Part shown: positions 1 to 64,000 of the stretch, piece after piece
Position numbering within the stretch: the first letter of the stretch is position 1
How the letters are laid out: each line of letters opens with the position of its first letter
Source: Gammaproteobacteria bacterium
GTDB lineage: Bacteria > Pseudomonadota > Gammaproteobacteria > Steroidobacterales > Steroidobacteraceae
Direction of reading: 5' to 3'
Assembly: GCA_947455595.1 (NCBI GenBank)
Contig: CANGOP010000001.1
Location: forward strand, 186,001-250,000
Length of the DNA stretch: 64,000 bases
Made by a program: the position numbers and the translations under genes
Notes under the pieces: model-generated
The model's database searches: none
What the model was told of the DNA's origin: nothing
Seen by the model: only the letters and a program-made list of their open reading frames with translations

Positions 1-63
1 GCTTACATCGACATGCGTTATTCCAACGGCTTTGCTGTTGGCTGGCATGCGTCGCACTCTTAA
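1..63 (+). CDS. ftsQ: Cell division protein FtsQ, C-terminal end (partial)
   Basis: Frame 1 is open from the first base to a TAA at 61-63 and encodes the last 20 residues of a protein, including DMRYSNGFAVGW. FtsQ proteins end with a very similar motif (a D-L/M-R-Y-x-N-G-F-A pattern followed by W). FtsQ is a bitopic inner-membrane divisome protein that links FtsB/FtsL to the early ring. The position directly upstream of ftsA is the expected one in the dcw cluster. Only the extreme C-terminus is visible, so the call rests on this motif and on synteny. Confidence 0.8.
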   Translation, partial: AYIDMRYSNGFAVGWHASHS

Positions 64-73
64 CAGGCTGAAA

Positions 74-1312
74 ATGGGCAAGCGTACGGATCGAAATATC
101 ATCGTCGGCCTCGATATCGGGACCTCTAAGGTCATCGCGCTCGTGGGCGAATTGAAAGACGACCAATCCATTGAGGTGATCGGAATCGGCTCGGCTCCCT
201 CCCGCGGTCTGAAGCACGGTGTCGTGGTCAATATTGACTCGACCGTTCAATCCATTCAGCGAGCCATCGAGCAAGCCGAGCTGATGGCTGGTGTCGATAT
301 TCATTCGGTGTATACGGGCATCGCGGGTAGCCATGTCCGAAGCCTGAATTCGCACGGAATTGTCGCTATCAAAGACAAAGAAGTGACGTCGGGTGACATT
401 ACACGAGTGATGGACGCTGCCCAGGCGGTGGCGTTACCGGCAGATCAGCGCATCGTGCACGTGATTCCGCAGGAATACGTTATCGATAACCAAGATGGCA
501 TCCGAGATCCCATTGGAATGTCGGGTGTTCGCTTAGAGGCTCGTGTGCACATTGTGACGGGCGCCGAAAGCGCAGCTCAGAACGTACAAAAATGCGTACA
601 GCGCTGTGGCCTCGAAGTCGAAGGTATTGTTCTTGAGCAGTGGGCATCGAGCTTTGCCGTGCTAACCGAGGACGAGAAAGATCTTGGCGTCTGTCTCGTT
701 GATATCGGTGGTGGCACAACCGACATGGCGGTGTTTTCGGGAGGAGCTCTACGGCATACCGCCGTGATTCCGATTGCCGGCGACCAAGTGACTAATGATA
801 TTGCCGTTTCTATGCGCACCCCGACACAGTATGCGGAAGACATCAAAATCCGCTATGCCTGCGCTCTTTCGCAGCTAGCTAACTCAGATGACACGATTGA
901 AGTCCCTTCAGTGGGTGATCGCCCACCTCGGCGCCTTGCCCGTCAGACGCTCGCAGAAATTGTAGAGCCCCGTTATGAGGAATTGTTCGGATTAATTCGC
1001 GATGAATTGCGGAGATCCGGGTTCGAAGAGGCAATCGCTGCAGGACTGGTATTGACGGGTGGAAGTTCTCGGATGGAGGGTGCAGTAGAACTCGCTGAAG
1101 AGGTCTTCCATGTGCCGGTTCGTCTGGGTATTCCGCAAGGCGTCACGGGCTTAGGTGATGTTGTGCGTAACCCGATGAATGCCACTGGCGTCGGTTTGTT
1201 GCTGTATGCGCGCGCCCAGTTTTCAGAGGGTGGAGGCGGTATCGCCTCCGTCCGATCGGAAATTAAGTCGGCCTTTTCAAAGGTAAAAGACTGGCTACAT
1301 AGTTATTTTTGA
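74..1312 (+). CDS. ftsA: Cell division protein FtsA
   Basis: Actin-like ATPase that tethers FtsZ to the inner membrane and recruits the later divisome. The 412-residue product starts MGKRTDRN and has the phosphate-1 motif GLDIGTSKV at about residues 12-20, the 1C region, a second phosphate loop (DIGGGTTDMAVF) near residue 210 and the adenosine motif LTGGSSRMEG near 330. The C-terminus (FSKVKDWLHSYF) is the amphipathic membrane-targeting helix typical of FtsA. An in-frame upstream ATG at 47 lies inside ftsQ and would add residues that FtsA proteins lack, so 74 is preferred. Gene order ftsQ-ftsA-ftsZ, with 10 bases from the ftsQ stop, indicates cotranscription. Confidence 0.96.
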   Translation: MGKRTDRNIIVGLDIGTSKVIALVGELKDDQSIEVIGIGSAPSRGLKHGVVVNIDSTVQSIQRAIEQAELMAGVDIHSVYTGIAGSHVRSLNSHGIVAIKDKEVTSGDITRVMDAAQAVALPADQRIVHVIPQEYVIDNQDGIRDPIGMSGVRLEARVHIVTGAESAAQNVQKCVQRCGLEVEGIVLEQWASSFAVLTEDEKDLGVCLVDIGGGTTDMAVFSGGALRHTAVIPIAGDQVTNDIAVSMRTPTQYAEDIKIRYACALSQLANSDDTIEVPSVGDRPPRRLARQTLAEIVEPRYEELFGLIRDELRRSGFEEAIAAGLVLTGGSSRMEGAVELAEEVFHVPVRLGIPQGVTGLGDVVRNPMNATGVGLLLYARAQFSEGGGGIASVRSEIKSAFSKVKDWLHSYF

Positions 1313-1383
1313 TTCGTAAAAAAGTTTTTTGATTCGATTCCGCTAAATTTGTTTTCGAGTTCAACGTCCAAGGAGACGCAACC

Positions 1384-2583
1384 ATGTTCGAGTTAATGGA
1401 TGCTTACAATCAGAGTGCCGTTATCAAGGTGTTGGGCGTTGGTGGCGCCGGCTGTAATGCAGTCGACCACATGGTCGAATCCGGGATTGAAGGCGTCGAT
1501 TTTGCGTGCCTGAATACGGACTCGCAGGTGCTCAGCAAGTCGAAGGTAAAGACGACGTTGCAGATTGGTTCGGGCATTACCAAGGGTCTTGGTGCCGGCG
1601 CGAATCCCGATATCGGCCGTCAGGCTGCTATGGAAGACCGCGATCGGATCGTTGAGCTGATTGAGGGTTGTGACATGCTGTTTATCACCGCTGGTATGGG
1701 CGGTGGTACCGGCACGGGCGCTGCGCCTGTCGTCGCACAGTTGGCCAAAGAAATGAACATCTTGACGGTCGCAGTCGTCACGAAGCCTTTCGCGATGGAA
1801 GGCCAAAAGCGGATGCTGTTGGCAGATCAAGGTATCGCGGAATTGGCGCGTCATTGCGATTCACTGATCACCATTCCAAATGAGAAACTTCTTTCGGTTT
1901 TGGGTCCTCGTACCCGTCTCTTGGATGCGTTCACCTCGGCTAATGGAGTTCTCCAGGGTGCTGTACAGGGCATCGCTGAACTGATCACTCGTCCAGGCCT
2001 GATCAACGTCGACTTTGCAGACGTGCGTACGGTCATGAGCGAAACGGGTATGGCCATGATGGGAACTGGTCGCGGCAGTGGTGAAGATCGTGCGCGCGCG
2101 GCGGCGGAAATGGCCGTCTCGAGTCCGCTGCTTGAAGATATTAATCTCGCGGGTGCGCAGGGTATTCTGGTGAATGTCACGGCGGGTCTCGATCTCGCGA
2201 TTGGTGAGCTGGATGAGGTGGGCAATACCGTCCGTCAATTCGCGAGCGATGACGCGACGATCGTGGTCGGAACCGTGATCGATCCGGATATGCAGGACGA
2301 GTTGCGGGTGACGGTTGTTGCAACTGGACTGGGTCGGCCGGAAGTGTCAACGGTGGTCCCGGCGCCGGTAGTGCACACGCAGCGGCCTCGCCCGGTTGGT
2401 GTTGCGCCCGTTCGCAGTGGCGGAGCAGCGCTGGGCGTTGCGGCAGCGGCCGCACGGAATGACTGGGACGCCATCGCCAATATTCCGTCACAGGTTCGCA
2501 AGCGTGCAGCCGGGGACGGACTCAGCTCGGTTGGAGCGGATATGTTGGACATCCCGTCGTTCTTGCGTCGTCAGGCTGACTGA
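1384..2583 (+). CDS. ftsZ: Cell division protein FtsZ
   Basis: Tubulin-like GTPase that forms the cytokinetic ring. The 399-residue product has the GTP-binding glycine-rich motif GGGTGTG near residue 105, the N-terminal nucleotide-binding segment [13 protein letters not shown], the T7 loop region ([11 protein letters not shown]) and the conserved C-terminal peptide [11 protein letters not shown] that binds FtsA and ZipA. A variable alanine/proline-rich linker joins core and tail. A strong ribosome binding site AAGGAG (1370-1375) sits 8 bases before the ATG, better than that of ftsA, consistent with the higher FtsZ dose needed. Seventy bases separate it from ftsA. Confidence 0.98.
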
Positions 2584-2589
2584 CGACAG

Positions 2590-2618
2590 CGCCCTCCCGC
2601 CTACCAGGTGGGAGGGCG
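2590..2618. terminator. GC-rich hairpin after ftsZ
   Basis: Perfect 9-bp inverted repeat CGCCCTCCC / GGGAGGGCG with an 11-base loop, starting 6 bases after the ftsZ stop. There is no T-run after it, so it may be a weak or factor-assisted terminator, or an RNA stabiliser, rather than a standard intrinsic terminator. Confidence 0.5.
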
Positions 2619-2805
2619 ATATCTATGCGTGAAGATACGCGTCGGCAGGTCTTATATCGGCATTTGCTACGCAGCATACGGGGTTGTTCCTCGGACCCTG
2701 AGCGTGAGTCTAAGGACGGTACAGTTGAGTCGAATTTCTCTGCTGTGCTAGCGTGTTCTCGTTCTTTTTCGTTAGAAAGTGCTCAGAGTAGGGATTTGAC
2801 CGCGG

Positions 2806-3720
2806 ATGATTAATCAGCGCACGCTCAAAAACATGGTCCGTGCCACCGGCGTGGGGCTGCATTCCGGTCGCAAGGTCTACATGACCTTGCGACCTGCTCC
2901 CGCCAATACGGGGATGGTGTTCCGCCGGACAGATCTGGATCCTCCCGTCGACTTGCCTGGCCGAGCCGATCTCGTCGGGGAGACGATGCTTGGAACAAAC
3001 ATCATCGTTGGGGATGTTCGAGTCTGCACTGTCGAGCACATGCTTTCCGCATTTGCTGGATTGGGCATTGATAATGCTTTTATTGAATTGAGCGCTCCAG
3101 AAGTGCCGATCATGGATGGTAGTGCGGCGCCATTCGTGTTCTTGTTGCAATCTGCTGGTATCGAGGAGCAGACGGCTCCCAAGCGTTTCGCTCGAATATT
3201 AAAAACAATTGAAGTTCGAGAAGGCGACAAATGGGCGCGATTCGATCCATTTGATGGTTTCAAAGTTAATTTTGAAATCGAATTTGATCATCCGATCTTT
3301 CGCAGACATTCACAGAAAGCGACGATGGATTTCTCGACGACCTCGTTCATGCGTGAAATCAGCAGAGCGCGTACGTTTGGTTTCATGCGGGATTTGGAAA
3401 AATTACGAGCCCACAATCTAGCGTTAGGTGGCACCCTGGATAACGCGATCGTGCTGGATGATTTCAAAATTCTGAATGAAGACGGGCTACGTTACGAAGA
3501 CGAGTTTGTTCGGCACAAGATTCTCGATGCTATTGGCGATCTCTACCTACTGGGTCGAACGCTGATTGGTGAGTTTAGTGGGTACAAGTCAGGCCATGGC
3601 CTGAACAACAAGTTGCTCAGAGCGTTGCTGGCCGACCAAACCGCTTGGGAAGAAGTCACCTTCCGCGACCGTCGAGACGCGCCGATCAGTTACGTCGCTG
3701 CCGCCGCGTTCGGCGGTTAA
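2806..3720 (+). CDS. lpxC: UDP-3-O-acyl-N-acetylglucosamine deacetylase LpxC
   Basis: Zinc deacetylase that carries out the first committed step of lipid A synthesis, removing the acetyl group from UDP-3-O-acyl-GlcNAc in the cytoplasm. The 304-residue length matches the family. The zinc ligands are visible as His78 (TVEHMLSA) and His237/Asp241 ([11 protein letters not shown]), matching E. coli H79/H238/D242, and the catalytic His lies in SGHGLNN. The 222 bases between ftsZ and lpxC probably hold its own promoter, as in other gammaproteobacteria. The stop overlaps the stop of the convergent dciA-like gene by about 3 bases. Confidence 0.97.
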
Positions 3721-4040
3721 GACCGGCCAGTTCCCCGGGGACGTACTTGGATTTTGCCGCGAGATGCGGCCGTGCCGGCATCGTTCAGAACTTTGGGCAG
3801 GATCTCTGGCAGGGCGTAGCGCAGCCTTGTGGCGTAGGCGCCGCTGTCCACAAGGATGGTGAGCACCCCGTCCGCGTCGAAGGATGCGGCATGCACCTTT
3901 CCCAAGAGTTCGGGTGGAAGAGCCGCCTCAACCTGCGTCAGCGTCGATCGGGCACGCTCAGCACCGGCCCTCAGTGCGCCTAATCGCTGACCGCCAATCT
4001 CGAGTAACGTGCTGATGGAAAAGGGTTTTTTTGAGGCCAT
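3717..4040 (-). CDS. dciA: DUF721 family protein (DciA-like helicase loader)
   Basis: Small 107-residue basic protein with the DUF721 core: a helical N-terminal part followed by a beta-rich stretch ([27 protein letters not shown]). In bacteria without DnaC or DnaI, DciA proteins of this family help load the replicative helicase DnaB. A DUF721 gene between lpxC and secA is usual in Xanthomonadales and Pseudomonas relatives. The start at MASKKP is chosen over an upstream in-frame Met that would add 18 residues without family support. It is convergent with lpxC and divergent from secA. The family assignment is firm; the DciA function is inferred. Confidence 0.75.
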
Positions 4041-4268
4041 TTGACTTAACGATGACGTGATTTCCGCGCTCGATTCTGCCAGAGCGCCGTCCAAGGGTAG
4101 GCCAAATCGAGCCGAAATCTAGCGGCCAGTTGGCCGTCCGACCTTGAGGTTACAGGCCCCAAGCCCCATTGAGCGACCTTGTGCGGGTAATGGCCATGCC
4201 AACTTAGTACAATAGCCGACTTTTACCCGGCACCCGTCCGTTCCGGCCGCCAGTAAGGATTTTGACCC

Positions 4269-7200
4269 GTGTTCAAGTTTCTGAAGTCGATCTTCGGTAG
4301 CCGCAACCAGCGCCTTCTGCGCCAGTACGGACGCCTGGTAATTGCCACCAATGCGCACGATGAGCAGATGCGCAGCTTGCCAGACGACGCCTTCCCGGGC
4401 CTTACGGCGTCGTTCAGAGAGCGTCTCGCAAAAGGTGAGACGCTCGACAGCATGCTCCCGGAAGCATTCGCGGCCGTCCGTGAAGCCGGGCGACGAACCC
4501 TTGGCATGCGTCACTTCGATGTCCAGCTGATCGGCGGCATTGCGCTCCATCAGGGAAAGATTTCCGAGATGCGCACTGGCGAAGGCAAGACGCTCGTCGC
4601 GACCTTGCCGACGTATTTGAATGCCTTGCCTGGGCTGGGCGCTCACGTCGTCACGGTGAACGACTACCTTGCAACCCGTGACGCGGAGTGGATGGGTCCC
4701 GTCTATCGATTCTTAGGTATGACCGTTGGCGTGATCCGCGCCGGTCAATCTCAGGACGAGAAGCGAGCAGCCTACGCCTGTGACATCACATACGGCACGA
4801 ATAACGAGTACGGGTTCGATTATCTGCGCGATAACCTTGCCTTCCGCCTGGAAGATCGCGTGCAGCGTTCGCTGCAATTCGCCATCGTCGACGAAGTCGA
4901 CTCGATCCTGATCGATGAGGCCAGAACGCCGCTCATCATCTCTGGTCCAGCCGATGAAAGCACCGAGCTGTATCTCAAGATCAATGCGCTTGTTCCGCGC
5001 CTAGCCCGCGCGACGAAGGAAGACGCCATCGAGGGTGCTGTCCGCGTACTGGCCGTTAATGGATCGACGTTCGCCGGATCTTTGAATCCTGACGATGTCC
5101 TGATCAGCGTAGCGGGAGCAGCGGTGACGAGCCCTGCTGACGTGAAAGCTGCACTGGCAGGCATGAAGTCAGCTGGGAAAGTGAAGTTCGAAATCTGGCG
5201 GGACGCTCGCAGCCAGACCGTCACGATTGAATTGCCGGGAGCAGCGGCAATCAGTGAACTGGATTTGGACACACTCGAAGACGACGCTCGCTACGACCTA
5301 CGGGTTGGCGGCGACTACTGGGTCGATGAGAAGCAGAAGCAGGTTCACCTGACCGAAGTTGGTCATGAGACGATCGAGCGAATTGTGAAAGAAGCCGGCC
5401 TCGTCCGTGAAGGCGGCAGTCTGTATGACTCAACGCATATCCGGATCATGCATCATCTGAATGCGGCTCTGCGGGCTCATGGTCTGTACCATAAGGACGT
5501 GGAATATATCGTCCGCAATGGCGAAGTCATCATTGTCGATGAGTTTACCGGTCGAACGATGCCGGGCCGCCGTTGGTCGGATGGGTTGCATCAAGCCGTT
5601 GAGGCGAAAGAGGGTGTCGAGGTTCGCGAAGAGAACCAAACGATCGCCTCGATCACCTTTCAAAACTTCTTCCGCATGTATCAAAAGCTGTCCGGCATGA
5701 CGGGTACGGCTGATACCGAAGCGTACGAGTTTCAGCAGATCTATGGTCTCGAAGTGGTGGTCATCCCCACGCACAGACCGATGCAGCGCAAAGACCGCTC
5801 GGATTTGGTCTACCTCACGCAGAAAGACAAGTTCGACGCCATCGTCGAAGATATTCGGGATTGCATCGGCCGACAGCAACCCGTACTGGTAGGTACGACG
5901 TCCATCGAAACGTCAGAGTTGCTGTCCAATGCGCTACGTGAGGAAGGTATTCCCCACGAGGTCCTAAACGCCAAGCAACATGAGCGCGAGGCACAGATCG
6001 TTGCTCAGGCAGGCCGTCCCGGCGCGGTGACGATTGCCACGAATATGGCCGGTCGTGGTACAGACATCGTTTTGGGAGGCAAGCCGGATGCGCTGGCCTC
6101 CGACGCGGACGGCGCCACGGTGGATGCTGCCAGTGCGGAATGGAAGCTGCGCCATGAGCAGGTGTTGACCTCCGGTGGCCTGCACATTATTGGTACTGAG
6201 CGACATGAATCACGTCGTATCGATAACCAGTTACGTGGACGCTCAGGTCGCCAAGGCGATCCGGGTTCATCGCGCTTCTATCTGTCGTTGGAAGACAATC
6301 TCATGCGGATCTTCGGCGATCCCGAGCGCATGAAGGCCCTTCTGTCTCGCGTCGGAATGAAGGCTGGCGAAGCGATTGAGAGCCCGCTGCTGTCTCGCCA
6401 GATTGAGCGAGCGCAGCGGAAAGTCGAAGCGTATAACTTCGATCTGCGCAAGAACCTTCTCGAATATGACGATGTTGCGAATGATCAGAGAAAGGTCATC
6501 TACGGGCATCGTAATGACCTGATGTCCTCTGAAGACATTGCGGACACCATTCGCGATCTGCGAAGGGACGTTATCGCGGGCTTGGTCGCTCAAGCGATGC
6601 CACCGGAAACCGTTGAGGAACACTGGAATCTCGAGGGTCTTCGAAATACCTTGGCTAAGGACTTTTCGGTTGGCTTCGATGCAAAGGCATGGATAGACGC
6701 CGATAAGTCACGCGGCGCGCGTGAAATGGAAGAGTTCCTGATTGGCGCCTTTGAGCGCGCGTATGCGGAAAAGGAAACAATGCTGGGTGCCGCTGAGCTG
6801 CGCCGTATTGAGCGAACTCTTCTGTTGCAGATGCTCGACACGCAGTGGCGCGAGCATCTGGCAGCGATGGACTACATGCGTCAGGGTATTTTCTTGCGTT
6901 CATATGCGCAGAAGAACCCCAAGCAGGAGTACAAGCGAGAAGCATTCGAGTTGTTCACTTCTATGCTGGACCGCATCAACTACGACGCAGTCTCGCTACT
7001 CGCCCGTATGCAGGTGCGCTCCGAAGCAGAAGTTGAGCGAGAGGAGTTAGAACGTCAGGCTCGTCTGGAACGGATGATGCAGTTCCAGCACGCTGAAGCG
7101 CCATCGATTGCCGGGGGTGTTCCGCCTGCTGAAGAGCCTGAGTCACCCGAACCCTCGGCGCCATTCCAGCGCGAGGTGCGCAAAATCGGGCGAAATGAGC

Positions 7201-7355
7201 CCTGCCCATGCGGATCCGGTCGTAAATTCAAGCAGTGCCACGGTGCCCTTCAATCGGAAGAATCGGATCCTTTTCCGACGGTAGGACGAAATGATCCCTG
7301 CCCATGTGGCTCGGGTCAGAAATTCAAACACTGCCACGGTGCTTTGAGCGAGTAA
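4269..7355 (+). CDS. secA: Preprotein translocase ATPase SecA with PDZ-like insert and duplicated zinc tail
   Basis: Motor ATPase of the Sec pathway that drives preproteins through SecYEG. The 1028-residue product is longer than the roughly 900 residues usual for SecA. Walker A (MRTGEGKT, about 101-108), the DEVD Walker B (208-211), the second RecA-like domain ([14 protein letters not shown]) and the helical scaffold ([14 protein letters not shown]-type motif) are intact. After [12 protein letters not shown] (about 252) an extra block of about 85 residues is inserted before [15 protein letters not shown]. It contains a PDZ-like core (about 256-323: [10 protein letters not shown], then [17 protein letters not shown], then a final strand pair). 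The C-terminus has two SEC-C zinc motifs: C979/C981/C990/H991 and C1011/C1013/C1022/H1023. Reading frame is continuous, so the insert is not an assembly artefact of frame. Confidence 0.97.
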
Positions 7356-7380
7356 TCGTCACTCTTGAGGGGATGAGAGC

Positions 7381-7409
7381 GGTCCGACGAGAGACCTCGT
7401 CGGACCTTT
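7381..7409 (+). terminator. Intrinsic terminator of secA
   Basis: Perfect 11-bp stem GGTCCGACGAG / CTCGTCGGACC with a 4-base loop (AGAC), followed by TTT. It lies 25 bases after the secA stop. The T-run is short, but the stem is strong. It may also serve the leftward GNAT gene. Confidence 0.75.
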
Positions 7410-7499
7410 CCTGAAAGTTGTGACTGATCTTCGCCCGACGAGCCCCTCTTCGAAGTTGAGCCCAACATCTGCTGGCTACGCCCTGAGGCATTGAAGCCT

Positions 7500-7940
7500 T
7501 TAGAGCATCTTGCGGTACTGCAGAAACCCTGACCGGTCTGCAACCTTGTCGTAGAGCTTCATTGCGTCGGTATTGGTCTCGTGTGTCAGCCACCAGACCC
7601 GACTCGCGCCAACCTGAGTGGAATGAGCATAGACCGCATCGATTAGGCGTCGACCGATGCCTTGATTGCGCAGTTCGGGAATGACGAACAGATCCTGCAG
7701 GTAGCAGTAGTCTCCCGTGGTCCAACAGGATCGGTGCAGGATCCAATGGACAACTCCAACGGCTGCACCGTCAGGATTAACCGCTACGAATGCGCCCATC
7801 GGCTCCGCGCCGCCGGTCAGTCGCTCGAAGGTCTGGTCAGTGGTTGCTTGATCGACTGATGCTTTATAAAAGCTCAGGTAGCCCTGCCAGAGTGGGTCCC
7901 AGCCCGCTCGATCCGTAGACACCATTGGACGAATCAGCAT
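7500..7940 (-). CDS. GNAT family N-acetyltransferase
   Basis: A 146-residue product with the acetyl-CoA binding motif A (LQDLFVIPELRNQGIGRRLI; the Q/RxxGxG loop is RNQGIG) and a motif B-like segment near the C-terminus (NTDAMKLYDKVADRSGF). Proteins of this type acetylate amines of small molecules or proteins; the substrate cannot be told from sequence. The start MLIRPM is preferred to the Met six codons upstream because GGAG lies about 10 bases before it. Flanked by secA and a Nudix gene, both on the other strand, so probably monocistronic. Confidence 0.85.
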   Translation of the reverse strand: MLIRPMVSTDRAGWDPLWQGYLSFYKASVDQATTDQTFERLTGGAEPMGAFVAVNPDGAAVGVVHWILHRSCWTTGDYCYLQDLFVIPELRNQGIGRRLIDAVYAHSTQVGASRVWWLTHETNTDAMKLYDKVADRSGFLQYRKML

Positions 7941-8219
7941 TCTCAAACCTCTCCGCATTTGCCCCTTGTGGGCGCTGATTGCACGAGTGAAGATGCGTGC
8001 ATGACGCGAAAAGACTACTGCATGGACACCGCACTGTCGATGTTTACGGGTTCACTGCGGCGGAGCATTTCGTCGGCGGCATCAGGGGCGAAGGCGAGAG
8101 TCTGCTTGCTGCTACGTTACGCTGAATCGATGCGCGGCAGAGATCGCCTGGTGCCATAACCGCCGCTTACCCGGCAGATCGGGCTAATACGAAATTTGTA
8201 AAATGCGTGTGGGGTGCGA

Positions 8220-8939
8220 ATGAGCAATACGGCCTTATTGCCGCTGCGAGTCGTCGCTGGGCTGCTGCGCGATGGAGACGGTCGTGTGCTCCTCGCCGCT
8301 AGGCCGCCTGGGAAAGCCTTTGCCGGGCGGTGGGAATTTCCGGGCGGCAAGATTGACGCGGGAGAGCAGCCGATCGACGCCCTCGTTCGCGAGTTGTCGG
8401 AGGAGTTGGGTGTGGAGGTTGATCCACTGGATTGCCGCCTCTTTCAAATCGCGCGCCATCAATATCCCGATGCACCTCGCGGCGTTCATATCCTGGGCTA
8501 TATCGTCCAACGGTTCCAAGGCGAGCCGGTCGGGCGCGAGGGGCAAGTAATCGCATGGCATGCCGTGGAAGAACTGCCAGACGTTGATATTCTGGAAGCG
8601 GATCGTCCTATTGTGACGGGCTTGCGTCTGGGTGACCGAGTCGACTTGGCTAGGCCGAGTCCCGATCTGCAGGTCTATCGGGACTTGGCTGCCCTTAGAC
8701 CGGCCCGGAATTCCCGCGAGATGGTGGCGCTACTGCTCGCCCGAGTGTCCGACGCTCCATTGGCCTACCGGTCCGGCGCGGACTTGCTGCTGCTGCCGGT
8801 CGCGCCCTCGGATCATGAGTCAGCTCAGCTCACGGAGATGGGCTTGCCTTGGTATGTGCCAGACGATCAGCCGACAGGGCATGCGACGGGCGTCTGGCGC
8901 GATGCCTATTGCAGCGTAGCTAATTCAATATCGACTTGA
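8220..8939 (+). CDS. mutT: MutT-type Nudix hydrolase with an extra C-terminal domain
   Basis: A 239-residue product whose first 130 residues are a Nudix hydrolase of the MutT type (8-oxo-dGTP pyrophosphohydrolase), with a complete Nudix box from GGKIDAGEQ to RELSEELGV and the usual LRDGDGRVLLAARPPGKAFAGRWEFPGGK start. MutT alone would end near residue 130. The remaining roughly 110 residues begin RPIVTGLRLGDRV, the point at which many gammaproteobacterial MutT proteins are fused to a thiamine-phosphate-synthase-like domain, but here the domain is short and its catalytic motifs are not visible. An upstream in-frame GTG at 8214 is an alternative start. The last 34 bases overlap the end of the convergent regulator gene. 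Confidence 0.85.
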   Translation: MSNTALLPLRVVAGLLRDGDGRVLLAARPPGKAFAGRWEFPGGKIDAGEQPIDALVRELSEELGVEVDPLDCRLFQIARHQYPDAPRGVHILGYIVQRFQGEPVGREGQVIAWHAVEELPDVDILEADRPIVTGLRLGDRVDLARPSPDLQVYRDLAALRPARNSREMVALLLARVSDAPLAYRSGADLLLLPVAPSDHESAQLTEMGLPWYVPDDQPTGHATGVWRDAYCSVANSIST

Positions 8940-11128
8940 GTATCGGCAACCGCTGACAACACGACGTCTTTTCCATCTGGCAGTAAGGCGATACCGGAGT
9001 CTGTGAGCAGTCCCAATACGAGCGGACCTTGCTCCGTTCGCCCTTTGGCAAACACAAAGCGAACGAGGGTGGGATCTCCAGCCGGCCGACTGATGAACCA
9101 CACCGCGTCGCCCGATACGAGGAGGTTGCGCCAATCAATCGGAGATAATTCACCGGTGAGAAATTGATCATCACCACCAGGTGCTGTACTCCGTTGCCAG
9201 AGACCCTTGCGATCAGGCCGAACGAAATACAACCACTGCCCATCTGTCGACTCCTGGCCGGCAAGACCGCCTTCTGCCGTCAATTGCTCAGCAGGGCCGC
9301 CGTCGATTCGTTGGCGGAAGAGTTGCCAACGCTTTCCCTGCCGGGTGGAACTGAAATACAACGTCTTTCCGTCGTGCGACCAGGCTGGAGCGTGACTTTC
9401 CCCATCTCCGTTGACGCGTGTCTCAGAGCCGTTGCCGGAGATATCGGCCAAATAGACATCGAGATGTCCTTTGCTGACCGCGGTGAAGGCAACCGTCTTG
9501 CCATCTGGTGAGATCCGCGGCGTTTCAATGTAGTCGTAAGCGCCCTTCGTGATCGGTCGAGGTACGCCGTCCGGCATATTGGCGACGTAGAGTCGATCTT
9601 GATCACCAAGATTCGAGACATAGACGCCTAGGTGGCCATCGTTAGACAGTGAAAGTCCACGCTCTAATGCGGTTCCGCGGCGAAAGTCATGGCCTGGTGA
9701 CTCAGTATCGGTTGAATAACGGACGAATCGCGTGGTGACTCGCCAATGCTCATAGGCAAGTCCGCGGCCATCATCGGTCACAACCGGTCGTCGTTGTGGA
9801 TCGGTCGATGGCACTAATCGCTCCGCCGGGGCTCCATCCATTCGTATGCGCCACAAGCCATCTTCGCCGCGTCGCGACGATGAAACCACGATTGAGTGGC
9901 CGCCCTGTTCCCAAGCGGTGCCATTGATGGGGGCGAAGTCGAACGTCATCCTCACGGGTTTGCCTGAATCAAACTCCAATACCTGCAAATCTTCCGAACC
10001 GGCAGTTCGAGTTCTGACGAAGGCAAGCCGTTTACCCGTTGTCGACAGCGCGGGCTGGGAGTCACCGGGCATGCCGACGGTCGGCTGCGTAACCCCGTAC
10101 ACTTTATTATCGGCCAAGTTGGTTAGTACGATTTGACCAGGAGATTCCCAGCTGTTTCGGTGGGCGAACGTAATGGCGCTGCCGTCGCGAGACCAGGCCA
10201 TTTGACCGGCACTTCGAAATTCACAGTCTCCAATGCGATGCTCGCCGCCACCAGTCGCTGCGACCAGCATCACGGCGCAACCGTCGGCACCACGCCGAGT
10301 AAAAGCGATTTGTCCGCCTTTTGGAGCCCAGACAGGATTCTCGTCCCGGCCGGGCCCATCGGTCAGCGCATGCGCCTCACCCGTTTCAATGGAGCGGATA
10401 TATAACTTCTGGGATCCGTCCAGTTTCAGCCAGCTGTAGACGATCCTCGATCCATCCGGTGAAAAGCTCGGTGATAACTGTTGACCGGGCTCATGGGCGA
10501 TCACGACGGTTTTGATCACCTGTCCGTACAGAACGCCCTCACGCCGCTCAACCAATAAGATCAATACGAGTGCCAGTGCGATCACAACCCCGATGGCGGC
10601 ACCGAAAGCTAAGCCTCGGCGCCGTCCGCGCCCCAGATACGCACGGACGGTCCGCGTTTCCATCCGCATCGGAGCGTCCGGATCGGGTTCTGGTACCTGC
10701 GACCGCCCTTCAATCGGCTGTCCTATTTCGAATGCGTAGCCGTCATTGGGCGTGTTCAGCAGACGTACCGATCCATCGTCTCCCAGCACTCGCCGCAGAA
10801 AGCTCGTGATGCGCCGCAACTTTGCCGGGTGATTTTCCGGGCGTACCGGTCCATAAAGATGCAAGCACAGCGTGTCACGACGGATCCCTTCCGACCCTGC
10901 TTGATGGATCAGGATGATGGCCTTGAGTACCTGTTCATCGAGTTCAAAAGCGCGGTGTTCTCGACGCAGACACGCTCCTTTGACCTCAACCTGCCAGGTC
11001 CCAAGCGAAAAGTCGGCATAGCCTGATAGTTCAATCGGCGGCGGCAAAGGACCGCGTGACCAGTTGATATTCTGGGCTGCCCTCTTCTGGCGAACGATGT
11101 CGAGGAAGCCGGTCGGCTTCTTTTTCAT
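8906..11128 (-). CDS. CadC-like membrane-bound winged-helix regulator with TolB-type beta-propeller
   Basis: The 740-residue product has an OmpR/CadC-type winged-helix DNA-binding domain (about residues 45-135; FELDEQVLKAI, LRRVLGDDGS, PNDGYAFEI), one transmembrane segment (about 172-192, preceded by a run of arginines) and a periplasmic region built from PD40/TolB-like repeats (SFSPDGSRIVYS, ISPDGKTVAFT, WSHDGKTLYFSS and others). This is the layout of one-component regulators that sense a periplasmic signal and bind DNA while membrane-anchored. Its ATG overlaps the stop of the upstream prolyl oligopeptidase gene (ATGA), so the two are translationally coupled and probably work together. Target genes and signal are unknown. 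Confidence 0.88.
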   Translation of the reverse strand: MKKKPTGFLDIVRQKRAAQNINWSRGPLPPPIELSGYADFSLGTWQVEVKGACLRREHRAFELDEQVLKAIILIHQAGSEGIRRDTLCLHLYGPVRPENHPAKLRRITSFLRRVLGDDGSVRLLNTPNDGYAFEIGQPIEGRSQVPEPDPDAPMRMETRTVRAYLGRGRRRGLAFGAAIGVVIALALVLILLVERREGVLYGQVIKTVVIAHEPGQQLSPSFSPDGSRIVYSWLKLDGSQKLYIRSIETGEAHALTDGPGRDENPVWAPKGGQIAFTRRGADGCAVMLVAATGGGEHRIGDCEFRSAGQMAWSRDGSAITFAHRNSWESPGQIVLTNLADNKVYGVTQPTVGMPGDSQPALSTTGKRLAFVRTRTAGSEDLQVLEFDSGKPVRMTFDFAPINGTAWEQGGHSIVVSSSRRGEDGLWRIRMDGAPAERLVPSTDPQRRPVVTDDGRGLAYEHWRVTTRFVRYSTDTESPGHDFRRGTALERGLSLSNDGHLGVYVSNLGDQDRLYVANMPDGVPRPITKGAYDYIETPRISPDGKTVAFTAVSKGHLDVYLADISGNGSETRVNGDGESHAPAWSHDGKTLYFSSTRQGKRWQLFRQRIDGGPAEQLTAEGGLAGQESTDGQWLYFVRPDRKGLWQRSTAPGGDDQFLTGELSPIDWRNLLVSGDAVWFISRPAGDPTLVRFVFAKGRTEQGPLVLGLLTDSGIALLPDGKDVVLSAVADTQVDIELATLQ

Positions 11129-13320
11129 GGCGCAACCTCAAAGCCGGTATGCGCGGCCGCAAATGCCCATTGCTCGGCGTAATCCTCAACCTGCATCCAA
11201 ATGGGCCGGTCATTACCGTGACCGGCGCGCGTTTCAACGCGCAACAGGATCGGATTCTGGCAATTGGGCGGCTGAGCAGCCTGCAAGGCTGCTGCGAACT
11301 TGTAGCTATGCCACGGCACGACACGGTCATCATGTTCAGCGGTTGTGACCAGTGTGGCCGGGTAGCACGCGCCCGTGCGCACGTTGTGCACCGGAGAATA
11401 AGCTCGCAGCGCCGAGAACTCGGCGGGTTCCTCCGATAAGCCGAAGTCCGAGGACCACCCGCGAGCATTGGCGCTGGCTGTCTGATATCTCAGCATGTCC
11501 ATGACCCCTACGGCCGGAAGCGCTGCTGCAAATAGGTCAGGTCTCTGGGTCAGAGTAGCACCCACGAGCAGACCACCATTACTGCGTCCACGGATCACGA
11601 GATGTTCGCGGCTCGTCCAACCATTTTTCTGCAGCCATTCGGCTGCAGCAATGAAATCATCGAAGACGTTCTGTTTTTGAAGCTTTGTTCCTGCTTTATG
11701 CCAAGCTTCGCCGTACTCAGAGCCCCCACGGAGATTCGCGACAGCATAAACCCCGCCCTTCTCGAGCCAGACCGCGACCGGAACACTGAATGCGGGTAGC
11801 TGGGGCAAATTAAATCCTCCGTAGCCATACAGCATCGTTGGATTTTTACCGTCGCGCGAAACATCGCGCCGGTGCGTGATGTACATCGGAATTTTGGTGC
11901 CATCTTTCGACGGGTAGAAGACCTGCTCTGTCACGTAGGCCTGCGCGTTGAATGCGACTGTCGGCGCTCGGAATAAATGGGACGACAGGTCTTTTAAATC
12001 AAGCCGATAAATCGCCTGAGGCGTGAGGTAATCCGTGTAAGCGTAGTACAAGACACTCGCATCGCGATCGCCATCAAACCCGACGGCTTCTCCGAGACCT
12101 GGCAAGTGCAAGTCCTGAATGTGGCCAGCCGTGTCGGCGACGCGCACGACAGAGTGCGCATCTTTCAAATATCGAATGAAAAACTGCTGGGACGAAAACT
12201 GTACGCCATCAATGGCTTCGTCTGCTTCTGGAACGACTGTGCGCCAAGACGCCTTGTTGGGGTGATGGCGGTTAACGGCAATGATTCGTCCATTTCCGGC
12301 ATCAGCAGTGGTGAGAAAGTAATACGTATCCCCTTCATTGCCCAAATAGTCGTATCGGGCATCGTAGTCAGCTAGAAACGGTACGGCGTCAGCATCCGGA
12401 TCACTCAGGTCCAGCAATGAAACACCGCTCTGCGCGTAGCCATCCGATATATGGATAACCAGTTGATGACCGTCGTCACTGACCGTCGCGTAGGGGTTGC
12501 GAGTGGTGTGATTGGTGACCGCGTAGACGAACCGGTCCGAATCCTGCGGCGTTCCGAGTGTGTGATACCAGATGCTGACTTGGCGAGAGTCGTCTCCGCC
12601 TTGACCATCTTCCCGAACGGGGTAGCGGGAGTAGTAAAAGCCATGGCTATCATGACCCCAACCAATACCGGTGAATTTCACCAAGCCGATAGACTCGGGA
12701 AGATCCTCTCCCGTCATGACTGACCGGATGTGGACAGTCTTCCAGTCCGTCCCGCCATCCGACGTGGTGTAAGCAAGTACAGATCCATCGGGTGAAATCG
12801 TATAGCCCGACAAGGCTGTCGCATGATCCTTCGAGAGCCCATTCGGATCGAGTAAAACCCTCGGCGCACCGTTTGCCTTATCCAGAACAGTCAGGACGCT
12901 TTGATCTTGAGCGCCATCGTTATGAAGATAAAACAATCGACCGGCGTGTTCTTCAGGTACGACGTAGGAATGCCCGCCAGACAGTGATGCCCCAAATCGT
13001 TCGTAGTTCCAAAGCGCGAGCATGCGTTGGCGGAAGTGCTCGCGGCTCGTGAGGCTTGCCAGTTTTGGCTTCGTGTAGGCGTTTTGGGCCTCAACCCAAG
13101 CATGCACTGTCGGGGCCTCGAGCTCCTCCAGCCATCGGTAGGGATCCGATACCGATACCCCATGGTAGATGTCCGTCTGCGGAGTCGTCGCGGTCAAGGG
13201 CGGTCGGCTTACGACCGCGTTAGGCTTCAGTGGGGCTGTGCTGCATGCAGCGACGAGCAAGCCGATCGCGAACTGACCGATGGCGGACAAATGGCGGTAG
13301 CGCATGGGGTCGACTCTCAT
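11125..13320 (-). CDS. Prolyl oligopeptidase (S9A) lipoprotein
   Basis: Serine peptidase of the prolyl oligopeptidase family, 731 residues. N-terminal lipoprotein signal with lipobox LVAAC near residue 26, so it is probably periplasmic and lipid-anchored. The seven-bladed propeller occupies about residues 120-470. The C-terminal alpha/beta hydrolase domain has the nucleophile motif GRSNGG, the Asp in EHDDRVVPWHS and the His in RAGHGND. The start could also be the Met five codons downstream (MRYRHLS). It leads an apparent two-gene operon with the CadC-like regulator. Such enzymes cut short proline-containing peptides; the physiological substrate is not deducible. Confidence 0.92.
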   Translation of the reverse strand: MRVDPMRYRHLSAIGQFAIGLLVAACSTAPLKPNAVVSRPPLTATTPQTDIYHGVSVSDPYRWLEELEAPTVHAWVEAQNAYTKPKLASLTSREHFRQRMLALWNYERFGASLSGGHSYVVPEEHAGRLFYLHNDGAQDQSVLTVLDKANGAPRVLLDPNGLSKDHATALSGYTISPDGSVLAYTTSDGGTDWKTVHIRSVMTGEDLPESIGLVKFTGIGWGHDSHGFYYSRYPVREDGQGGDDSRQVSIWYHTLGTPQDSDRFVYAVTNHTTRNPYATVSDDGHQLVIHISDGYAQSGVSLLDLSDPDADAVPFLADYDARYDYLGNEGDTYYFLTTADAGNGRIIAVNRHHPNKASWRTVVPEADEAIDGVQFSSQQFFIRYLKDAHSVVRVADTAGHIQDLHLPGLGEAVGFDGDRDASVLYYAYTDYLTPQAIYRLDLKDLSSHLFRAPTVAFNAQAYVTEQVFYPSKDGTKIPMYITHRRDVSRDGKNPTMLYGYGGFNLPQLPAFSVPVAVWLEKGGVYAVANLRGGSEYGEAWHKAGTKLQKQNVFDDFIAAAEWLQKNGWTSREHLVIRGRSNGGLLVGATLTQRPDLFAAALPAVGVMDMLRYQTASANARGWSSDFGLSEEPAEFSALRAYSPVHNVRTGACYPATLVTTAEHDDRVVPWHSYKFAAALQAAQPPNCQNPILLRVETRAGHGNDRPIWMQVEDYAEQWAFAAAHTGFEVAP

Positions 13321-13364
13321 AGCGAGGACCGCATCCTAGCAGGTCGAACAGACCTGCTGCCCGG

Positions 13365-13973
13365 TCAGGCCGCTGCGCTGGGTCGACCTTTGATAGTGCC
13401 GTACCAGCGGGATAGGTTCGGCCACTCATGACTGACCCGAATGCCCACTACCTTTCCGAAATCGGCTGCGGCGAACCCAACAATATCGGCCATGCTGAAC
13501 GATGGGCGAGCGATGAAGTCCTTACCCTCGAGTGCTCGATCTAGGGCCGCCAATTCTTCCAATACTTGGGCTCGCGCAACGTCTCCGTACGCGGGTACCT
13601 GCGGGATACGGCCCGCCCAGAAGGAGTGGGAATGACGGAAAACGTGCGTCATCGGGACATAGAGCCGAAACATCAGGCGATCAATCCAGCGATTGACCTC
13701 GGCACGCTCGTCGGTGCTGATCCCAAAAAGGTCTGGCCCGCTGTGGGTTTCATCCAGATACCGGCAGATTGCTAGCGATTCCGTTAGCAGTCGTCCATCC
13801 GGTAATTCGAGAACAGGCGTTTCACCTACCGGGTTTACGGCAAGAAAATCTGGCGAATGCGTTTCATTCTTTTGGATATCGACGTTGACGAGTTCTAACG
13901 CAATGCCCTTTTCGGCCGCGTACATTCTCACGCGACGCGGGCTCGGAGCGTGGGGGCTGTTATACAGTTTCAA
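13365..13973 (-). CDS. Glutathione S-transferase family protein
   Basis: A 202-residue protein with an N-terminal thioredoxin-like GST domain (MKLYNSPHAPSPRRVRMYAAEK, then VNPVGETPVLELPDG with the cis-Pro and LTESLAICRYLDE with the glutathione-binding E-S pair) and an all-helical C-terminal domain (FIARPSFSMADIVGF-type N-capping motif). A Ser in the SPHAP segment may be the catalytic residue. The ATG overlaps the stop of yacG (ATGA), making it the last gene of the pil-coaE-zapD-yacG run. Substrate unknown. Confidence 0.9.
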   Translation of the reverse strand: MKLYNSPHAPSPRRVRMYAAEKGIALELVNVDIQKNETHSPDFLAVNPVGETPVLELPDGRLLTESLAICRYLDETHSGPDLFGISTDERAEVNRWIDRLMFRLYVPMTHVFRHSHSFWAGRIPQVPAYGDVARAQVLEELAALDRALEGKDFIARPSFSMADIVGFAAADFGKVVGIRVSHEWPNLSRWYGTIKGRPSAAA

Positions 13974-14161
13974 GTGGTTTCATCCTCGTCGGAGCTGAAC
14001 TCGATGGGCAGTTCCTCGCCCTTGATGCGATGTTTCTCGGTGAGCCAATCACCCAGATCGATCAACTGGCACCGTTCGCTGCAGAACGGCCGGTATGGAT
14101 TCGCTTCGTTAGCTGAATACTGGCGCCCGCACGATGGGCAGCGGCGTACGCGATTGTTCAC
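13970..14161 (-). CDS. yacG: DNA gyrase inhibitor YacG
   Basis: A 63-residue zinc protein with the CPSCG and FCSERCQLIDLGDWL motifs that hold the four-cysteine zinc site of YacG. The family binds GyrB and blocks its DNA binding. The C-terminal tail is acidic (FSSDEDETT), as in homologues. It lies 4 bases after zapD and its stop overlaps the GST start. The coaE-zapD-yacG order is classical in gammaproteobacteria. Confidence 0.95.
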   Translation of the reverse strand: MNNRVRRCPSCGRQYSANEANPYRPFCSERCQLIDLGDWLTEKHRIKGEELPIEFSSDEDETT

Positions 14162-14165
14162 AGAT

Positions 14166-14969
14166 TCAGTTACAGCAACCCAATACGAACGGAATGTCTT
14201 CCGTCGCCTGGACCGCTCGACTCTGTGCGTCGACCCACCGCAAGAAACGGATGCTACAGCGATGTAGTCCCCCGCTGATCTCTGGATGTAGCCCGCTTTC
14301 CGCTGGCAAGGTAATCCGCAGCAACTGGATGGGGGTGTCGCGTTCGAACACTAGATGGAAGTTTCCTTCCCGTGCCGTTTCGGGTCTTGCGCGTACATTT
14401 TCTCGGGTCAACCAGAGGACATCTTGTACGGCTTCACACAGGGGCCGAAGTACCTCGAGCCAGGAGGCAAAATCCGCCTTGCGCACCTCATCAGGTAGGC
14501 GTAACCAGTGCGTGTATCCGGGGAGGTCAAACTCACAGGTCCCGCCGGGAATCGTGCTGCGGTGTTTGATCGCTGCGAGAAATTCGTTGTCGCGCAATTT
14601 GGCAATGGCAGTCATGGACGTCGCTTGCAGATCATCCCGACGCTGCAGCATTTGGTTCATGACCGACCGTAAGCGTGTCGCGTCGACGCCGGGTCGATTT
14701 TGATACTCGCGCAACATTTGAATCCGGCGCTCGAGTTCCTTGAGGACCTCTGCCTTCGGATCGCCACGCGATGTGATCGCGAAGATTTCGAGCAAGCTTT
14801 GAATAGCAGCTCGCATCCCCCAGGTCGTTGGGGCATCCCGATGGTAGGAGACTTGCTGGTAAAGAAACTCGAGGCGCAGGAACATGCGCAGCCGTTCATT
14901 CAGTGGCTGCTCAAACGTCACCGTCCGCGGGGGAGGTGGGGGTTGTTCCTCGACCAAGGGCAACTGCAT
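14166..14969 (-). CDS. zapD: Cell division protein ZapD
   Basis: A 267-residue DUF1342/ZapD protein, which bundles FtsZ filaments at the division site. Visible family motifs are TFEQPLNERLRMFLRLEFL at the N-terminus (after a proline-rich stretch), a helical middle part, and the beta-rich C-terminal half (FDLPGYTHWLRLP, ISGGLHRCSIRFLRW). Between coaE and yacG, as in E. coli. The run of five prolines near residue 10-14 is unusual but lies before the domain. Confidence 0.93.
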   Translation of the reverse strand: MQLPLVEEQPPPPPRTVTFEQPLNERLRMFLRLEFLYQQVSYHRDAPTTWGMRAAIQSLLEIFAITSRGDPKAEVLKELERRIQMLREYQNRPGVDATRLRSVMNQMLQRRDDLQATSMTAIAKLRDNEFLAAIKHRSTIPGGTCEFDLPGYTHWLRLPDEVRKADFASWLEVLRPLCEAVQDVLWLTRENVRARPETAREGNFHLVFERDTPIQLLRITLPAESGLHPEISGGLHRCSIRFLRWVDAQSRAVQATEDIPFVLGCCN

Positions 14970-15010
14970 CCCTTATTTTGCGCAGGGTTTTGGCACCCGG
15001 TAAACCATTT

Positions 15011-15631
15011 TCAGCAGATTTCCGCCCTATTTCGGTGCGCCATTGCCAACGCACGGTACTGCTCATGGAGTTTTTGAACCTTGGCCCCGAGGTCCGCGAG
15101 CGAACCCGTGTTGTCGATGATGTCGTCTGCGCGAGAGATTCTGGCTTCCCGGCTAGCCTGAGCGGCCAAGATCGCTTCAGCGCCGGCTTGGGTTTCGCCG
15201 TCGCGAGCGAGCAACCGAGTCAGTTGGACATCCCGCGGGCAGTCCACGACCAGGACGCGGTCGACTGGAATCCGTCCGCCTTCCACCAGAAGCGGAATGG
15301 CGAGGACGCAATAAGGGGCCCGAACCTCGGCTATCCGGGCCGCTAAAAGCGCGTGGATACGGGGATGGACGATGGATTCAAGGTCCTGGCGCGCCTTTGG
15401 GTCCGTAAAGACGATCGTCCGCAGTGTCCGCCGATTCAAGGACCCGTCCGCCTGCAGAATACCGCGCCCAAATCTCGCAGCGACGGCGGCGAGGCCGTCT
15501 GACCCTGGCGCTACCGCTTCCCGGGCTAAGACGTCGGTATCGATGACGGGGACGCCCAACTGCTCGAAGCAAGCGCTGACCGCTGACTTGCCGCTGGCAA
15601 TTCCGCCTGTCAGGCCAACCCGGAAAGTCAT
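15011..15631 (-). CDS. coaE: Dephospho-CoA kinase
   Basis: Catalyses the last step of coenzyme A synthesis, phosphorylating the 3'-hydroxyl of dephospho-CoA. The 206-residue protein has the P-loop GLTGGIASGKS at residues 6-16, the substrate motif VIDTDVLAREAV, and the lid region with HPRIHALL. The length is standard. It follows pilD after 3 bases, so the prepilin peptidase and coaE are cotranscribed, a well-known arrangement. Confidence 0.95.
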   Translation of the reverse strand: MTFRVGLTGGIASGKSAVSACFEQLGVPVIDTDVLAREAVAPGSDGLAAVAARFGRGILQADGSLNRRTLRTIVFTDPKARQDLESIVHPRIHALLAARIAEVRAPYCVLAIPLLVEGGRIPVDRVLVVDCPRDVQLTRLLARDGETQAGAEAILAAQASREARISRADDIIDNTGSLADLGAKVQKLHEQYRALAMAHRNRAEIC

Positions 15632-15634
15632 TAC

Positions 15635-16546
15635 TTAATGACCGAAGGGCCACCACGGGGCGACCGTCTCGTGGGGGTACACGAGGACCAGCCATCCTGC
15701 GACAGCGAGAAATGGGCCGTAAGGGATGGGCTCCCGGCGACCATGCCGGCCGAGCGCGATCAATCCAATGCCGATGATGGAGCCGGCGAGGGCCGACAGC
15801 AAAATGATGGGCAACAGGACGCTCCATCCGCCAAAAGCGCCCAGAGCGGCCAGTAACTTGAAGTCCCCGTAGCCGAAGCCCTCTCGGCCGGTCAGTAACC
15901 GGAATCCATGATGCACGCTCCACAAGGATAAGTACCCGGCAACCGCGCCAACGATCGCTTCCGATGGAGAGACGGGGAATGCCCCGGTGGAGTGCCCAAA
16001 CATCACGGCCAGCAAGAGGCCCATCCACATCAGCGGCAAGGTCAGTTCATCGGGCAAGTACTGGGTATCGAGATCAATCCCACTGAGCGCGATCAGGTAC
16101 CAAGTCAACACAAGTCCGGCGAGCGCTTCGATACCAAATCCAAAGTGCCAAGCGATCAAACCGCTCATTGTGCCGGCCAACAGCTCAACGGCGGGATACC
16201 GGACGGAAATGGGATGGCGACAGTGACGGCATCGGCCGCCCAGTAAGAGATAACTGATGACCGGCACGTTGTCTCGGGCCGTGATTTTCCCTGAGCATGT
16301 CGGGCAGTTCGACAATGGGTAGGCCAGATCATAGCGCGGCGTCTTGGGTAATTCGGCGCCGGCTGGCGCATCAAGCAATGTGCAATCCGCTCGCCAACGC
16401 GCATGCAGCATCTTCGGTAAGCGATGAATGACGACGTTGAGGAAACTTCCGATCACCAACCCGAGGACAACACAGACCGCGACAAATGCACTGGTCGATG
16501 AACGTAGTAGTTCGATGATGTCCAAGGCCTTAGACCACAGAGCCAA
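15635..16546 (-). CDS. pilD: Type IV prepilin peptidase / N-methyltransferase PilD
   Basis: Inner-membrane aspartyl protease that cleaves the leader of type IV prepilins and N-methylates the new N-terminus. The 303-residue protein has the four cysteines of the cytoplasmic zinc-binding loop (C81, C84, C106, C109) and the two catalytic aspartates Asp158 (SGIDLD) and Asp228 (GYGDFK), with about eight membrane segments. The start overlaps the end of pilC by 17 bases, suggesting translational coupling. Confidence 0.95.
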   Translation of the reverse strand: MALWSKALDIIELLRSSTSAFVAVCVVLGLVIGSFLNVVIHRLPKMLHARWRADCTLLDAPAGAELPKTPRYDLAYPLSNCPTCSGKITARDNVPVISYLLLGGRCRHCRHPISVRYPAVELLAGTMSGLIAWHFGFGIEALAGLVLTWYLIALSGIDLDTQYLPDELTLPLMWMGLLLAVMFGHSTGAFPVSPSEAIVGAVAGYLSLWSVHHGFRLLTGREGFGYGDFKLLAALGAFGGWSVLLPIILLSALAGSIIGIGLIALGRHGRREPIPYGPFLAVAGWLVLVYPHETVAPWWPFGH

Positions 16547-17753
16547 GTTTGAAGATCGGCAGATACATGGCGATCACAAGCCCACCGATCAAGACTCCCA
16601 GCACGAGCATGATCAAAGGTTCGAGCAGACTGGCCATCGAATCTACTGCGGAGTCGACTTCCAATTCGTAAAAATCAGCAACCTTGCCGGCCATTTGATC
16701 GAGAGAGCCCGACTCTTCGCCGACGGCGATCATTTGCACCACCATATTGGGAAACAATCCGGTGTTTTCCATGGCGCGTTGTAAGCGCTGGCCGGTGGCA
16801 ACTTCGTCTTTCATCTTCAGCACAGCGGTTTCATAAACGATGTTGCCCGTTGCGCCGGCAACGGAATTGAGAGCTTCAACCAGTGGCACGCCTGCAGAGA
16901 AGGTGGTCGCCAGCGTGCGCGCATAACGTGCTATCGCGGCCTTCACGAGGATCGGTCCAATGACCGGAAGACGTAAGGAAAGCCGGTCCATTCGCTCCTG
17001 CAAAGGGCGAGAGCGTTTCAAGACGTACATGAATAGCCAGCCTCCGCCACCGATCAAAATCGCGAGGCTCCAGCCGTCATGTTGCACAAAACGGGACATG
17101 TTGATGACGATTTGGGTAAACGGAGGCAGGTCTGCTCCAAATCCCTTAAATAGATCCTCAAACTGCGGGATGACGAAGATGAGAAGGATCGTCGTAACAA
17201 TCACGGCTATCGCCATAACTGCAATGGGGTAAAACAGCGCTTTCTTGATTTTCTTCTTAATCGCCTCGGTCTTTTCCTTATAGGTCGCGATCTTATCGAG
17301 AAGCGTTTCTAATGCGCCTGCGTGTTCACCGGCGTGTACAAGGTTGACCGACAGTTTGTCGAAATAAAGCGGGTGTTTGCCTAGGGCCTCTGCAAGCGTT
17401 AGGCCACTTTCGATCTGCGACTTGATATCAAGGAGCAGCGATTGCATGGCCGGTTTTTCATGACCGCTGCCCACGATCTCAAAGGCTTGGACGAGTGGTA
17501 TGCCGGCCGCTAGCATGGTCGCTAATTGGCGGAAAAAGACAGCGATGTCGCTGGCCGTCGCTTTTTTCGGGCCGCCCAATTCGACGGATCTTTTCTTAAC
17601 TTTCGTCGGTACTACGCCTTGCTTTTGCAGATCAAGCCAGACCGCATGCTTGTTGGAGGCGGTCGCGCTGCCGCGCACCTTGTTGCCGCGGCGATCTCGG
17701 CCTTCCCAGAGGAAGACCGTGGTTTTTTTCATAGGCTTGGTTGGAGAGGGCAT
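16530..17753 (-). CDS. pilC: Type IV pilus inner-membrane platform protein PilC
   Basis: A 407-residue T2SF/GspF-family protein that forms the inner-membrane platform on which PilB acts. Two repeated T2SSF domains are visible (FFRQLATMLAAGIPLVQAFEI near 72 and YARTLATTFSAGVPLVEALNS near 275), each followed by a membrane segment, with a last segment at the C-terminus (LLEPLIMLVLGVLIGGLVIAM). The start MPSPTKPMKK is kept because a GGAT element precedes it; the second Met has no visible ribosome binding site. It lies 26 bases after pilB. Confidence 0.95.
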   Translation of the reverse strand: MPSPTKPMKKTTVFLWEGRDRRGNKVRGSATASNKHAVWLDLQKQGVVPTKVKKRSVELGGPKKATASDIAVFFRQLATMLAAGIPLVQAFEIVGSGHEKPAMQSLLLDIKSQIESGLTLAEALGKHPLYFDKLSVNLVHAGEHAGALETLLDKIATYKEKTEAIKKKIKKALFYPIAVMAIAVIVTTILLIFVIPQFEDLFKGFGADLPPFTQIVINMSRFVQHDGWSLAILIGGGGWLFMYVLKRSRPLQERMDRLSLRLPVIGPILVKAAIARYARTLATTFSAGVPLVEALNSVAGATGNIVYETAVLKMKDEVATGQRLQRAMENTGLFPNMVVQMIAVGEESGSLDQMAGKVADFYELEVDSAVDSMASLLEPLIMLVLGVLIGGLVIAMYLPIFKLGSVV

Positions 17754-17779
17754 GAGTGAGATCCGATCTTATGCCTTCG

Positions 17780-19522
17780 TCACTCGATGGTGACGCTGTT
17801 GACTTCATCGAGGCTGGTTAGACCATTACGAACTTTGTTGAGACCGGCCGTGCGCAGATCCCAAACGCCTTCACGCCGCGCTTCGTCTGCAATGGAAATA
17901 GCGTTGCCGCCTTCCATGATGATTCGCCCGATGGTTTCAGTCACCGGCATCACTTGATAGATGCCCACTCGGCCTTTGTAACCATCGGTGCATTGGCTGC
18001 ACCCAACCGGGGCGAAGATCTTGAGTCCGCTCTCCACGTCTTGTTGAGTAAACCCTTCCCGCAACAATGCATCAGCAGGAATATCCAGTGCCTGCTTACA
18101 GTGCGGGCACAGTCGCCGAGCAAGGCGTTGGGCGATGATGAGGCTGACCGAGGTTGCAATCGCGTACGGCTTGACTCCCATGTCGATCAGGCGAGTAAGT
18201 GTTTGTGGCGCATCGTTGGTATGCAGGGTTGAGAGCACCAAGTGCCCGGTTTGCGCTGCTTTCAATGCGATCTCTGCGGTTTCGAGGTCTCTGATTTCGC
18301 CAACCATGACGACATCGGGATCCTGACGCAGAAAAGCGCGTAGGGCGGCAGCGAAGGTCAGCCCGACCTTTGGGTTGACGTTGACTTGATTGACGCCCGG
18401 AAGAATGATTTCAGCCGGGTCCTCGGCCGTCGAGATATTCGTGTCCTCGACATTGAGAATATTCAGTCCCGTGTACAGCGACACCGTTTTTCCAGACCCC
18501 GTCGGGCCCGTGACGAGAATCATCCCTTGGGGCTTTTTCAAGTTCGCAAGGTAGAGATCTTTCTGGAAGGGTTCGTACCCGAGTGCGTCGATGCCGAGTT
18601 GAGCGCTCGACGGGTCGAGAATACGCATGACGACCTTCTCGCCGAAGATCGTCGGACAGGAACTCACTCGAAAGTCGATTGAGCGCGTCTTGGACAGACG
18701 CATTTTGATGCGGCCGTCCTGCGGTACACGGCGTTCGGCAATATCCAGTCTCGCCATGACCTTGATGCGGGCGGAAATCTTCGGCGCTAACTGGACGGGC
18801 GGTTGGGTCAGTTCTTTGAGGACACCATCGACCCGTAATCTCACGCGGTAGGTTTTCTCGTAAGGCTCGAAGTGGATATCCGAGGCGCCACGTCGAATCG
18901 CATCCAGCATGACTTTGTTGACGAAGCGAACGATGGGTGCGTCTTCAACGTCGTCTCGCGAGACCGTTTCCGCGTCGATCTCGTCGCCGGATGACGTGTC
19001 TAGCTTTTCCAGGTCCAGATCGCCTTCGCCCAATGAGCGCATCGACGTATCGAATTGCTCTAGAACGCGGGCAAGTGCACGCTGTAGCTTGTCGTCCTCG
19101 ACAACGATCGGTTCCACCTGCATAGCAGTCGAGAACCGGATCTCGTCGAGACCATGTAGGTTCGTCGGATCAGAAATGGCGACAAAGAGTCGCCGGCCGC
19201 GGCGAGCAAGCGGTAAGGTCCGATTCTTCGCAAGGACCTTTTCCGGCACCAGTCGGACGACCTCAAGGTCGATGACCATGGCATCGAGGTCCATCACGGG
19301 CGTGCCGAAGAGCGTTGCCGCCGTCGTCGCCAACTCGCGGGGGTCGACCAAATTGCGGCCGACCAAGTAGGTGACCAGGTTCTGATGAGCGTCGCGGGCG
19401 CCTTGGATGGCCTCCATGACCGTCGCTTCATCCATGAGGCCGGCCTGCACCAGACGTTCCGGAAGGCCGCCGTTAGCGCCGCGGGTGAGGGTTGAGGTGA
19501 CTGAAAGTGCGGTGTCTGCCAT
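17780..19522 (-). CDS. pilB: Type IV pilus assembly ATPase PilB
   Basis: Hexameric extension ATPase of the type IV pilus. The 580-residue product has an N-terminal MshEN/T2SSE_N region, the GspE-type core with Walker A GPTGSGKT, the Asp box (STAEDPAEIILPGVNQ), Walker B (DPDVVMVGEIRD), the His box (VLSTLHTNDAP) and the four-cysteine zinc motif (CPHC, CSQC). ATG at MADTALS is preferred to the GTG 13 codons upstream. It is separated from pilA by pilA's terminator, so pilB-pilC-pilD-coaE has its own promoter, probably within 19523-19640 where an AT-rich TATATAAAG-like element reads leftward. Confidence 0.95.
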   Translation of the reverse strand: MADTALSVTSTLTRGANGGLPERLVQAGLMDEATVMEAIQGARDAHQNLVTYLVGRNLVDPRELATTAATLFGTPVMDLDAMVIDLEVVRLVPEKVLAKNRTLPLARRGRRLFVAISDPTNLHGLDEIRFSTAMQVEPIVVEDDKLQRALARVLEQFDTSMRSLGEGDLDLEKLDTSSGDEIDAETVSRDDVEDAPIVRFVNKVMLDAIRRGASDIHFEPYEKTYRVRLRVDGVLKELTQPPVQLAPKISARIKVMARLDIAERRVPQDGRIKMRLSKTRSIDFRVSSCPTIFGEKVVMRILDPSSAQLGIDALGYEPFQKDLYLANLKKPQGMILVTGPTGSGKTVSLYTGLNILNVEDTNISTAEDPAEIILPGVNQVNVNPKVGLTFAAALRAFLRQDPDVVMVGEIRDLETAEIALKAAQTGHLVLSTLHTNDAPQTLTRLIDMGVKPYAIATSVSLIIAQRLARRLCPHCKQALDIPADALLREGFTQQDVESGLKIFAPVGCSQCTDGYKGRVGIYQVMPVTETIGRIIMEGGNAISIADEARREGVWDLRTAGLNKVRNGLTSLDEVNSVTIE

Positions 19523-19640
19523 GGGATCCGGCTGCCTTAAGGGTGGAGTGCGGACTGCCACCCGTTCCGACTTTATATAACAGAATATGGTCGGATGGTC
19601 TCACGGGCAGGCTGCTACTACCCGTGATGAGGGTCACACC

Positions 19641-19674
19641 GGAAAAAGAAAAGGCCCCGCCAGGGCGGAGCCTT
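19641..19674 (-). terminator. Intrinsic terminator of pilA
   Basis: Read leftward, an 11-bp stem AAGGCTCCGCC / GGCGGGGCCTT with one G-U wobble and a 2-base loop is followed by TTCTTTTTCC. It lies 25 bases after the pilA stop and separates the abundant pilin transcript from pilB. Confidence 0.88.
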
Positions 19675-19699
19675 TAAATTGGCAACCGATTCGGAGGGC

Positions 19700-20185
19700 T
19701 TACTGGCAATTCTTCGGGTAATACGTCGTCATGCCGGTCGAAGTCGTCGCGCTCGCGCCTGAAACCGCCGTAACGCCGGTTGGGGCCGTCGCGGTACCGC
19801 AAATCCAGCTGATGTCGCCATTGCCGTTCGTACCCGGCGTTAGGCCAAGCGTCTTGCCGCTCAAGGCGGTTGCGGCGCTGTTGCCGAAGGTAATGGTGAT
19901 GCCACCGCCGGCGACCACGACCTTCGAAACGTACTTGCCGGAGATATCCGTACCCGCCGCAAGGCCGCCCAAGGTGCTGCCGTCAGTCGGCCATGAGCCC
20001 TGGCTGTTGTAGTAGTCCACGATCTTGGTCTCGACGCCGCTCGCAAGGGAGAGCCCATCGGTGACCTGAGCCCGGACTGTGAAGTTCTGATATTGCGGCA
20101 ACGCGATTGCCGCCAGGATCGCCACGATGGCGACCACGATCATCAGTTCAATGAGGGTAAAACCTTTCTGGACTTGGCTACGCAT
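19700..20185 (-). CDS. pilA: Type IV major pilin PilA
   Basis: A 161-residue prepilin: 8-residue basic leader MRSQVQKG, then the mature N-terminus FTLIELMIVVAIVAILAAI with the conserved Phe1 and Glu5 that PilD recognises. The C-terminal part has only two cysteines (in DISWICGT and at PKNC), which would form the usual disulfide D-region. The start at MRSQVQ is supported by AGGAG 8 bases upstream; the longer open frame upstream has no family support. The first hydrophobic helix and the glycine/threonine-rich head are typical of Xanthomonadales pilins. No clear RpoN site is seen upstream. Confidence 0.94.
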   Translation of the reverse strand: MRSQVQKGFTLIELMIVVAIVAILAAIALPQYQNFTVRAQVTDGLSLASGVETKIVDYYNSQGSWPTDGSTLGGLAAGTDISGKYVSKVVVAGGGITITFGNSAATALSGKTLGLTPGTNGNGDISWICGTATAPTGVTAVSGASATTSTGMTTYYPKNCQ

Positions 20186-20469
20186 AAGAGTGCTCCTGAA
20201 GAAACTCGAAATTGGGCGATCTGTATGCCGATGTGGCGATGACGAGACGTTAGACCAAAGCCGACCGGTAAACTGTGATGTGTCGCAAGACTTTTCAACG
20301 GAATGTCGCGATTCAATTAACATAATACAGTTCGGCGGGTCTATCCGTAAAACGCGTAGGCCGATGGGGTGTGGCGGGAAATCCGGGAAAGCCTTTGCCT
20401 CGACTCCCAGCATGCCGCACAATAATGCGTTGCAACAAAATACGGGCGCGCAGCCGCGCGAGGGGCACG
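20186..20469. other. Divergent intergenic region pilA / sucC
   Basis: A 284-base region between two divergently transcribed genes. It is locally AT-rich around 20311-20330 (ATTCAATTAACATAATACAG), which could give -10 elements in either direction. No convincing -35 or RpoN -24/-12 pair was found. It must hold promoters for both pilA and sucC. Confidence 0.5.
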
Positions 20470-21636
20470 ATGAATCTGCACGAATACCAGGCGAAAGAGC
20501 TGTTCCGGCGTTTTGGGGTAGCTGTCCCCGCAGGTCAGGTCGCAGCGACCCCCGAAGAGGCTGTTGCCGCCGCGAAGGCACTCGGCGGATCGGTATGGGT
20601 CGTCAAAGCACAGGTGCACGCCGGCGGACGTGGCAAAGCCGGTGGCGTGAAGGTCTGTAAGACCCACGCTGAAGTCGCTGCCGCCACCAAAGGTATGCTC
20701 GGCCAGCATCTGGTCACCAAGCAGACCGGTGCGGAAGGCCTACCCATTCATCAGGTGTACGTCGAAGTCGGCTCTCAGATTCAGCGCGAGCTGTACCTGA
20801 GCCTTCTGCTGAACCGGGACCGTAGTCGTCTCGCCTTTATCGCCTCAGCCGATGGCGGGATGGATATTGAAGAGGTCGCCGAACATACTCCGGAGCGGAT
20901 CCTGAAGGTAGAGCTGCATCCGGCGGTGGGTCTGTCGGGCTATCAGTGCCGCGAGCTCGCGTTTGGATTGGGGCTCGAAGGTGGTCAAGTCGCTGCATTT
21001 GAAAAAGTGATGCGCGGCATTCTGGCGCTTTACTTGGCGCACGACGCAAGCCTCGTCGAGGTCAACCCCCTGATTGTGACGGGGGGTGGTGATGTGTTGG
21101 CGCTCGACGCCAAGATCAACATTGACCCGAACGCGGTCTACCGTCAGTCCGATGTCGCGAAATACCGCGACACGACCCAGGAAGATGCGCGCGAAGTTGA
21201 GGCCTCCAAGCACGATCTAAACTACGTCTCATTGGACGGAGACATCGCCTGTATGGTCAACGGCGCGGGCCTCGCCATGGCCACGATGGATCTGATCAAG
21301 CTGCACGGAGGCAATCCGGCCAACTTCCTCGACGTGGGCGGCGGCGCGACAAAAGAGCGCGTCACGGCGGCTTTCCAGTTGATCCTGTCGAATCCCAATG
21401 TGAAGGCGATTCTCGTCAATATCTTTGGCGGAATTGTCCGCTGCGACATCATTGCTGAAGGCATCATGGCGGCGGTAAAAACCGTCGGTGTGGAAGTGCC
21501 GGTGATCGTGCGCCTGGAAGGCACGAATGCTGAACTTGCGCGCAGCCAACTTGCGGAAAGCGGACTTGCCATTACCCCGGCGAGCGATCTGACTGATGCT
21601 GCAACCAAGGCTGTACGCCTGGCTGCTGGCCGATAG
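20470..21636 (+). CDS. sucC: Succinyl-CoA synthetase, beta subunit
   Basis: TCA cycle enzyme, ADP-forming, converting succinyl-CoA to succinate with substrate-level phosphorylation. The 388-residue protein starts [12 protein letters not shown], the family start, and has the ATP-grasp fold with [20 protein letters not shown] near residue 40 and the CoA-ligase segment ([30 protein letters not shown]). Start at 20470 is set by homology and a GAGGGG element upstream. sucD follows after 11 bases. Confidence 0.97.
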
Positions 21637-21647
21637 GACGTCTTCTC

Positions 21648-22757
21648 ATGAGCATTCTTCTTTCGAAAAAGAGCCGCATCATTGTTCAGGGCTTCACCGG
21701 CAAGCAGGGCACGTTCCATTCCGAACAGTGCCTCGCGTACGGCAGCCAACTCGTGGGTGGCGTCACGCCCGGTCGTGGGGGACAGACCCATCTGGGTCTA
21801 CCGGTCTTCAATACCGCGCATGACGCGGTGAAGGCGACCGGCGCCGATGTCAGCATGATTTACGTGCCTGCCGCGGGTGCTGCGGATGCGATTTTGGAGG
21901 CTGCTGACGCGGGCATCGGGCTCATCGTGTGCATCACCGAAGGTATTCCGGTGAACGACATGATCCGTGTCAAAGAAGCGCTGAAAGGCTACAACACGCG
22001 CCTCGTCGGTCCGAACTGCCCGGGCGTGATCACGCCAGGTGAAGCGAAGGTCGGCATCATGCCGGGCTTTATTCATAAGCCGGGCAAGATCGGTATCGTT
22101 TCGCGCTCGGGCACATTGACCTACGAGGCGGTGTTCCAGACCACCCGGTTGGGTTTGGGCCAGAGCACCTGCGTGGGCATTGGCGGCGATCCCGTCCGCG
22201 GCATGAATTTTGTCGACGTGTTGGCGCTCTTTGAGGCCGACCCGAAGACGGAAGGCATCATCATGGTCGGTGAGATCGGCGGCAGCGATGAAGAGGCGGG
22301 CGCTGAGTTCATTCGCAAACATGTGACCAAGCCGGTGGTGGCCTACATCGCCGGTGTGACCGCGCCTCCGGGCAAGCGCATGGGGCACGCGGGTGCCGTG
22401 ATTGCGGGTGGTAAAGGCACGGCGGCGGACAAGTTCGCGGCGTTGGAAGCGGCCGGCGTGACGACCGTCCACTCCCCGGCTGAATTGGGTTCCGCGATGG
22501 TGAAGTTGCTGGCTGCGCGCCGTGCCAAACAGAAGCGTGCCAAGGCCAAGGCCAAGGCGAAGTCGTCGAGCAAGTCAAAGGCGACTGCTAAGGCTCCGGC
22601 CAAGTCTAAAGTAAAGCCAAAAGCGAAGCCCAAAGCGGCGGTCAAAGTGAAGCCGAAGGCGAAGCCCAAAGCGAAGGCCAAGGTGTCGGCGAAGGCGACT
22701 CGTCGGTCGCCAGTGAAAGCCAAATCCAAGAAAAAGAGTGTTCGTCGAGCGCGCTAA
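21648..22757 (+). CDS. sucD: Succinyl-CoA synthetase, alpha subunit, with a lysine-rich C-terminal tail
   Basis: Alpha subunit that carries the phosphohistidine. Residues 1-290 are a normal SucD: CoA-binding Rossmann domain ([15 protein letters not shown]), SRSGTLTYE, and active-site His247 in [18 protein letters not shown]. SucD usually stops near residue 290. Here the frame continues for 79 more residues (291-369) with 28 Lys and 8 Arg, no acidic residues, and the rest mostly Ala, Pro, Ser and Val, built from AK, PK and SK pairs. This resembles histone H1, AlgP or Hc1 tails. The coding frame is unbroken and stops 24 bases before nadE. The tail may bind nucleic acid, polyphosphate or membranes; its role is unknown. 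Confidence 0.96.
22611..22673 (+). repeat. Internal direct repeat in the sucD lysine-rich tail
   Basis: The peptide VKPKAKPKA occurs twice, at residues 322-330 and 334-342, encoded by near-identical DNA in 22611-22637 and 22647-22673. This suggests that the tail grew by short tandem duplication. Confidence 0.7.
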
Positions 22758-22781
22758 GCTCGACCTGACGGTGGATGAGAC

Positions 22782-24410
22782 GTGGATAACAGCCTGAGAA
22801 TATTTCTGGCGCAATACGACCTGTGCGTTGGTGACATCGAAGGCAACAGTCGGCGGGTGCTGGAGGCTGCGCACGCCGCTGAACTCAGCGATGCGCATGT
22901 TGTGCTGTTGCCCGAATTAGCGCTGGCCGGTTATCCGCCAGAAGATCTGCTGTTTCATTCTGGATTCCGTCGTCAGGTTCAAGCCGCGATGCAGCGGCTG
23001 TGTGCGGATGCGCCATCCACTGTCGATGTGGTCGTCGGCTACCCTGAGTACCGCGACAAGACGATTTATAACTCAGCAGCAGTCATTCGTGGCGGTCGCG
23101 TGTATGCCAACCACCGCAAGCAGGCATTGCCGAACTACCGCGTCTTCGATGAGAAACGGTACTTCAAGGCCGGAACTGCGCCGACCCTGCTCGATGTGCA
23201 AGGCGCCAGAGTGGCTCTCCTGGTTTGCGAGGACTTGTGGGAGGCTGAGCCGGCACGGGCCGCGCATGCGGCGGGCGCTGAGGCATTACTCGTGGTGAAT
23301 GCATCGCCCTACCAAATGCGTAAGCAGAGAGAACGCGAGTCGATTGCTCGGCAGCGGGTGATGGAGACGGGGTTGCCGCTCGTTTACGTCAATCTGGTCG
23401 GCGGTCAGGATGAGCTCGTGTTCGACGGTAACAGTTTCGTGATGTCGACCGATGGTGAAGTGACGCATCGTTTACCGGCCTGGCGTGAAGCCACCGCGGT
23501 GGTCGAACTGGTGCGCCGAGACGGACGATTGGTGCCGGTTCCTGGCGAGATTGCCGCGGAAATGTCCGAGGAAGCCAGTGTCTATGGCGCGCTGGTCATG
23601 GGTGTCCGCGACTATGTGGGCAAGCACCGATTCCCGGGTGTCGTGATGGGGCTGTCGGGCGGCATTGATTCGGCGCTGACGTTGGCGATTGCCGTGGATG
23701 CGCTCGGGGCGGACCGGGTTCACGCGGTGATGATGCCCTCGCGCTACACCTCGCAGATGAGTCTAGATGATGCCAGAGCCCAAGCCGAGGGCTTGGGTGT
23801 GCGTTACAGCGTCATCTCAATCGAAACTATGTTCGCGGCAACCCACGAGGCGCTCAAAGAACAATTCGCAGGCCGGCCGTGGGATGCCAGTGAGGAAAAT
23901 ATTCAGTCTCGCTGTCGTGGCGTGTTGCTGATGGGCATCTCGAATAAGACCGGCGCGATGCTGCTGACCACCGGTAACAAGAGCGAAATGGCTGTTGGCT
24001 ATGCGACGCTCTACGGGGATATGGCCGGCGGCTTTGCGCCCATCAAGGACCTGTCTAAGTTGCTGGTTTACCGACTGGCGAACTACCGAAATCAGGTCTC
24101 CGAAGCCATCCCGCAACGCGTCATCGATCGGCCGCCAAGTGCAGAACTGCGGGAAGATCAGAAAGATACGGATTCGTTGCCGCCCTACGAGATCTTGGAT
24201 CCCATTCTCGAGGCCTTTATCGAGGAAGACCTATCGGTCGACGAGATTACGGCGCGTGGTTTTGATCGCGCGACGGTCGGCCGAGTGTTGGAGATGGTCA
24301 AGCGAAATGAGTACAAGCGCCGTCAGGCACCACCGGGCATCCGGATCAGTGGCCGCGCGTTTGGCCGTGACTGGCGCTACCCCATCACGTCGGGTTACCG
24401 GACCCGCTGA
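22782..24410 (+). CDS. nadE: Glutamine-dependent NAD+ synthetase
   Basis: Final step of NAD synthesis, amidating nicotinate adenine dinucleotide with glutamine as nitrogen donor. The 542-residue protein joins an N-terminal carbon-nitrogen hydrolase domain (Glu in LPELALAGYPPEDLL, Lys in NHRKQALPNY, Cys in LLVCEDLWE) to a C-terminal synthetase domain with the pyrophosphate loop GLSGGIDSALT and the TTGNKSEMAVGY motif. The start is GTG, the only start in this frame that gives the family N-terminus. It follows sucD after 24 bases and is probably cotranscribed. It converges with bamD, 16 bases apart. Confidence 0.95.
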   Translation: MDNSLRIFLAQYDLCVGDIEGNSRRVLEAAHAAELSDAHVVLLPELALAGYPPEDLLFHSGFRRQVQAAMQRLCADAPSTVDVVVGYPEYRDKTIYNSAAVIRGGRVYANHRKQALPNYRVFDEKRYFKAGTAPTLLDVQGARVALLVCEDLWEAEPARAAHAAGAEALLVVNASPYQMRKQRERESIARQRVMETGLPLVYVNLVGGQDELVFDGNSFVMSTDGEVTHRLPAWREATAVVELVRRDGRLVPVPGEIAAEMSEEASVYGALVMGVRDYVGKHRFPGVVMGLSGGIDSALTLAIAVDALGADRVHAVMMPSRYTSQMSLDDARAQAEGLGVRYSVISIETMFAATHEALKEQFAGRPWDASEENIQSRCRGVLLMGISNKTGAMLLTTGNKSEMAVGYATLYGDMAGGFAPIKDLSKLLVYRLANYRNQVSEAIPQRVIDRPPSAELREDQKDTDSLPPYEILDPILEAFIEEDLSVDEITARGFDRATVGRVLEMVKRNEYKRRQAPPGIRISGRAFGRDWRYPITSGYRTR

Positions 24411-24426
24411 TGGTCGCCGAAGCCGC

Positions 24427-25251
24427 TTAAAAAGGCTTCCACCAATGCTTCTTGCGCTCTGACGCACTCCCCGAGTCAGGGAAGTTGGCGGCCAACACCT
24501 TGCGGGAGTCGGCGGCGAGGTCTTTCATGCCCAGTTGGTCGTAGCACTGCGCCGAAATTTCCAGCGCGTCACGCGTACGGGGTGAGCCTTCGTAGGTCTC
24601 CAGCACTTCGCGCGACCGCGCCAGTGCGGCCACCCAGGCGCCACGCTTCACGTAGTAACGGGCGACATGAATGTTGTAGTCCGCCAGACGATTGCGGATG
24701 TAGACCATGCGTTGGTGGGCGTCGGCGGCATATTCGCTCTGCGGATACTGCTGCACGACATGCTGGAACGCTTCCAGAGACTTGGATAGATCCTGCGGCG
24801 GGCGTTCGGAAATATCGACCTTCAACCAACGTTCGAGAAAATTGAGGTCGCGCTCGAAGTAAACGAGCCCTTTCATGTAGTACGCATAATCCAGACGCGA
24901 ATGAGTCGGATTTTCACGGATGAAGCTGTCCGCCGCGTCGATCGCCGACTCTTTCTCGTGCTGCTTGTAGTACGCGTAAATGAGGTCCAATCGGGCCTGT
25001 TTGGCGGGGTCGCTGAACGGATAGCGTGCGGTCAGTGCCTCATAGGTTTTCACAGCGGCGCCGTAACTGCCCTCGTTGAGGTACTTCTGGGCCTGTTTAG
25101 CCATCGACTCGGGGCTGGCGCTGGAATCGTCCCGATGCCGGAACGATTTGCAGCCGCCGACGGCCAGAGTGAGCGCCGCGAGGGCGCAGATGACGACCAG
25201 GCGTAGCCCGGACCGGGCGACGAGAGGCGAAAACGCGGTCTTGTGGGTCAC
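24427..25251 (-). CDS. bamD: Outer membrane assembly lipoprotein BamD
   Basis: Essential part of the BAM complex that inserts outer-membrane proteins. Lipobox LAVGGC, then five TPR-like repeats (AKQAQKYLNEGSYGAAVKTYE, AFQHVVQQYPQSEYAADAHQR, and others) ending in a short basic tail (KKHWWKPF). The open frame extends to an ATG at 25305, but that would put 51 residues before the lipid-modified Cys and overlap the divergent rluD start. The GTG at 25251 gives a 33-residue signal and is preferred, with low certainty. Both starts leave very little room for two promoters. Confidence 0.92.
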   Translation of the reverse strand: MTHKTAFSPLVARSGLRLVVICALAALTLAVGGCKSFRHRDDSSASPESMAKQAQKYLNEGSYGAAVKTYEALTARYPFSDPAKQARLDLIYAYYKQHEKESAIDAADSFIRENPTHSRLDYAYYMKGLVYFERDLNFLERWLKVDISERPPQDLSKSLEAFQHVVQQYPQSEYAADAHQRMVYIRNRLADYNIHVARYYVKRGAWVAALARSREVLETYEGSPRTRDALEISAQCYDQLGMKDLAADSRKVLAANFPDSGSASERKKHWWKPF

Positions 25252-25303
25252 GGGAGCGCTACCAGCGAATGCAAGGCGGCGGAGTATAGCGTATGTTCTC
25301 GTC

Positions 25304-26278
25304 ATGACCGGATTCCTCGAAGAGCGCGTCCCCGACGCGCAGCGGGGTCAGCGCTTAGACCTGACACTCGCACAACTGTTCCCCGACTACTCTCGGACCC
25401 GCTTGAAGGCGTGGATCGAGGCCGGGCGTGTCCTCGTGGACGGTGCCATTCCCAAGCCCCGCGATGTGGTGCGCGGCGGGGAGGTGGTGCGCGTCATGCC
25501 GCTCGCTGAGCCGGTGGTCGAGGTTGCTCCAGAGGCGATCGCCTTGGACGTGGTCCATGAGGACGATGCGATCCTCGTGATTGCGAAGCCGCCGGGGCTC
25601 GTGGTGCACCCTGGGGCCGGTAATCCGCGCTCGACGCTGCAGAACGCGCTGTTGGGTAGAGATGAGGCCCTGGCACAGCTGCCACGGGCAGGCATCGTCC
25701 ATCGGCTCGATAAGGACACGAGCGGGCTCCTGGTGGTGGCGCGTACTCCGGCCGCCCACCTTAAGCTGACCCGGGCTCTCGCCGGTCATGAGGTCGAGCG
25801 CGAGTACGAGGCCGTCGCCCAAGGCGTGATGACCGCCGGCGGAACGGTCGAGGCGCCGATTGACCGCCACCCCACCGATCGCCTGCGAATGGCGGTCCGC
25901 CAGAATGGCCGGGAAGCGACCAGTCATTACCGGGTTGTGGAGCGATTCCGCGCGCAGACCCACATCCGTGTCACGCTCGAGACCGGGCGCACGCACCAGA
26001 TTCGCGTCCATATGGCGCATATCGGCTACCCGCTGGTCGGTGATCCGCTCTATGGGCGTCGGCCGGCGTTTCCGCGGGGTGCAATCCCCGAATTGATCGA
26101 TACGTTAAACACGTTCCGTCGGCAGGCGCTGCATGCCCGGCGCCTGACGTTCAAGCATCCGGTCAGCGGCAAAATAGTGTCCTTTGAGGCCCCGCTGCCG
26201 CCCGACTTTGTCCACCTGCTCGGCGTCTTGCGGACGGATCTCAAGTCGGCGGACCCGGTTGATCCTCGCCGCCGATGA
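25304..26278 (+). CDS. rluD: 23S rRNA pseudouridine synthase RluD
   Basis: Makes pseudouridines in helix 69 of 23S rRNA (1911/1915/1917). The 324-residue protein has an N-terminal S4 RNA-binding domain (RLDLTLAQLFPDYSRTRLKAWIEAG) and the catalytic domain with the Asp in HRLDKDTSGLLVVA, plus LETGRTHQIRVHM. Start at MTGFLEE by homology. It is divergent from bamD, as in many gammaproteobacteria, and its TGA overlaps the pgeF ATG (ATGA). Confidence 0.94.
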   Translation: MTGFLEERVPDAQRGQRLDLTLAQLFPDYSRTRLKAWIEAGRVLVDGAIPKPRDVVRGGEVVRVMPLAEPVVEVAPEAIALDVVHEDDAILVIAKPPGLVVHPGAGNPRSTLQNALLGRDEALAQLPRAGIVHRLDKDTSGLLVVARTPAAHLKLTRALAGHEVEREYEAVAQGVMTAGGTVEAPIDRHPTDRLRMAVRQNGREATSHYRVVERFRAQTHIRVTLETGRTHQIRVHMAHIGYPLVGDPLYGRRPAFPRGAIPELIDTLNTFRRQALHARRLTFKHPVSGKIVSFEAPLPPDFVHLLGVLRTDLKSADPVDPRRR

Positions 26279-27018
26279 GCGCTGTTGGGTGGGTTCCCGG
26301 TCATTTCGGGGCACCCGACGGTGTGTTTGTTGGCGTGACCACCCGACAAGGTGGTGTGAGTGGCGGTAGCTTGGGAGCGCTCAATCTTGCTGGCCACGTG
26401 GGCGATGACCCCGTGCGGGTCGCCGACAATCGGGCTCGCCTGAGGGCTGCCCTCGACTTGCCGGCAGAGCCCCTTTGGTTGCAACAGGTGCACGGCGTCA
26501 CAGTGCATGTTGATGCGGATGGGTCGGCGCCTACGCAGCCGTGCGATGCCGCAGTTACCTTTCGGCCTAACTGTGTATTGGCCGTACTCACCGCCGACTG
26601 TTTGCCCTTGGTGCTCGTCAGTCGGGACGGTCGACGGCTCGGGGTGGCGCACGCCGGATGGCGCGGTTTGGCTCATGGCGTTATCGAGGCGACGATTGCC
26701 GCACTCGGCGGGGACGGGGAAGAGCTGCTGGCTTGGCTTGGGCCCGCCATTTCTCGTGACGCCTTCGAGGTGGGTGATGACGTCCGGACTGCCTTTGCGC
26801 GAGTCCATCCGGACGATGTCACCGCTTTTACGCCCAATGCCCGCGGTCGTTGGCAAGCAGACCTCTGCCAGTTGGCGAAGCGGCGTTTGGCCAGTTGTGG
26901 CGTATCCCGGGTGACGGACAGTCAGCTGTGTACCTTTACCGACGCCGCACGGTTCTTTTCGCATCGACGCGATCCAGGCAGCGGCCGTATGGCGACGCTC
27001 GTCTGGCGACGCGGCTGA
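26275..27018 (+). CDS. pgeF: Peptidoglycan editing factor PgeF (YfiH, multicopper-oxidase-like fold)
   Basis: A 247-residue laccase-domain protein. In E. coli PgeF removes wrongly incorporated L-serine containing muropeptide precursors; homologues also show purine nucleoside phosphorylase or adenosine deaminase activity. The zinc/copper site residues are seen in QQVHG, TADCLP and AHAGWRG. Translationally coupled to rluD through ATGA, the standard rluD-yfiH pair, usually followed by clpB as here (with one gene between). Confidence 0.92.
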   Translation: MSAVGWVPGHFGAPDGVFVGVTTRQGGVSGGSLGALNLAGHVGDDPVRVADNRARLRAALDLPAEPLWLQQVHGVTVHVDADGSAPTQPCDAAVTFRPNCVLAVLTADCLPLVLVSRDGRRLGVAHAGWRGLAHGVIEATIAALGGDGEELLAWLGPAISRDAFEVGDDVRTAFARVHPDDVTAFTPNARGRWQADLCQLAKRRLASCGVSRVTDSQLCTFTDAARFFSHRRDPGSGRMATLVWRRG

Positions 27019-27037
27019 CCGGCTACACTGTGTCTCT

Positions 27038-27859
27038 ATGACTGCTACCCCATTTTTTGCCGTTGCCGCCTTGACGGCGTCTGTCGGGCTGGCTTCCGCC
27101 GCAGTGGCTTCACTGTTTGTTGCGCTCCCGGAGGCAGGGCGACGGGCGTTAGTGCCGCACCTCGTCAGTTTTGCGACCGGGGCGTTGCTGGGGGCCGCGC
27201 TGTTGGGGCTGATCCCGGCCGCCATCGAGGGCGCGGGTCCAGGTGCTGTTCGGCAGGTGGGGCTGGCGGTGGTCGCTGGGTTATTGGTGTTTTTTCTGTT
27301 GGAAAAGCTGGTGCTTTGGCGCCATTGCCACGACGAGGCACCCTGTGAGGGGCACCCGACGGATGTGCCTGCAGCAGCGCACCATCACGGCGGCACCAAT
27401 GCTGCGCTGGGGCCTATGCTGTTGGTCGGCGAGGCCTTTCACAATGCCTTGGATGGCGTCATCGTGGCGGCCGCCTATCTGACGCGACCTGAACTCGGCG
27501 TGGCAACCGCGTTGGCCGTCTTTGCCCATGAATTGCCCCAGGAAATTGGCAATATCGCAATATTGATTCATGCCGGCGTTCACCGTTGGCGCGCGCTGTT
27601 GCTGAATCTCGTGAGCAGTTTGGGCGCCGTGCTCGGCGGTGTGTTGGCGTGCTTGTTGGCCGGACGGGCGCTGTCTGCGCTGCCGTACGCGTTGGCGGTG
27701 GCTGGCGCCTCACTGTTGTACGTGGCCGTCGCGGACCTGATCCCGGGCTTGCACCGTCAGGTGGACCCGCGACGGTCGGTCGAGCAGATTTTGCTCATCA
27801 TTGCGGGCTTGGCCGTGATTTGGTTCACACAGCACGCTGAAGGGCCGGCGTTCGGCTAA
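27038..27859 (+). CDS. ZIP family divalent metal transporter
   Basis: A 273-residue inner-membrane protein with about eight hydrophobic segments. The ZIP metal-binding helices are visible: HNALDG in TM4 and HELPQEIG in TM5, the hallmark of the family. Between TM3 and TM4 lies a histidine-rich loop (RHCHDEAPCEGHPT, AAAHHHGG) that probably binds zinc or a related cation. It begins 19 bases after pgeF. Likely Zn2+/Fe2+ uptake, though direction and specificity are not shown by sequence. Confidence 0.9.
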   Translation: MTATPFFAVAALTASVGLASAAVASLFVALPEAGRRALVPHLVSFATGALLGAALLGLIPAAIEGAGPGAVRQVGLAVVAGLLVFFLLEKLVLWRHCHDEAPCEGHPTDVPAAAHHHGGTNAALGPMLLVGEAFHNALDGVIVAAAYLTRPELGVATALAVFAHELPQEIGNIAILIHAGVHRWRALLLNLVSSLGAVLGGVLACLLAGRALSALPYALAVAGASLLYVAVADLIPGLHRQVDPRRSVEQILLIIAGLAVIWFTQHAEGPAFG

Positions 27860-27865
27860 TGCGCC

Positions 27866-27893
27866 GTTGAATTCCCGCCAGCGAGCCCCACAA
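27866..27893 (+). promoter_or_regulatory. Candidate RpoH (sigma-32) promoter of clpB
   Basis: GTTGAAT (27866-27872) resembles the -35 consensus CTTGAAA, and CCCCACAA (27886-27893) resembles the -10 consensus CCCCATNT, with a 13-base spacer. The pair lies 35 bases before the clpB start. ClpB is a heat-shock protein under RpoH in proteobacteria. Confidence 0.6.
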
Positions 27894-27928
27894 CACTCCC
27901 AACAGTAACTACTTTTGGGGGCCCGCTC

Positions 27929-30517
27929 ATGCGGCAGGACAAATTGACTTCCAGCTTCCAGTTGGCACTCGCCGAGGCGCAGTCGCTGGCCTTGGGGCGT
28001 GATCACTCGTTCATTGAGCCTATTCATCTCGGACTTGCTCTGCTGGATCAGCAGGGCGGAACGGTCCGGCCTTTGCTGGACCGCGCCGGCGTGAACGTCT
28101 CACAACTGCGTACTCGATTGTCTGACGCCATCGAGCGTCTGCCGAAGGTCGAGGGCAATGGCGCGGATGTGCACGTGTCGAATGACCTGACCCGGTTGCT
28201 GAACGCCTGCGATAAGGCGGCGCAAAAGCGTGGGGACCAATTTATCTCCTCTGAGCTGTTTGCGCTCGCGGCGCTTGAAGATCGTGGCGAACTCGGACGG
28301 GCCATCAAGGAATCGGGTGGACAAAAAGCAGCCATCGAGAAGGCCATCGACGAAGTGCGCGGTGGTTCTTCCGTCAATGATGCGAATGCCGAGCAGTCGC
28401 GCGGCGCGCTGGAGAAGTACACCATTGACCTCACGGAGCGTGCCCGCAGCGGAAAGCTGGATCCGGTGATCGGTCGTGATGACGAAATTCGCCGGACGAT
28501 TCAGGTGCTCCAGCGTCGAACCAAGAACAATCCGGTCCTCATTGGTGAACCGGGCGTGGGCAAGACCGCCATCGTGGAAGGCTTGGCGCAGCGCATCGTC
28601 AACGGGGAGGTGCCCGAGGGCTTGAAGCACAAGCGTATTCTCGCGCTCGATATGGGCTCGTTGATCGCCGGCGCTAAATTCCGCGGAGAATTCGAGGAGC
28701 GCCTCAAGGGTGTATTGAGTGATCTCTCCAAGCAGGAAGGCCAGGTCATTCTTTTCATCGATGAGTTGCACACGATGGTCGGCGCCGGAAAGGCAGAGGG
28801 CGCCATGGATGCCGGCAATATGCTCAAACCTGCGCTTGCCCGCGGTGAGTTGCATTGCGTCGGCGCAACGACGCTCGATGAATATCGTAAATATATCGAG
28901 AAGGACGCAGCTCTTGAGCGGCGCTTCCAAAAAGTCTTGGTCGATGAGCCTTCCGTGGTCGACACGATCGCCATCCTGCGCGGCCTCAAGGAGCGCTATG
29001 CGGTCCATCACAAGGTGCAAATTACGGATCCCGCCATCGTCGCGGCGGCCACCCTGTCACATCGATACATCAGCGATCGTCAATTACCGGATAAGGCTAT
29101 CGACCTGATCGACGAGGCGGCGTCTCGGATCCGAATGGAAATCGACTCGAAGCCAGAGGAAATGGATCGGCTCGATCGGCGCATTATTCAGCTCAAGATG
29201 GAGCGAGAAGCGTTGCGTAAGGAGAAGGACGAGGCCTCACGCAAGCGTCTTGATCAGGCGGAGCTCTCGCTGAAGCAATTGGAGCGCGAATACGCGGATC
29301 TTGATGAGATTTGGAAGCGTGAAAAAGCAGCCTCTCAGGGAGAGGCTGACATCAAGCGGGCGCTGGAAGAGGCGCGCCAGGCCTTTGAGGAAGCCCGTCG
29401 ACAGGGTGATCTGGCGAAGATGTCGGAGATCCAATACGGCCGTATTCCCGGCCTTGAAAAACGACTGCACGAATCAGAAGTGATCGACCAGTCAACGCAA
29501 ACGCTCGTGCGCAATAAAGTCACCGACGAGGAAATTGCGGAAGTCGTGTCGAAGTGGACCGGCATTCCAGTTTCGAAGATGCTCGAGGGTGAAAAAGACA
29601 AATTGCTCAAGATGGAAGCGGCGCTCGCCACCCGAGTGGTGGGGCAGGCGGAAGCGGTCAAAGCGGTTGCAGATGCGATCCGTCGGTCACGTGCGGGCCT
29701 GTCTGATCCCAAGCGTCCGAATGGATCCTTCCTCTTTCTCGGTCCAACCGGCGTGGGTAAGACGGAGCTTTCCAAAGCGCTGGCTGAATTCTTATTCGAT
29801 ACCGAAGAGTCTTTGGTTCGGATCGACATGAGTGAGTTCATGGAGAAACACTCGGTTGCCCGCATGATCGGCGCGCCGCCTGGCTATGTGGGGTATGAAG
29901 AGGGTGGCTATTTGACCGAGGCGGTCCGTCGTCGCCCCTATTCGGTGATCTTGCTCGATGAAATCGAGAAAGCGCACCCCGACGTGTTCAACGTGCTGCT
30001 CCAGGTATTGGACGATGGGCGCCTGACCGATGGGCAGGGTCGTACCGTCGATTTCCGGAACACCGTGGTGATCATGACCTCAAATCTGGGTTCGCAGACG
30101 ATCCAGGAGATGGCCGGCAAGGACTACGGGCGGATGAAGGCAGCGGTGCTGGAAAGCGTGTCTGACCATTTCCGTCCGGAGTTCATCAACCGGATCGACG
30201 AAATCGTGGTCTTCCATCCGTTGGGACGGAGCGAAATTCGACGCATCGTCGATATTCAGATCGAGGGTCTCCGGCGTCGGTTAGGCGAGCGCGAGCTGCA
30301 TCTCGTGCTGGAGGATGCCGCTCTCGATCGATTGGGCGAAGCCGGATTTGATCCGGTGTACGGGGCTCGACCGCTCAAGCGGGCGATCCAGACAGAACTG
30401 GAGAATCCACTCGCGCAACGATTGCTCGCGGGCGAATACGTGCCGGGAGACACCATTGTGGTGTTAGCCGGGCGCGCAGGTCTCGACTTCCAAAACCGGC
30501 GCGGGTCGGTGCACTGA
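27929..30517 (+). CDS. clpB: Disaggregase ATPase ClpB
   Basis: Hsp100 chaperone that, with DnaK, pulls proteins out of aggregates. The 862-residue product has the N-terminal double Clp repeat, AAA-1 with Walker A GEPGVGKT and the sensor/Walker [11 protein letters not shown], the coiled-coil M-domain (about 410-530, rich in Glu, Lys and Arg heptads), and AAA-2 with [14 protein letters not shown] and [23 protein letters not shown]. Length and layout are standard. A candidate heat-shock promoter is present upstream. Confidence 0.97.
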
Positions 30518-30536
30518 CGCCCTGCTATGATCCGCG

Positions 30537-30559
30537 CCCGGCCCCTTGAAGCGGCCGGG
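30537..30559. other. GC-rich hairpin between clpB and fmdB
   Basis: Inverted repeat CCCGGCC / GGCCGGG with a 9-base loop, 20 bases after the clpB stop. No T-run follows, so it is not a clear intrinsic terminator. Confidence 0.4.
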
Positions 30560-30603
30560 TGGCGGACCCATGCAGGGGCCCGTCGGAGTTCGCGGAGGTT
30601 GCG

Positions 30604-31107
30604 ATGCCGTTTTACGAGTACGAATGTCAGGCCTGTGGCGCCCACCTTGAGGCGATGCAGAAAATGAGCGATGCGCCGCTCAAGACTTGCCCGGAATGCT
30701 GCAAACCGAAGTTGGTGCGGCTGATATCGGCTCCCGTTTTTCGCCTGAAGGGCGGCGGGTGGTACGAGACGGACTTCAAGTCGGACAAGGAAAGCAAACG
30801 GAACCTTGCCGGCGGGGAAGACAAGCCAGCCGGTGATTCAGAAGCCGTTACCCGCCGTAAAGCCGCCAAGAAGGCAGATGGTTGTTCTGTAAAAGCCAAA
30901 TCGGGCCCTGCCAAGGTGAAGGCACCCGCCAAAGCAAAGCGTCCAGCGCAGACCAAGGCCAAAACGAAGGCTAAGTCCAAGACGGCGAAGTCCCCATCGG
31001 GTGTCGCGAAGCCGGCGGCCAAGCCCAAAGCCTCAGCCGCGAGGAAAACACGGAAGAAAAAGGCCGCCAAGCCCACGGCTGCCCGCTCGCCGGCGCCCAA
31101 AACCTGA
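30604..31107 (+). CDS. FmdB-family zinc-ribbon protein with a lysine-rich C-terminal tail
   Basis: The first 65 residues are an FmdB putative regulatory zinc ribbon (MPFYEYECQACGAHLEAMQKMSDAP; cysteines C8, C11, C29, C32). Such proteins usually end near 70-110 residues. Here the 167-residue product continues from about residue 84 with a tail that has 24 Lys and 6 Arg in 84 residues, the rest mostly Ala, Pro, Ser and Thr. The tail is of the same kind as that on SucD 8 kb away. The start is set by GGAGG 7 bases upstream. FmdB genes often lie directly upstream of aspS, as here, which suggests a link to translation, but the function of the family is not known. Confidence 0.88.
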   Translation: MPFYEYECQACGAHLEAMQKMSDAPLKTCPECCKPKLVRLISAPVFRLKGGGWYETDFKSDKESKRNLAGGEDKPAGDSEAVTRRKAAKKADGCSVKAKSGPAKVKAPAKAKRPAQTKAKTKAKSKTAKSPSGVAKPAAKPKASAARKTRKKKAAKPTAARSPAPKT

Positions 31108-31159
31108 GCCGATCGGGATCGATGTCGTCGTAGGCAGGCTCGCCTTGCTACCTCCGGAC

Positions 31160-31189
31160 TCTGGGCCGTAAAATTACGGGTTCCCCAGA
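31160..31189. promoter_or_regulatory. Nested inverted repeat in the aspS leader
   Basis: Inner palindrome CCGTAA-AA-TTACGG (31166-31179) lies inside an outer 6-bp stem TCTGGG (31160-31165) / CCCAGA (31184-31189) with a 4-base bulge. It ends 17 bases before the aspS ATG and just upstream of its ribosome binding site. It could be a DNA operator or an RNA hairpin that controls translation. Confidence 0.45.
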
Positions 31190-31206
31190 CGGGGTCGAGG
31201 CTTCCC

Positions 31207-32979
31207 ATGCGTTCCCATTATTGCGGTCAGGTCAACGAATCACTTACGGGTCAGACGGTTCAGGTAGCCGGCTGGGTCCATCGCCGTCGCGACCACGGTG
31301 GCGTCATCTTCATTGATCTGCGTGATCGTGATGGCCTCCTACAGGTCGTCATTGACCCGGATAACGCGGAAGCCTTTGCAGCCGCTGAGCGAGTGCGTTC
31401 CGAGTTCGTGCTCTCCATTGAGGGTCTGATCCGGGCGCGACCGGCCGGTACCGCCAATGCCAATTTGGCGTCGGGACAGGTGGAGATGCTGTGCCGCTCC
31501 CTGACGATTCTGAACCGGTCAGAGGCTCTGCCGTTCCAGTTAGACGAAGAGGTGCGCGAGGAAATTCGGCTTCGTTACCGCTATCTGGATCTACGTCGTG
31601 ATGTGATGCGCGACCGCTTGTTGCTGCGTCACAAGGCAACCCGCGCGATTCGTAACTACCTTGACGACAATCGGTTTGTCGATATCGAGACGCCGATGCT
31701 CACCAAGGCGACGCCAGAGGGCGCGCGCGATTACCTCGTGCCATCCCGCACCCATCCAGGTTCGTTCTTCGCGCTGCCGCAGTCGCCGCAGATCTTCAAG
31801 CAGCTGCTGATGGTCAGTGGCTTTGATCGTTACTATCAGATCGTTCGTTGCTTCCGTGATGAAGATTTGCGCGCGGATCGCCAGCCCGATTTCACGCAAG
31901 TCGACATCGAGACTTCCTTCTTGTCTCAGGACCAGATCATGGTTCAGATGGAAGGCTTGGTGCGGCACTTGTTTAAGGATGTGCTGGGCGTTGAGCTGGC
32001 GGCATTCCCACGCATGACCTATGCGGAGGCGATGCGTCGCTTCGCATCGGACAAACCGGATCTGCGTATTCCGCTCGAGCTCGTCGACGTGGCTGATCTT
32101 GTGCGCGACTGTGAATTCAAAGTGTTCGCGGGTCCCGCGGCCTCAGCCGACGGCCGCGTCGCGGCGCTGCGCGTGCCGGGTGGTGCCGCGATGCCGCGCA
32201 GCCAGATCGACGAATACACGGCATTCGTCGGCCGCTATGGCGCCAAGGGCTTGGCTTACGTCAAGGTCAACGATCTCGGGCAGGGTCGTGCCGGCCTGCA
32301 GTCGCCCATCTTGAAGTTCCTGTCGGATGCGGCGGTCGAGGGCATCCTGACCCGGTCGGCAGCCACCACGGGCGATCTGATTTTCTTCGGCGCAGACAAG
32401 ACCAAGGTTGTGAATGACAGCCTCGGCGCATTACGTCTCAAGGTCGGCGCTGACTTGAAGTTGGTTGAAGAGGGTTGGCGGCCATTGTGGGTCGTCGACT
32501 TCCCGATGTTTGAGCGCGATGACGACGCCCAGCGTTGGGTTGCGATGCACCATCCGTTCACGTCACCGGTCAATGAGGACCCCGCCGCGTTGGCTGCCGA
32601 TCCCGGTGCTGCGATCGCGAAGGCCTACGACTGCGTACTCAACGGCTCTGAAATCGGCGGCGGATCGGTGCGTATTTACCGCGAGGAGCTGCAATCGACG
32701 GTCTTCGGCCTGCTCGGCATTGAGGCGGAGGAGGCGCAGCGCAAGTTCGGCTTCCTGCTCGAGGCGCTGCGCTATGGCGCGCCCCCGCACGGTGGTATCG
32801 CCTTTGGTCTCGATCGCCTGATCATGTTGATGTCGGGCGCTGATTCGATCCGGGAAGTGATTGCGTTTCCGAAGACACAGACGGCTTTCTGTCCGCTCAC
32901 CGAGGCGCCGACGCCGGTCAGCGAACAGCAGCTCAAAGACCTGCATATCCGCTTGAGGCCTGCCGTCACCAGTGGCTGA
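31207..32979 (+). CDS. aspS: Aspartyl-tRNA synthetase
   Basis: Class II synthetase, 590 residues, bacterial type. The N-terminal OB-fold binds the anticodon ([21 protein letters not shown]), motif 2 is in [20 protein letters not shown], the bacterial GAD insert lies in the middle, and motif 3 is in [13 protein letters not shown]. The OB-fold reads [10 protein letters not shown], as in the non-discriminating enzyme of Pseudomonas aeruginosa, rather than WVNRRRDLGS of E. coli, so it may also charge tRNA-Asn if GatCAB is present (inference). A GAGG precedes the ATG. The stop overlaps the next gene by 8 bases. Confidence 0.97.
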
Positions 32980-33601
32980 GTCCCACCCGGTCCTCTTCGT
33001 CCATGGCCTATGGATGACGGGGGCGGAGGGGTTGCTGATCCGGCAGCGCCTAGCGGCGTACGGGCTGTCTGTTGCGCCGTTTCGGTACGGCACGACGTCC
33101 GACGGGCTGACTCAAGTCCTCAGCGCGTTGTCGACGGCGATTCGTGAGCAGGGGCCAGAGGTTCGGCTCTTGGGGCACAGTCTGGGTGGCCTCATCATTC
33201 TGAGTTGTCTTGCAGAGCATCCGGAACTCACAGTTGGTCCGGTGGTACTTATGGGCTCGCCGGTCAACGGCAGCCAGGCGGCGCGTGGTCTAGCGCGCAT
33301 CCCCGGTGCGGGTTGGATGATGGGTGAGGCTGCAGCTGTCGAATTGCTCGGAACGACCCAGCGCGTTTGGGCGCGCGGAACGCCACTCGGTGTCATCGCA
33401 GGTGATTGGCCGTTGGGTATCGGCGCAATGCTGGCGGAGCTCCCGTCACCCCACGACGGCGCTGTGGCCGTTGCTGAAACCCAACTGGATGGCGCAACGG
33501 ACCAACGGGTTTTCCATGTCAATCACCTGGGCTTATTGACCTCTGTAGCGGTTGCGCATGCCGCCGCGGGATTTCTTAACTCGGGTCATTTCCCCGACTG
33601 A
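32972..33601 (+). CDS. Alpha/beta hydrolase (small lipase/esterase-like)
   Basis: A 209-residue protein with the oxyanion segment [11 protein letters not shown], the nucleophile elbow GHSLGG near residue 69, and a late His (NHLGLL) that could complete the triad. No signal peptide, so probably cytoplasmic. The GTG start lies inside the aspS end, giving 8 bases of overlap and likely coupling. Family members are often annotated as esterases or PGAP1-like proteins; the substrate is unknown. The last 26 bases overlap the end of convergent mutS. Confidence 0.85.
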
Positions 33602-36173
33602 GTTGTCGCAAGCGATACAGCTCATCCAATGCCTCGCGTGGCGTGAGACGGTCGGGGTCCAGTGCATGGACTGCATCCAATACTGTGCGCGCCACCGTAT
33701 TGTCCGGCGTGAGCATGGGGGAGGCCTCAACCGGCGGTGCGAAGATCAACTCTGCCTGCGGCGCGATGCGCTCGGTCGCCGCACTATTGGCTTCGAGTTC
33801 CGCAAGATAACGGCGCGCCGCAGCAATCACATCGCGGGGAACGCCGGCGAGCCTTGCCACCTGGAGTCCATAACTCTTATTCGCGGGGCCTGCCTTGACG
33901 GCATGCAGAAACACCAAGCCGTCGGCATGTTCGGTCGCGTCCAGGTGCGCATTGGCTACACACGGGCAGCGCTCGGCGAGCGCCGTCAATTCGAAGTAGT
34001 GAGTTGCAAAGAGCGTGAAGGCACGGGCTCGACGCGCCATATGGTCAGCTGCTGCGTACGCTAATGACAAACCGTCAAACGTACTGGTGCCACGGCCAAT
34101 TTCATCCATCAGCACTAAGCTGTTGGCTGTAGCGTTGTTGAGGATGTTCGCGGTTTCCGTCATCTCGACCATGAATGTCGATCGACCGCCGGCCAGATCA
34201 TCGGCGGCGCCGATGCGGGTGTAAATGCGATCGACAGGTCCGATGACAGCCTGATCGGCAGGGACATAACTACCGATGTGCGCCAAGAGGGTAATCAGAG
34301 CAACCTGACGCATATAGGTGGACTTACCGCCCATATTAGGGCCAGTGATGACGAGCATACGGCGCTGTTCGTGCAGGTCGAGGTCATTCGGAACGAACGG
34401 TGATTCTATCAATGACTCGACGACCGGATGTCGCCCGCCACGAATTTGCAGGCAGGATTCTGTCGTGTATTCCGGGGGGCTCCAGCGTAAATCTCGCGCA
34501 CGGCGCGCCAGATTGCCGATGACATCGACGAGAGCCAGTGCGCGAGCAGTGCTTTGCAGCGACGGCAAGGCCTGCAATAGACTCTCAAGGAGTCCTTCAT
34601 AGAGTTCGCGCTCTCGTGCCAGAGATCGCTCCCGTGCGCCGAGCACTTTGTCTTCGAACTGCTTCAGCTCAGGCGTGAGGAAGCGCTCTGCATTCTTGAC
34701 CGTCTGACGCCGCACATAGTTGGCCGGCACATTATCCGCGTCGCGGCGATTCAACTCGATGTAGAAACCAGAGACCCGGTTGTAGGCTAACTTCAGACTT
34801 TGCAGGCCCGTGCGTTCTCGCTCGCGACTCTCCATGTCCAACAGATAACTGTCGGTGTCGCTGGCAATACGGCGCAGTTCATCAAGTGTGGTGTCAAAGC
34901 CTTCGGCGATGACACCCCCCTCGCGTAGGAGATGCGGCGGTGCCTCAGCGATGGCGCGCGTCAGAAGATCGGCCAATGCGGGATGGCCGGACAGGGCAGG
35001 CGCCGATTCCGTCAAGAGCGGCGAATCGTGTGCGGCGATCAATTGCCCCACTGCTGGTAGCGCGGTCAGCGAACTGCGCAGCTGCGCTAAATCACGGGGC
35101 CGGGCGGTCTTCAGTGCGACTCGGGCCAGAATGCGCTCGAGATCACCGATGCCATTCAAATGGATGGCTAATTCGTCTGCGCGCCCAGAAGCCAACAACT
35201 CGCCCACCGCGTGCAGACGACGTTGCAGGGTTTGGCGATCCCGCAATGGACGACCCAGCCATCGGCGGAGCTCTCGGCCACCCATGGTGGTCGAGGTGTG
35301 ATCCAACACGCCGGCCAAGGTGGCCTGCTCCCGCCCGACGAGGCTGTGTTCAATTTCAAGATTGCGGCGAGTCGCCGCATCGAGGAGAACCGCCTCGTCA
35401 CGGACCTCCGTGACGAGCCCCGTTAAGTGCGGCAGTGCTGCCCGCTGGGTTTCCTGCACATACTGCAGGAGTGCACCGGCGGCCGTGACCGCTGCATCGA
35501 GGTCGGCGCAGCCGAACCCACAGAGATCTTTGACGTTGAACTGCTGGGTCAGCAGACGCTCGGCAACCCCACGTTCAAAATGCCAAGGCGCGCGGCGCGT
35601 ACTGCCCGGCAACTCCTCAAGCACGCTGCCCTCCGGAACCAGCAGTTCTGCGGGTCGCAGACGTGCCAACTCGGCATCGGCGGCAGGTCGCCCCTCGACT
35701 TGCATCACGGTAAACCGCCCGGAGGACAGCTCTAGCCAGGCAAGGCCGAGGGTATCGCCCAACGGCGCGACGGCCGCCAAAAAGGTTGCTCTGCGCTCCT
35801 CAAGCAGCCCGTCATCGGTGACGGTGCCGGGGGTGACGATCCGAATGATTTTTCGTTCGACCGGCCCTTTGGTTTTTCCGGGCTCTCCCACCTGCTCACA
35901 GATGGCCACCGACTCCCCGAGCCGCACGAGGCGAGACAAGTACGTTTCGACGGTGGCGACGGGCACTCCGGCCATGGGGATGGGAGCGCCGGCAGACTGG
36001 CCGCGCACGGTCAGCGTGATATCGAGCAGTTTGGCCGCTTTTCGGGCGTCGTCGTAAAACAGCTCGTAAAAGTCTCCCATACGGTAGAGCAGCAGGATTG
36101 CCGGGCACTCTGCCTTGAGTGCGAGGTACTGCTGCATCATCGGGGTGTGTGAAGGGGTGCCGACGGTAGTCAT
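33576..36173 (-). CDS. mutS: DNA mismatch repair protein MutS
   Basis: Mismatch-recognising ATPase. The 865-residue product has the mismatch-binding Phe-x-Glu motif ([11 protein letters not shown] near residue 46), the connector, core and clamp domains, and the ABC-type ATPase with Walker [14 protein letters not shown], signature region ([14 protein letters not shown]), Walker B ([16 protein letters not shown]) and the C-terminal dimerisation helices. The start MTTVGTP at 36173 is chosen because an upstream Met would add 29 residues outside the family. The 3' end overlaps the convergent hydrolase gene. Confidence 0.97.
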
Positions 36174-36361
36174 CCGGAAATCGTAGCAGACCGACGCCCG
36201 TATCGGCCCAGTGCTGACGGGCGCGTGGGCGTGGCCAACATCGAGTCGCCGGCCTATCATCTGAGGCGTTCTCCCTCCGCCTGCCTGTCAGCCGAGTCGA
36301 CTCCTATGGTATCCCCAACGGTCTGTACCTCTTGCGCCATTCAGGCTGGCCGGACGCGCCC

Positions 36362-37294
36362 ATGAGTGCATCGCACACACAGGATCCAGATTTACCCGAG
36401 CGACAGCCAAGTACCAGCGCGCAGTGGCTGCGGCTACTACGGGTCCGGCACTGGATCAAGAATGTCTTGGTGGCTGTGCCTTACCTGACGGCCCACGCGT
36501 GGTCGCGCCCCGACGCCGGCTGGTCGTTAATTTGGGCGTGGTTGGCAATGTCGTTCGTGGCCTCAGCCACGTATGTCTTAAATGATTTGTCGGATGTCGC
36601 CCACGACCGTGAGCATACTGCGAAGCGATTTCGTCCATTGGCATCCGGCGCGATTGGCGTTGTGCCTGCGGTGTCTGCGGCTGCCATGCTCGCGGCCGCC
36701 GGCGTCCTGATCGCTTGGTCGGTCGGTGCGCGTTTTACGGTGATTATTGCGATCTACGCAGTCGTGACGACGGTGTACACACGCCTCGCCAAAAAAATCG
36801 CCTTGCTCGATGTAATGTTGTTGGCCGGTTTATGGGTCTTGCGCCTGGTGGCGGGTGCGGCGGCCATACAGGTTCAACTGTCGATGTGGCTGCTCAGTTT
36901 TGGCGCGTTTTTGTTTCTGAGTTTGTCGTTGATTAAACGCGCAGCGGAACTGGAGGCCTACCACGGTCCAGCGGAGCGTTTATTGCCCGGTCGCGGTTAT
37001 GCTCGGCGTGATTTACCGGCAATACTCGGATTTGGCACTGCAACGGCAACGGTCTCCGTGCTGGTTCTTGCCCTGTTTGTCGACTCGACGGCGGCGCAAC
37101 ATGAATATCCGCATCATGAGCGACTCTGGCTGCTGTGCTTGCCGATGTGGTTCTGGCTGGCTCGTTTGTGGCTGGTGACTGCGCGCGGCGAGATGCATCA
37201 CGATCCGATTGAGTACAGCGTGAAGGACCGTGCCAGTTGGTTCTCGTTGGGCTTGCTGATAGTGGTTTGGATGTCGGCGCTGGTGCCATGGTGA
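36362..37294 (+). CDS. UbiA-family prenyltransferase, decaprenyl-phosphate phosphoribosyltransferase-like
   Basis: A 310-residue multi-pass membrane protein with about eight hydrophobic segments and the UbiA Asp-rich motif NDLSDVAHDREH near residue 75. The start LLRVRHWIKNVLVAVP and the TRLAKKIALLDVMLLAGLWVLRL stretch are typical of the subgroup that transfers 5-phosphoribose onto decaprenyl or undecaprenyl phosphate (Rv3806c-like) rather than of ubiquinone UbiA. ATG at 36362 is preferred to a TTG 10 codons upstream. It overlaps the next gene, a membrane glycosyltransferase, which suggests that the two make and use a lipid-linked sugar. Specific product unknown. Confidence 0.82.
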   Translation: MSASHTQDPDLPERQPSTSAQWLRLLRVRHWIKNVLVAVPYLTAHAWSRPDAGWSLIWAWLAMSFVASATYVLNDLSDVAHDREHTAKRFRPLASGAIGVVPAVSAAAMLAAAGVLIAWSVGARFTVIIAIYAVVTTVYTRLAKKIALLDVMLLAGLWVLRLVAGAAAIQVQLSMWLLSFGAFLFLSLSLIKRAAELEAYHGPAERLLPGRGYARRDLPAILGFGTATATVSVLVLALFVDSTAAQHEYPHHERLWLLCLPMWFWLARLWLVTARGEMHHDPIEYSVKDRASWFSLGLLIVVWMSALVPW

Positions 37295-38841
37295 ATTTGG
37301 CCGCGTCCGATCGGCGTTGGCGCTGGGGCGTCTTTCTCTTTGCCCTTCTCTTTGTCGGCGGTTTTGATGCGATGTGGACGGGTAAGCGCTACGCCTATGC
37401 GGCGGACAGCGCCTCTTACATCGAAATGGCCGACTCCCTGTATCACGACGGTCGGCCTCTGGTGACACCGTGGGATGCGACGGAAGGACCGGCGGATCAG
37501 ATTCCGCAAAGACTTTTCCCGCCCGGCTATCCCCTGTTGATTGCCGCTTTTATGCCCCTGACGGGAGACGCACGGACGGCTGCGCTCTTTCCCGGGCGAA
37601 TTGCGGCGATCTGTCTGCCTGTCTTGATCTTGAGTTTATTCAGCGGTGCATTGCGCGAGAAATCGCTTGCCCTAGTTGCCATGTATGCACTGCTGACACC
37701 GGGTGTGCGCGGGTGGCAGTTTCTCGCATATTCCGATGTCACAGCATTGGCCGTCTCAGTGCTGGCTTTGGGTGCACTGGCGCGCGGACTGAAACTGCTG
37801 GGAGACACGCGCCGACCGATGCTCTGGTGCGCCCTTGCGGGGTTTTCGGCCGGTAGTGCCTACGGTATTCGTAACGCGGGCATTGCGGTCCTCGCCATCA
37901 CGGTGGTGATGTTGGTTGAAAGTTTCTGGCGGCGGCGTGCTTGGCGGGAATCGCTTGCTGTTGGGTTAGGCGCGATGGGTCCCCTGGCGGCATTGTGGGT
38001 CTACAACCTGCAGACCTTCGGTGAGTTGCAACCGTACACGATGCCGCCGTCAAACCGCGCTTGGTTCTTGAATGTGGTGGATTGGACGCGTGCGAGTTTT
38101 ACGGACGCCGGAATTCCCTGGCAGTTGGCTGAGCGCTTGCCGCGGTTGGTCCCTCCGCTGGCGTTGGGTGTGGTGCTCATACTCTTGATCTTGGCTTTCT
38201 GGCGCCTGCGGGTCGATCCACGGCGCCGGGCGCTGTTCATGTTGCTGGCTGGGTATGCAACCGGCGGCGCTCTGCTCTTGATCCTGTCACGCAGTCGCTA
38301 CGAGTGGGGTAACACCATTGATGAGCGCAATACCTTGCAATACACATGGGCGTTGGCGTTTGCGTTGGTGATGGCCGTTCCGATCCTGTGCCGACCGCAG
38401 ATCGTCCGGCTCTTGCGACGGCTGGGGTGGGGATTTCTTGCGATGATGGGGTGCATGTCGGTCTACGACGCGTGGTCGGTTGGCACGGCCCCGGTCGAGT
38501 GGTGGCAGAAACTCGCGGCGGATCCGCAGGTCTTGCAGGCAGCACGGCTGCCGCGCCCCGTCTATTTGGCCTCAAACCGGGCTGTCCTTTTTCGAATCAG
38601 TGCTGGCGCCCACGTTCGCAATGTGGAAATCGGTGGCGACGATCGTGAGTTGAGACGCGTGCTGGATCACGTCCACAGAGAGGCTGCCGGTCGACCGGTG
38701 CGGTTCTTACTGGTCTGTGATGAATACACAGAGGGTTATTCGGCCTGTGGTGGAGCACCCATAGAAGGCGTTCCAGCGCCGGTTTGTCCGTTCGTCCGCG
38801 AGCCTTCACCGCGCGTACTCGCCTGCGATGTGCCGCCGTGA
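37288..38841 (+). CDS. Multi-pass membrane glycosyltransferase-like protein (GT39/ArnT type)
   Basis: A 517-residue protein with a basic N-terminus, about eleven membrane segments and a soluble C-terminal part. After the first membrane helix comes a periplasmic loop with acidic residues (AADSASYIEMADSLYHDG) and QRLFPPGYPLLIAAF, the pattern of GT-C glycosyltransferases that use polyprenyl-phosphate sugars. It overlaps the UbiA-like gene by 7 bases and ends with GTGA overlap into the next gene. It probably transfers a sugar from a lipid carrier made by its neighbour; acceptor unknown. Assignment to GT39 is by pattern only. Confidence 0.7.
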   Translation: MVNLAASDRRWRWGVFLFALLFVGGFDAMWTGKRYAYAADSASYIEMADSLYHDGRPLVTPWDATEGPADQIPQRLFPPGYPLLIAAFMPLTGDARTAALFPGRIAAICLPVLILSLFSGALREKSLALVAMYALLTPGVRGWQFLAYSDVTALAVSVLALGALARGLKLLGDTRRPMLWCALAGFSAGSAYGIRNAGIAVLAITVVMLVESFWRRRAWRESLAVGLGAMGPLAALWVYNLQTFGELQPYTMPPSNRAWFLNVVDWTRASFTDAGIPWQLAERLPRLVPPLALGVVLILLILAFWRLRVDPRRRALFMLLAGYATGGALLLILSRSRYEWGNTIDERNTLQYTWALAFALVMAVPILCRPQIVRLLRRLGWGFLAMMGCMSVYDAWSVGTAPVEWWQKLAADPQVLQAARLPRPVYLASNRAVLFRISAGAHVRNVEIGGDDRELRRVLDHVHREAAGRPVRFLLVCDEYTEGYSACGGAPIEGVPAPVCPFVREPSPRVLACDVPP

Positions 38842-39200
38842 CGACGCTTGCGGATGAAGCGCTGGTCAGGCGAGCGGTCACCATCGGCACGCGGTTAGGC
38901 GGATCTGGGTTACACGGTCTGCGTGGCGCGTTTGACCGTATTGGGCGGGGCGCTACGTTTGATTCTTGGGTGGCGATCGGGGTGAATGAGCCGATCACGC
39001 CGGTAGACGTCAGCGAGGCCCTGGCCGACACGTTGCCGTTGATGGCTCGCGCTGCCCGGCTGGCGCCAAGCGCGTTGGCTCAGTTGTTGGCGGATCTCTT
39101 ACCGCGAATTGTGGACGAGATGACGCCTGACGGTGTGCTACCGGCACCGCAGCCCGGATTGTTTGGTCGTTTCCGTCGATTCTTACGAGGTACTGCATGA
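38838..39200 (+). CDS. YidB-like (DUF937) protein
   Basis: A 120-residue product from a GTG start that overlaps the stop of the preceding gene (GTGA). It matches the YidB/DUF937 pattern: a glycine-rich start ([13 protein letters not shown]), [21 protein letters not shown], then a helical repeat ending [16 protein letters not shown]. The C-terminus is basic (GRFRRFLRG). Function of the family is unknown. It lies in a chain of overlapping genes leading to pncC and thpR. Confidence 0.7.
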
Positions 39201-39697
39201 CCGCTCCAACGGACCGTACGTTGCGTGGATGGTCGCAGCGAGTGGGGAGAGCTCTGTTGGCTCAGCGAGCGACGCTGACGACGGCGGAGTCCTGCACCGG
39301 GGGTTGGATCAGTAAGGTGCTGACCGACGTGCCCGGCAGTTCTGTGTGGTTCCAGATGGGCTTCGTCACCTATTCAAATGAGGCGAAGACGAGTCTGCTC
39401 GGTGTGTCCTCGCGACTGCTGCGGCGCGACGGGGCGGTGAGTGAGTCTGTTGTCGCTCAAATGGCTAAAGGTGCGCTGCGCGCTGCGCGTGCGGATATTG
39501 CCGTGGCGGTGTCCGGTGTGGCGGGTCCTGCGGGCGGTACGCCTGAAAAACCTGTCGGAACGGTGTGGATCGCCGTGGCGCGCCGAATGGGTCGCGCCGT
39601 CACCGTTGAAACGATCCACTGCCGCTTTACCGGTGACCGCGAGGTGGTGCGGCGCCGAACGGTCGCTCGTGCCCTCAAGGCCGTGCTCGCGGTATGA
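39197..39697 (+). CDS. pncC: Nicotinamide-nucleotide amidohydrolase PncC (CinA C-terminal domain)
   Basis: Deamidates nicotinamide mononucleotide to nicotinate mononucleotide in the pyridine nucleotide salvage cycle. The 166-residue protein is the stand-alone CinA C-terminal domain with [13 protein letters not shown] near residue 28 and [20 protein letters not shown] near 109. ATGA overlap at both ends places it in one operon with the YidB-like gene and thpR. It is upstream of recA, as is usual in gammaproteobacteria (cinA/pncC-recA-recX). Confidence 0.94.
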
Positions 39698-40224
39698 GTT
39701 GCGTGAAGACACGCCGATTGTTCGCGGCACTGTGGCCCGCAGATCCCGTGCGGTTTGCGTTGTCGGCAACGCTGCAAGCGCTCCAGTTGCCGGTGGGTGC
39801 CCGCAGGGTGCCGCAGACCGAGTGGCACATCACCGTGGCGTTTCTAGGCATTGTGCCGGAACCCTTGCGGGCGACCATTGAAGGGCTCCTGACCGAATTT
39901 CCGGTCCAGCCGGAGCCCGTGGTACTGGACAGTTTGGAGTGGTGGTCGGAGTCGCGAGTTGGCGTCTGGGCAGCGAGCCATGTGCCGCCCGCGCTGGCGG
40001 CGGCGCAAGCAGATTTATGCTGGAAATTGAGTGATTTGGGGTTGCGCGTCGACTCACGCACTTGGCGGCCTCACTTGACGCTGGCGAGAGCCATGGATAC
40101 CCCATGGGCGGCGCCGTCGTTGCCATCTTTTCAATGGCCAATTCGCTCTGTTGCGCTGGTGGAGTCACAGGCGGCGGTCGGTTCGGGCCGGTACACCCCA
40201 CTCATGGCGCACGAACTGATCTGA
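39694..40224 (+). CDS. thpR: RNA 2',3'-cyclic phosphodiesterase ThpR (LigT)
   Basis: A 176-residue 2H phosphoesterase with two HxTx-type motifs, WHITVAF near residue 44 and RPHLTLAR near 125, which form the active site. The family hydrolyses 2',3'-cyclic phosphates and can join tRNA halves through 2',5' bonds in vitro. The start overlaps the pncC stop (ATGA). It ends 96 bases before recA. Confidence 0.92.
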
Positions 40225-40237
40225 TCGGTGCATTCGG

Positions 40238-40269
40238 GGGTGTTTTGCCTATAAATGCGACTAACACCC
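40238..40269. promoter_or_regulatory. Inverted repeat upstream of recA
   Basis: GGGTGTT (40238-40244) and AACACCC (40263-40269) are perfect 7-base arms with an 18-base spacer that contains TATAAA. It lies between the thpR stop and recA, just upstream of a GATAAT -10-like element (40285-40290). It could be a terminator stem for thpR (no T-run follows) or an operator for recA. No standard CTG-N10-CAG LexA box is visible here. Confidence 0.4.
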
Positions 40270-40320
40270 GGGGGCCTTGGGTGCGATAATCACGTCTCAC
40301 CGCAACGAGGAATTTCCAGT

Positions 40321-41352
40321 ATGGATGACAATCGCAAGAAGGCGCTCGCCGCCGCCCTTGGCCAGATCGAGAAGCAGTTTGGTAAGGGCTCTGTCATGCG
40401 CCTGGGCGATGCCTCGGCCGCGATGGATTTTGATGTCATCCCAACCGGTTCGCTCTGTCTCGATATCGCCTTGGGCGTCGGTGGATTACCGCGCGGCCGT
40501 GTCGTCGAGATCTATGGTCCGGAGTCATCGGGTAAGACCACCCTGACGCTCGAGGTCATCGCGCAGTGCCAGAAGATGGGCGGCACAGCGGCATTCGTGG
40601 ACGCCGAGCATGCGCTAGATCCGACTTATGCTGAAAAACTCGGCGTGAAGGTTGATGACCTGTTGGTGTCTCAGCCGGATACCGGCGAGCAGGCGCTCGA
40701 GATTACCGACATGCTGGTGCGCTCCGGCGCCGTCGATATCGTCGTCGTCGACTCGGTGGCGGCGCTGACGCCGAAAGCTGAAATTGAGGGCGAAATGGGC
40801 GAGTTGCAGGTCGGTCTGCACGCCCGACTGATGAGCCAGGCGCTGCGTAAGCTGACCGGTAACATCAAGCGCTCGAACACGATCGTGATCTTCATTAACC
40901 AGATCCGCATGAAGATCGGCGTGATGTTTGGCAACCCCGAGACGACCACTGGCGGTAATGCGCTCAAGTTCTACTCGTCTGTTCGCCTCGACATCCGCCG
41001 TACCGGTGCTCTTAAGAACGGCGAAGAAGTGATTGGTAACGCGACACGCGTCAAAGTTGTTAAGAACAAGGTTGCGCCACCGTTCCGTGAAGCGGAGTTC
41101 GAGATCATTTACGGCGAAGGCATTTCCCACGAAGGCGAGATCATCGATCTGGCCGTCAGCCAGAATTTGGTGGAGAAGTCGGGATCTTGGTACGCGTACA
41201 ACGGTGAGCGGATCGGTCAAGGCAAGGACAACGCCCGCAACTATTTGAAGGAACATCCGGCAACGTCGGCTGAACTGGAGGCGGAGATCCGTAAGCGCCT
41301 GCTGGCGCCGCGTCGTGGTCAGACGGGTGCTCCGCTCGCTTCTGAGGATTAA
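40321..41352 (+). CDS. recA: Recombinase RecA
   Basis: Strand-exchange ATPase and SOS co-protease. The 343-residue protein has Walker [11 protein letters not shown] near residue 66, Walker B ([23 protein letters not shown]), loop L1/L2 regions ([36 protein letters not shown]) and an acidic C-terminus. ATG at 40321 matches the family start [13 protein letters not shown] and has GAGGAA upstream. recX follows after 6 bases. Confidence 0.98.
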
Positions 41353-41358
41353 TCGGTT

Positions 41359-41931
41359 ATGAACTCCGGCGGTGGGTGGCGCGGCGGATTCCGCCGGCGG
41401 GCCCCGAAGCCGCCGGAGGATCCTGCGAGCGGCGAAGCCGCGCGTGGCAAAGCCATGCGCCTGCTTGCGCGTCGGGATTACCCCTCCAAGTTGCTGCGCA
41501 ATCGCTTGGGCGAGGCGGGATTTGATGCGGGCGCTGTCGATGAGGCGGTGACGGATCTGGAAGACGCCCGTTACGTCAATGACGAGCGCTATGTGGAGTC
41601 TGCTGTTGCCGGTCGGGCGTCTCGTGGGCAGGGGCCTGTCCGGATTGGACTGGAGTTGGTCCGTCAGGGATGTCCGAAAGACCTGGTTGAGACGGCCGTG
41701 CGCCGGGATGATCCCGAGTGGACACAGCGCGCGATCGCCTTGCGTCACCGCCGGTTTGGACGTGAGGCGATCACGGAGGCCAAGGAGCGGGCGAGACAAG
41801 TGCGCTTTCTTCTGCAACGGGGCTTTACGTCTGCGCAGGTGCGCTCGGCCTTGGCGACGGCCGGTGATGACGATGGCTTTGAAATTGAGGATTCGCCGGT
41901 CGATTTCGATGCGGATGACGCCGCGGATTGA
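41359..41931 (+). CDS. recX: Regulatory protein RecX
   Basis: Inhibitor of RecA filament growth. The 190-residue protein is rich in three-helix repeats ([24 protein letters not shown], the conserved [15 protein letters not shown], and [25 protein letters not shown]). It has a basic N-terminus and an unusually acidic C-terminal end (about residues 169-190, with roughly half Asp or Glu). Directly downstream of recA with 6 bases between, so cotranscribed. Confidence 0.93.
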
Positions 41932-42002
41932 CCGCGCATCCCCGGTTCGGGTCGGCTAGAATCATGGGCCTGTTCAAAGACTTGCCCGCTGAAGGCCCGC
42001 CC

Positions 42003-44633
42003 ATGTCCGCACTCCCGCGCCATCTTGGCAGCACTGAACTCCGCGACCTGTTTCTGGATTACTTCCGTCGCCAGGGGCACGCAATTGTCGCCTCCAGCCC
42101 GCTAGTCCCCGGAAATGATCCCACCTTGCTATTCACCAATGCCGGCATGGTGCAGTTCAAGGATCTGTTCTTAGGCAAGGAGCAGCGGTCCTATTCGCGA
42201 GCGGTGACGTCGCAGCGCTGCGTGCGTGCCGGCGGCAAGCACAATGATCTTGAAAACGTCGGGTATACGGCCCGCCACCACACGTTTTTCGAGATGCTGG
42301 GCAATTTCAGTTTCGGCGACTACTTCAAGCGCGATGCGATTCGATTCGCTTGGCAGTTCATCACGGAAGAGTTGGGCATTCCCAAGGACCGGTTGTGGGT
42401 CACCGTGTTCGAGACGGATGACGAAGCCTTCGACTTGTGGCGTACGGAGGCGGGTGTATCTGCTGATCGCATCACCCGCATGGGCGCCAAGTCCAATTTC
42501 TGGGCAATGGGCGATACCGGCCCCTGCGGCCCCTGCACGGAGATTTTTTACGATCACGGCGCCGACATTCCCGGTGGTCCGCCGGGTTCACCGGATGAAG
42601 ATGGTGATCGCTTCGTCGAGATCTGGAACCTCGTCTTCATGCAGTACGAGCGTTCGGAAGATGGGACGCTGACATCGTTGCCGAAACCGTCGGTCGATAC
42701 CGGGATGGGGCTTGAGCGCATCTCCGCGGTGATGCAGGGCGTCCATTCGAACTATGACATTGATTTGTTCCGTCATCTGATTGCAGCGGCGGCCCAGGCG
42801 ACCGGCGCGACGGATCTCAGAGCGCCCAGTTTGCGCGTGATTGCCGACCATATTCGGGCTTGCACGTTCTTGATTGTTGATGGCGTGTTGCCATCCAATG
42901 AAGGGCGTGGCTATGTTCTGCGCCGCATCATTCGTCGCGCGATCCGTCACGGTTACCAGTTAGGCCAGACGGGCGCATTCTTTTCGACGCTGGTCGACGC
43001 CTTGGTGGCACAAATGGGCGGCGCCTATCCGGAACTCATCAAAGGTGCTGACCATGCCCGCCGTGTGCTGGCCCAGGAGGAAGCACGATTCGCGGAGACC
43101 ATCAGTGCGGGCATGGCGATTCTGGATACCGCCATCGCCGGTCTCGCCGGCAACACGACGATTCCGGGTGAGACCGTCTTCAAGCTCTACGATACCTACG
43201 GATTCCCGGTCGATCTGACGGCCGATATCGCTCGAGAGCGCGGCCTGCAGGTGGATGAAGCGGGCTTCGAAACCGCCATGCAAGCGCAGCGAGAGCGGGC
43301 GCGTGCGGCGAGCCGGTTTGGCGTTGATTTGCGCGAATCGGTGCAGTTGGATGCGCGCACCGAGTTTCTCGGCTACGAGGTCACCCAGGCCCGTGGGCGA
43401 ATCGTTGCGCTCATTGATTCAACGGGTGCTGCCGTTGAGTCTCTGGCCGTTGGCGCGACTGGCCGGGTGGTGTTGGATGGGACCCCTTTCTACGCCGAGA
43501 GTGGCGGTCAGGTCGGCGATACGGGCCTCCTGAACGCACCGGCGGGTGTTTTCGAAGTGACCGATACCCAGAAGCTCCGGGATGCGTTCGCGCATGTCGG
43601 CCAAGTCCATTCTGGGGAACTTCGTGTGGGCGAGACGGTGTCTGCGGTCGTCAGTGCCGATCGCCGCGCGGCAACGGCGCGAAACCATTCGGCCACTCAC
43701 CTGATGCATGAAGCGTTGCAGCACGTGCTCGGCGAGCATGTCCAACAGAAGGGCTCATTGGTAGAGCCGGAGCGACTGCGCTTTGACTTCTCCCACTTTC
43801 AGGCCGTCACCCCGCAAGAGATCGCTCAGATCGAGTCGATCGTGAATGCCGAGATTCTGGCGAACCGCGAGGCGGTGACCCGTCTCATGTCGTATGACGA
43901 TGCCGTGGCGGCTGGCGCGATGGCGCTGTTTGGCGAGAAATATGGCGACGTGGTGCGCGTGCTGAGCTTTGGCGATTTCTCGACCGAATTATGTGGGGGT
44001 ACTCACGTCGCTCGCACCGGTGATATTGGCGTGTTCAAGATCGTCAGCGAGGGCGGTGTGGCGGCCGGCGTTCGCCGGATCGAAGCGGTCACCGGGAGTG
44101 GAGCACTTGCCTTTTATAACGCGGGCGAAGCCGCCTTGCGGGAAATCAGCCTGCTGGTCCGTGGCACTCGTGACGAGGTCGCGGACAAGGTCGTCGCTTT
44201 GGTCGAGCGCGCTCGAAAGCTGGAGCGTGAAATCGATAGCCTCAAGGCGCGTCTCGCCAGTGGCGAGGGGGCTGATCTCGCCTCGCGCGCGGTCGCCGTG
44301 GGCGGTGTGCAGGTGGTGTCGGCGCGAATGGATGGCCTAGATGCGAAAGCCCTCCGAGCAGCCGTCGACGGCTTGAAGGAAAAACTTGGCTCCGCCGTGA
44401 TCGTGCTCGCTGGCGTGGCGGACGACGGCAAGATCACCCTGGTCGCCGGTGTCACAGCGGATCGGGTGGGTCAGCTCAAGGCCGGCGAGCTCGTGGGTCA
44501 TATTGCGGGCCAAGTGGGCGGGAAAGGCGGTGGCCGCCCAGATTTTGCACAGGCGGGTGGCACCGAGGTGGGGGCGCTGGCCGGCGCATTGGACAGCGTG
44601 GTCGGCTGGGTAAGGTCCAAACTCGGCAATTAG
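42003..44633 (+). CDS. alaS: Alanyl-tRNA synthetase
   Basis: Class II synthetase, 876 residues. The N-terminal catalytic core has [15 protein letters not shown] and the [18 protein letters not shown] motif; the editing domain has the zinc ligands HxxxH ([12 protein letters not shown]) and CGGTH; a C-Ala domain with glycine-rich segment ([15 protein letters not shown]) ends the protein. The start [10 protein letters not shown] at 42003 is set by homology; an upstream in-frame start would add 25 residues. Follows recX by 71 bases, as in E. coli. Confidence 0.97.
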
Positions 44634-44657
44634 TGAAAATTTGACGAATTATTAGTT

Positions 44658-44686
44658 GGTTGGACGCGTCGGGTTCGCGCCCAACC
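44658..44686. terminator. Hairpin between alaS and csrA
   Basis: Stem GGTTGGaCGCG / CGCGcCCAACC (11 positions with one mismatch) and a 7-base loop, 25 bases after the alaS stop. No T-run follows, so termination here would be partial; it may separate alaS and csrA transcripts. Confidence 0.45.
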
Positions 44687-44767
44687 TAAACAAATTGTCA
44701 TGGTTTCTTGCGCTGCACAGTCGTAGAGTCTGGACATCAAGATGCCCGGACAGATGATGAGAACGAC

Positions 44768-44962
44768 ATGCTGATCCTGACCCGACGTGTCGGGGAAACC
44801 GTGATGATCGGTGACAAAGTGACGGTCACTGTCTTGGGCGTTAAGGGCAATCAGGTCCGTATAGGGGTTGATGCCCCCAGGGACGTCGCGGTTCACCGCG
44901 AAGAAATCTTCGAGCGTATTCGTCGCGAAGGCGACGACGAGAACGATGTGACCGGGGAGTAA
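44768..44962 (+). CDS. csrA: Carbon storage regulator CsrA
   Basis: Small dimeric RNA-binding regulator of translation. The 64-residue product starts [16 protein letters not shown], the family signature, and has the RNA-binding R44 region ([14 protein letters not shown]) with a hydrophilic tail. The order alaS-csrA-tRNA-Ser is the classical gammaproteobacterial one. The leader contains GGA triplets, including one near 44748, of the kind bound by CsrA itself, so autoregulation is possible. Confidence 0.96.
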
Positions 44963-44995
44963 TTCCCGAAACTGTCACATTTCCGGGCGATTTCT

Positions 44996-45025
44996 TTGAC
45001 CCGGGTTCCTCCTCCCCAGTATCAT
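44996..45025 (+). promoter_or_regulatory. Sigma-70 promoter of the tRNA-Ser gene
   Basis: TTGACC (44996-45001) and TATCAT (45020-45025) with an 18-base spacer, followed by a GC-rich discriminator (CCCCGCCGCCG), typical of stable-RNA promoters under stringent control. The tRNA starts 28 bases after the -10. Confidence 0.7.
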
Positions 45026-45052
45026 CCCCGCCGCCGAGACAGTCTGTAGTCC

Positions 45053-45143
45053 GGAGAGTTGGCCGAGTGGTCGAAGGCGCGCCCCTGCTAAGGGCGTAGG
45101 GACCAAAAGTCCCTCGAGGGTTCGAATCCCTCACTCTCCGCCA
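45053..45143 (+). tRNA. tRNA-Ser (GCU)
   Basis: A 91-base tRNA with a long variable arm, as in serine tRNAs. Acceptor stem GGAGAGT / ACTCTCC with discriminator G and encoded CCA (45141-45143), D arm with GGCCGAGTGGTCGAAGGC, anticodon loop CTGCTAA with anticodon GCT (reads AGC/AGU), variable arm GTAGGGACCAAAAGTCCCTC and T arm GAGGGTTCGAATCCCTC. It lies downstream of csrA as in many gammaproteobacteria. Confidence 0.97.
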
Positions 45144-45345
45144 GTTCCGGGCGTGTTCTGTCGGCGGGCGACGATGCCTGCGTGACATGCCGACGTCGGC
45201 GAAGCGGCGCGATATCGTTTTCGGTCGTACGTTAGGGTGACGTCTCGCAGGGGATCTCAGTCATGTGTCATGGACAACCACTGAGATTGGGGAATGTCTG
45301 TGCCCACCGCGCGGTTTGCCTCGCCCCATTCGCGCCCATCCCGCG

Positions 45346-46401
45346 ATGACGGATCTATCCACACGCCAACGCGCCGCTGAACAAGCCTTGCTGTGGTGGG
45401 CGCACCTGCGCCAGCCCGGTGTGGGCGCCGACGTCGAACAACAATTCTTTGCCTGGCTGCAGGCCTCCCCAGTGCATGTGGAGGAATACTTGCGTGTCGC
45501 CGCACAAGCCCCGAGTCTGCCGTCACTTGCCACCGGCAGCCCTGATCCAGCGGTGCCGGTGAAACACCGCGTGGCGGGTGACCGAGGGCCCTTCCGCCGA
45601 ATCTGGGCGCATCCCGTTTCTTGGGGAGTGCTGGTTGGAGTGCTGCTGTCGGCCATTGGGTTACTGCCGCGACCGCACGCTCTGGACACAACTGCACAGC
45701 CCACAGAGCACTTGCTGACGACGCGTCATGCAGAGGTGCGCACGTGGACGCTAGACGACGGCTCAGTGATCAAGCTCGGCCCCGACTCTGTCGCTAGCGA
45801 GCGTTACTCCCCGACGGAACGCTTGGTCCAATTGCGGACCGGTCATGCAGATTTTCATGTTGCGAAGGGCGATCGGCGCCGCTTCAGAGTCGCCGCTCTG
45901 GGAGCCAGCGTGGTGGCAACGGGGACACGGTTTGACGTGAATCTCGATGAGCAGCGGGATGTTGTCACCCTCATTGAGGGTCGCGTGGTGGTGTACGCGA
46001 ATGCAATGGACGGTGAGGGCGTCAATCAAGCTCAAGCAAGTGCTGCCCAACCACTCGTGCCAGGTCAGCAGGTGTCGATTGCCGCCGGGTGGGTCTCGGT
46101 GCCAACGCGGGTAGATCTCCACCGCATCGAGGCCTGGAAGCAGGGGCAGATCATCGCCGATGGACTGCCGCTGGCGGTCGTCGTCCGCGAATTCAATCAT
46201 TACGGTCATCGGCCGATCCGTATCGAGGATCGGAATTTAGCGGCCACTCGTCTGAGTGGCGTCTTCAATGCGAGAGACGACGCCACGTTTTTGGCGTTCT
46301 TGGACGCTGAATTGGGTGTTGAAGCGGTATCTGTGGGACCGGGTCTGTTGTTGCAAGCCCGCGCGCCGACAGCCAGAGTGCAGACAACGGAAGTCAAATA
46401 A
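45346..46401 (+). CDS. FecR-type anti-sigma factor / sensor
   Basis: A 351-residue protein with an N-terminal DUF4880-like segment (AAEQALLWWAHLRQP to FFAWLQASPVHVEEYLRVA), one transmembrane helix (WGVLVGVLLSAIGLLP, about residues 88-104), a periplasmic FecR domain (RHAEVRTWTLDDGSVIKLGPDS, VATGTRFDVNLDE, VTLIEGRVVVYA) and a C-terminal STN-like part. FecR proteins relay a signal from a TonB receptor to an ECF sigma factor. The stop overlaps the receptor start (TAATG). No ECF sigma gene lies next to it. An upstream in-frame GTG at 45265 is an alternative start. Confidence 0.88.
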   Translation: MTDLSTRQRAAEQALLWWAHLRQPGVGADVEQQFFAWLQASPVHVEEYLRVAAQAPSLPSLATGSPDPAVPVKHRVAGDRGPFRRIWAHPVSWGVLVGVLLSAIGLLPRPHALDTTAQPTEHLLTTRHAEVRTWTLDDGSVIKLGPDSVASERYSPTERLVQLRTGHADFHVAKGDRRRFRVAALGASVVATGTRFDVNLDEQRDVVTLIEGRVVVYANAMDGEGVNQAQASAAQPLVPGQQVSIAAGWVSVPTRVDLHRIEAWKQGQIIADGLPLAVVVREFNHYGHRPIRIEDRNLAATRLSGVFNARDDATFLAFLDAELGVEAVSVGPGLLLQARAPTARVQTTEVK

Positions 46402-48923
46402 TGAGAAGGCGATACGTCGATCAGATGTGGGCAATGATTGTCTTGCTCGCGCTGCCGATCAGCTTGGCGTGCGCGCAAGAGGCGGTACTGACGCGCCCGA
46501 TCAAATCGCAGCCGCTCAGCAAAGCTCTGACTGAATTTGCGCAACAGACAGGCTTGCAAATTTTCTACGTGAGTGCCCTGGCACAGGCGAAACACAGTCA
46601 CGCGGTGCCAGCAGGTCTGCCGGTATCTGCGACCTTGACACAACTATTGGATGGTACAGGGCTTGACGTAGAACGCCTGAATGACCGTGCTTTTCGCCTG
46701 CGGCTCGTTGATCCTGCCTCCGCGCAGCCGCCGGTGCAGCGAGCGTTGGATGAGGTCGTCGTCGTAGCGAGCAATCGTGAGCAGCGCCTGATGACGGTGC
46801 CGCTTAGCGCCCACGTGGTGACCAGCGAAGAGTTGGCGGCCTATGGATTCACAACGGTCGAGCAAGCGTTATCGCTGGTGCCGGGGGTGGAGTACAACGT
46901 CAGTTCGCAGTGGGGTGCAGGTCTCTATAACCGGGTCTCCATGCGCGGCATCGTCGCTGAACGAGGTGCGAGTACGACGGTTGTTTACCTCGACGACACC
47001 GCTTTGTTTGATGCGCTGACCCCTCATTCGGCCTTTATGGTTCCCTATCCGGCGCTGTTTGATCTGGACCAGGTGGAGGTTTTGCGGGGTCCGCAGGGCG
47101 TCGATTTCGGCGCTGGTGCTGAGGGAGGCGCTATTCGGTTTATTCCAAAGCGAGCTAACACTTGGGAGAGCAGCGCAAGTCTTGGTGTCGAGGTTGGAAC
47201 TATCGATGGGGGCGGATCGGTTTTTGAGACCAGTGCGGTAATTGCTCATTCTCTCGTGCCTGATCGATTGGGAATCCGAGTGGGCGCCTACGTGCGCGAT
47301 GAGGGCGGATTTATCGACCGTATTAATCCATTTACGGGCGACGTGATTGAAGCCAATGCAAATCGATCAAGTCGGCGTGCCGCGCGCATCAGTCTCGATT
47401 ACGAACCATCAGAGCATTGGTCGGTGATGCCGTCATTGAGCGTGCAGTCTTCTCGAATGCACGATAGCCAGGTGTTCTACGTTGGCTTATCAAATCCAGG
47501 TGAGGGTATCTTCCGTAACGGCAAGCTGATGTCCCAGCCCTACGCGGATACGCTGACCGTAGGCTCGCTGCGAGTGGATCACAGAGCGCCGAACATGACA
47601 CTCACCAGTGTCACGTCTTATGTGAATCGTGAGGATCGCGCAGTCGTCGATCAAACAAATGAAGCGGGCGCTTTTTACTTTGGTGGGTTCGGTAGTCCAG
47701 ATGGTCCCGAAGTACCGGTTTCCTACGCGAATGCAGTCACTGACCGGGCCGCTGCGCGTCTCCATATGTGGTCGCAGGAACTGCGTTTGGTTTCGCGGGA
47801 AGAGGGGCGACGACTCGTCTGGTCGGCTGGACTTTATTACGCAGACTATCTGCGCCGCCAACGTGACGATTCATACCTTGCCCCCGTCCCGCAGGCGGCC
47901 GCGTTGTCAGAAAACGACTGGGATCGGACGGCTGAATTCAATGCGTTTGGGCAAATTCGGTGGGCTTTGAGTGAACGCTGGAAGGTCGGCGTCGGTGTTC
48001 GATTCGGCTCGTATCGAACATCCGGCGAATACATCTCGGGTGGCTTTGCCGAATCAGCCGAATCGTACCGCCGATTCACACACCATTCCGATGCATTGCC
48101 AAGAACCCCGCGAATGGACCTCGCGTACCAAATCAATTCCCGTTGGATGGCGTATGCAGCTGCCTCTCGGGGTGCACGAGTGGGACGAGGCCAGGGCCTC
48201 TTCAATACCTGCGGGGGTGATACAACGCGAGGATATTTTGGAACCGACTCGCTCTGGAATTATGAGATCGGCACGAAGGGCACTTGGTTCGATGGCGCAC
48301 TAACCGCGACCGCTAGTGTGTACGACAGTGAATGGAATGACGTACAGATCAGCACCTACGACCCGTGCGGACATTCGTATGTGGCGAATGCCGGTCGGGT
48401 GGTGAGTCGTGGCGTGGATCTCTCGGTGCAAGCGCGTCCATCGGATCGCTGGACGGTTGCGCTGAACGTCGCAGTGAACGATGCACATGCTCGGGATACC
48501 GTCTATGGTATTGGCGGGCTCCTTATCGTCGAGAGTGGCGCTGCTATGCCAGGCGTGCCAAATGTGCCCTCGCCTTGGAGCGGGACGCTGAGCGCGCAAT
48601 ACGCTTGGACGGTTTTCGAGAAAACCCAGGCGGTATGGCGGAATTTATGGGTGGCGCGTAGTCACCACCCAGGACCATTTCCCGAATTAAATCCGATGTT
48701 TCCAACTTACGATCCGAGATTTGCGGCCGATCCCGCAACTTATCAATGGAATTTGAGCGTCGGTATTGAGCGTGCCCATTTAGGCGTGAATCTATACGTT
48801 GATAACGTTTTGAATTCGCGGCCAACCTTGCAGATATCTGGCGATGCGCCTGGAACACCACTTCTTTACGCCTACACGGCACGACCCCGTACGTTCGGCC
48901 TGTCATTTTCACTTCGGAAATAA
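46401..48923 (+). CDS. TonB-dependent receptor with STN signalling domain
   Basis: An 840-residue outer-membrane receptor: signal peptide (to about residue 25, SLACAQ), an STN secretin/TonB short N-terminal domain (KSQPLSKALTEFAQQTGLQIFYV to TGLDVERLNDRAFRL), a TonB box-like DEVVVVAS near residue 118, plug domain (VPLSAHVVTSEELAAYGF, VSMRGI, LDQVEVLRGPQGVDFGAGAEGG) and a beta barrel ending in RPRTFGLSFSLRK. The STN domain and the coupled FecR gene indicate a transducing receptor, whose substrate binding changes gene expression. Substrate unknown; similar receptors are abundant in Steroidobacter- and sphingomonad-like bacteria. Confidence 0.92.
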   Translation: MRRRYVDQMWAMIVLLALPISLACAQEAVLTRPIKSQPLSKALTEFAQQTGLQIFYVSALAQAKHSHAVPAGLPVSATLTQLLDGTGLDVERLNDRAFRLRLVDPASAQPPVQRALDEVVVVASNREQRLMTVPLSAHVVTSEELAAYGFTTVEQALSLVPGVEYNVSSQWGAGLYNRVSMRGIVAERGASTTVVYLDDTALFDALTPHSAFMVPYPALFDLDQVEVLRGPQGVDFGAGAEGGAIRFIPKRANTWESSASLGVEVGTIDGGGSVFETSAVIAHSLVPDRLGIRVGAYVRDEGGFIDRINPFTGDVIEANANRSSRRAARISLDYEPSEHWSVMPSLSVQSSRMHDSQVFYVGLSNPGEGIFRNGKLMSQPYADTLTVGSLRVDHRAPNMTLTSVTSYVNREDRAVVDQTNEAGAFYFGGFGSPDGPEVPVSYANAVTDRAAARLHMWSQELRLVSREEGRRLVWSAGLYYADYLRRQRDDSYLAPVPQAAALSENDWDRTAEFNAFGQIRWALSERWKVGVGVRFGSYRTSGEYISGGFAESAESYRRFTHHSDALPRTPRMDLAYQINSRWMAYAAASRGARVGRGQGLFNTCGGDTTRGYFGTDSLWNYEIGTKGTWFDGALTATASVYDSEWNDVQISTYDPCGHSYVANAGRVVSRGVDLSVQARPSDRWTVALNVAVNDAHARDTVYGIGGLLIVESGAAMPGVPNVPSPWSGTLSAQYAWTVFEKTQAVWRNLWVARSHHPGPFPELNPMFPTYDPRFAADPATYQWNLSVGIERAHLGVNLYVDNVLNSRPTLQISGDAPGTPLLYAYTARPRTFGLSFSLRK

Positions 48924-49026
48924 AGCCTAATGATCAAGCGAGTTTTTGCTCGCCGCTACTTGGGGCCAGTCCTGACGGAGAGATCGAATGCAGCAGAACG
49001 CAAATTCCAATATCGGAGTCCCGTTG

Positions 49027-50436
49027 CTAGGACGCCCAATTACCGCCGAGTGCCCGGACGAGCGCGGTCGTCGCTGCAATTCGCCGGTACTGAATGGTGA
49101 TGGCGGCTAATCGGCTGTTCAGGAGTCCGTTTTGGGCAACCGCCACTTCGAGAAAGGAGCTTGCGCCGGCTTCGTAGCGATGCACCGCGTGGGTGAGTGC
49201 CACCTCAGCCGATTGTGCGCTGAGCTCTGTGCTTGCCTGAGCTGCAGAGAGTTCGATCACGGCTGCTAACTGATCTTCCACTTCTTGATATGCGATCAGT
49301 ACCGTCTTTCGATAAATTTCCGTCGATTCCTCCAACCCTAGCAGCGCACTGCGGTTCAGTGCGCGACGCTGTCCACCATCCAGAAGGGTGACGGCCATGG
49401 ACGGGGCCACGCTCCAAAAGCGCGCAGGTGACACAAACCAGGAATCCCGGCGTGAGCTTTCACGTCCAATGGCGGCGCCCAAGTTAAAGACCGGAAAATA
49501 TGCGCTGCGGGCGATGCCCACAGCAGCGCGTGCGCTCTCGACTCGCCGTTGTGCAGCGGCGATGTCAGGCCTGCGTTGAAGGAGCGTGGAGGGTTGCCCC
49601 GGCGTAACGCTGGGCAACTTCAGGGTCGCGGCCAGGGGATTCGCCGGCTGACGGCCATTGGCGGGTGCTCTCCCTAACAATACCGACAACGCGTGATCGG
49701 CCTGCGAGCGACGTAGGCGCGTGTCAGCCAGCTGAGCTCGGGTATTCTCTAATTGAGCTTTAGCCTGTGCGACATCGGAGGGAGTACCGCCGCCGCTGGC
49801 CGCTAGGTTCTCTGTCATGGCGAGCGCCCGCTCGTCGGCCTTCACCGTCTGCTCGAGTACGTCCAATTGAGCGTCGAGCGCTCGAATTTGAAAATAATCA
49901 TTGACGAGGTCAGCCCGTAGCGACAGCTCAAGAGCGGCGGCATCGCCGGCAGCGGCATCCGCCAGTGCCCGCGCGCTGGCAGCTGAGGCGCGTAACCGCC
50001 CGAAAACGTCCACTTCATACGACACGGCCGTGCCAGCTGCGAAGTCGTCGATCGGATTGGCGCGGTTCGTCGAATAGGCCGGCGCTTCGGCAGACGTACG
50101 CGTTCGGGCGGCACTGACGGCAAGCCCGAGTTTAGGCCAGAGCGAGCCGGCGGCTGCGCGCGCGGCCTCACGAGACTCCTCAAGACGTTTCAGTGCGATC
50201 TTGAGCGAGGGACTCGCAGCCGAGAATTCATCCTGCAGCGCGTTAAGAGTCGGGTCCTCAAATCGAGTCCACCACTGACTGCCCGGCACATCGTGCGCGG
50301 GATCGGCAACGATCCAGTTCGCCGACTCAAGAAAGTGATCGGGAGGTGTGGGCAAAGGCGCTGAAGCGGGCGGCGTGAGCGTGCACGCGCCCAGCGAGAC
50401 GGCTGCCACAACCAGTGCGAGCCTCCGCATCATCAA
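49027..50436 (-). CDS. RND efflux outer-membrane lipoprotein (NodT/OprM family)
   Basis: A 469-residue TolC-like channel with lipobox VSLGAC and two OEP repeats of long helices (LKIALKRLEESREAARAAAGSLWPKL; RRPDIAAAQRRVESARAAVGIARSAYFP). The LLGRAPANG and LPSVTPGQPSTLLQRRPDI segments are the usual NodT-type markers. It is the last gene of the leftward RND-MFP-OMF operon and its ATG overlaps the stop of the adaptor gene (ATGA). Confidence 0.93.
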   Translation of the reverse strand: MMMRRLALVVAAVSLGACTLTPPASAPLPTPPDHFLESANWIVADPAHDVPGSQWWTRFEDPTLNALQDEFSAASPSLKIALKRLEESREAARAAAGSLWPKLGLAVSAARTRTSAEAPAYSTNRANPIDDFAAGTAVSYEVDVFGRLRASAASARALADAAAGDAAALELSLRADLVNDYFQIRALDAQLDVLEQTVKADERALAMTENLAASGGGTPSDVAQAKAQLENTRAQLADTRLRRSQADHALSVLLGRAPANGRQPANPLAATLKLPSVTPGQPSTLLQRRPDIAAAQRRVESARAAVGIARSAYFPVFNLGAAIGRESSRRDSWFVSPARFWSVAPSMAVTLLDGGQRRALNRSALLGLEESTEIYRKTVLIAYQEVEDQLAAVIELSAAQASTELSAQSAEVALTHAVHRYEAGASSFLEVAVAQNGLLNSRLAAITIQYRRIAATTALVRALGGNWAS

Positions 50437-51599
50437 TGCCCTTTCCCGGCCACGACGCGGATCTCTGCGCCCTCCATGAGGGAATCCGGTGGATTGACGA
50501 TCACGGTGTCCTGCGGGACGAGCCCCTCCCGGATTTCAATTTCGGTACCAAAGTCGCGAGCTGGAATAACCTTCTTCAGGTGCGCATGCTGACCGTCGCC
50601 AACGGTGGCCACCCACAGGCCATCGGCGCGGAAGAGCAAGGCAGTTACCGGAATCCGCGGCAAACCCGATTGGGGGCCTAAGTCAAAATGAACGCGGGCA
50701 TAGGCGCCCGGTAACAGATCTCCGCGCGCGTTATCGACCTGCATTTCGACCTGTAATGTCCGCGTGGCCGGATCAATGGCTTCTGCTGTCGAAACTACGT
50801 TGGCTCTGAATGTCCCTGGGCGGCCATCGAACGTGACCTCGGCCGAAAGCCCTACTCGGATCTGGCTGGCATAAGTCTCCGGGATTGCACTATAGATGCG
50901 TAATCGATGCACATCCGCGACTCGAAAGAGTGGCGATCCTGCGTTTTGACCCGCTGTCACCAGAGCGCCGATATCGGTCGATCGTTGTGTGACGACGCCA
51001 TCGAAGGGCGCGACAATACGCTTGAAGTCCTGCAGTTCCCTGAGGCGCGATAAATTCGCTTCTGCCGACTGTAATGCCGCCCGTTTCATCGCGGCTTCGG
51101 CGGCTCGTTGGTCGGCATCTTGCTTGGAGACGGAATCCGTCGCCAAGAGCACTTTCCAGCGCTCATCGGTCGACTCGGCAATCCGATACGCTGCACGTGC
51201 CGACTCGACGTCTGCTTGTGCTTGGCGGAATTGCTGATCAATCTCTGGCGTATCGATAAGTGCGAGTACCGACCCTTTACGGACATGCGAGCCGATATCC
51301 TTCGACCAAGACTTCACATAGCCACTCGTACGCGCATACAGCGGCGCCTCCGAGAACGCCTGTGTCGTGCCGGCGAGGAGCAAGGCTTCTCCGTCAGGTG
51401 ACGCCGTTGGACGCACTGTCATGACATTCGGAATCGCGGACAGTCTCGTTTTCTCAGCGAGCTCCTTGCGATCGTGTACGCGGTCGATGATTCCCCACCC
51501 AGAAATGGCAACGGCCAGAACGACGAGCGCCCACCGTATTCGGCGAATTCGTTCGCTTGCCGACTCGGAAAACCCATCGGGAAGTAGTGCATTAGACAT
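50433..51599 (-). CDS. RND efflux periplasmic adaptor (membrane fusion protein)
   Basis: A 388-residue HlyD/AcrA-like adaptor: N-terminal membrane anchor (IRWALVVLAVAISGWGII), lipoyl half-motif (RTSGYVKSWSKDIGSHVRKGSVLALIDTPEIDQQ), coiled-coil hairpin (residues about 120-190), second lipoyl half (KRIVAPFDGVVTQRSTDIGALV) and barrel domains. Start at MSNALLPDG is 13 codons downstream of the longest possible start and overlaps the pump gene by 8 bases. It links the pump below to the outer-membrane channel. Confidence 0.93.
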   Translation of the reverse strand: MSNALLPDGFSESASERIRRIRWALVVLAVAISGWGIIDRVHDRKELAEKTRLSAIPNVMTVRPTASPDGEALLLAGTTQAFSEAPLYARTSGYVKSWSKDIGSHVRKGSVLALIDTPEIDQQFRQAQADVESARAAYRIAESTDERWKVLLATDSVSKQDADQRAAEAAMKRAALQSAEANLSRLRELQDFKRIVAPFDGVVTQRSTDIGALVTAGQNAGSPLFRVADVHRLRIYSAIPETYASQIRVGLSAEVTFDGRPGTFRANVVSTAEAIDPATRTLQVEMQVDNARGDLLPGAYARVHFDLGPQSGLPRIPVTALLFRADGLWVATVGDGQHAHLKKVIPARDFGTEIEIREGLVPQDTVIVNPPDSLMEGAEIRVVAGKGH

Positions 51600-54500
51600 G
51601 CGCGTCTCCAAGGGACGGCTGTGGTTCTCGATGACCATGGATCATTGCGAAAACGGTCGGAACAAAGAATAAGGTTGCGAAGGTGGCGAAGAGGAGCCCG
51701 CCAATCACTGCGCGGCCGAGGGGCGCGTTCTGTTCACCGCCTTCGCCGAATCCAAGAGCCATCGGAATCATGCCGATGATCATGGCGAGCGCCGTCATGA
51801 TCACCGGTCGAAAACGGGTGAACCCCGCCGCCCAAGCGGCTTCCACGGCGCGATCACCCGCCGTCATTCGGTCTCGGGCGAAACTCACCACCAGCACGCT
51901 ATTCGCCGTCGCGACGCCCATGCACATGATGGCGCCAGTCAGCGCCGGGACGCTGACGGTGGTGTGCGTCAAGAAGAGCATCCAGACGATACCCGCAAGC
52001 GCCGCCGGAAGTCCGGTGATGATGATGAAAGGATCAAGCCAGGACTGGAAATTAACGACCATCAGGAGATAAATGAGGATCACAGCGCCGACGAGGCCGA
52101 GCAGCAGGCCGTTAAAGGAAGACCGCATCGTCTCAATCTGGCCTCTGATCGTGGTCGTGGTGCCGCGCGGCGCGTCGTTCTTGACCGACGCGAGTGCCGC
52201 CTTTACCTGCGTTGCCACAAAACCTAAATCGCTCCCTTCCACGGACGCGAAGATATCGATGGCGGGCTTGGCGTTGTAATGCGTGACGACGGCGGGTGAT
52301 ACAGCGCGCCTGACCGTGGCGAGATTTCCGAGATCCTGATTGATCGCCGATGCTGCGCCGGCCGTGACCGGAGTGGCGCGCAGATCGGCCAGAGTAGCGA
52401 GGCGATACTGCGGTGTCTGCGACGTCACTGAGTACATGGTGCCGCTCTTCGGGTCCTGCCAGAAAGACGGCGATGTCTGAGCGCTGCCAGAGAGTGAGAC
52501 CAGCAGGCTCGACGCCACGTCCTTTTCAGTCAAACCCAGCAAGGCCGCTTTTGTGCGATCAACCTCAATGTTCAACGTCGGGTAATCGAATGCCTGTTGA
52601 ATGCGCAGGTCAACGATGCCCGGAATGGTTTTTAATCGATCGTAAATCGCGTTCGCGTAGGCGCGGTTGCCGTCTACGTTAAATCCCGTCAGCTGCACAT
52701 CGACGGGCGCAGGTAAGCCGAAGTTCAAGATCTGTCCGACGATGTCTGCCGAAAGAAAAGCAAATTGTGCCGAGGGGAATTCGGCTCGCAAGCGCTCCCG
52801 CAGTTTCCGTACATAAACTTGTGTGGGGCCGTGGTGGCTCTTGAGCGCCACGTAAATATCCGCGTCACCTGCGCCGACTGGAGCAGAGGTTGAATACGCC
52901 AAATTGATACCGCTGTTGGGCAGGCCAATATTGTCGACGACGGATTCAATTTCATCACTGGGGATGACTTGGCGAATGGTGGCTTCGACGGCATCGCACA
53001 GGCGCGTGGTCGCGTCGATTCGAGAGCCCGTTCGCGCTCTCAAATGGAGTTTGATTTGCCCGCCGTCCACGGCCGGGAAGAAGTCTTGACCCAGACCTGG
53101 CAGGGGGCCGATGGGGAATGCAATGAGACCTGTAGCGACCATTGCCAAGAGGAACGGGCCAACGAAGCGCCACCGTGCGCTCAAGGCGGATTCGAGGAAT
53201 CCGCGGTAGATCTCACGAACGGCCTCGAATCGAGTTTGGAAGCCGGCCTCAAAGCGCGCCCAGACACCGCGAGCGACGTTCTGGTGACCCCGGTCGTGTG
53301 CTTTCAGCCAGTACTTCGCAAGCGTGGGCACGAGCGTTCGTGACAGTACATATGAGGCCAGCATCGCGAACACAACCGCTTCCGCGAGCGGCACGAACAG
53401 AAATTTCTCGATACCAGGCAGCAAGAACATCGGGATGAAGACGATGCAGATGGCGAGCGTAGAGACGAGTGCCGGTAGCGCGATTTGCTCCGCTCCTTTG
53501 AGAATGGCCGCTTCAACGCCCAGTCCGGCTTCTAAGTGCGCGTCGATGTTTTCAATCGTGACCGTCGCATCATCCACCAATATGCCGACTGCCAAGGCTA
53601 GGCCACCGAGGGTCATGATGTTGATCGTCTCGCCTAAGGCGGACAGGCAGACGATCGAGGCAAGGATCGACAGCGGGATTGAGATGGCGATAATCAGTGT
53701 GCTGCGCCAATTGCCGAGGAACAGCAGGATCATCAGCGCGGTCAAGGCTGCAGCGATGATCGCTTCGCGAACGACGCCGTTGATGGCTGAGCGGACAAAG
53801 AGAGACTGATCGCCAATGAGTTTGACGTTGAGTTCTTTAGGGAGCGTTTCAAGGATTCCGGGCAAGCGTTCCTTGATGCCCTTGATGATGTCGATAGTGG
53901 ATGAGTTGCCCGTCTTGAGGACGCTCATGAGTACGGCGCGCTGGCCGTCACGACGGACGATGTTGGTTTGCGGTGGAAATCCGTCGCGGACATGGGCGAC
54001 GTCCCGCACGTAAATGATCTTGCCATCGCGAACCGTGATAGGAACGGCATTCAGATCGTCCATTGATCGCGCATTGGCGTTCAGGCCGATGTAGTACTCG
54101 AGATCGCCGATCTTTTGCGTTCCGGTGGGCAGAATCAGGTTTTGTGTGCCGATGGCGGTGGTCACGTCTGCCGCGGATAGACCGCGTGCACGCAGGGCTT
54201 GGGGGTCGAGGTCAACCTGCACTTGTCGCTGCAGTCCGCCGAATGGCCAGGGTGTCGATGCGCCCTGAACTGTGGCTAATCCTGTCCGCAGGATCGTGTT
54301 CGTCAAATCGAATAGTTTGGCTTCCGAGAGTGTGTCGCTGGAAACGGCGAGCTGCAGAATTGGGACCGTCGAGGCGTTAAACGCCAAAATGAACGGGGGG
54401 GTGGTGCCGGGGGGTAGCGCACGAAGTTGCGTCTGCGACACAGCGCCGATCTGTGCATACGCCAAGTCCGGGTTCGCGTTCGGCTGGAAAAAGTACTTAA

Positions 54501-54774
54501 CGACCGACGTACTGTTCAGCGACTGCGATTCGGTATGTTCGACGTCATTGACCGTCGTCTGCGCGGTTCGTTCCGGCATCAGGATCACGCGATTGGCCAT
54601 GTCCTGCGGCGGTAGTCCCGAGTAGTTCCAAATGGCGGCTACAACCGGGATGCGGATGTTCGGAAAGATGTCGGTCGGGGTCCTCAGAATCGCAAAGATT
54701 CCGAGGAGAAATATCGTCAGTGCAAGGACGATGAACGTGTAGGGGCGCCGCAGGGCTAGGTGAACGATCCACAT
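51592..54774 (-). CDS. RND family efflux transporter permease
   Basis: A 1060-residue inner-membrane pump with two sets of six helices and two large periplasmic loops. The proton-relay motif GILVDDATVTIENIDAH in TM4 contains the paired Asp of AcrB (D407/D408). The N-terminus MWIVHLALRRPYTFIVLAL and the loop TPTDIFPNIRIPVVAAIWNYSGLPPQDM are those of the heavy-metal/multidrug RND group often annotated as AcrB/AcrD/AcrF. First gene of a three-gene leftward operon with adaptor and channel, no regulator gene adjacent. Substrate unknown. Confidence 0.94.
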   Translation of the reverse strand: MWIVHLALRRPYTFIVLALTIFLLGIFAILRTPTDIFPNIRIPVVAAIWNYSGLPPQDMANRVILMPERTAQTTVNDVEHTESQSLNSTSVVKYFFQPNANPDLAYAQIGAVSQTQLRALPPGTTPPFILAFNASTVPILQLAVSSDTLSEAKLFDLTNTILRTGLATVQGASTPWPFGGLQRQVQVDLDPQALRARGLSAADVTTAIGTQNLILPTGTQKIGDLEYYIGLNANARSMDDLNAVPITVRDGKIIYVRDVAHVRDGFPPQTNIVRRDGQRAVLMSVLKTGNSSTIDIIKGIKERLPGILETLPKELNVKLIGDQSLFVRSAINGVVREAIIAAALTALMILLFLGNWRSTLIIAISIPLSILASIVCLSALGETINIMTLGGLALAVGILVDDATVTIENIDAHLEAGLGVEAAILKGAEQIALPALVSTLAICIVFIPMFLLPGIEKFLFVPLAEAVVFAMLASYVLSRTLVPTLAKYWLKAHDRGHQNVARGVWARFEAGFQTRFEAVREIYRGFLESALSARWRFVGPFLLAMVATGLIAFPIGPLPGLGQDFFPAVDGGQIKLHLRARTGSRIDATTRLCDAVEATIRQVIPSDEIESVVDNIGLPNSGINLAYSTSAPVGAGDADIYVALKSHHGPTQVYVRKLRERLRAEFPSAQFAFLSADIVGQILNFGLPAPVDVQLTGFNVDGNRAYANAIYDRLKTIPGIVDLRIQQAFDYPTLNIEVDRTKAALLGLTEKDVASSLLVSLSGSAQTSPSFWQDPKSGTMYSVTSQTPQYRLATLADLRATPVTAGAASAINQDLGNLATVRRAVSPAVVTHYNAKPAIDIFASVEGSDLGFVATQVKAALASVKNDAPRGTTTTIRGQIETMRSSFNGLLLGLVGAVILIYLLMVVNFQSWLDPFIIITGLPAALAGIVWMLFLTHTTVSVPALTGAIMCMGVATANSVLVVSFARDRMTAGDRAVEAAWAAGFTRFRPVIMTALAMIIGMIPMALGFGEGGEQNAPLGRAVIGGLLFATFATLFFVPTVFAMIHGHREPQPSLGDAHV

Positions 54775-54829
54775 GATTCGGTACGGGTTCCCGGAGCGGT
54801 TTCGGCGAGCGAAGTTCGGCTAATTTTCG

Positions 54830-54835
54830 ATTATA
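54830..54835 (-). promoter_or_regulatory. TATAAT -10 element upstream of the RND operon
   Basis: Read leftward, a perfect TATAAT lies 56 bases before the RND start codon. No good -35 was found at 16-18 bases, so this is only a candidate. Confidence 0.35.
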
Positions 54836-54926
54836 GCGGTCGGAACAGCTGATCGTTGGTTTGCTCCGTGTACAGGGGCAGATAGCTGCGGTAGGGTCAG
54901 CGGCAGTCCACAACGGGGTATCCCAG

Positions 54927-56390
54927 ATGAGTGCGCTCGACTACAGCGACTACGATGGAATCGGACTGGCGAAGGCCATTCAGCAGAATGACTTCCGGGC
55001 CGATGAGGTCTTGGAAGCTGCGGTCACCCGAATCGACGCATTGAACCCCATCCTAAACGCCGTGACCGAGCTGAACATCGAACTGGCTCGCGAGGCGTTG
55101 GCTTTGTCTGATTCGACAGCCCCGCTGTTTGGGGTGCCGTTTCTCGCGAAGGATATGAATATTGCTATTCGGGGCTTAAAGCTGACGCAATCCAGTCGCT
55201 GGCTCGCGGATTTGCCGCCAGCAACCGCCGATGCGCCATTGGCCGCGCGGTGGCGCACGGCAGGACTGTCCATTCTCGGTCGCACCAATCTCCCGGAGTT
55301 TGCAGCAGACTTTGTTTGTGAACCGACGTTTCGAGGTGCAACGCATAATCCGTGGGATCTGTCCCGCTCACCCGGCGGTTCAAGCGGGGGCGCCGCCGCA
55401 GCGGTCGCTGCGGGCTTGGTGCCGATGGCGCATGGCACAGACTCGGGCGGCTCAATCCGCGTACCGGCGGCCGCATGTGGCCTCGTAGGGCTCAAGCCGA
55501 GTCGTGGCCTGGTTCCGGTGGGACCCGCCATGGACGAATTGGCGGGAGGATTCGATTGCGAGCATGTCCTGACTCGCACCGTACGGGACTGTGCCGCGAT
55601 GCTGGATCTGACGGCGGGCCCTGATGCGTGGGTTCGAACGCCGCTACGCCTGTTGGAAGGCGGCTATCTGCGAGCCGCTCAGACACGCCTGCAGGGTTTG
55701 CGGGTCGGGTTGATCTTGCGGGAACCGGGCGGTGCGCTGCCGGATGGCGAGATTGGAGCAGCGGTGGAAGCCGTCGGTCGCGTCCTCGCCCGGGATGGCC
55801 ATTCGGTTGTACCGTTTACCTTTCCTGCCGAAACCGCCGTTGGCGATGATGCGGCTGTGATCTGGATGACGGCCATCAGTGAGGATATCGAGTTTCATAC
55901 GCGGCTTGTGGGTCGACCGCCCGAGCGTGGCGAACTCGACTTCATCACGTATGAGTGTTGGCAGCGAGGCCGCGCCTGGAAAGCCACCGACTATGTGGCG
56001 GCACGTCGCGCGTGTAGTCGCGCCACGGGCGCGTTGGTGGCCTCAATGGCTAATCTTGATGTGTTAGTCATGCCAACGACGGCCACCTTGCCGCCACGCA
56101 CAGGGGAGATTGATGGGCGGACGGGCGCCTCGTCTCTCGAGGAATGGGGCGCTGCTGCCTACGCCTATGCGCCGTACACAGAACTCTTCAACATCACGGG
56201 CATGCCCGCGATATCGCTGCCGCTGGCGATGAGTACGTCGGGACTCCCCATCGGGATCCAACTGGCTGCACCGCTTGGGTCGGATGGTCGATTGCTGGCC
56301 ATCGCTGCATCGCTCGAGGAGGCTCTCCCGTGGGAGGGTCGGTTAGCCGCATTGCGTCACCAGTGGCGGCTGCGTGCCGAACGCAAGTAA
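54927..56390 (+). CDS. Amidase (amidase signature family)
   Basis: A 487-residue amidase-signature hydrolase with Lys75 (FLAKDMN), the Ser-rich loop GGSSGGAAAAVAAGLV near residue 151 and the nucleophile Ser176 in DSGGSIRVPAA, which form the Ser-cisSer-Lys triad. Start MSALDYSDYD at 54927; the open frame extends 22 codons further upstream without family support. No signal peptide. Related enzymes include 6-aminohexanoate-cyclic-dimer hydrolases and other broad amidases; not GatA, since no gatB or gatC is adjacent. Divergent from the RND operon. Confidence 0.9.
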   Translation: MSALDYSDYDGIGLAKAIQQNDFRADEVLEAAVTRIDALNPILNAVTELNIELAREALALSDSTAPLFGVPFLAKDMNIAIRGLKLTQSSRWLADLPPATADAPLAARWRTAGLSILGRTNLPEFAADFVCEPTFRGATHNPWDLSRSPGGSSGGAAAAVAAGLVPMAHGTDSGGSIRVPAAACGLVGLKPSRGLVPVGPAMDELAGGFDCEHVLTRTVRDCAAMLDLTAGPDAWVRTPLRLLEGGYLRAAQTRLQGLRVGLILREPGGALPDGEIGAAVEAVGRVLARDGHSVVPFTFPAETAVGDDAAVIWMTAISEDIEFHTRLVGRPPERGELDFITYECWQRGRAWKATDYVAARRACSRATGALVASMANLDVLVMPTTATLPPRTGEIDGRTGASSLEEWGAAAYAYAPYTELFNITGMPAISLPLAMSTSGLPIGIQLAAPLGSDGRLLAIAASLEEALPWEGRLAALRHQWRLRAERK

Positions 56391-56454
56391 AGCAACCTCG
56401 ACGACCTGCCGGCGCGATCCGGGATGATCCCCATCTCGACCTAAGACCCAAGAA

Positions 56455-56478
56455 AAAGGCGCCCGAAGGCGCCTTTCT
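56455..56478. terminator. Bidirectional intrinsic terminator between amidase and fusA
   Basis: Stem AAAGGCGCC / GGCGCCTTT with loop CGAA (on the + strand), followed by TCT rightward and, read leftward, by a run of Ts (CCTTTTTCT). It lies between the convergent amidase and fusA stops and is stronger for fusA. Confidence 0.88.
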
Positions 56479-56516
56479 CACGACCCACTCGGTGCGGAGC
56501 TGCCGCACCAGGGAGA

Positions 56517-58664
56517 TCAGCTCGCAGAGGCCGGCTTGTTGACGGCTTCGATCACAGCGTCCGCGACGTTGCGCGGCACTTGATCATAGTGCGAGAACTC
56601 CATCGTGTACGACGCACGACCGGAGGTCATGCCACGCAGATGGCCGATGTAGCCGAACATCTCCGACAGCGGCACATGGGCCACGACGGCAATGTTCGTG
56701 CCACGCTCCAGCTGATCCTGGATGGAGCCACGACGACGGTTGATGTCGCCAATGACGTCGCCCAGATAGTCGCCCGGGGTCACGGTCTCGACCTTCATCA
56801 CCGGCTCGAGCAGAACGGGGCCGGCCTTGCGAATGCCTTCGCGGAAGCAGGCCTTGGCGGCGATTTCGAACGTCAGCGCGTTCGAGTCGACGTCATGGTA
56901 GCTGCCATCGAACAGGGTCGCCTTGAAGTCGACGGTCGGGAAGCGTGCGAGCACACCGTCCTCGAGCTGCATGCGCAGGCCCTTTTCGACCGACGGCACG
57001 TACTCACGCGGAACCGAGCCGCCGACGGTTTCGTCAACGAACACGAAGCCGGCGCCACGCTCCAATGGCTCGAACTTGATCCAAACGTCTGCGAACTGAC
57101 CCGAGCCGCCCGTCTGCTTTTTGTGGACGTAGTGCTCTTCGATCGACTTCGTGAACGCTTCACGGTAAGCCACCTGCGGCTGACCCATGATGCCTTCGAC
57201 GTTGAACTCCGTGCGCATACGGTCGAGTGTCACTTCCAAGTGCAACTCACCCATGCCGCGCAGAATCGTTTCGCTGGTCTCACGATCGGTTTCGAGACGG
57301 AGTGATGGATCGGCGCGAACCATCTTGCCGAGCGCTGCGCCGAACTTCTCGAGTTCTGCCTTGTTCTTCGGCTTGACCGATACGCTGATCACCGGCTCTG
57401 GGAAGCGCATACGCTCCAAGACAACAGGAGCCGAGGTTTCGCACAGCGTGTCACCGGTATCGGTTTCAGCGAGCGAAACGAGCGCCACGATGTCACCGGC
57501 GCGAGCTTCTTCAATGGCGTTGGCTTCTTTCGCGAACATTTCGACCATACGGCCGATCTTTTCACGCTTGCCGCGGGTCGTGTTCGTGATCGACATGCCC
57601 TTGGTCAGAACGCCCGAGTACACGCGAATGAAGGTCAGCGCGCCGTAGGCGTCGTTGATGACCTTAAACGCGAGTGCCGAGAACGGCTCATCGTCCGAGC
57701 AAAGGCGCTCGCCGATGGGGTTACCGTCCGCGTCCACGGTCTTGATCGCGGCCACGTCAGTCGGGGCCGGGAGGTAATCGACGACTGCGTCGAGAACCTG
57801 CTGCACGCCCTTGTTCTTGTACGACGAACCGCACAGAACCGGGGTGAACGACGAGGAGATCGTGCCCTTGCGCAGGCAGGCGCGCAGGGTCTCGACCGAC
57901 GGCTCGTTGCCTTCCAGATACGCTTCCATCGCCGCGTCATCCATCTCCAGACACGTATCGACGAGTTCAGTGCGGTACTTGGCGATGTCGGCCAGGATCG
58001 CGCGATCGCTCGGCACGGCAATGCCGAGGTCGTCCGCGATCGTCGGCGAGATGTCGAGGACCTTCCACTCGGCGTCCTTGTCATCCGAATCCCAGACGAG
58101 CGCCTTCATTTCGACGAGGTCGATCATGCCCTTGAAGTTGTCTTCCGAACCGATCGGCAGGTGGATCGGCAAGGGACGGGCGCCCAAGCGCTTCTTGATC
58201 ATGTCCACGCAGCGCAGATAGTTCGCGCCGCTGCGGTCCATCTTGTTGACGTAGCACATACGCGGCACGTCGTAGTTGTCGGCCAAACGCCAGTTCGTTT
58301 CCGACTGCGGTTCTACGCCGGCGACGCCGTCGAACACGACGACTGCGCCGTCAAGGACGCGCAGCGAACGGTTCACTTCGATCGTGAAGTCGACGTGCCC
58401 CGGGGTGTCGATGACGTTGATCTTCTTCTTGCGCCAGAAGGCTGAGACGGCTGCCGACTGAATCGTGATGCCGCGCTTCTGCTCCTGCTCGAGGTAGTCG
58501 GTCGTCGTCGAGGACTTCAAGTCCTTCGTGTCATGGATGTCGACGATCGTGTGCTTGCGTCCCGTGTAATACAGGATGCGCTCGGTCGTCGTCGTTTTGC
58601 CGGCGTCGACGTGGGCGATAATTCCGATATTGCGGATATCGGAAAGCGGAGTAGTACGGGGCAT
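56517..58664 (-). CDS. fusA: Elongation factor G, isolated copy
   Basis: Translational GTPase that moves tRNAs through the ribosome; 715 residues. G1 is [13 protein letters not shown]3 [10 protein letters not shown]4 NKMDRSGA, with all five EF-G domains present. The start [14 protein letters not shown] at 58664 is chosen; an upstream in-frame ATG adds 33 residues. It is not beside rpsL, rpsG or tuf. Details differ from str-operon gammaproteobacterial EF-G (for example [18 protein letters not shown] in switch I and [12 protein letters not shown] and [13 protein letters not shown] in domains IV/V), so it may be a second paralogue. Its codon use is strongly biased to C-ending codons, a sign of high expression. 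Confidence 0.93.
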
Positions 58665-58847
58665 GGCTGATTCCGTGCAGTTTGAGTTGGTTCGGTCAAT
58701 AGAAACCCTGGGCCGGGAGCCTGTGATTTGACCGAACTGCGGCCAAACCGGGCATCCGTCCACGGTTCAATGGGCGCGAATTCTGCCAGAAACGCATGAC
58801 AAAGTGCTGAATTGGGTCCGGTTTTTAACAACCGGTCAGTTACCCTT

Positions 58848-59567
58848 TCAGCGTAGCCGGGTGGCCACAATCTCCTGGTACAGCCCCCCGAAGAGCGTGC
58901 GTTTTTCGAATGTAAAGCTCCTGCAGAGAGGGCAAATGGACATAAAGTCTTGATCTAAAAGAGAATTGGCGTAGGGTTCGAGGAGCCTAAAGACCGCTGC
59001 CATGATCGGTCGCAAGGGGTGCCAGGGCGCCATTCGGTGATAGTCAGTGAACACCACCCGTCCACCCACCCGGACGACCTTCAAGAGCGATTCAACGACG
59101 CGCCTACGGTGGTCGGTTGGTACCTCGTGCAGCAGGAAGAAGCAGGCCACGGCGTCCATCGACCCGCCGTCAACACCCGTTTCGCCTCGGGACAGATCTC
59201 CCCGATGGAGGCGCACCTGCGGCAAGCCGGCGACCTTCGGCGCCAGATTCTCCAATTGCACCGCCGCGACGTCTGTCACCGTCAGTTGGCCGTGTCGCCC
59301 AATCCGTTGGGCTAAGAGGGGTGTGTAGTAGCCATAGACGCAGGCGGCCTGTAGGACGCGCTCGCCCGGCGAGAAATGCCCGACCGATGACTGCATGAGT
59401 CGATGGGCATTACCCCACAGGATGGCCGAAACGACCGACGGGCGGTCTAGCCAGCGCAGGGTGCGTCGCGAGAGGTAGGCCCAACTGTAGGTCTTAGAAA
59501 GGTACTCGGGGATCCCGTCGAGCGGCATCTGGCGGCTCGGCGCTGTGGCCTGCGCGGCGGCAGTCAT
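58848..59567 (-). CDS. rquA: Rhodoquinone biosynthesis protein RquA (methyltransferase-like)
   Basis: A 239-residue class I methyltransferase-like protein. Instead of the usual glycine-rich SAM motif it has VLQAACVYG (71-79), and it carries IPEYLSKTYSWAYLS near the start, QLENLAPKV, FFLLHEVPTDHRRR, TDYHRMAPWHPLR, RLLEPYANSL and FGGLYQEIVAT. This set of motifs is that of RquA, which replaces a methoxy group of ubiquinone with an amino group to give rhodoquinone, the low-potential quinone used for fumarate reduction under low oxygen. The protein lies upstream of fusA with 183 bases between them, so not clearly in an operon. A generic methyltransferase is the alternative. Confidence 0.78.
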   Translation of the reverse strand: MTAAAQATAPSRQMPLDGIPEYLSKTYSWAYLSRRTLRWLDRPSVVSAILWGNAHRLMQSSVGHFSPGERVLQAACVYGYYTPLLAQRIGRHGQLTVTDVAAVQLENLAPKVAGLPQVRLHRGDLSRGETGVDGGSMDAVACFFLLHEVPTDHRRRVVESLLKVVRVGGRVVFTDYHRMAPWHPLRPIMAAVFRLLEPYANSLLDQDFMSICPLCRSFTFEKRTLFGGLYQEIVATRLR

Positions 59568-59673
59568 GCTGGACTCATCCTTGCGGTAAGAGCGAGCAGC
59601 TATTACCGCAGTCTGGAGTGCCTGAATGCGGGTCGATATACGTAGGATCGGCTAGTGGGAGGCCGCAAGCCTC

Positions 59674-61389
59674 TCAAAGGACGCTCCCTGCATCCTTGGG
59701 AAGCAAGATCGCTCGCAGTAAGGGCAAAGGAGGCCCGCCCAATGCCAAGAGATGGTCATGGAAAGCCTTCCAGCACACCTGTCCACCCCGGGCCGAGCAG
59801 TAATCCTCGCGCATTTTCCGGATCATGAGCTTTCCGAGCGTGTAATTGAGATAGCCGGGGTCATAAGTGCCCCGCGCGGCTTGTTGGCGCGCTTCGCCGG
59901 GGTTCGTAAAGGCTTTCTCGCGGAATAGCTGTTCGGATTCTTCCAATGTCATGCCGCGGGTATGAAGTCCGATCGCCGAGATCGCTCGCACATTTCGTTC
60001 CAGCGCATTGAAGAGTTGGCCGATATGAACTTCCGGATCGCCTTGCCCGAGCCCGGCTTCCCACATCATTTCTTCTGCGTAATGACCCCACCCTTCGGCA
60101 AAGGCATATCCGACCCACAGCCCGCCGACTACGGACGGCGTGCGATTGGACCACTGAAATTGCAAAAAGTGTCCGGGCCAAACCTCATGAGTGGATACAA
60201 ACAGCAGGTTGGCGCGTGATTCGATGTACGCGGCTTGTTCTGCGGCGCTCCAGGATGGATCGGGAGGGGATAGGTAATAGACGGCCGGGACCCCACGATC
60301 GAAATAACCGGGTGGATCGATATAGGCGCCGTTCTGCTGGTTGTAGGGAGGAGACTCCTCTACGCGAGCTTCTTCGCTTCCCGGAATGGTGAGCAGATCA
60401 TGCTCAACGATGAAACGCTTGAGTTCAGGCAGTTGTGTGCGGGCCGCTGCCACCGGTCCTTCCGGTGGCTTGTGCGCATTCATCCGCTCCACGCAGTCGG
60501 GAATGCTGTCGTGTGGCGCATATTGTTGGCAGGCAGCGTTGAGGGCCTTGAGATTGCGGTCAAGGTCGGCCTGCAAAGCGGCCTCCAATTCATCGAGCGG
60601 CACATCAACCCGCTCGGTCATGTGCAGCATCTGCGAGAACTTTTCGGCACCCAAGGCGTCACTGAAGCCCGCCGTCGGCGTTCGGCGCTGCAGATCATTC
60701 GCAATCTGCTCAAGTGCGCGGGCGGCAGGTTCAATAGCGGCGCGCATTTCCGTTTGCAGTGCCGGGTCTTTCGCGGCAGCGAAGGCGATCAGCACATCTT
60801 TGCGATAGAACGCCGCGAGCCCGCGAAAGCCTGACACGCCGAGCTTGATGTACGTCGCCGGCATGGGTGCCGCGAGATTGCGTCGGATCTCAGGCGCAAC
60901 GCGCACGACTTCGCGCGCATAGGCAATGAACGCTCGTGCGCGGTGGTCGACTGACGCATAGGGCTTGACCACATAGGTTGCGGGATCCAAAGAATCCCCG
61001 CCATCGCTCATCCCGAGATAAAAACCGGGGTTGTGGAAGGGGGCCGCAGCGACTTTGGTCCAAAACAACTCGCGATCGATCCGCGTGAGTAAGTAATCAC
61101 GCTCGAAGCGCTCCTCTGGACTGAGTTGCGCTAGCGGATAATGTTCGACGCGATCCCGAAACCGACCAATTCGATCTGCTTCGGCCAGAATGCCCACTTC
61201 CGACCAATCGGGTAGTCGACCATCGTATTCATGGCGACCTTGCGAGGCAGCAAAAGCGGGATGGTGCTGCAGGTATGACTCGACGTAGTCGTGGACGAGG
61301 TCGTGCCAAGCAAGGTTCGGTTCTGCGCGCTGACAACCCGTCAGTAGGCCAATGGCAATAACCATCAGAGTCAGAAGACGTGGTGACAT
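59674..61389 (-). CDS. DUF885 family metallopeptidase-like lipoprotein
   Basis: A 571-residue protein with lipobox GLLTGC (Cys19), so lipid-anchored in the periplasm or outer membrane. It has the DUF885 zinc motif HEVWPGHFLQ and the downstream EGWGHYAEEMMW, both conserved in this family, whose members are related to M32-like carboxypeptidases and gluzincin peptidases. Starts 5 bases after the M20 gene, so in the same leftward operon as Anbu. Probably degrades short peptides outside the cytoplasm; direct activity has been shown for few members. Confidence 0.88.
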   Translation of the reverse strand: MSPRLLTLMVIAIGLLTGCQRAEPNLAWHDLVHDYVESYLQHHPAFAASQGRHEYDGRLPDWSEVGILAEADRIGRFRDRVEHYPLAQLSPEERFERDYLLTRIDRELFWTKVAAAPFHNPGFYLGMSDGGDSLDPATYVVKPYASVDHRARAFIAYAREVVRVAPEIRRNLAAPMPATYIKLGVSGFRGLAAFYRKDVLIAFAAAKDPALQTEMRAAIEPAARALEQIANDLQRRTPTAGFSDALGAEKFSQMLHMTERVDVPLDELEAALQADLDRNLKALNAACQQYAPHDSIPDCVERMNAHKPPEGPVAAARTQLPELKRFIVEHDLLTIPGSEEARVEESPPYNQQNGAYIDPPGYFDRGVPAVYYLSPPDPSWSAAEQAAYIESRANLLFVSTHEVWPGHFLQFQWSNRTPSVVGGLWVGYAFAEGWGHYAEEMMWEAGLGQGDPEVHIGQLFNALERNVRAISAIGLHTRGMTLEESEQLFREKAFTNPGEARQQAARGTYDPGYLNYTLGKLMIRKMREDYCSARGGQVCWKAFHDHLLALGGPPLPLLRAILLPKDAGSVL

Positions 61390-61394
61390 ATATT

Positions 61395-62753
61395 TCAGTG
61401 CCCGAGTAATTCGAGTGCGGCTGCGCTCATCGCAATAACGCCGGTGCGCAACGTCGGCGCGGCGACGGGGGCATACAGGCCCGAATGAATATTCGGTAAT
61501 GGCACATGCGTCCGCGACGCTTCTGCTGCCTTGACGGGATCGCTGACACCGAGCCAGAACAGTGTGACGGGGATCGTGCCGTCGAGTCCCAGGTTGCCGA
61601 AGTCCTCACTGCCCATGATGCGCGGAAAGTCCTGCACGTTGGCCTGCCCTAAGGCGTTCTCCAGTGCGGGGCGAAGTCGCGCTACTAGCTTTGGTTCATT
61701 GAAGAGGGCGGGGGCCTGCTCCGTTTCGATAACTCTGACGATGGGTAGACGGTCTTCTGGCATATCGGCCCCGAGTGCGGCCGCGCGCGCGATGCGAGCG
61801 ACCGCCTGAATCATGTGTTGCCGCGTCGCCTCGCTGTAGGTGCGCATCGTCAGTTCGAGTTTGACCTCTTCTGGGATGATGTTGCGCTTGGTGCCGCCAT
61901 GAATGGAGCCAACCGTGAGAACGGATGGATCAAATGGCGAGATCTCTCGGCTCACCACGGTCTGCAACTGCATCACGATGCTGGCGGCAAGGACGATAGG
62001 ATCCCGCGCATCTTCCGGTCGAGACCCGTGTCCGCCCACGCCGCGAACCAAGACGTCCATGGAGGTAGAGGTTGCCAAGGCGTAGCCGCTGACAATGCCA
62101 ATCGTGCCCGTCGGAATGGTGGCCGTACTGTGTAACGCGAGCGCGTAGTCGGGCTTGCCGAAACGCTCATATAGCCCGCTCCGGACGAGTGCACTGGCGC
62201 CATCGATCGTTTCTTCGGCGGGTTGCCCAACCAACATCAGCGTCCCGTGCCAGCGGTCACGCAATGCGGCAAGTACCCGGGCGGCGCCGACCATCGAAGT
62301 GACGTGCACATCATGTCCGCAGGCGTGCATCACCGGAAAATTTCCGCCCGTGCTCCCGGCCATGCGCTTATGGCTCGCATATGGCAGTCCGGTCTGTTCT
62401 TCGACAGGCAAGGCATCCATGTCGGCGCGAATGAGCACCGTCGGACCTGTCCCATTGCGAAGAATACCGACGACACCATAGGCCTGCTGGCCGGGGATAC
62501 TGTACTGACCCACACGCTCTGTGACTTCAAAGCCCACTGCACGCAGTTCCCTCGCCAGATCGGCCGAGGTGTGTGCTTCAAGGCGCGATAACTCGGGATC
62601 TGCGTGGAGCGCCTCGTAGTACTGAACGAGGCTCGGCAGTTGGCTATCTGTCAGCGACGCAGTGGTAGCCTCCCGGGGGGCTGTCGCTCGAGCCGTCAGG
62701 GAAAAGCCGAGGCACGCCACGGCGACGGCGATCACACGCGTTACTGAATCCAA
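61395..62753 (-). CDS. M20 family amidohydrolase/peptidase, exported
   Basis: A 452-residue M20D metallohydrolase of the IAA-amino-acid/N-acyl-amino-acid hydrolase type, with a signal peptide (LGFSLTARATA). Metal ligands are seen in RADMDALPVEEQTG, HACGHDVHV, GQPAEET, LALHS and MGSEDFG. It starts with TTG, supported by GGAGG 7 bases upstream. It follows the Anbu gene after 24 bases and precedes the DUF885 gene by 5 bases. Probable role: hydrolysis of N-acyl amino acids or dipeptides in the periplasm. Confidence 0.9.
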   Translation of the reverse strand: MDSVTRVIAVAVACLGFSLTARATAPREATTASLTDSQLPSLVQYYEALHADPELSRLEAHTSADLARELRAVGFEVTERVGQYSIPGQQAYGVVGILRNGTGPTVLIRADMDALPVEEQTGLPYASHKRMAGSTGGNFPVMHACGHDVHVTSMVGAARVLAALRDRWHGTLMLVGQPAEETIDGASALVRSGLYERFGKPDYALALHSTATIPTGTIGIVSGYALATSTSMDVLVRGVGGHGSRPEDARDPIVLAASIVMQLQTVVSREISPFDPSVLTVGSIHGGTKRNIIPEEVKLELTMRTYSEATRQHMIQAVARIARAAALGADMPEDRLPIVRVIETEQAPALFNEPKLVARLRPALENALGQANVQDFPRIMGSEDFGNLGLDGTIPVTLFWLGVSDPVKAAEASRTHVPLPNIHSGLYAPVAAPTLRTGVIAMSAAALELLGH

Positions 62754-62777
62754 TGGAACCCCTCCGGTGAAGGCCGG

Positions 62778-63512
62778 TTATCCCCAGGGAGACTCCGGCA
62801 AGTCTTCGAACGCTGACCGCAGCGCCGATCCCCAGCGCGAACGGACCATTTGGAAATACTCATCGTCGGCACCGATGGTACGCCGTTGACCGAGCGAGAG
62901 GGTATCCTTCGGGTAGATTGCAAGGTCCAGCGGCAGTCCAACCGATAGATTCGATCGGATCGTCGAATCCATGGAGATCAGCGTACATTTGGTCGCGTCA
63001 CGCAGCGTGGTTTCCGGTCTGACCATCCGATCGATAATCGGCTTCCCGTACTTGGATTCGCCGATCTGGAAGTAACAGGTATCCGCCGTGGCTTCGATGA
63101 AGTTGCCGGCCGAATACAGCTGGAACAGGCGCGGCCGGTCTCCACGGATCTGCCCCCCCAGAATGAAACTCGCGGTGAAGTCGATGCCATGCTCTTGCAG
63201 GGCGGCCGCGTCCCGTTTGTGCACTGTGCGAATGGCACGCCCCACGCATTGGGCTGCTTCGTAGAGATTGGCGGCGTCCATGATGAAGGGGCCATCATCG
63301 TCACCCGTCGCTCGATCAGCCCAGAGCAAGCTGACGACCGACTGCGAAATAGCGAGATTGCCAGCCGACATTAAGACCAACACCCGATCGCCTTTGCGCT
63401 CGAATACGGTCATTTTCCGAAAAGTGCTGATGTTGTCGATTCCCGCGTTGGTGCGGGAGTCGGCGAGAAAGACGATGCCTTCATTCAGCAGCGTCGCCAC
63501 ACAATACGTCAC
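62778..63512 (-). CDS. Anbu, ancestral beta-subunit of the proteasome family
   Basis: A 244-residue Ntn-hydrolase of the Anbu (BPH) family. It starts at GTG with MTYCVATLLNEGIVFLADSRTNAGID, so Thr2 would be the N-terminal nucleophile after Met removal, and the segment GIVFLADSRTNAG has the Asp/Arg typical of proteasome subunits; a Lys follows near residue 33 (FRKMTVF). Anbu forms open helical rings and is usually found with a transglutaminase-like protein, as here. Substrate unknown. Confidence 0.92.
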   Translation of the reverse strand: MTYCVATLLNEGIVFLADSRTNAGIDNISTFRKMTVFERKGDRVLVLMSAGNLAISQSVVSLLWADRATGDDDGPFIMDAANLYEAAQCVGRAIRTVHKRDAAALQEHGIDFTASFILGGQIRGDRPRLFQLYSAGNFIEATADTCYFQIGESKYGKPIIDRMVRPETTLRDATKCTLISMDSTIRSNLSVGLPLDLAIYPKDTLSLGQRRTIGADDEYFQMVRSRWGSALRSAFEDLPESPWG

Positions 63513-63575
63513 GTGTTATCCCTCAATATTGGCGGGCGCGATGGTAGAGCCTCGGGCGTGTCACGCCAAGTCTTG

Positions 63576-64000
63576 CTATTGCTGTTGTTGCTGTTGTTCT
63601 TGCTGCGAAGTGGCGACGACCACAGATACTTCCATGGATTCGCCTCCGCCACCTTGCCGGACGCCGCGGATGGGTGCGGCATCTAGATAGTCACGACCGA
63701 CGGACAGGCGGCAATGTCGATCACCGGCAATCTGCCGGTGTGTGATGTCAACTGACAGCCAACCCGTCGACTCACCCAACCACACGTCGGCCCATGCATG
63801 GCTCGCCACTTCGGGCGCGTCGGGCGAATAAATGTAGCCGCTGACGTAACGCGCGGGTACGCCGGCGCTACGGCAGCAGGCGACCATCGCGTGCGCATGG
63901 TCCTGGCAAACGCCCTCTCCGCGCGCTAACACCGTGGCGGCATCATCCGTCACGGCGGTGACTCCGCGTCGATAGCGGATCGCGCCGTGCAGCGCATCCG
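63576..64000 (-). CDS. Transglutaminase-like cysteine protease family protein (partial, N-terminus outside the window)
   Basis: The frame is open to the right window edge and ends at TAG. Transglutaminase-like core motifs are visible: GEGVCQDHAH with the catalytic Cys, SHAWADVWL with the His and LSVDITH with the Asp. The family lies next to Anbu, alpha-E and ATP-grasp genes in the Anbu locus. The C-terminus ends with a glutamine-rich tail (SQQEQQQQQQ). The remaining 5' end and any further genes of the locus lie beyond the window. Confidence 0.88.
   Translation of the reverse strand, partial: DALHGAIRYRRGVTAVTDDAATVLARGEGVCQDHAHAMVACCRSAGVPARYVSGYIYSPDAPEVASHAWADVWLGESTGWLSVDITHRQIAGDRHCRLSVGRDYLDAAPIRGVRQGGGGESMEVSVVVATSQQEQQQQQQ

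Follow-up and report, generated by a model that had tools for sequence, protein, structure and literature searches.

The window – the whole 64,000-nucleotide stretch of DNA analyzed here – encodes a SecA protein with an insert (Table 1). SecA is an essential and otherwise conservative protein-export motor. Consistent with the window protein being a complete SecA around its insert, we found matches above cut-off to the Pfam SecA DEAD, PPXD, second P-loop, and wing/scaffold domains and to two NCBIfam SecA equivalogs (1231.6 and 1097.7 bits). Together with the open frame, these matches bear out the initial annotation of this DNA, which held that the SecA frame and motifs are intact on either side of the insert. 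The genome is a MAG of 87.7% completeness, and searching it for SecA_DEAD returned one match above the cut-off and one below. Since the window protein is the sole match above the cut-off, it is most likely the housekeeping SecA of the genome.

Several other features of the locus were observed. The SecA C-terminus carries two tandem SEC-C motifs (window positions 7170-7352), an arrangement present in 8 of 21 SecA rows with the insert and in 3 of 45 without it (counts that include truncated rows and second copies). Between lpxC and secA, a 125-amino acid ORF lies on the minus strand (3717-4094), a putative DciA/DUF721-type gene. Outside the window, ~26 kb from secA, is an HtrA-type gene (G000:C1:163387-164337) with a match to TIGR02037 that extends up to position 334 of 434; in at least five relatives (G001, G002, G006, G010, and G011), secA has a similar HtrA-type gene on its contig.

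Table 1. Coordinates of secA and of the parts of its insert (nucleotide positions in the window; residue numbers are those of the window SecA).
Feature	Position	Strand	Details and basis
secA	4269..7355	+	1028 aa, GTG start; open frame, Pfam and NCBIfam matches
Insert, probable circularly permuted DegP/MucD-type PDZ	5025..5309	+	Length relative to relatives, E. coli positions, PDZ_2, predicted fold
First insert strand, residues 258-263	5040..5057	+	DSSP of window model; aligns to the GALVSQV-type strand in DegP PDZ1
Strand 277-281	5097..5111	+	D276-V277 (PDZ GDV motif) at its start, invariant in 21/21 inserts
Helix 289-297 (groove helix of PDZ)	5133..5159	+	DSSP of window model
Strands 304-311 and 314-321	5178..5231	+	W310-R311, invariant in 21/21 inserts
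Short linker	5232..5258	+	Collinear with DegP PDZ1-PDZ2 linker; shortened in window's clade
Tail: strand 331-335, helix 338-343, then ..RVG	5259..5309	+	Corresponds to DegP PDZ2 start (LGLSLRPLTPAERR)
SecA sequence resumes	5310..5366	+	Alignment with E. coli SecA

To delimit the insert, we compared the window SecA with insert-free SecA proteins. The distance from the IISGP motif to just before VDEK is 129 amino acids in the window protein and 37 in insert-free SecA of the same genus (five rows, L025-L029), a net gain of ~92 residues at about residues 253-347. In an alignment with E. coli SecA, numbered by the 2vda/2fsf chains, the window protein is collinear up to position 246 and resumes at 253; 94 window residues stand between these positions, where E. 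coli has six. The insert site is within the preprotein cross-linking domain (PPXD), as the initial annotation had it. That annotation described ~85 extra residues at 5025-5280; its start and site hold, but the extent was underestimated, as the insert spans ~92 residues and 5280 falls within its C-terminal tail.

Homologous inserts occur in 21 SecA proteins (described below), and comparing them distinguishes constrained from variable positions. G270 and the two pairs marked in Table 1 are invariant, as is E251 at the insert border; these are fold positions rather than groove positions. W310-R311 is part of a WRDR or similar motif that is also present in a group of DegP proteins introduced below as paralog B. 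Within the tail, L336 (15 of 21 inserts), R341 (20), L344 (18), and V346 (17) are kept; the linker that precedes them is not. The glycine of the carboxylate-binding loop (GLGF/LGL type) is kept in 18 of the 21 inserts and is absent from the window insert and its two nearest relatives, a clade of three that has E, E, and D at this position in the ungapped register.

The initial annotation read the segment as a PDZ domain of the DegP type, and profile searches agree. Scanned alone, the window insert matched PF13180 PDZ_2 above its cut-off of 27 (30.3 bits, E 5.1e-7) and the DegP model TIGR02037 at E 3.1e-7 over model positions 267-329. Inside the whole window SecA, the PDZ_2 match scores 25.2 bits and is therefore missed by the curated rule. 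Eleven of the 21 known inserts were scanned alone, and PDZ_2 exceeded its cut-off in seven of them (the window insert, L006 with 35.9 bits, L008 with 37.9, L021 with 37.5, L023 with 36.1, L024 with 33, and L004 with 27.1) and fell short in four (L005 with 25.3, L007 with 23.8, L009 with 22, and L010 with 19.1). DegP-type NCBIfam matches in the window SecA are confined to residues 236-326, and a Pfam scan of the full protein identified no trypsin-like protease domain. Judged by these profile scores, the PDZ similarity of the insert is beyond chance.

Structure predictions point the same way. An AlphaFold2 model of the L006 insert (11 sequences) reached a mean pLDDT of 78.9 and a pTM of 0.72, with the tail strand predicted. 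Its best PDB matches in Foldseek are PDZ domains – MucP and RseP PDZ2, GRASP, and Nas2 – at E 1.9e-4 and weaker, with TM scores of 0.4-0.6 by query length; the HtrA PDZ 9pno appears at rank 50 (1.4 Å over 66 columns). The full-length window SecA model, built from a shallow set of 11 sequences, has a pTM of 0.29 and is usable locally for the insert only, where blocks 251-350 have a pLDDT of 78-90 (67 in the linker), the elements follow one another as in the L006 model, and residues 331-335 of the tail make a strand. Foldseek matches to this model began with 37 SecA chains, including an MBP-PPXD chimera, and three UvrB chains; PDZ chains follow at ranks 41-45, one of them 9pno (1.4 Å, 72 columns, E 0.025), and at rank 49, and we infer that the PDZ-chain matches fall on the insert. 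These models suggest that the insert has a PDZ fold.

The order of elements within this predicted fold is unusual. Bacterial PDZ domains place the carboxylate loop and first strand N-terminally; we did not find this order in the insert, where the corresponding segment is C-terminal. The initial annotation had noted that the usual first strand and carboxylate loop were not visible. This is correct for their normal N-terminal place but not as a statement that they are missing. Likewise, of its suggestion of a reduced or re-purposed PDZ, a domain that simply lacks its first strand is improbable, and re-purposing may hold for the window protein, whose clade is without the loop glycine. The insert ends (LGFTVQPLSEDKRQELAVGG in L006 and LGLAVRAATSEERDELGVGG in L008) resemble the start of DegP PDZ2, which reads KLGLSLRPLTPAERRAAGVDAG in a DegP of the same genus (L054), and the first-strand segment is clear in relatives' tails as LGFTVQPL. 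Consistent with continuity between the two parts, TIGR02037 matches run unbroken from model positions 258-273 to 357-360 in nine of 10 relatives' inserts and extend to 389 and 386 in the full SecA proteins of G007 and G011; in the L023 and window inserts, the match ends at 329, before PDZ2.

We next compared a profile of the 21 inserts with 39 DegP rows. Thirty of these rows were obtained via TIGR02037 and nine (L094-L102) came through the insert profile itself, so the set is biased and the following bit scores should be read accordingly: 19 rows aligned with nearly the whole profile (from 6-17 to 105-110 of 110 positions, 53-76 bits), and in the other 20 the match ended at 67-95 (22-36 bits). 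We refer to the former, which comprise 16 distinct proteins, as ‘paralog B’, a label of this analysis. The remaining DegP-type rows (‘paralog A’ and similar) were rejected as donor candidates because only their PDZ1 part was matched. Over the 16 distinct paralog-B proteins the tail adds a mean of 10.5 bits; 100 column-shuffled tails gave a mean of -0.6 bits and a maximum of 2.5.

Moving the tail to the front of the insert raised the score against a DegP PDZ2 profile (built from 15 of the 16 distinct paralog-B proteins, with L053 left out) by a mean of 11.3 bits, and the change was positive in all 21 inserts. Shuffled tails moved in the same way gave a mean of +0.31 bits, the largest of 200 means being 1.18. 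In 17 of the 21 inserts the gain exceeded all 200 of the insert's own shuffles; in the other four it was reached by 3 of 200 (window), 1 of 200 (L001), 3 of 200 (L002), and 9 of 200 (L007). The gain of the window insert is only 4.1 bits, and its tail is the least convincing of the tails; among the carriers, the window's clade shows the effect least clearly.

A structure of a DegP-like protein shows the same relationship. Searching the PDB with a profile of 14 inserts (A2), we found the best match to be 22kg, which its depositors call ‘probable periplasmic serine endoprotease DegP-like’ (E 9.5e-15, profile positions 14-107). The rest of the 22kg PDZ2 then matches profile positions 4-74 again, and the insert is therefore equivalent to a single period of a tandem of PDZ domains. 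These results support collinearity of the insert with one DegP/MucD-type tandem period that opens midway through PDZ1 and runs just into PDZ2. As the segment that is normally N-terminal lies at the C-terminal end, we describe the insert as a circularly permuted PDZ.

We then examined how widely the insert occurs. When the window insert was used to scan 84,980 species in a genome collection, a search that finds close relatives only, 10 loci were returned, all of them labeled as proteobacterial MAGs. Within the window's family, SecA with the insert is encoded by 21 of 217 genomes, distributed over four genera (9, 7, 3, and 2 genomes) – a lower bound, as some MAGs lack or break secA. The window's genus itself is mixed: of 15 genomes, the insert is present in 9 and absent from the SecA of 5, and in 1 (G012) a contig end interrupts the sequence. 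Broader samples were searched with a profile of the insert plus flanks at E 1e-20, a setting that would miss an unrelated PDZ in SecA. The order sample (396 genomes) gave 20 matches, all from the window's family (G007 is not among them and may not have been in the sample), and the class (369 genomes) and phylum (398 genomes) samples gave no match beyond the window's own genome. The insert is thus shared by relatives within the family and was found in none of the sampled genomes outside it. Other, unlike inserts of about 53-56 amino acids are present in the same PPXD loop in two genomes of the same order (L039 in G043 and L041 in G056), which marks the site as insertion-tolerant.

Phylogenetic analyses bear on how this distribution arose. 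The 21 inserts form one clade relative to 23 of the 39 DegP rows (support 100/99), and for this reason we favor a single origin of the insert. The SecA core tree was built from 55 of 68 rows, leaving out 13 that are either partial or second copies of the locus, the insert carrier L121 among them. Mapped on this tree, insert presence and absence require nine changes, at least six of which are forced by well supported branches, and a single clade of carriers is rejected (p-AU 2e-54). Despite that rejection, several independent insertions are not favored, given that the inserts are one clade relative to DegP. Like the core tree, the insert tree mostly unites sequences of the same genus, and this grouping does not favor wholesale lateral transfer between genera. 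The two trees disagree in places, as seen for L105/L107, and the core topology is rejected by the insert data (p-AU 0.014).

The sequences flanking the insertion site suggest how losses may have occurred. In insert-free members of the window's genus the flanks are like those of carriers (SEEAxDGDYW), a pattern that would fit loss by simple deletion. In two other carrier genera, the flanks of insert-free members are of the RQxEEDGPGDY type, which is also found in other genera and in L037 from another family; these would fit either replacement by recombination or an ancestor that was never invaded. The simplest account is that the insert was lost repeatedly, perhaps in part when insert-free alleles recombined in.

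Taken together, the intact SecA, the PDZ homology and predicted fold, the collinearity with DegP, the permuted order, the single clade of inserts, and their patchy presence support a reading to which we assign a probability of roughly 0.8: a DegP/MucD-derived, circularly permuted PDZ has been built into the PPXD of a housekeeping SecA. The donor would have been a gene for a periplasmic protease of the DegP/MucD type, and the donated piece would have covered the middle of PDZ1, the linker, and the start of PDZ2. Because such a piece is one repeat period of the tandem, it could close into a complete, order-shifted PDZ that ends, rather than begins, with the carboxylate-loop/ligand-strand segment. 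This order would place both domain ends close together, and the PDZ could therefore hang from a short PPXD loop.

The picture given by the initial annotation, a reduced PDZ in normal order without its first strand, draws on the weak tail of the window insert and on the normal-order PDZ_2 matches, which begin at profile position 10-29 of 80 in the 11 inserts scanned. We consider it quite improbable, as in relatives the absent element sits at the C-terminal end and raises the score when put in front, and the L006 and window models both form a strand from the tail. Slightly less improbable, though still a minor candidate, is a pair of partial PDZ domains in which the tail is a PDZ2 remnant that does not join the PDZ1 part: the tail does descend from a different domain than the first part, and its strand could pair with the SecA hairpin that follows. 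However, DSSP assigns the tail strand or bridge status in both models (local pLDDT 82-88), which needs a partner, and the four tail positions named above are kept when the linker before them is not. That the segment is an ordinary variable SecA loop or an assembly artefact has almost no probability left. Site length does vary within the order, but E. coli has only its six residues here, the class and phylum samples matched only the window's own genome, and a homologous insert common to 21 of 217 family genomes refutes an artefact.

Whether the insert has a role in SecA is a separate question. In 10 pairs, dN in the insert exceeds dN in the remainder of SecA by a factor of 2.8-5.3; not all of these pairs are independent, as several share species (for L013/L015, 0.244 in the insert and 0.072 in the rest). 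With the same overlap among pairs, insert omega is 0.14-0.70 and below 1 in all nine unsaturated pairs of the 10 tried, and omega for the rest of SecA is 0.02-0.19 in the eight of these nine in which the rest is unsaturated too. One reading is that a DegP fragment landed in an insertion-tolerant SecA loop, folds harmlessly, does nothing specific, and is being lost. The fast change of the insert fits this, as do the nine presence/absence changes on the core tree, the coexistence of carriers and insert-free SecA in the window's genus, the structural nature of the invariant positions, the absence of the loop glycine in the window's clade, and the unlike inserts at the same site in two genomes of the order. 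Omega values below 1, the open frame and fold residues kept across four genera, and the loop glycine kept in 18 of 21 inserts argue against it. We regard a tolerated passenger of this kind as a serious rival to any docking role and as quite plausible, though short of probable.

The functional alternative starts from the site of the insert. In two reviews, the PPXD is described as mobile and as closing, clamp-like, on the preprotein (PMC10465204; PMC4632601). A PDZ riding on this jaw could offer a peptide of the preprotein or of a Sec partner a docking site that is not essential, and the docked peptide would adjust handover or clamp movement. We offer this putative accessory peptide-docking site tentatively. 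The binding targets proposed by the initial annotation, namely preprotein ends, chaperones, or SecYEG-associated partners, are likewise putative. Classical C-terminus binding is unlikely in the window's clade because the loop glycine is missing there. More doubtful still is the fullest form of the proposal, that SecA reads a peptide signal of preproteins or a Sec partner on its substrate-gripping jaw via a putative permuted PDZ from a periplasmic quality-control protease. Insert-bearing and insert-free SecA within the same genus provide a ready comparison of clamp freedom and accessory peptide recognition in relation to export. The insert also appears to be a clean natural case of the birth of a permuted domain – one period of a tandem repeat cut out and inserted elsewhere.

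The initial annotation knew of no described SecA with a PDZ, and we found none among the papers listed by our literature searches, which left bioRxiv preprints and most subscription papers outside; the main text of a survey of microbial PDZ proteins does not contain ‘SecA’ (PMC6411480). The window protein resembles the general SecA of the E. coli/B. subtilis type in its SecA domains, its C-terminal SEC-C motif, and its place as the only SecA found in the genome, and differs from it in carrying ~92 extra residues, predicted to form a PDZ, after E. coli position 246 and before 253. With HtrA proteases of the DegP/DegQ/MucD type (PDZ1-linker-PDZ2), the insert shares WRDR and LxxRPLxxxER-type motifs and collinearity from mid-PDZ1 to the start of PDZ2. 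Unlike these proteases, it has no protease domain, resides in the cytosolic SecA, has a first loop and helix that by eye are shorter, and comprises one tandem period only, hence its permuted order. SecA of thermophiles is known to have large inserts in a surface loop that are specific to certain lineages (50 amino acids in Thermotogales/Aquificales, 76 amino acids in Thermales and H. schlegelii); these differ from the window insert in lying in NBD1, and no PDZ is named in them in the portion of the source available (PMC7023208). Bacterial PDZ domains have themselves been called circularly permuted relative to metazoan ones (PMC6411480). The insert is like such permuted PDZ folds, including GRASP, which is among the Foldseek matches of the L006 model, in its shifted element order, and unlike them in being shifted relative to the bacterial order itself and nested in another protein. 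Large SecA inserts were known already; what appears to be new is a SecA with a nested, predicted circularly permuted PDZ of the DegP type.
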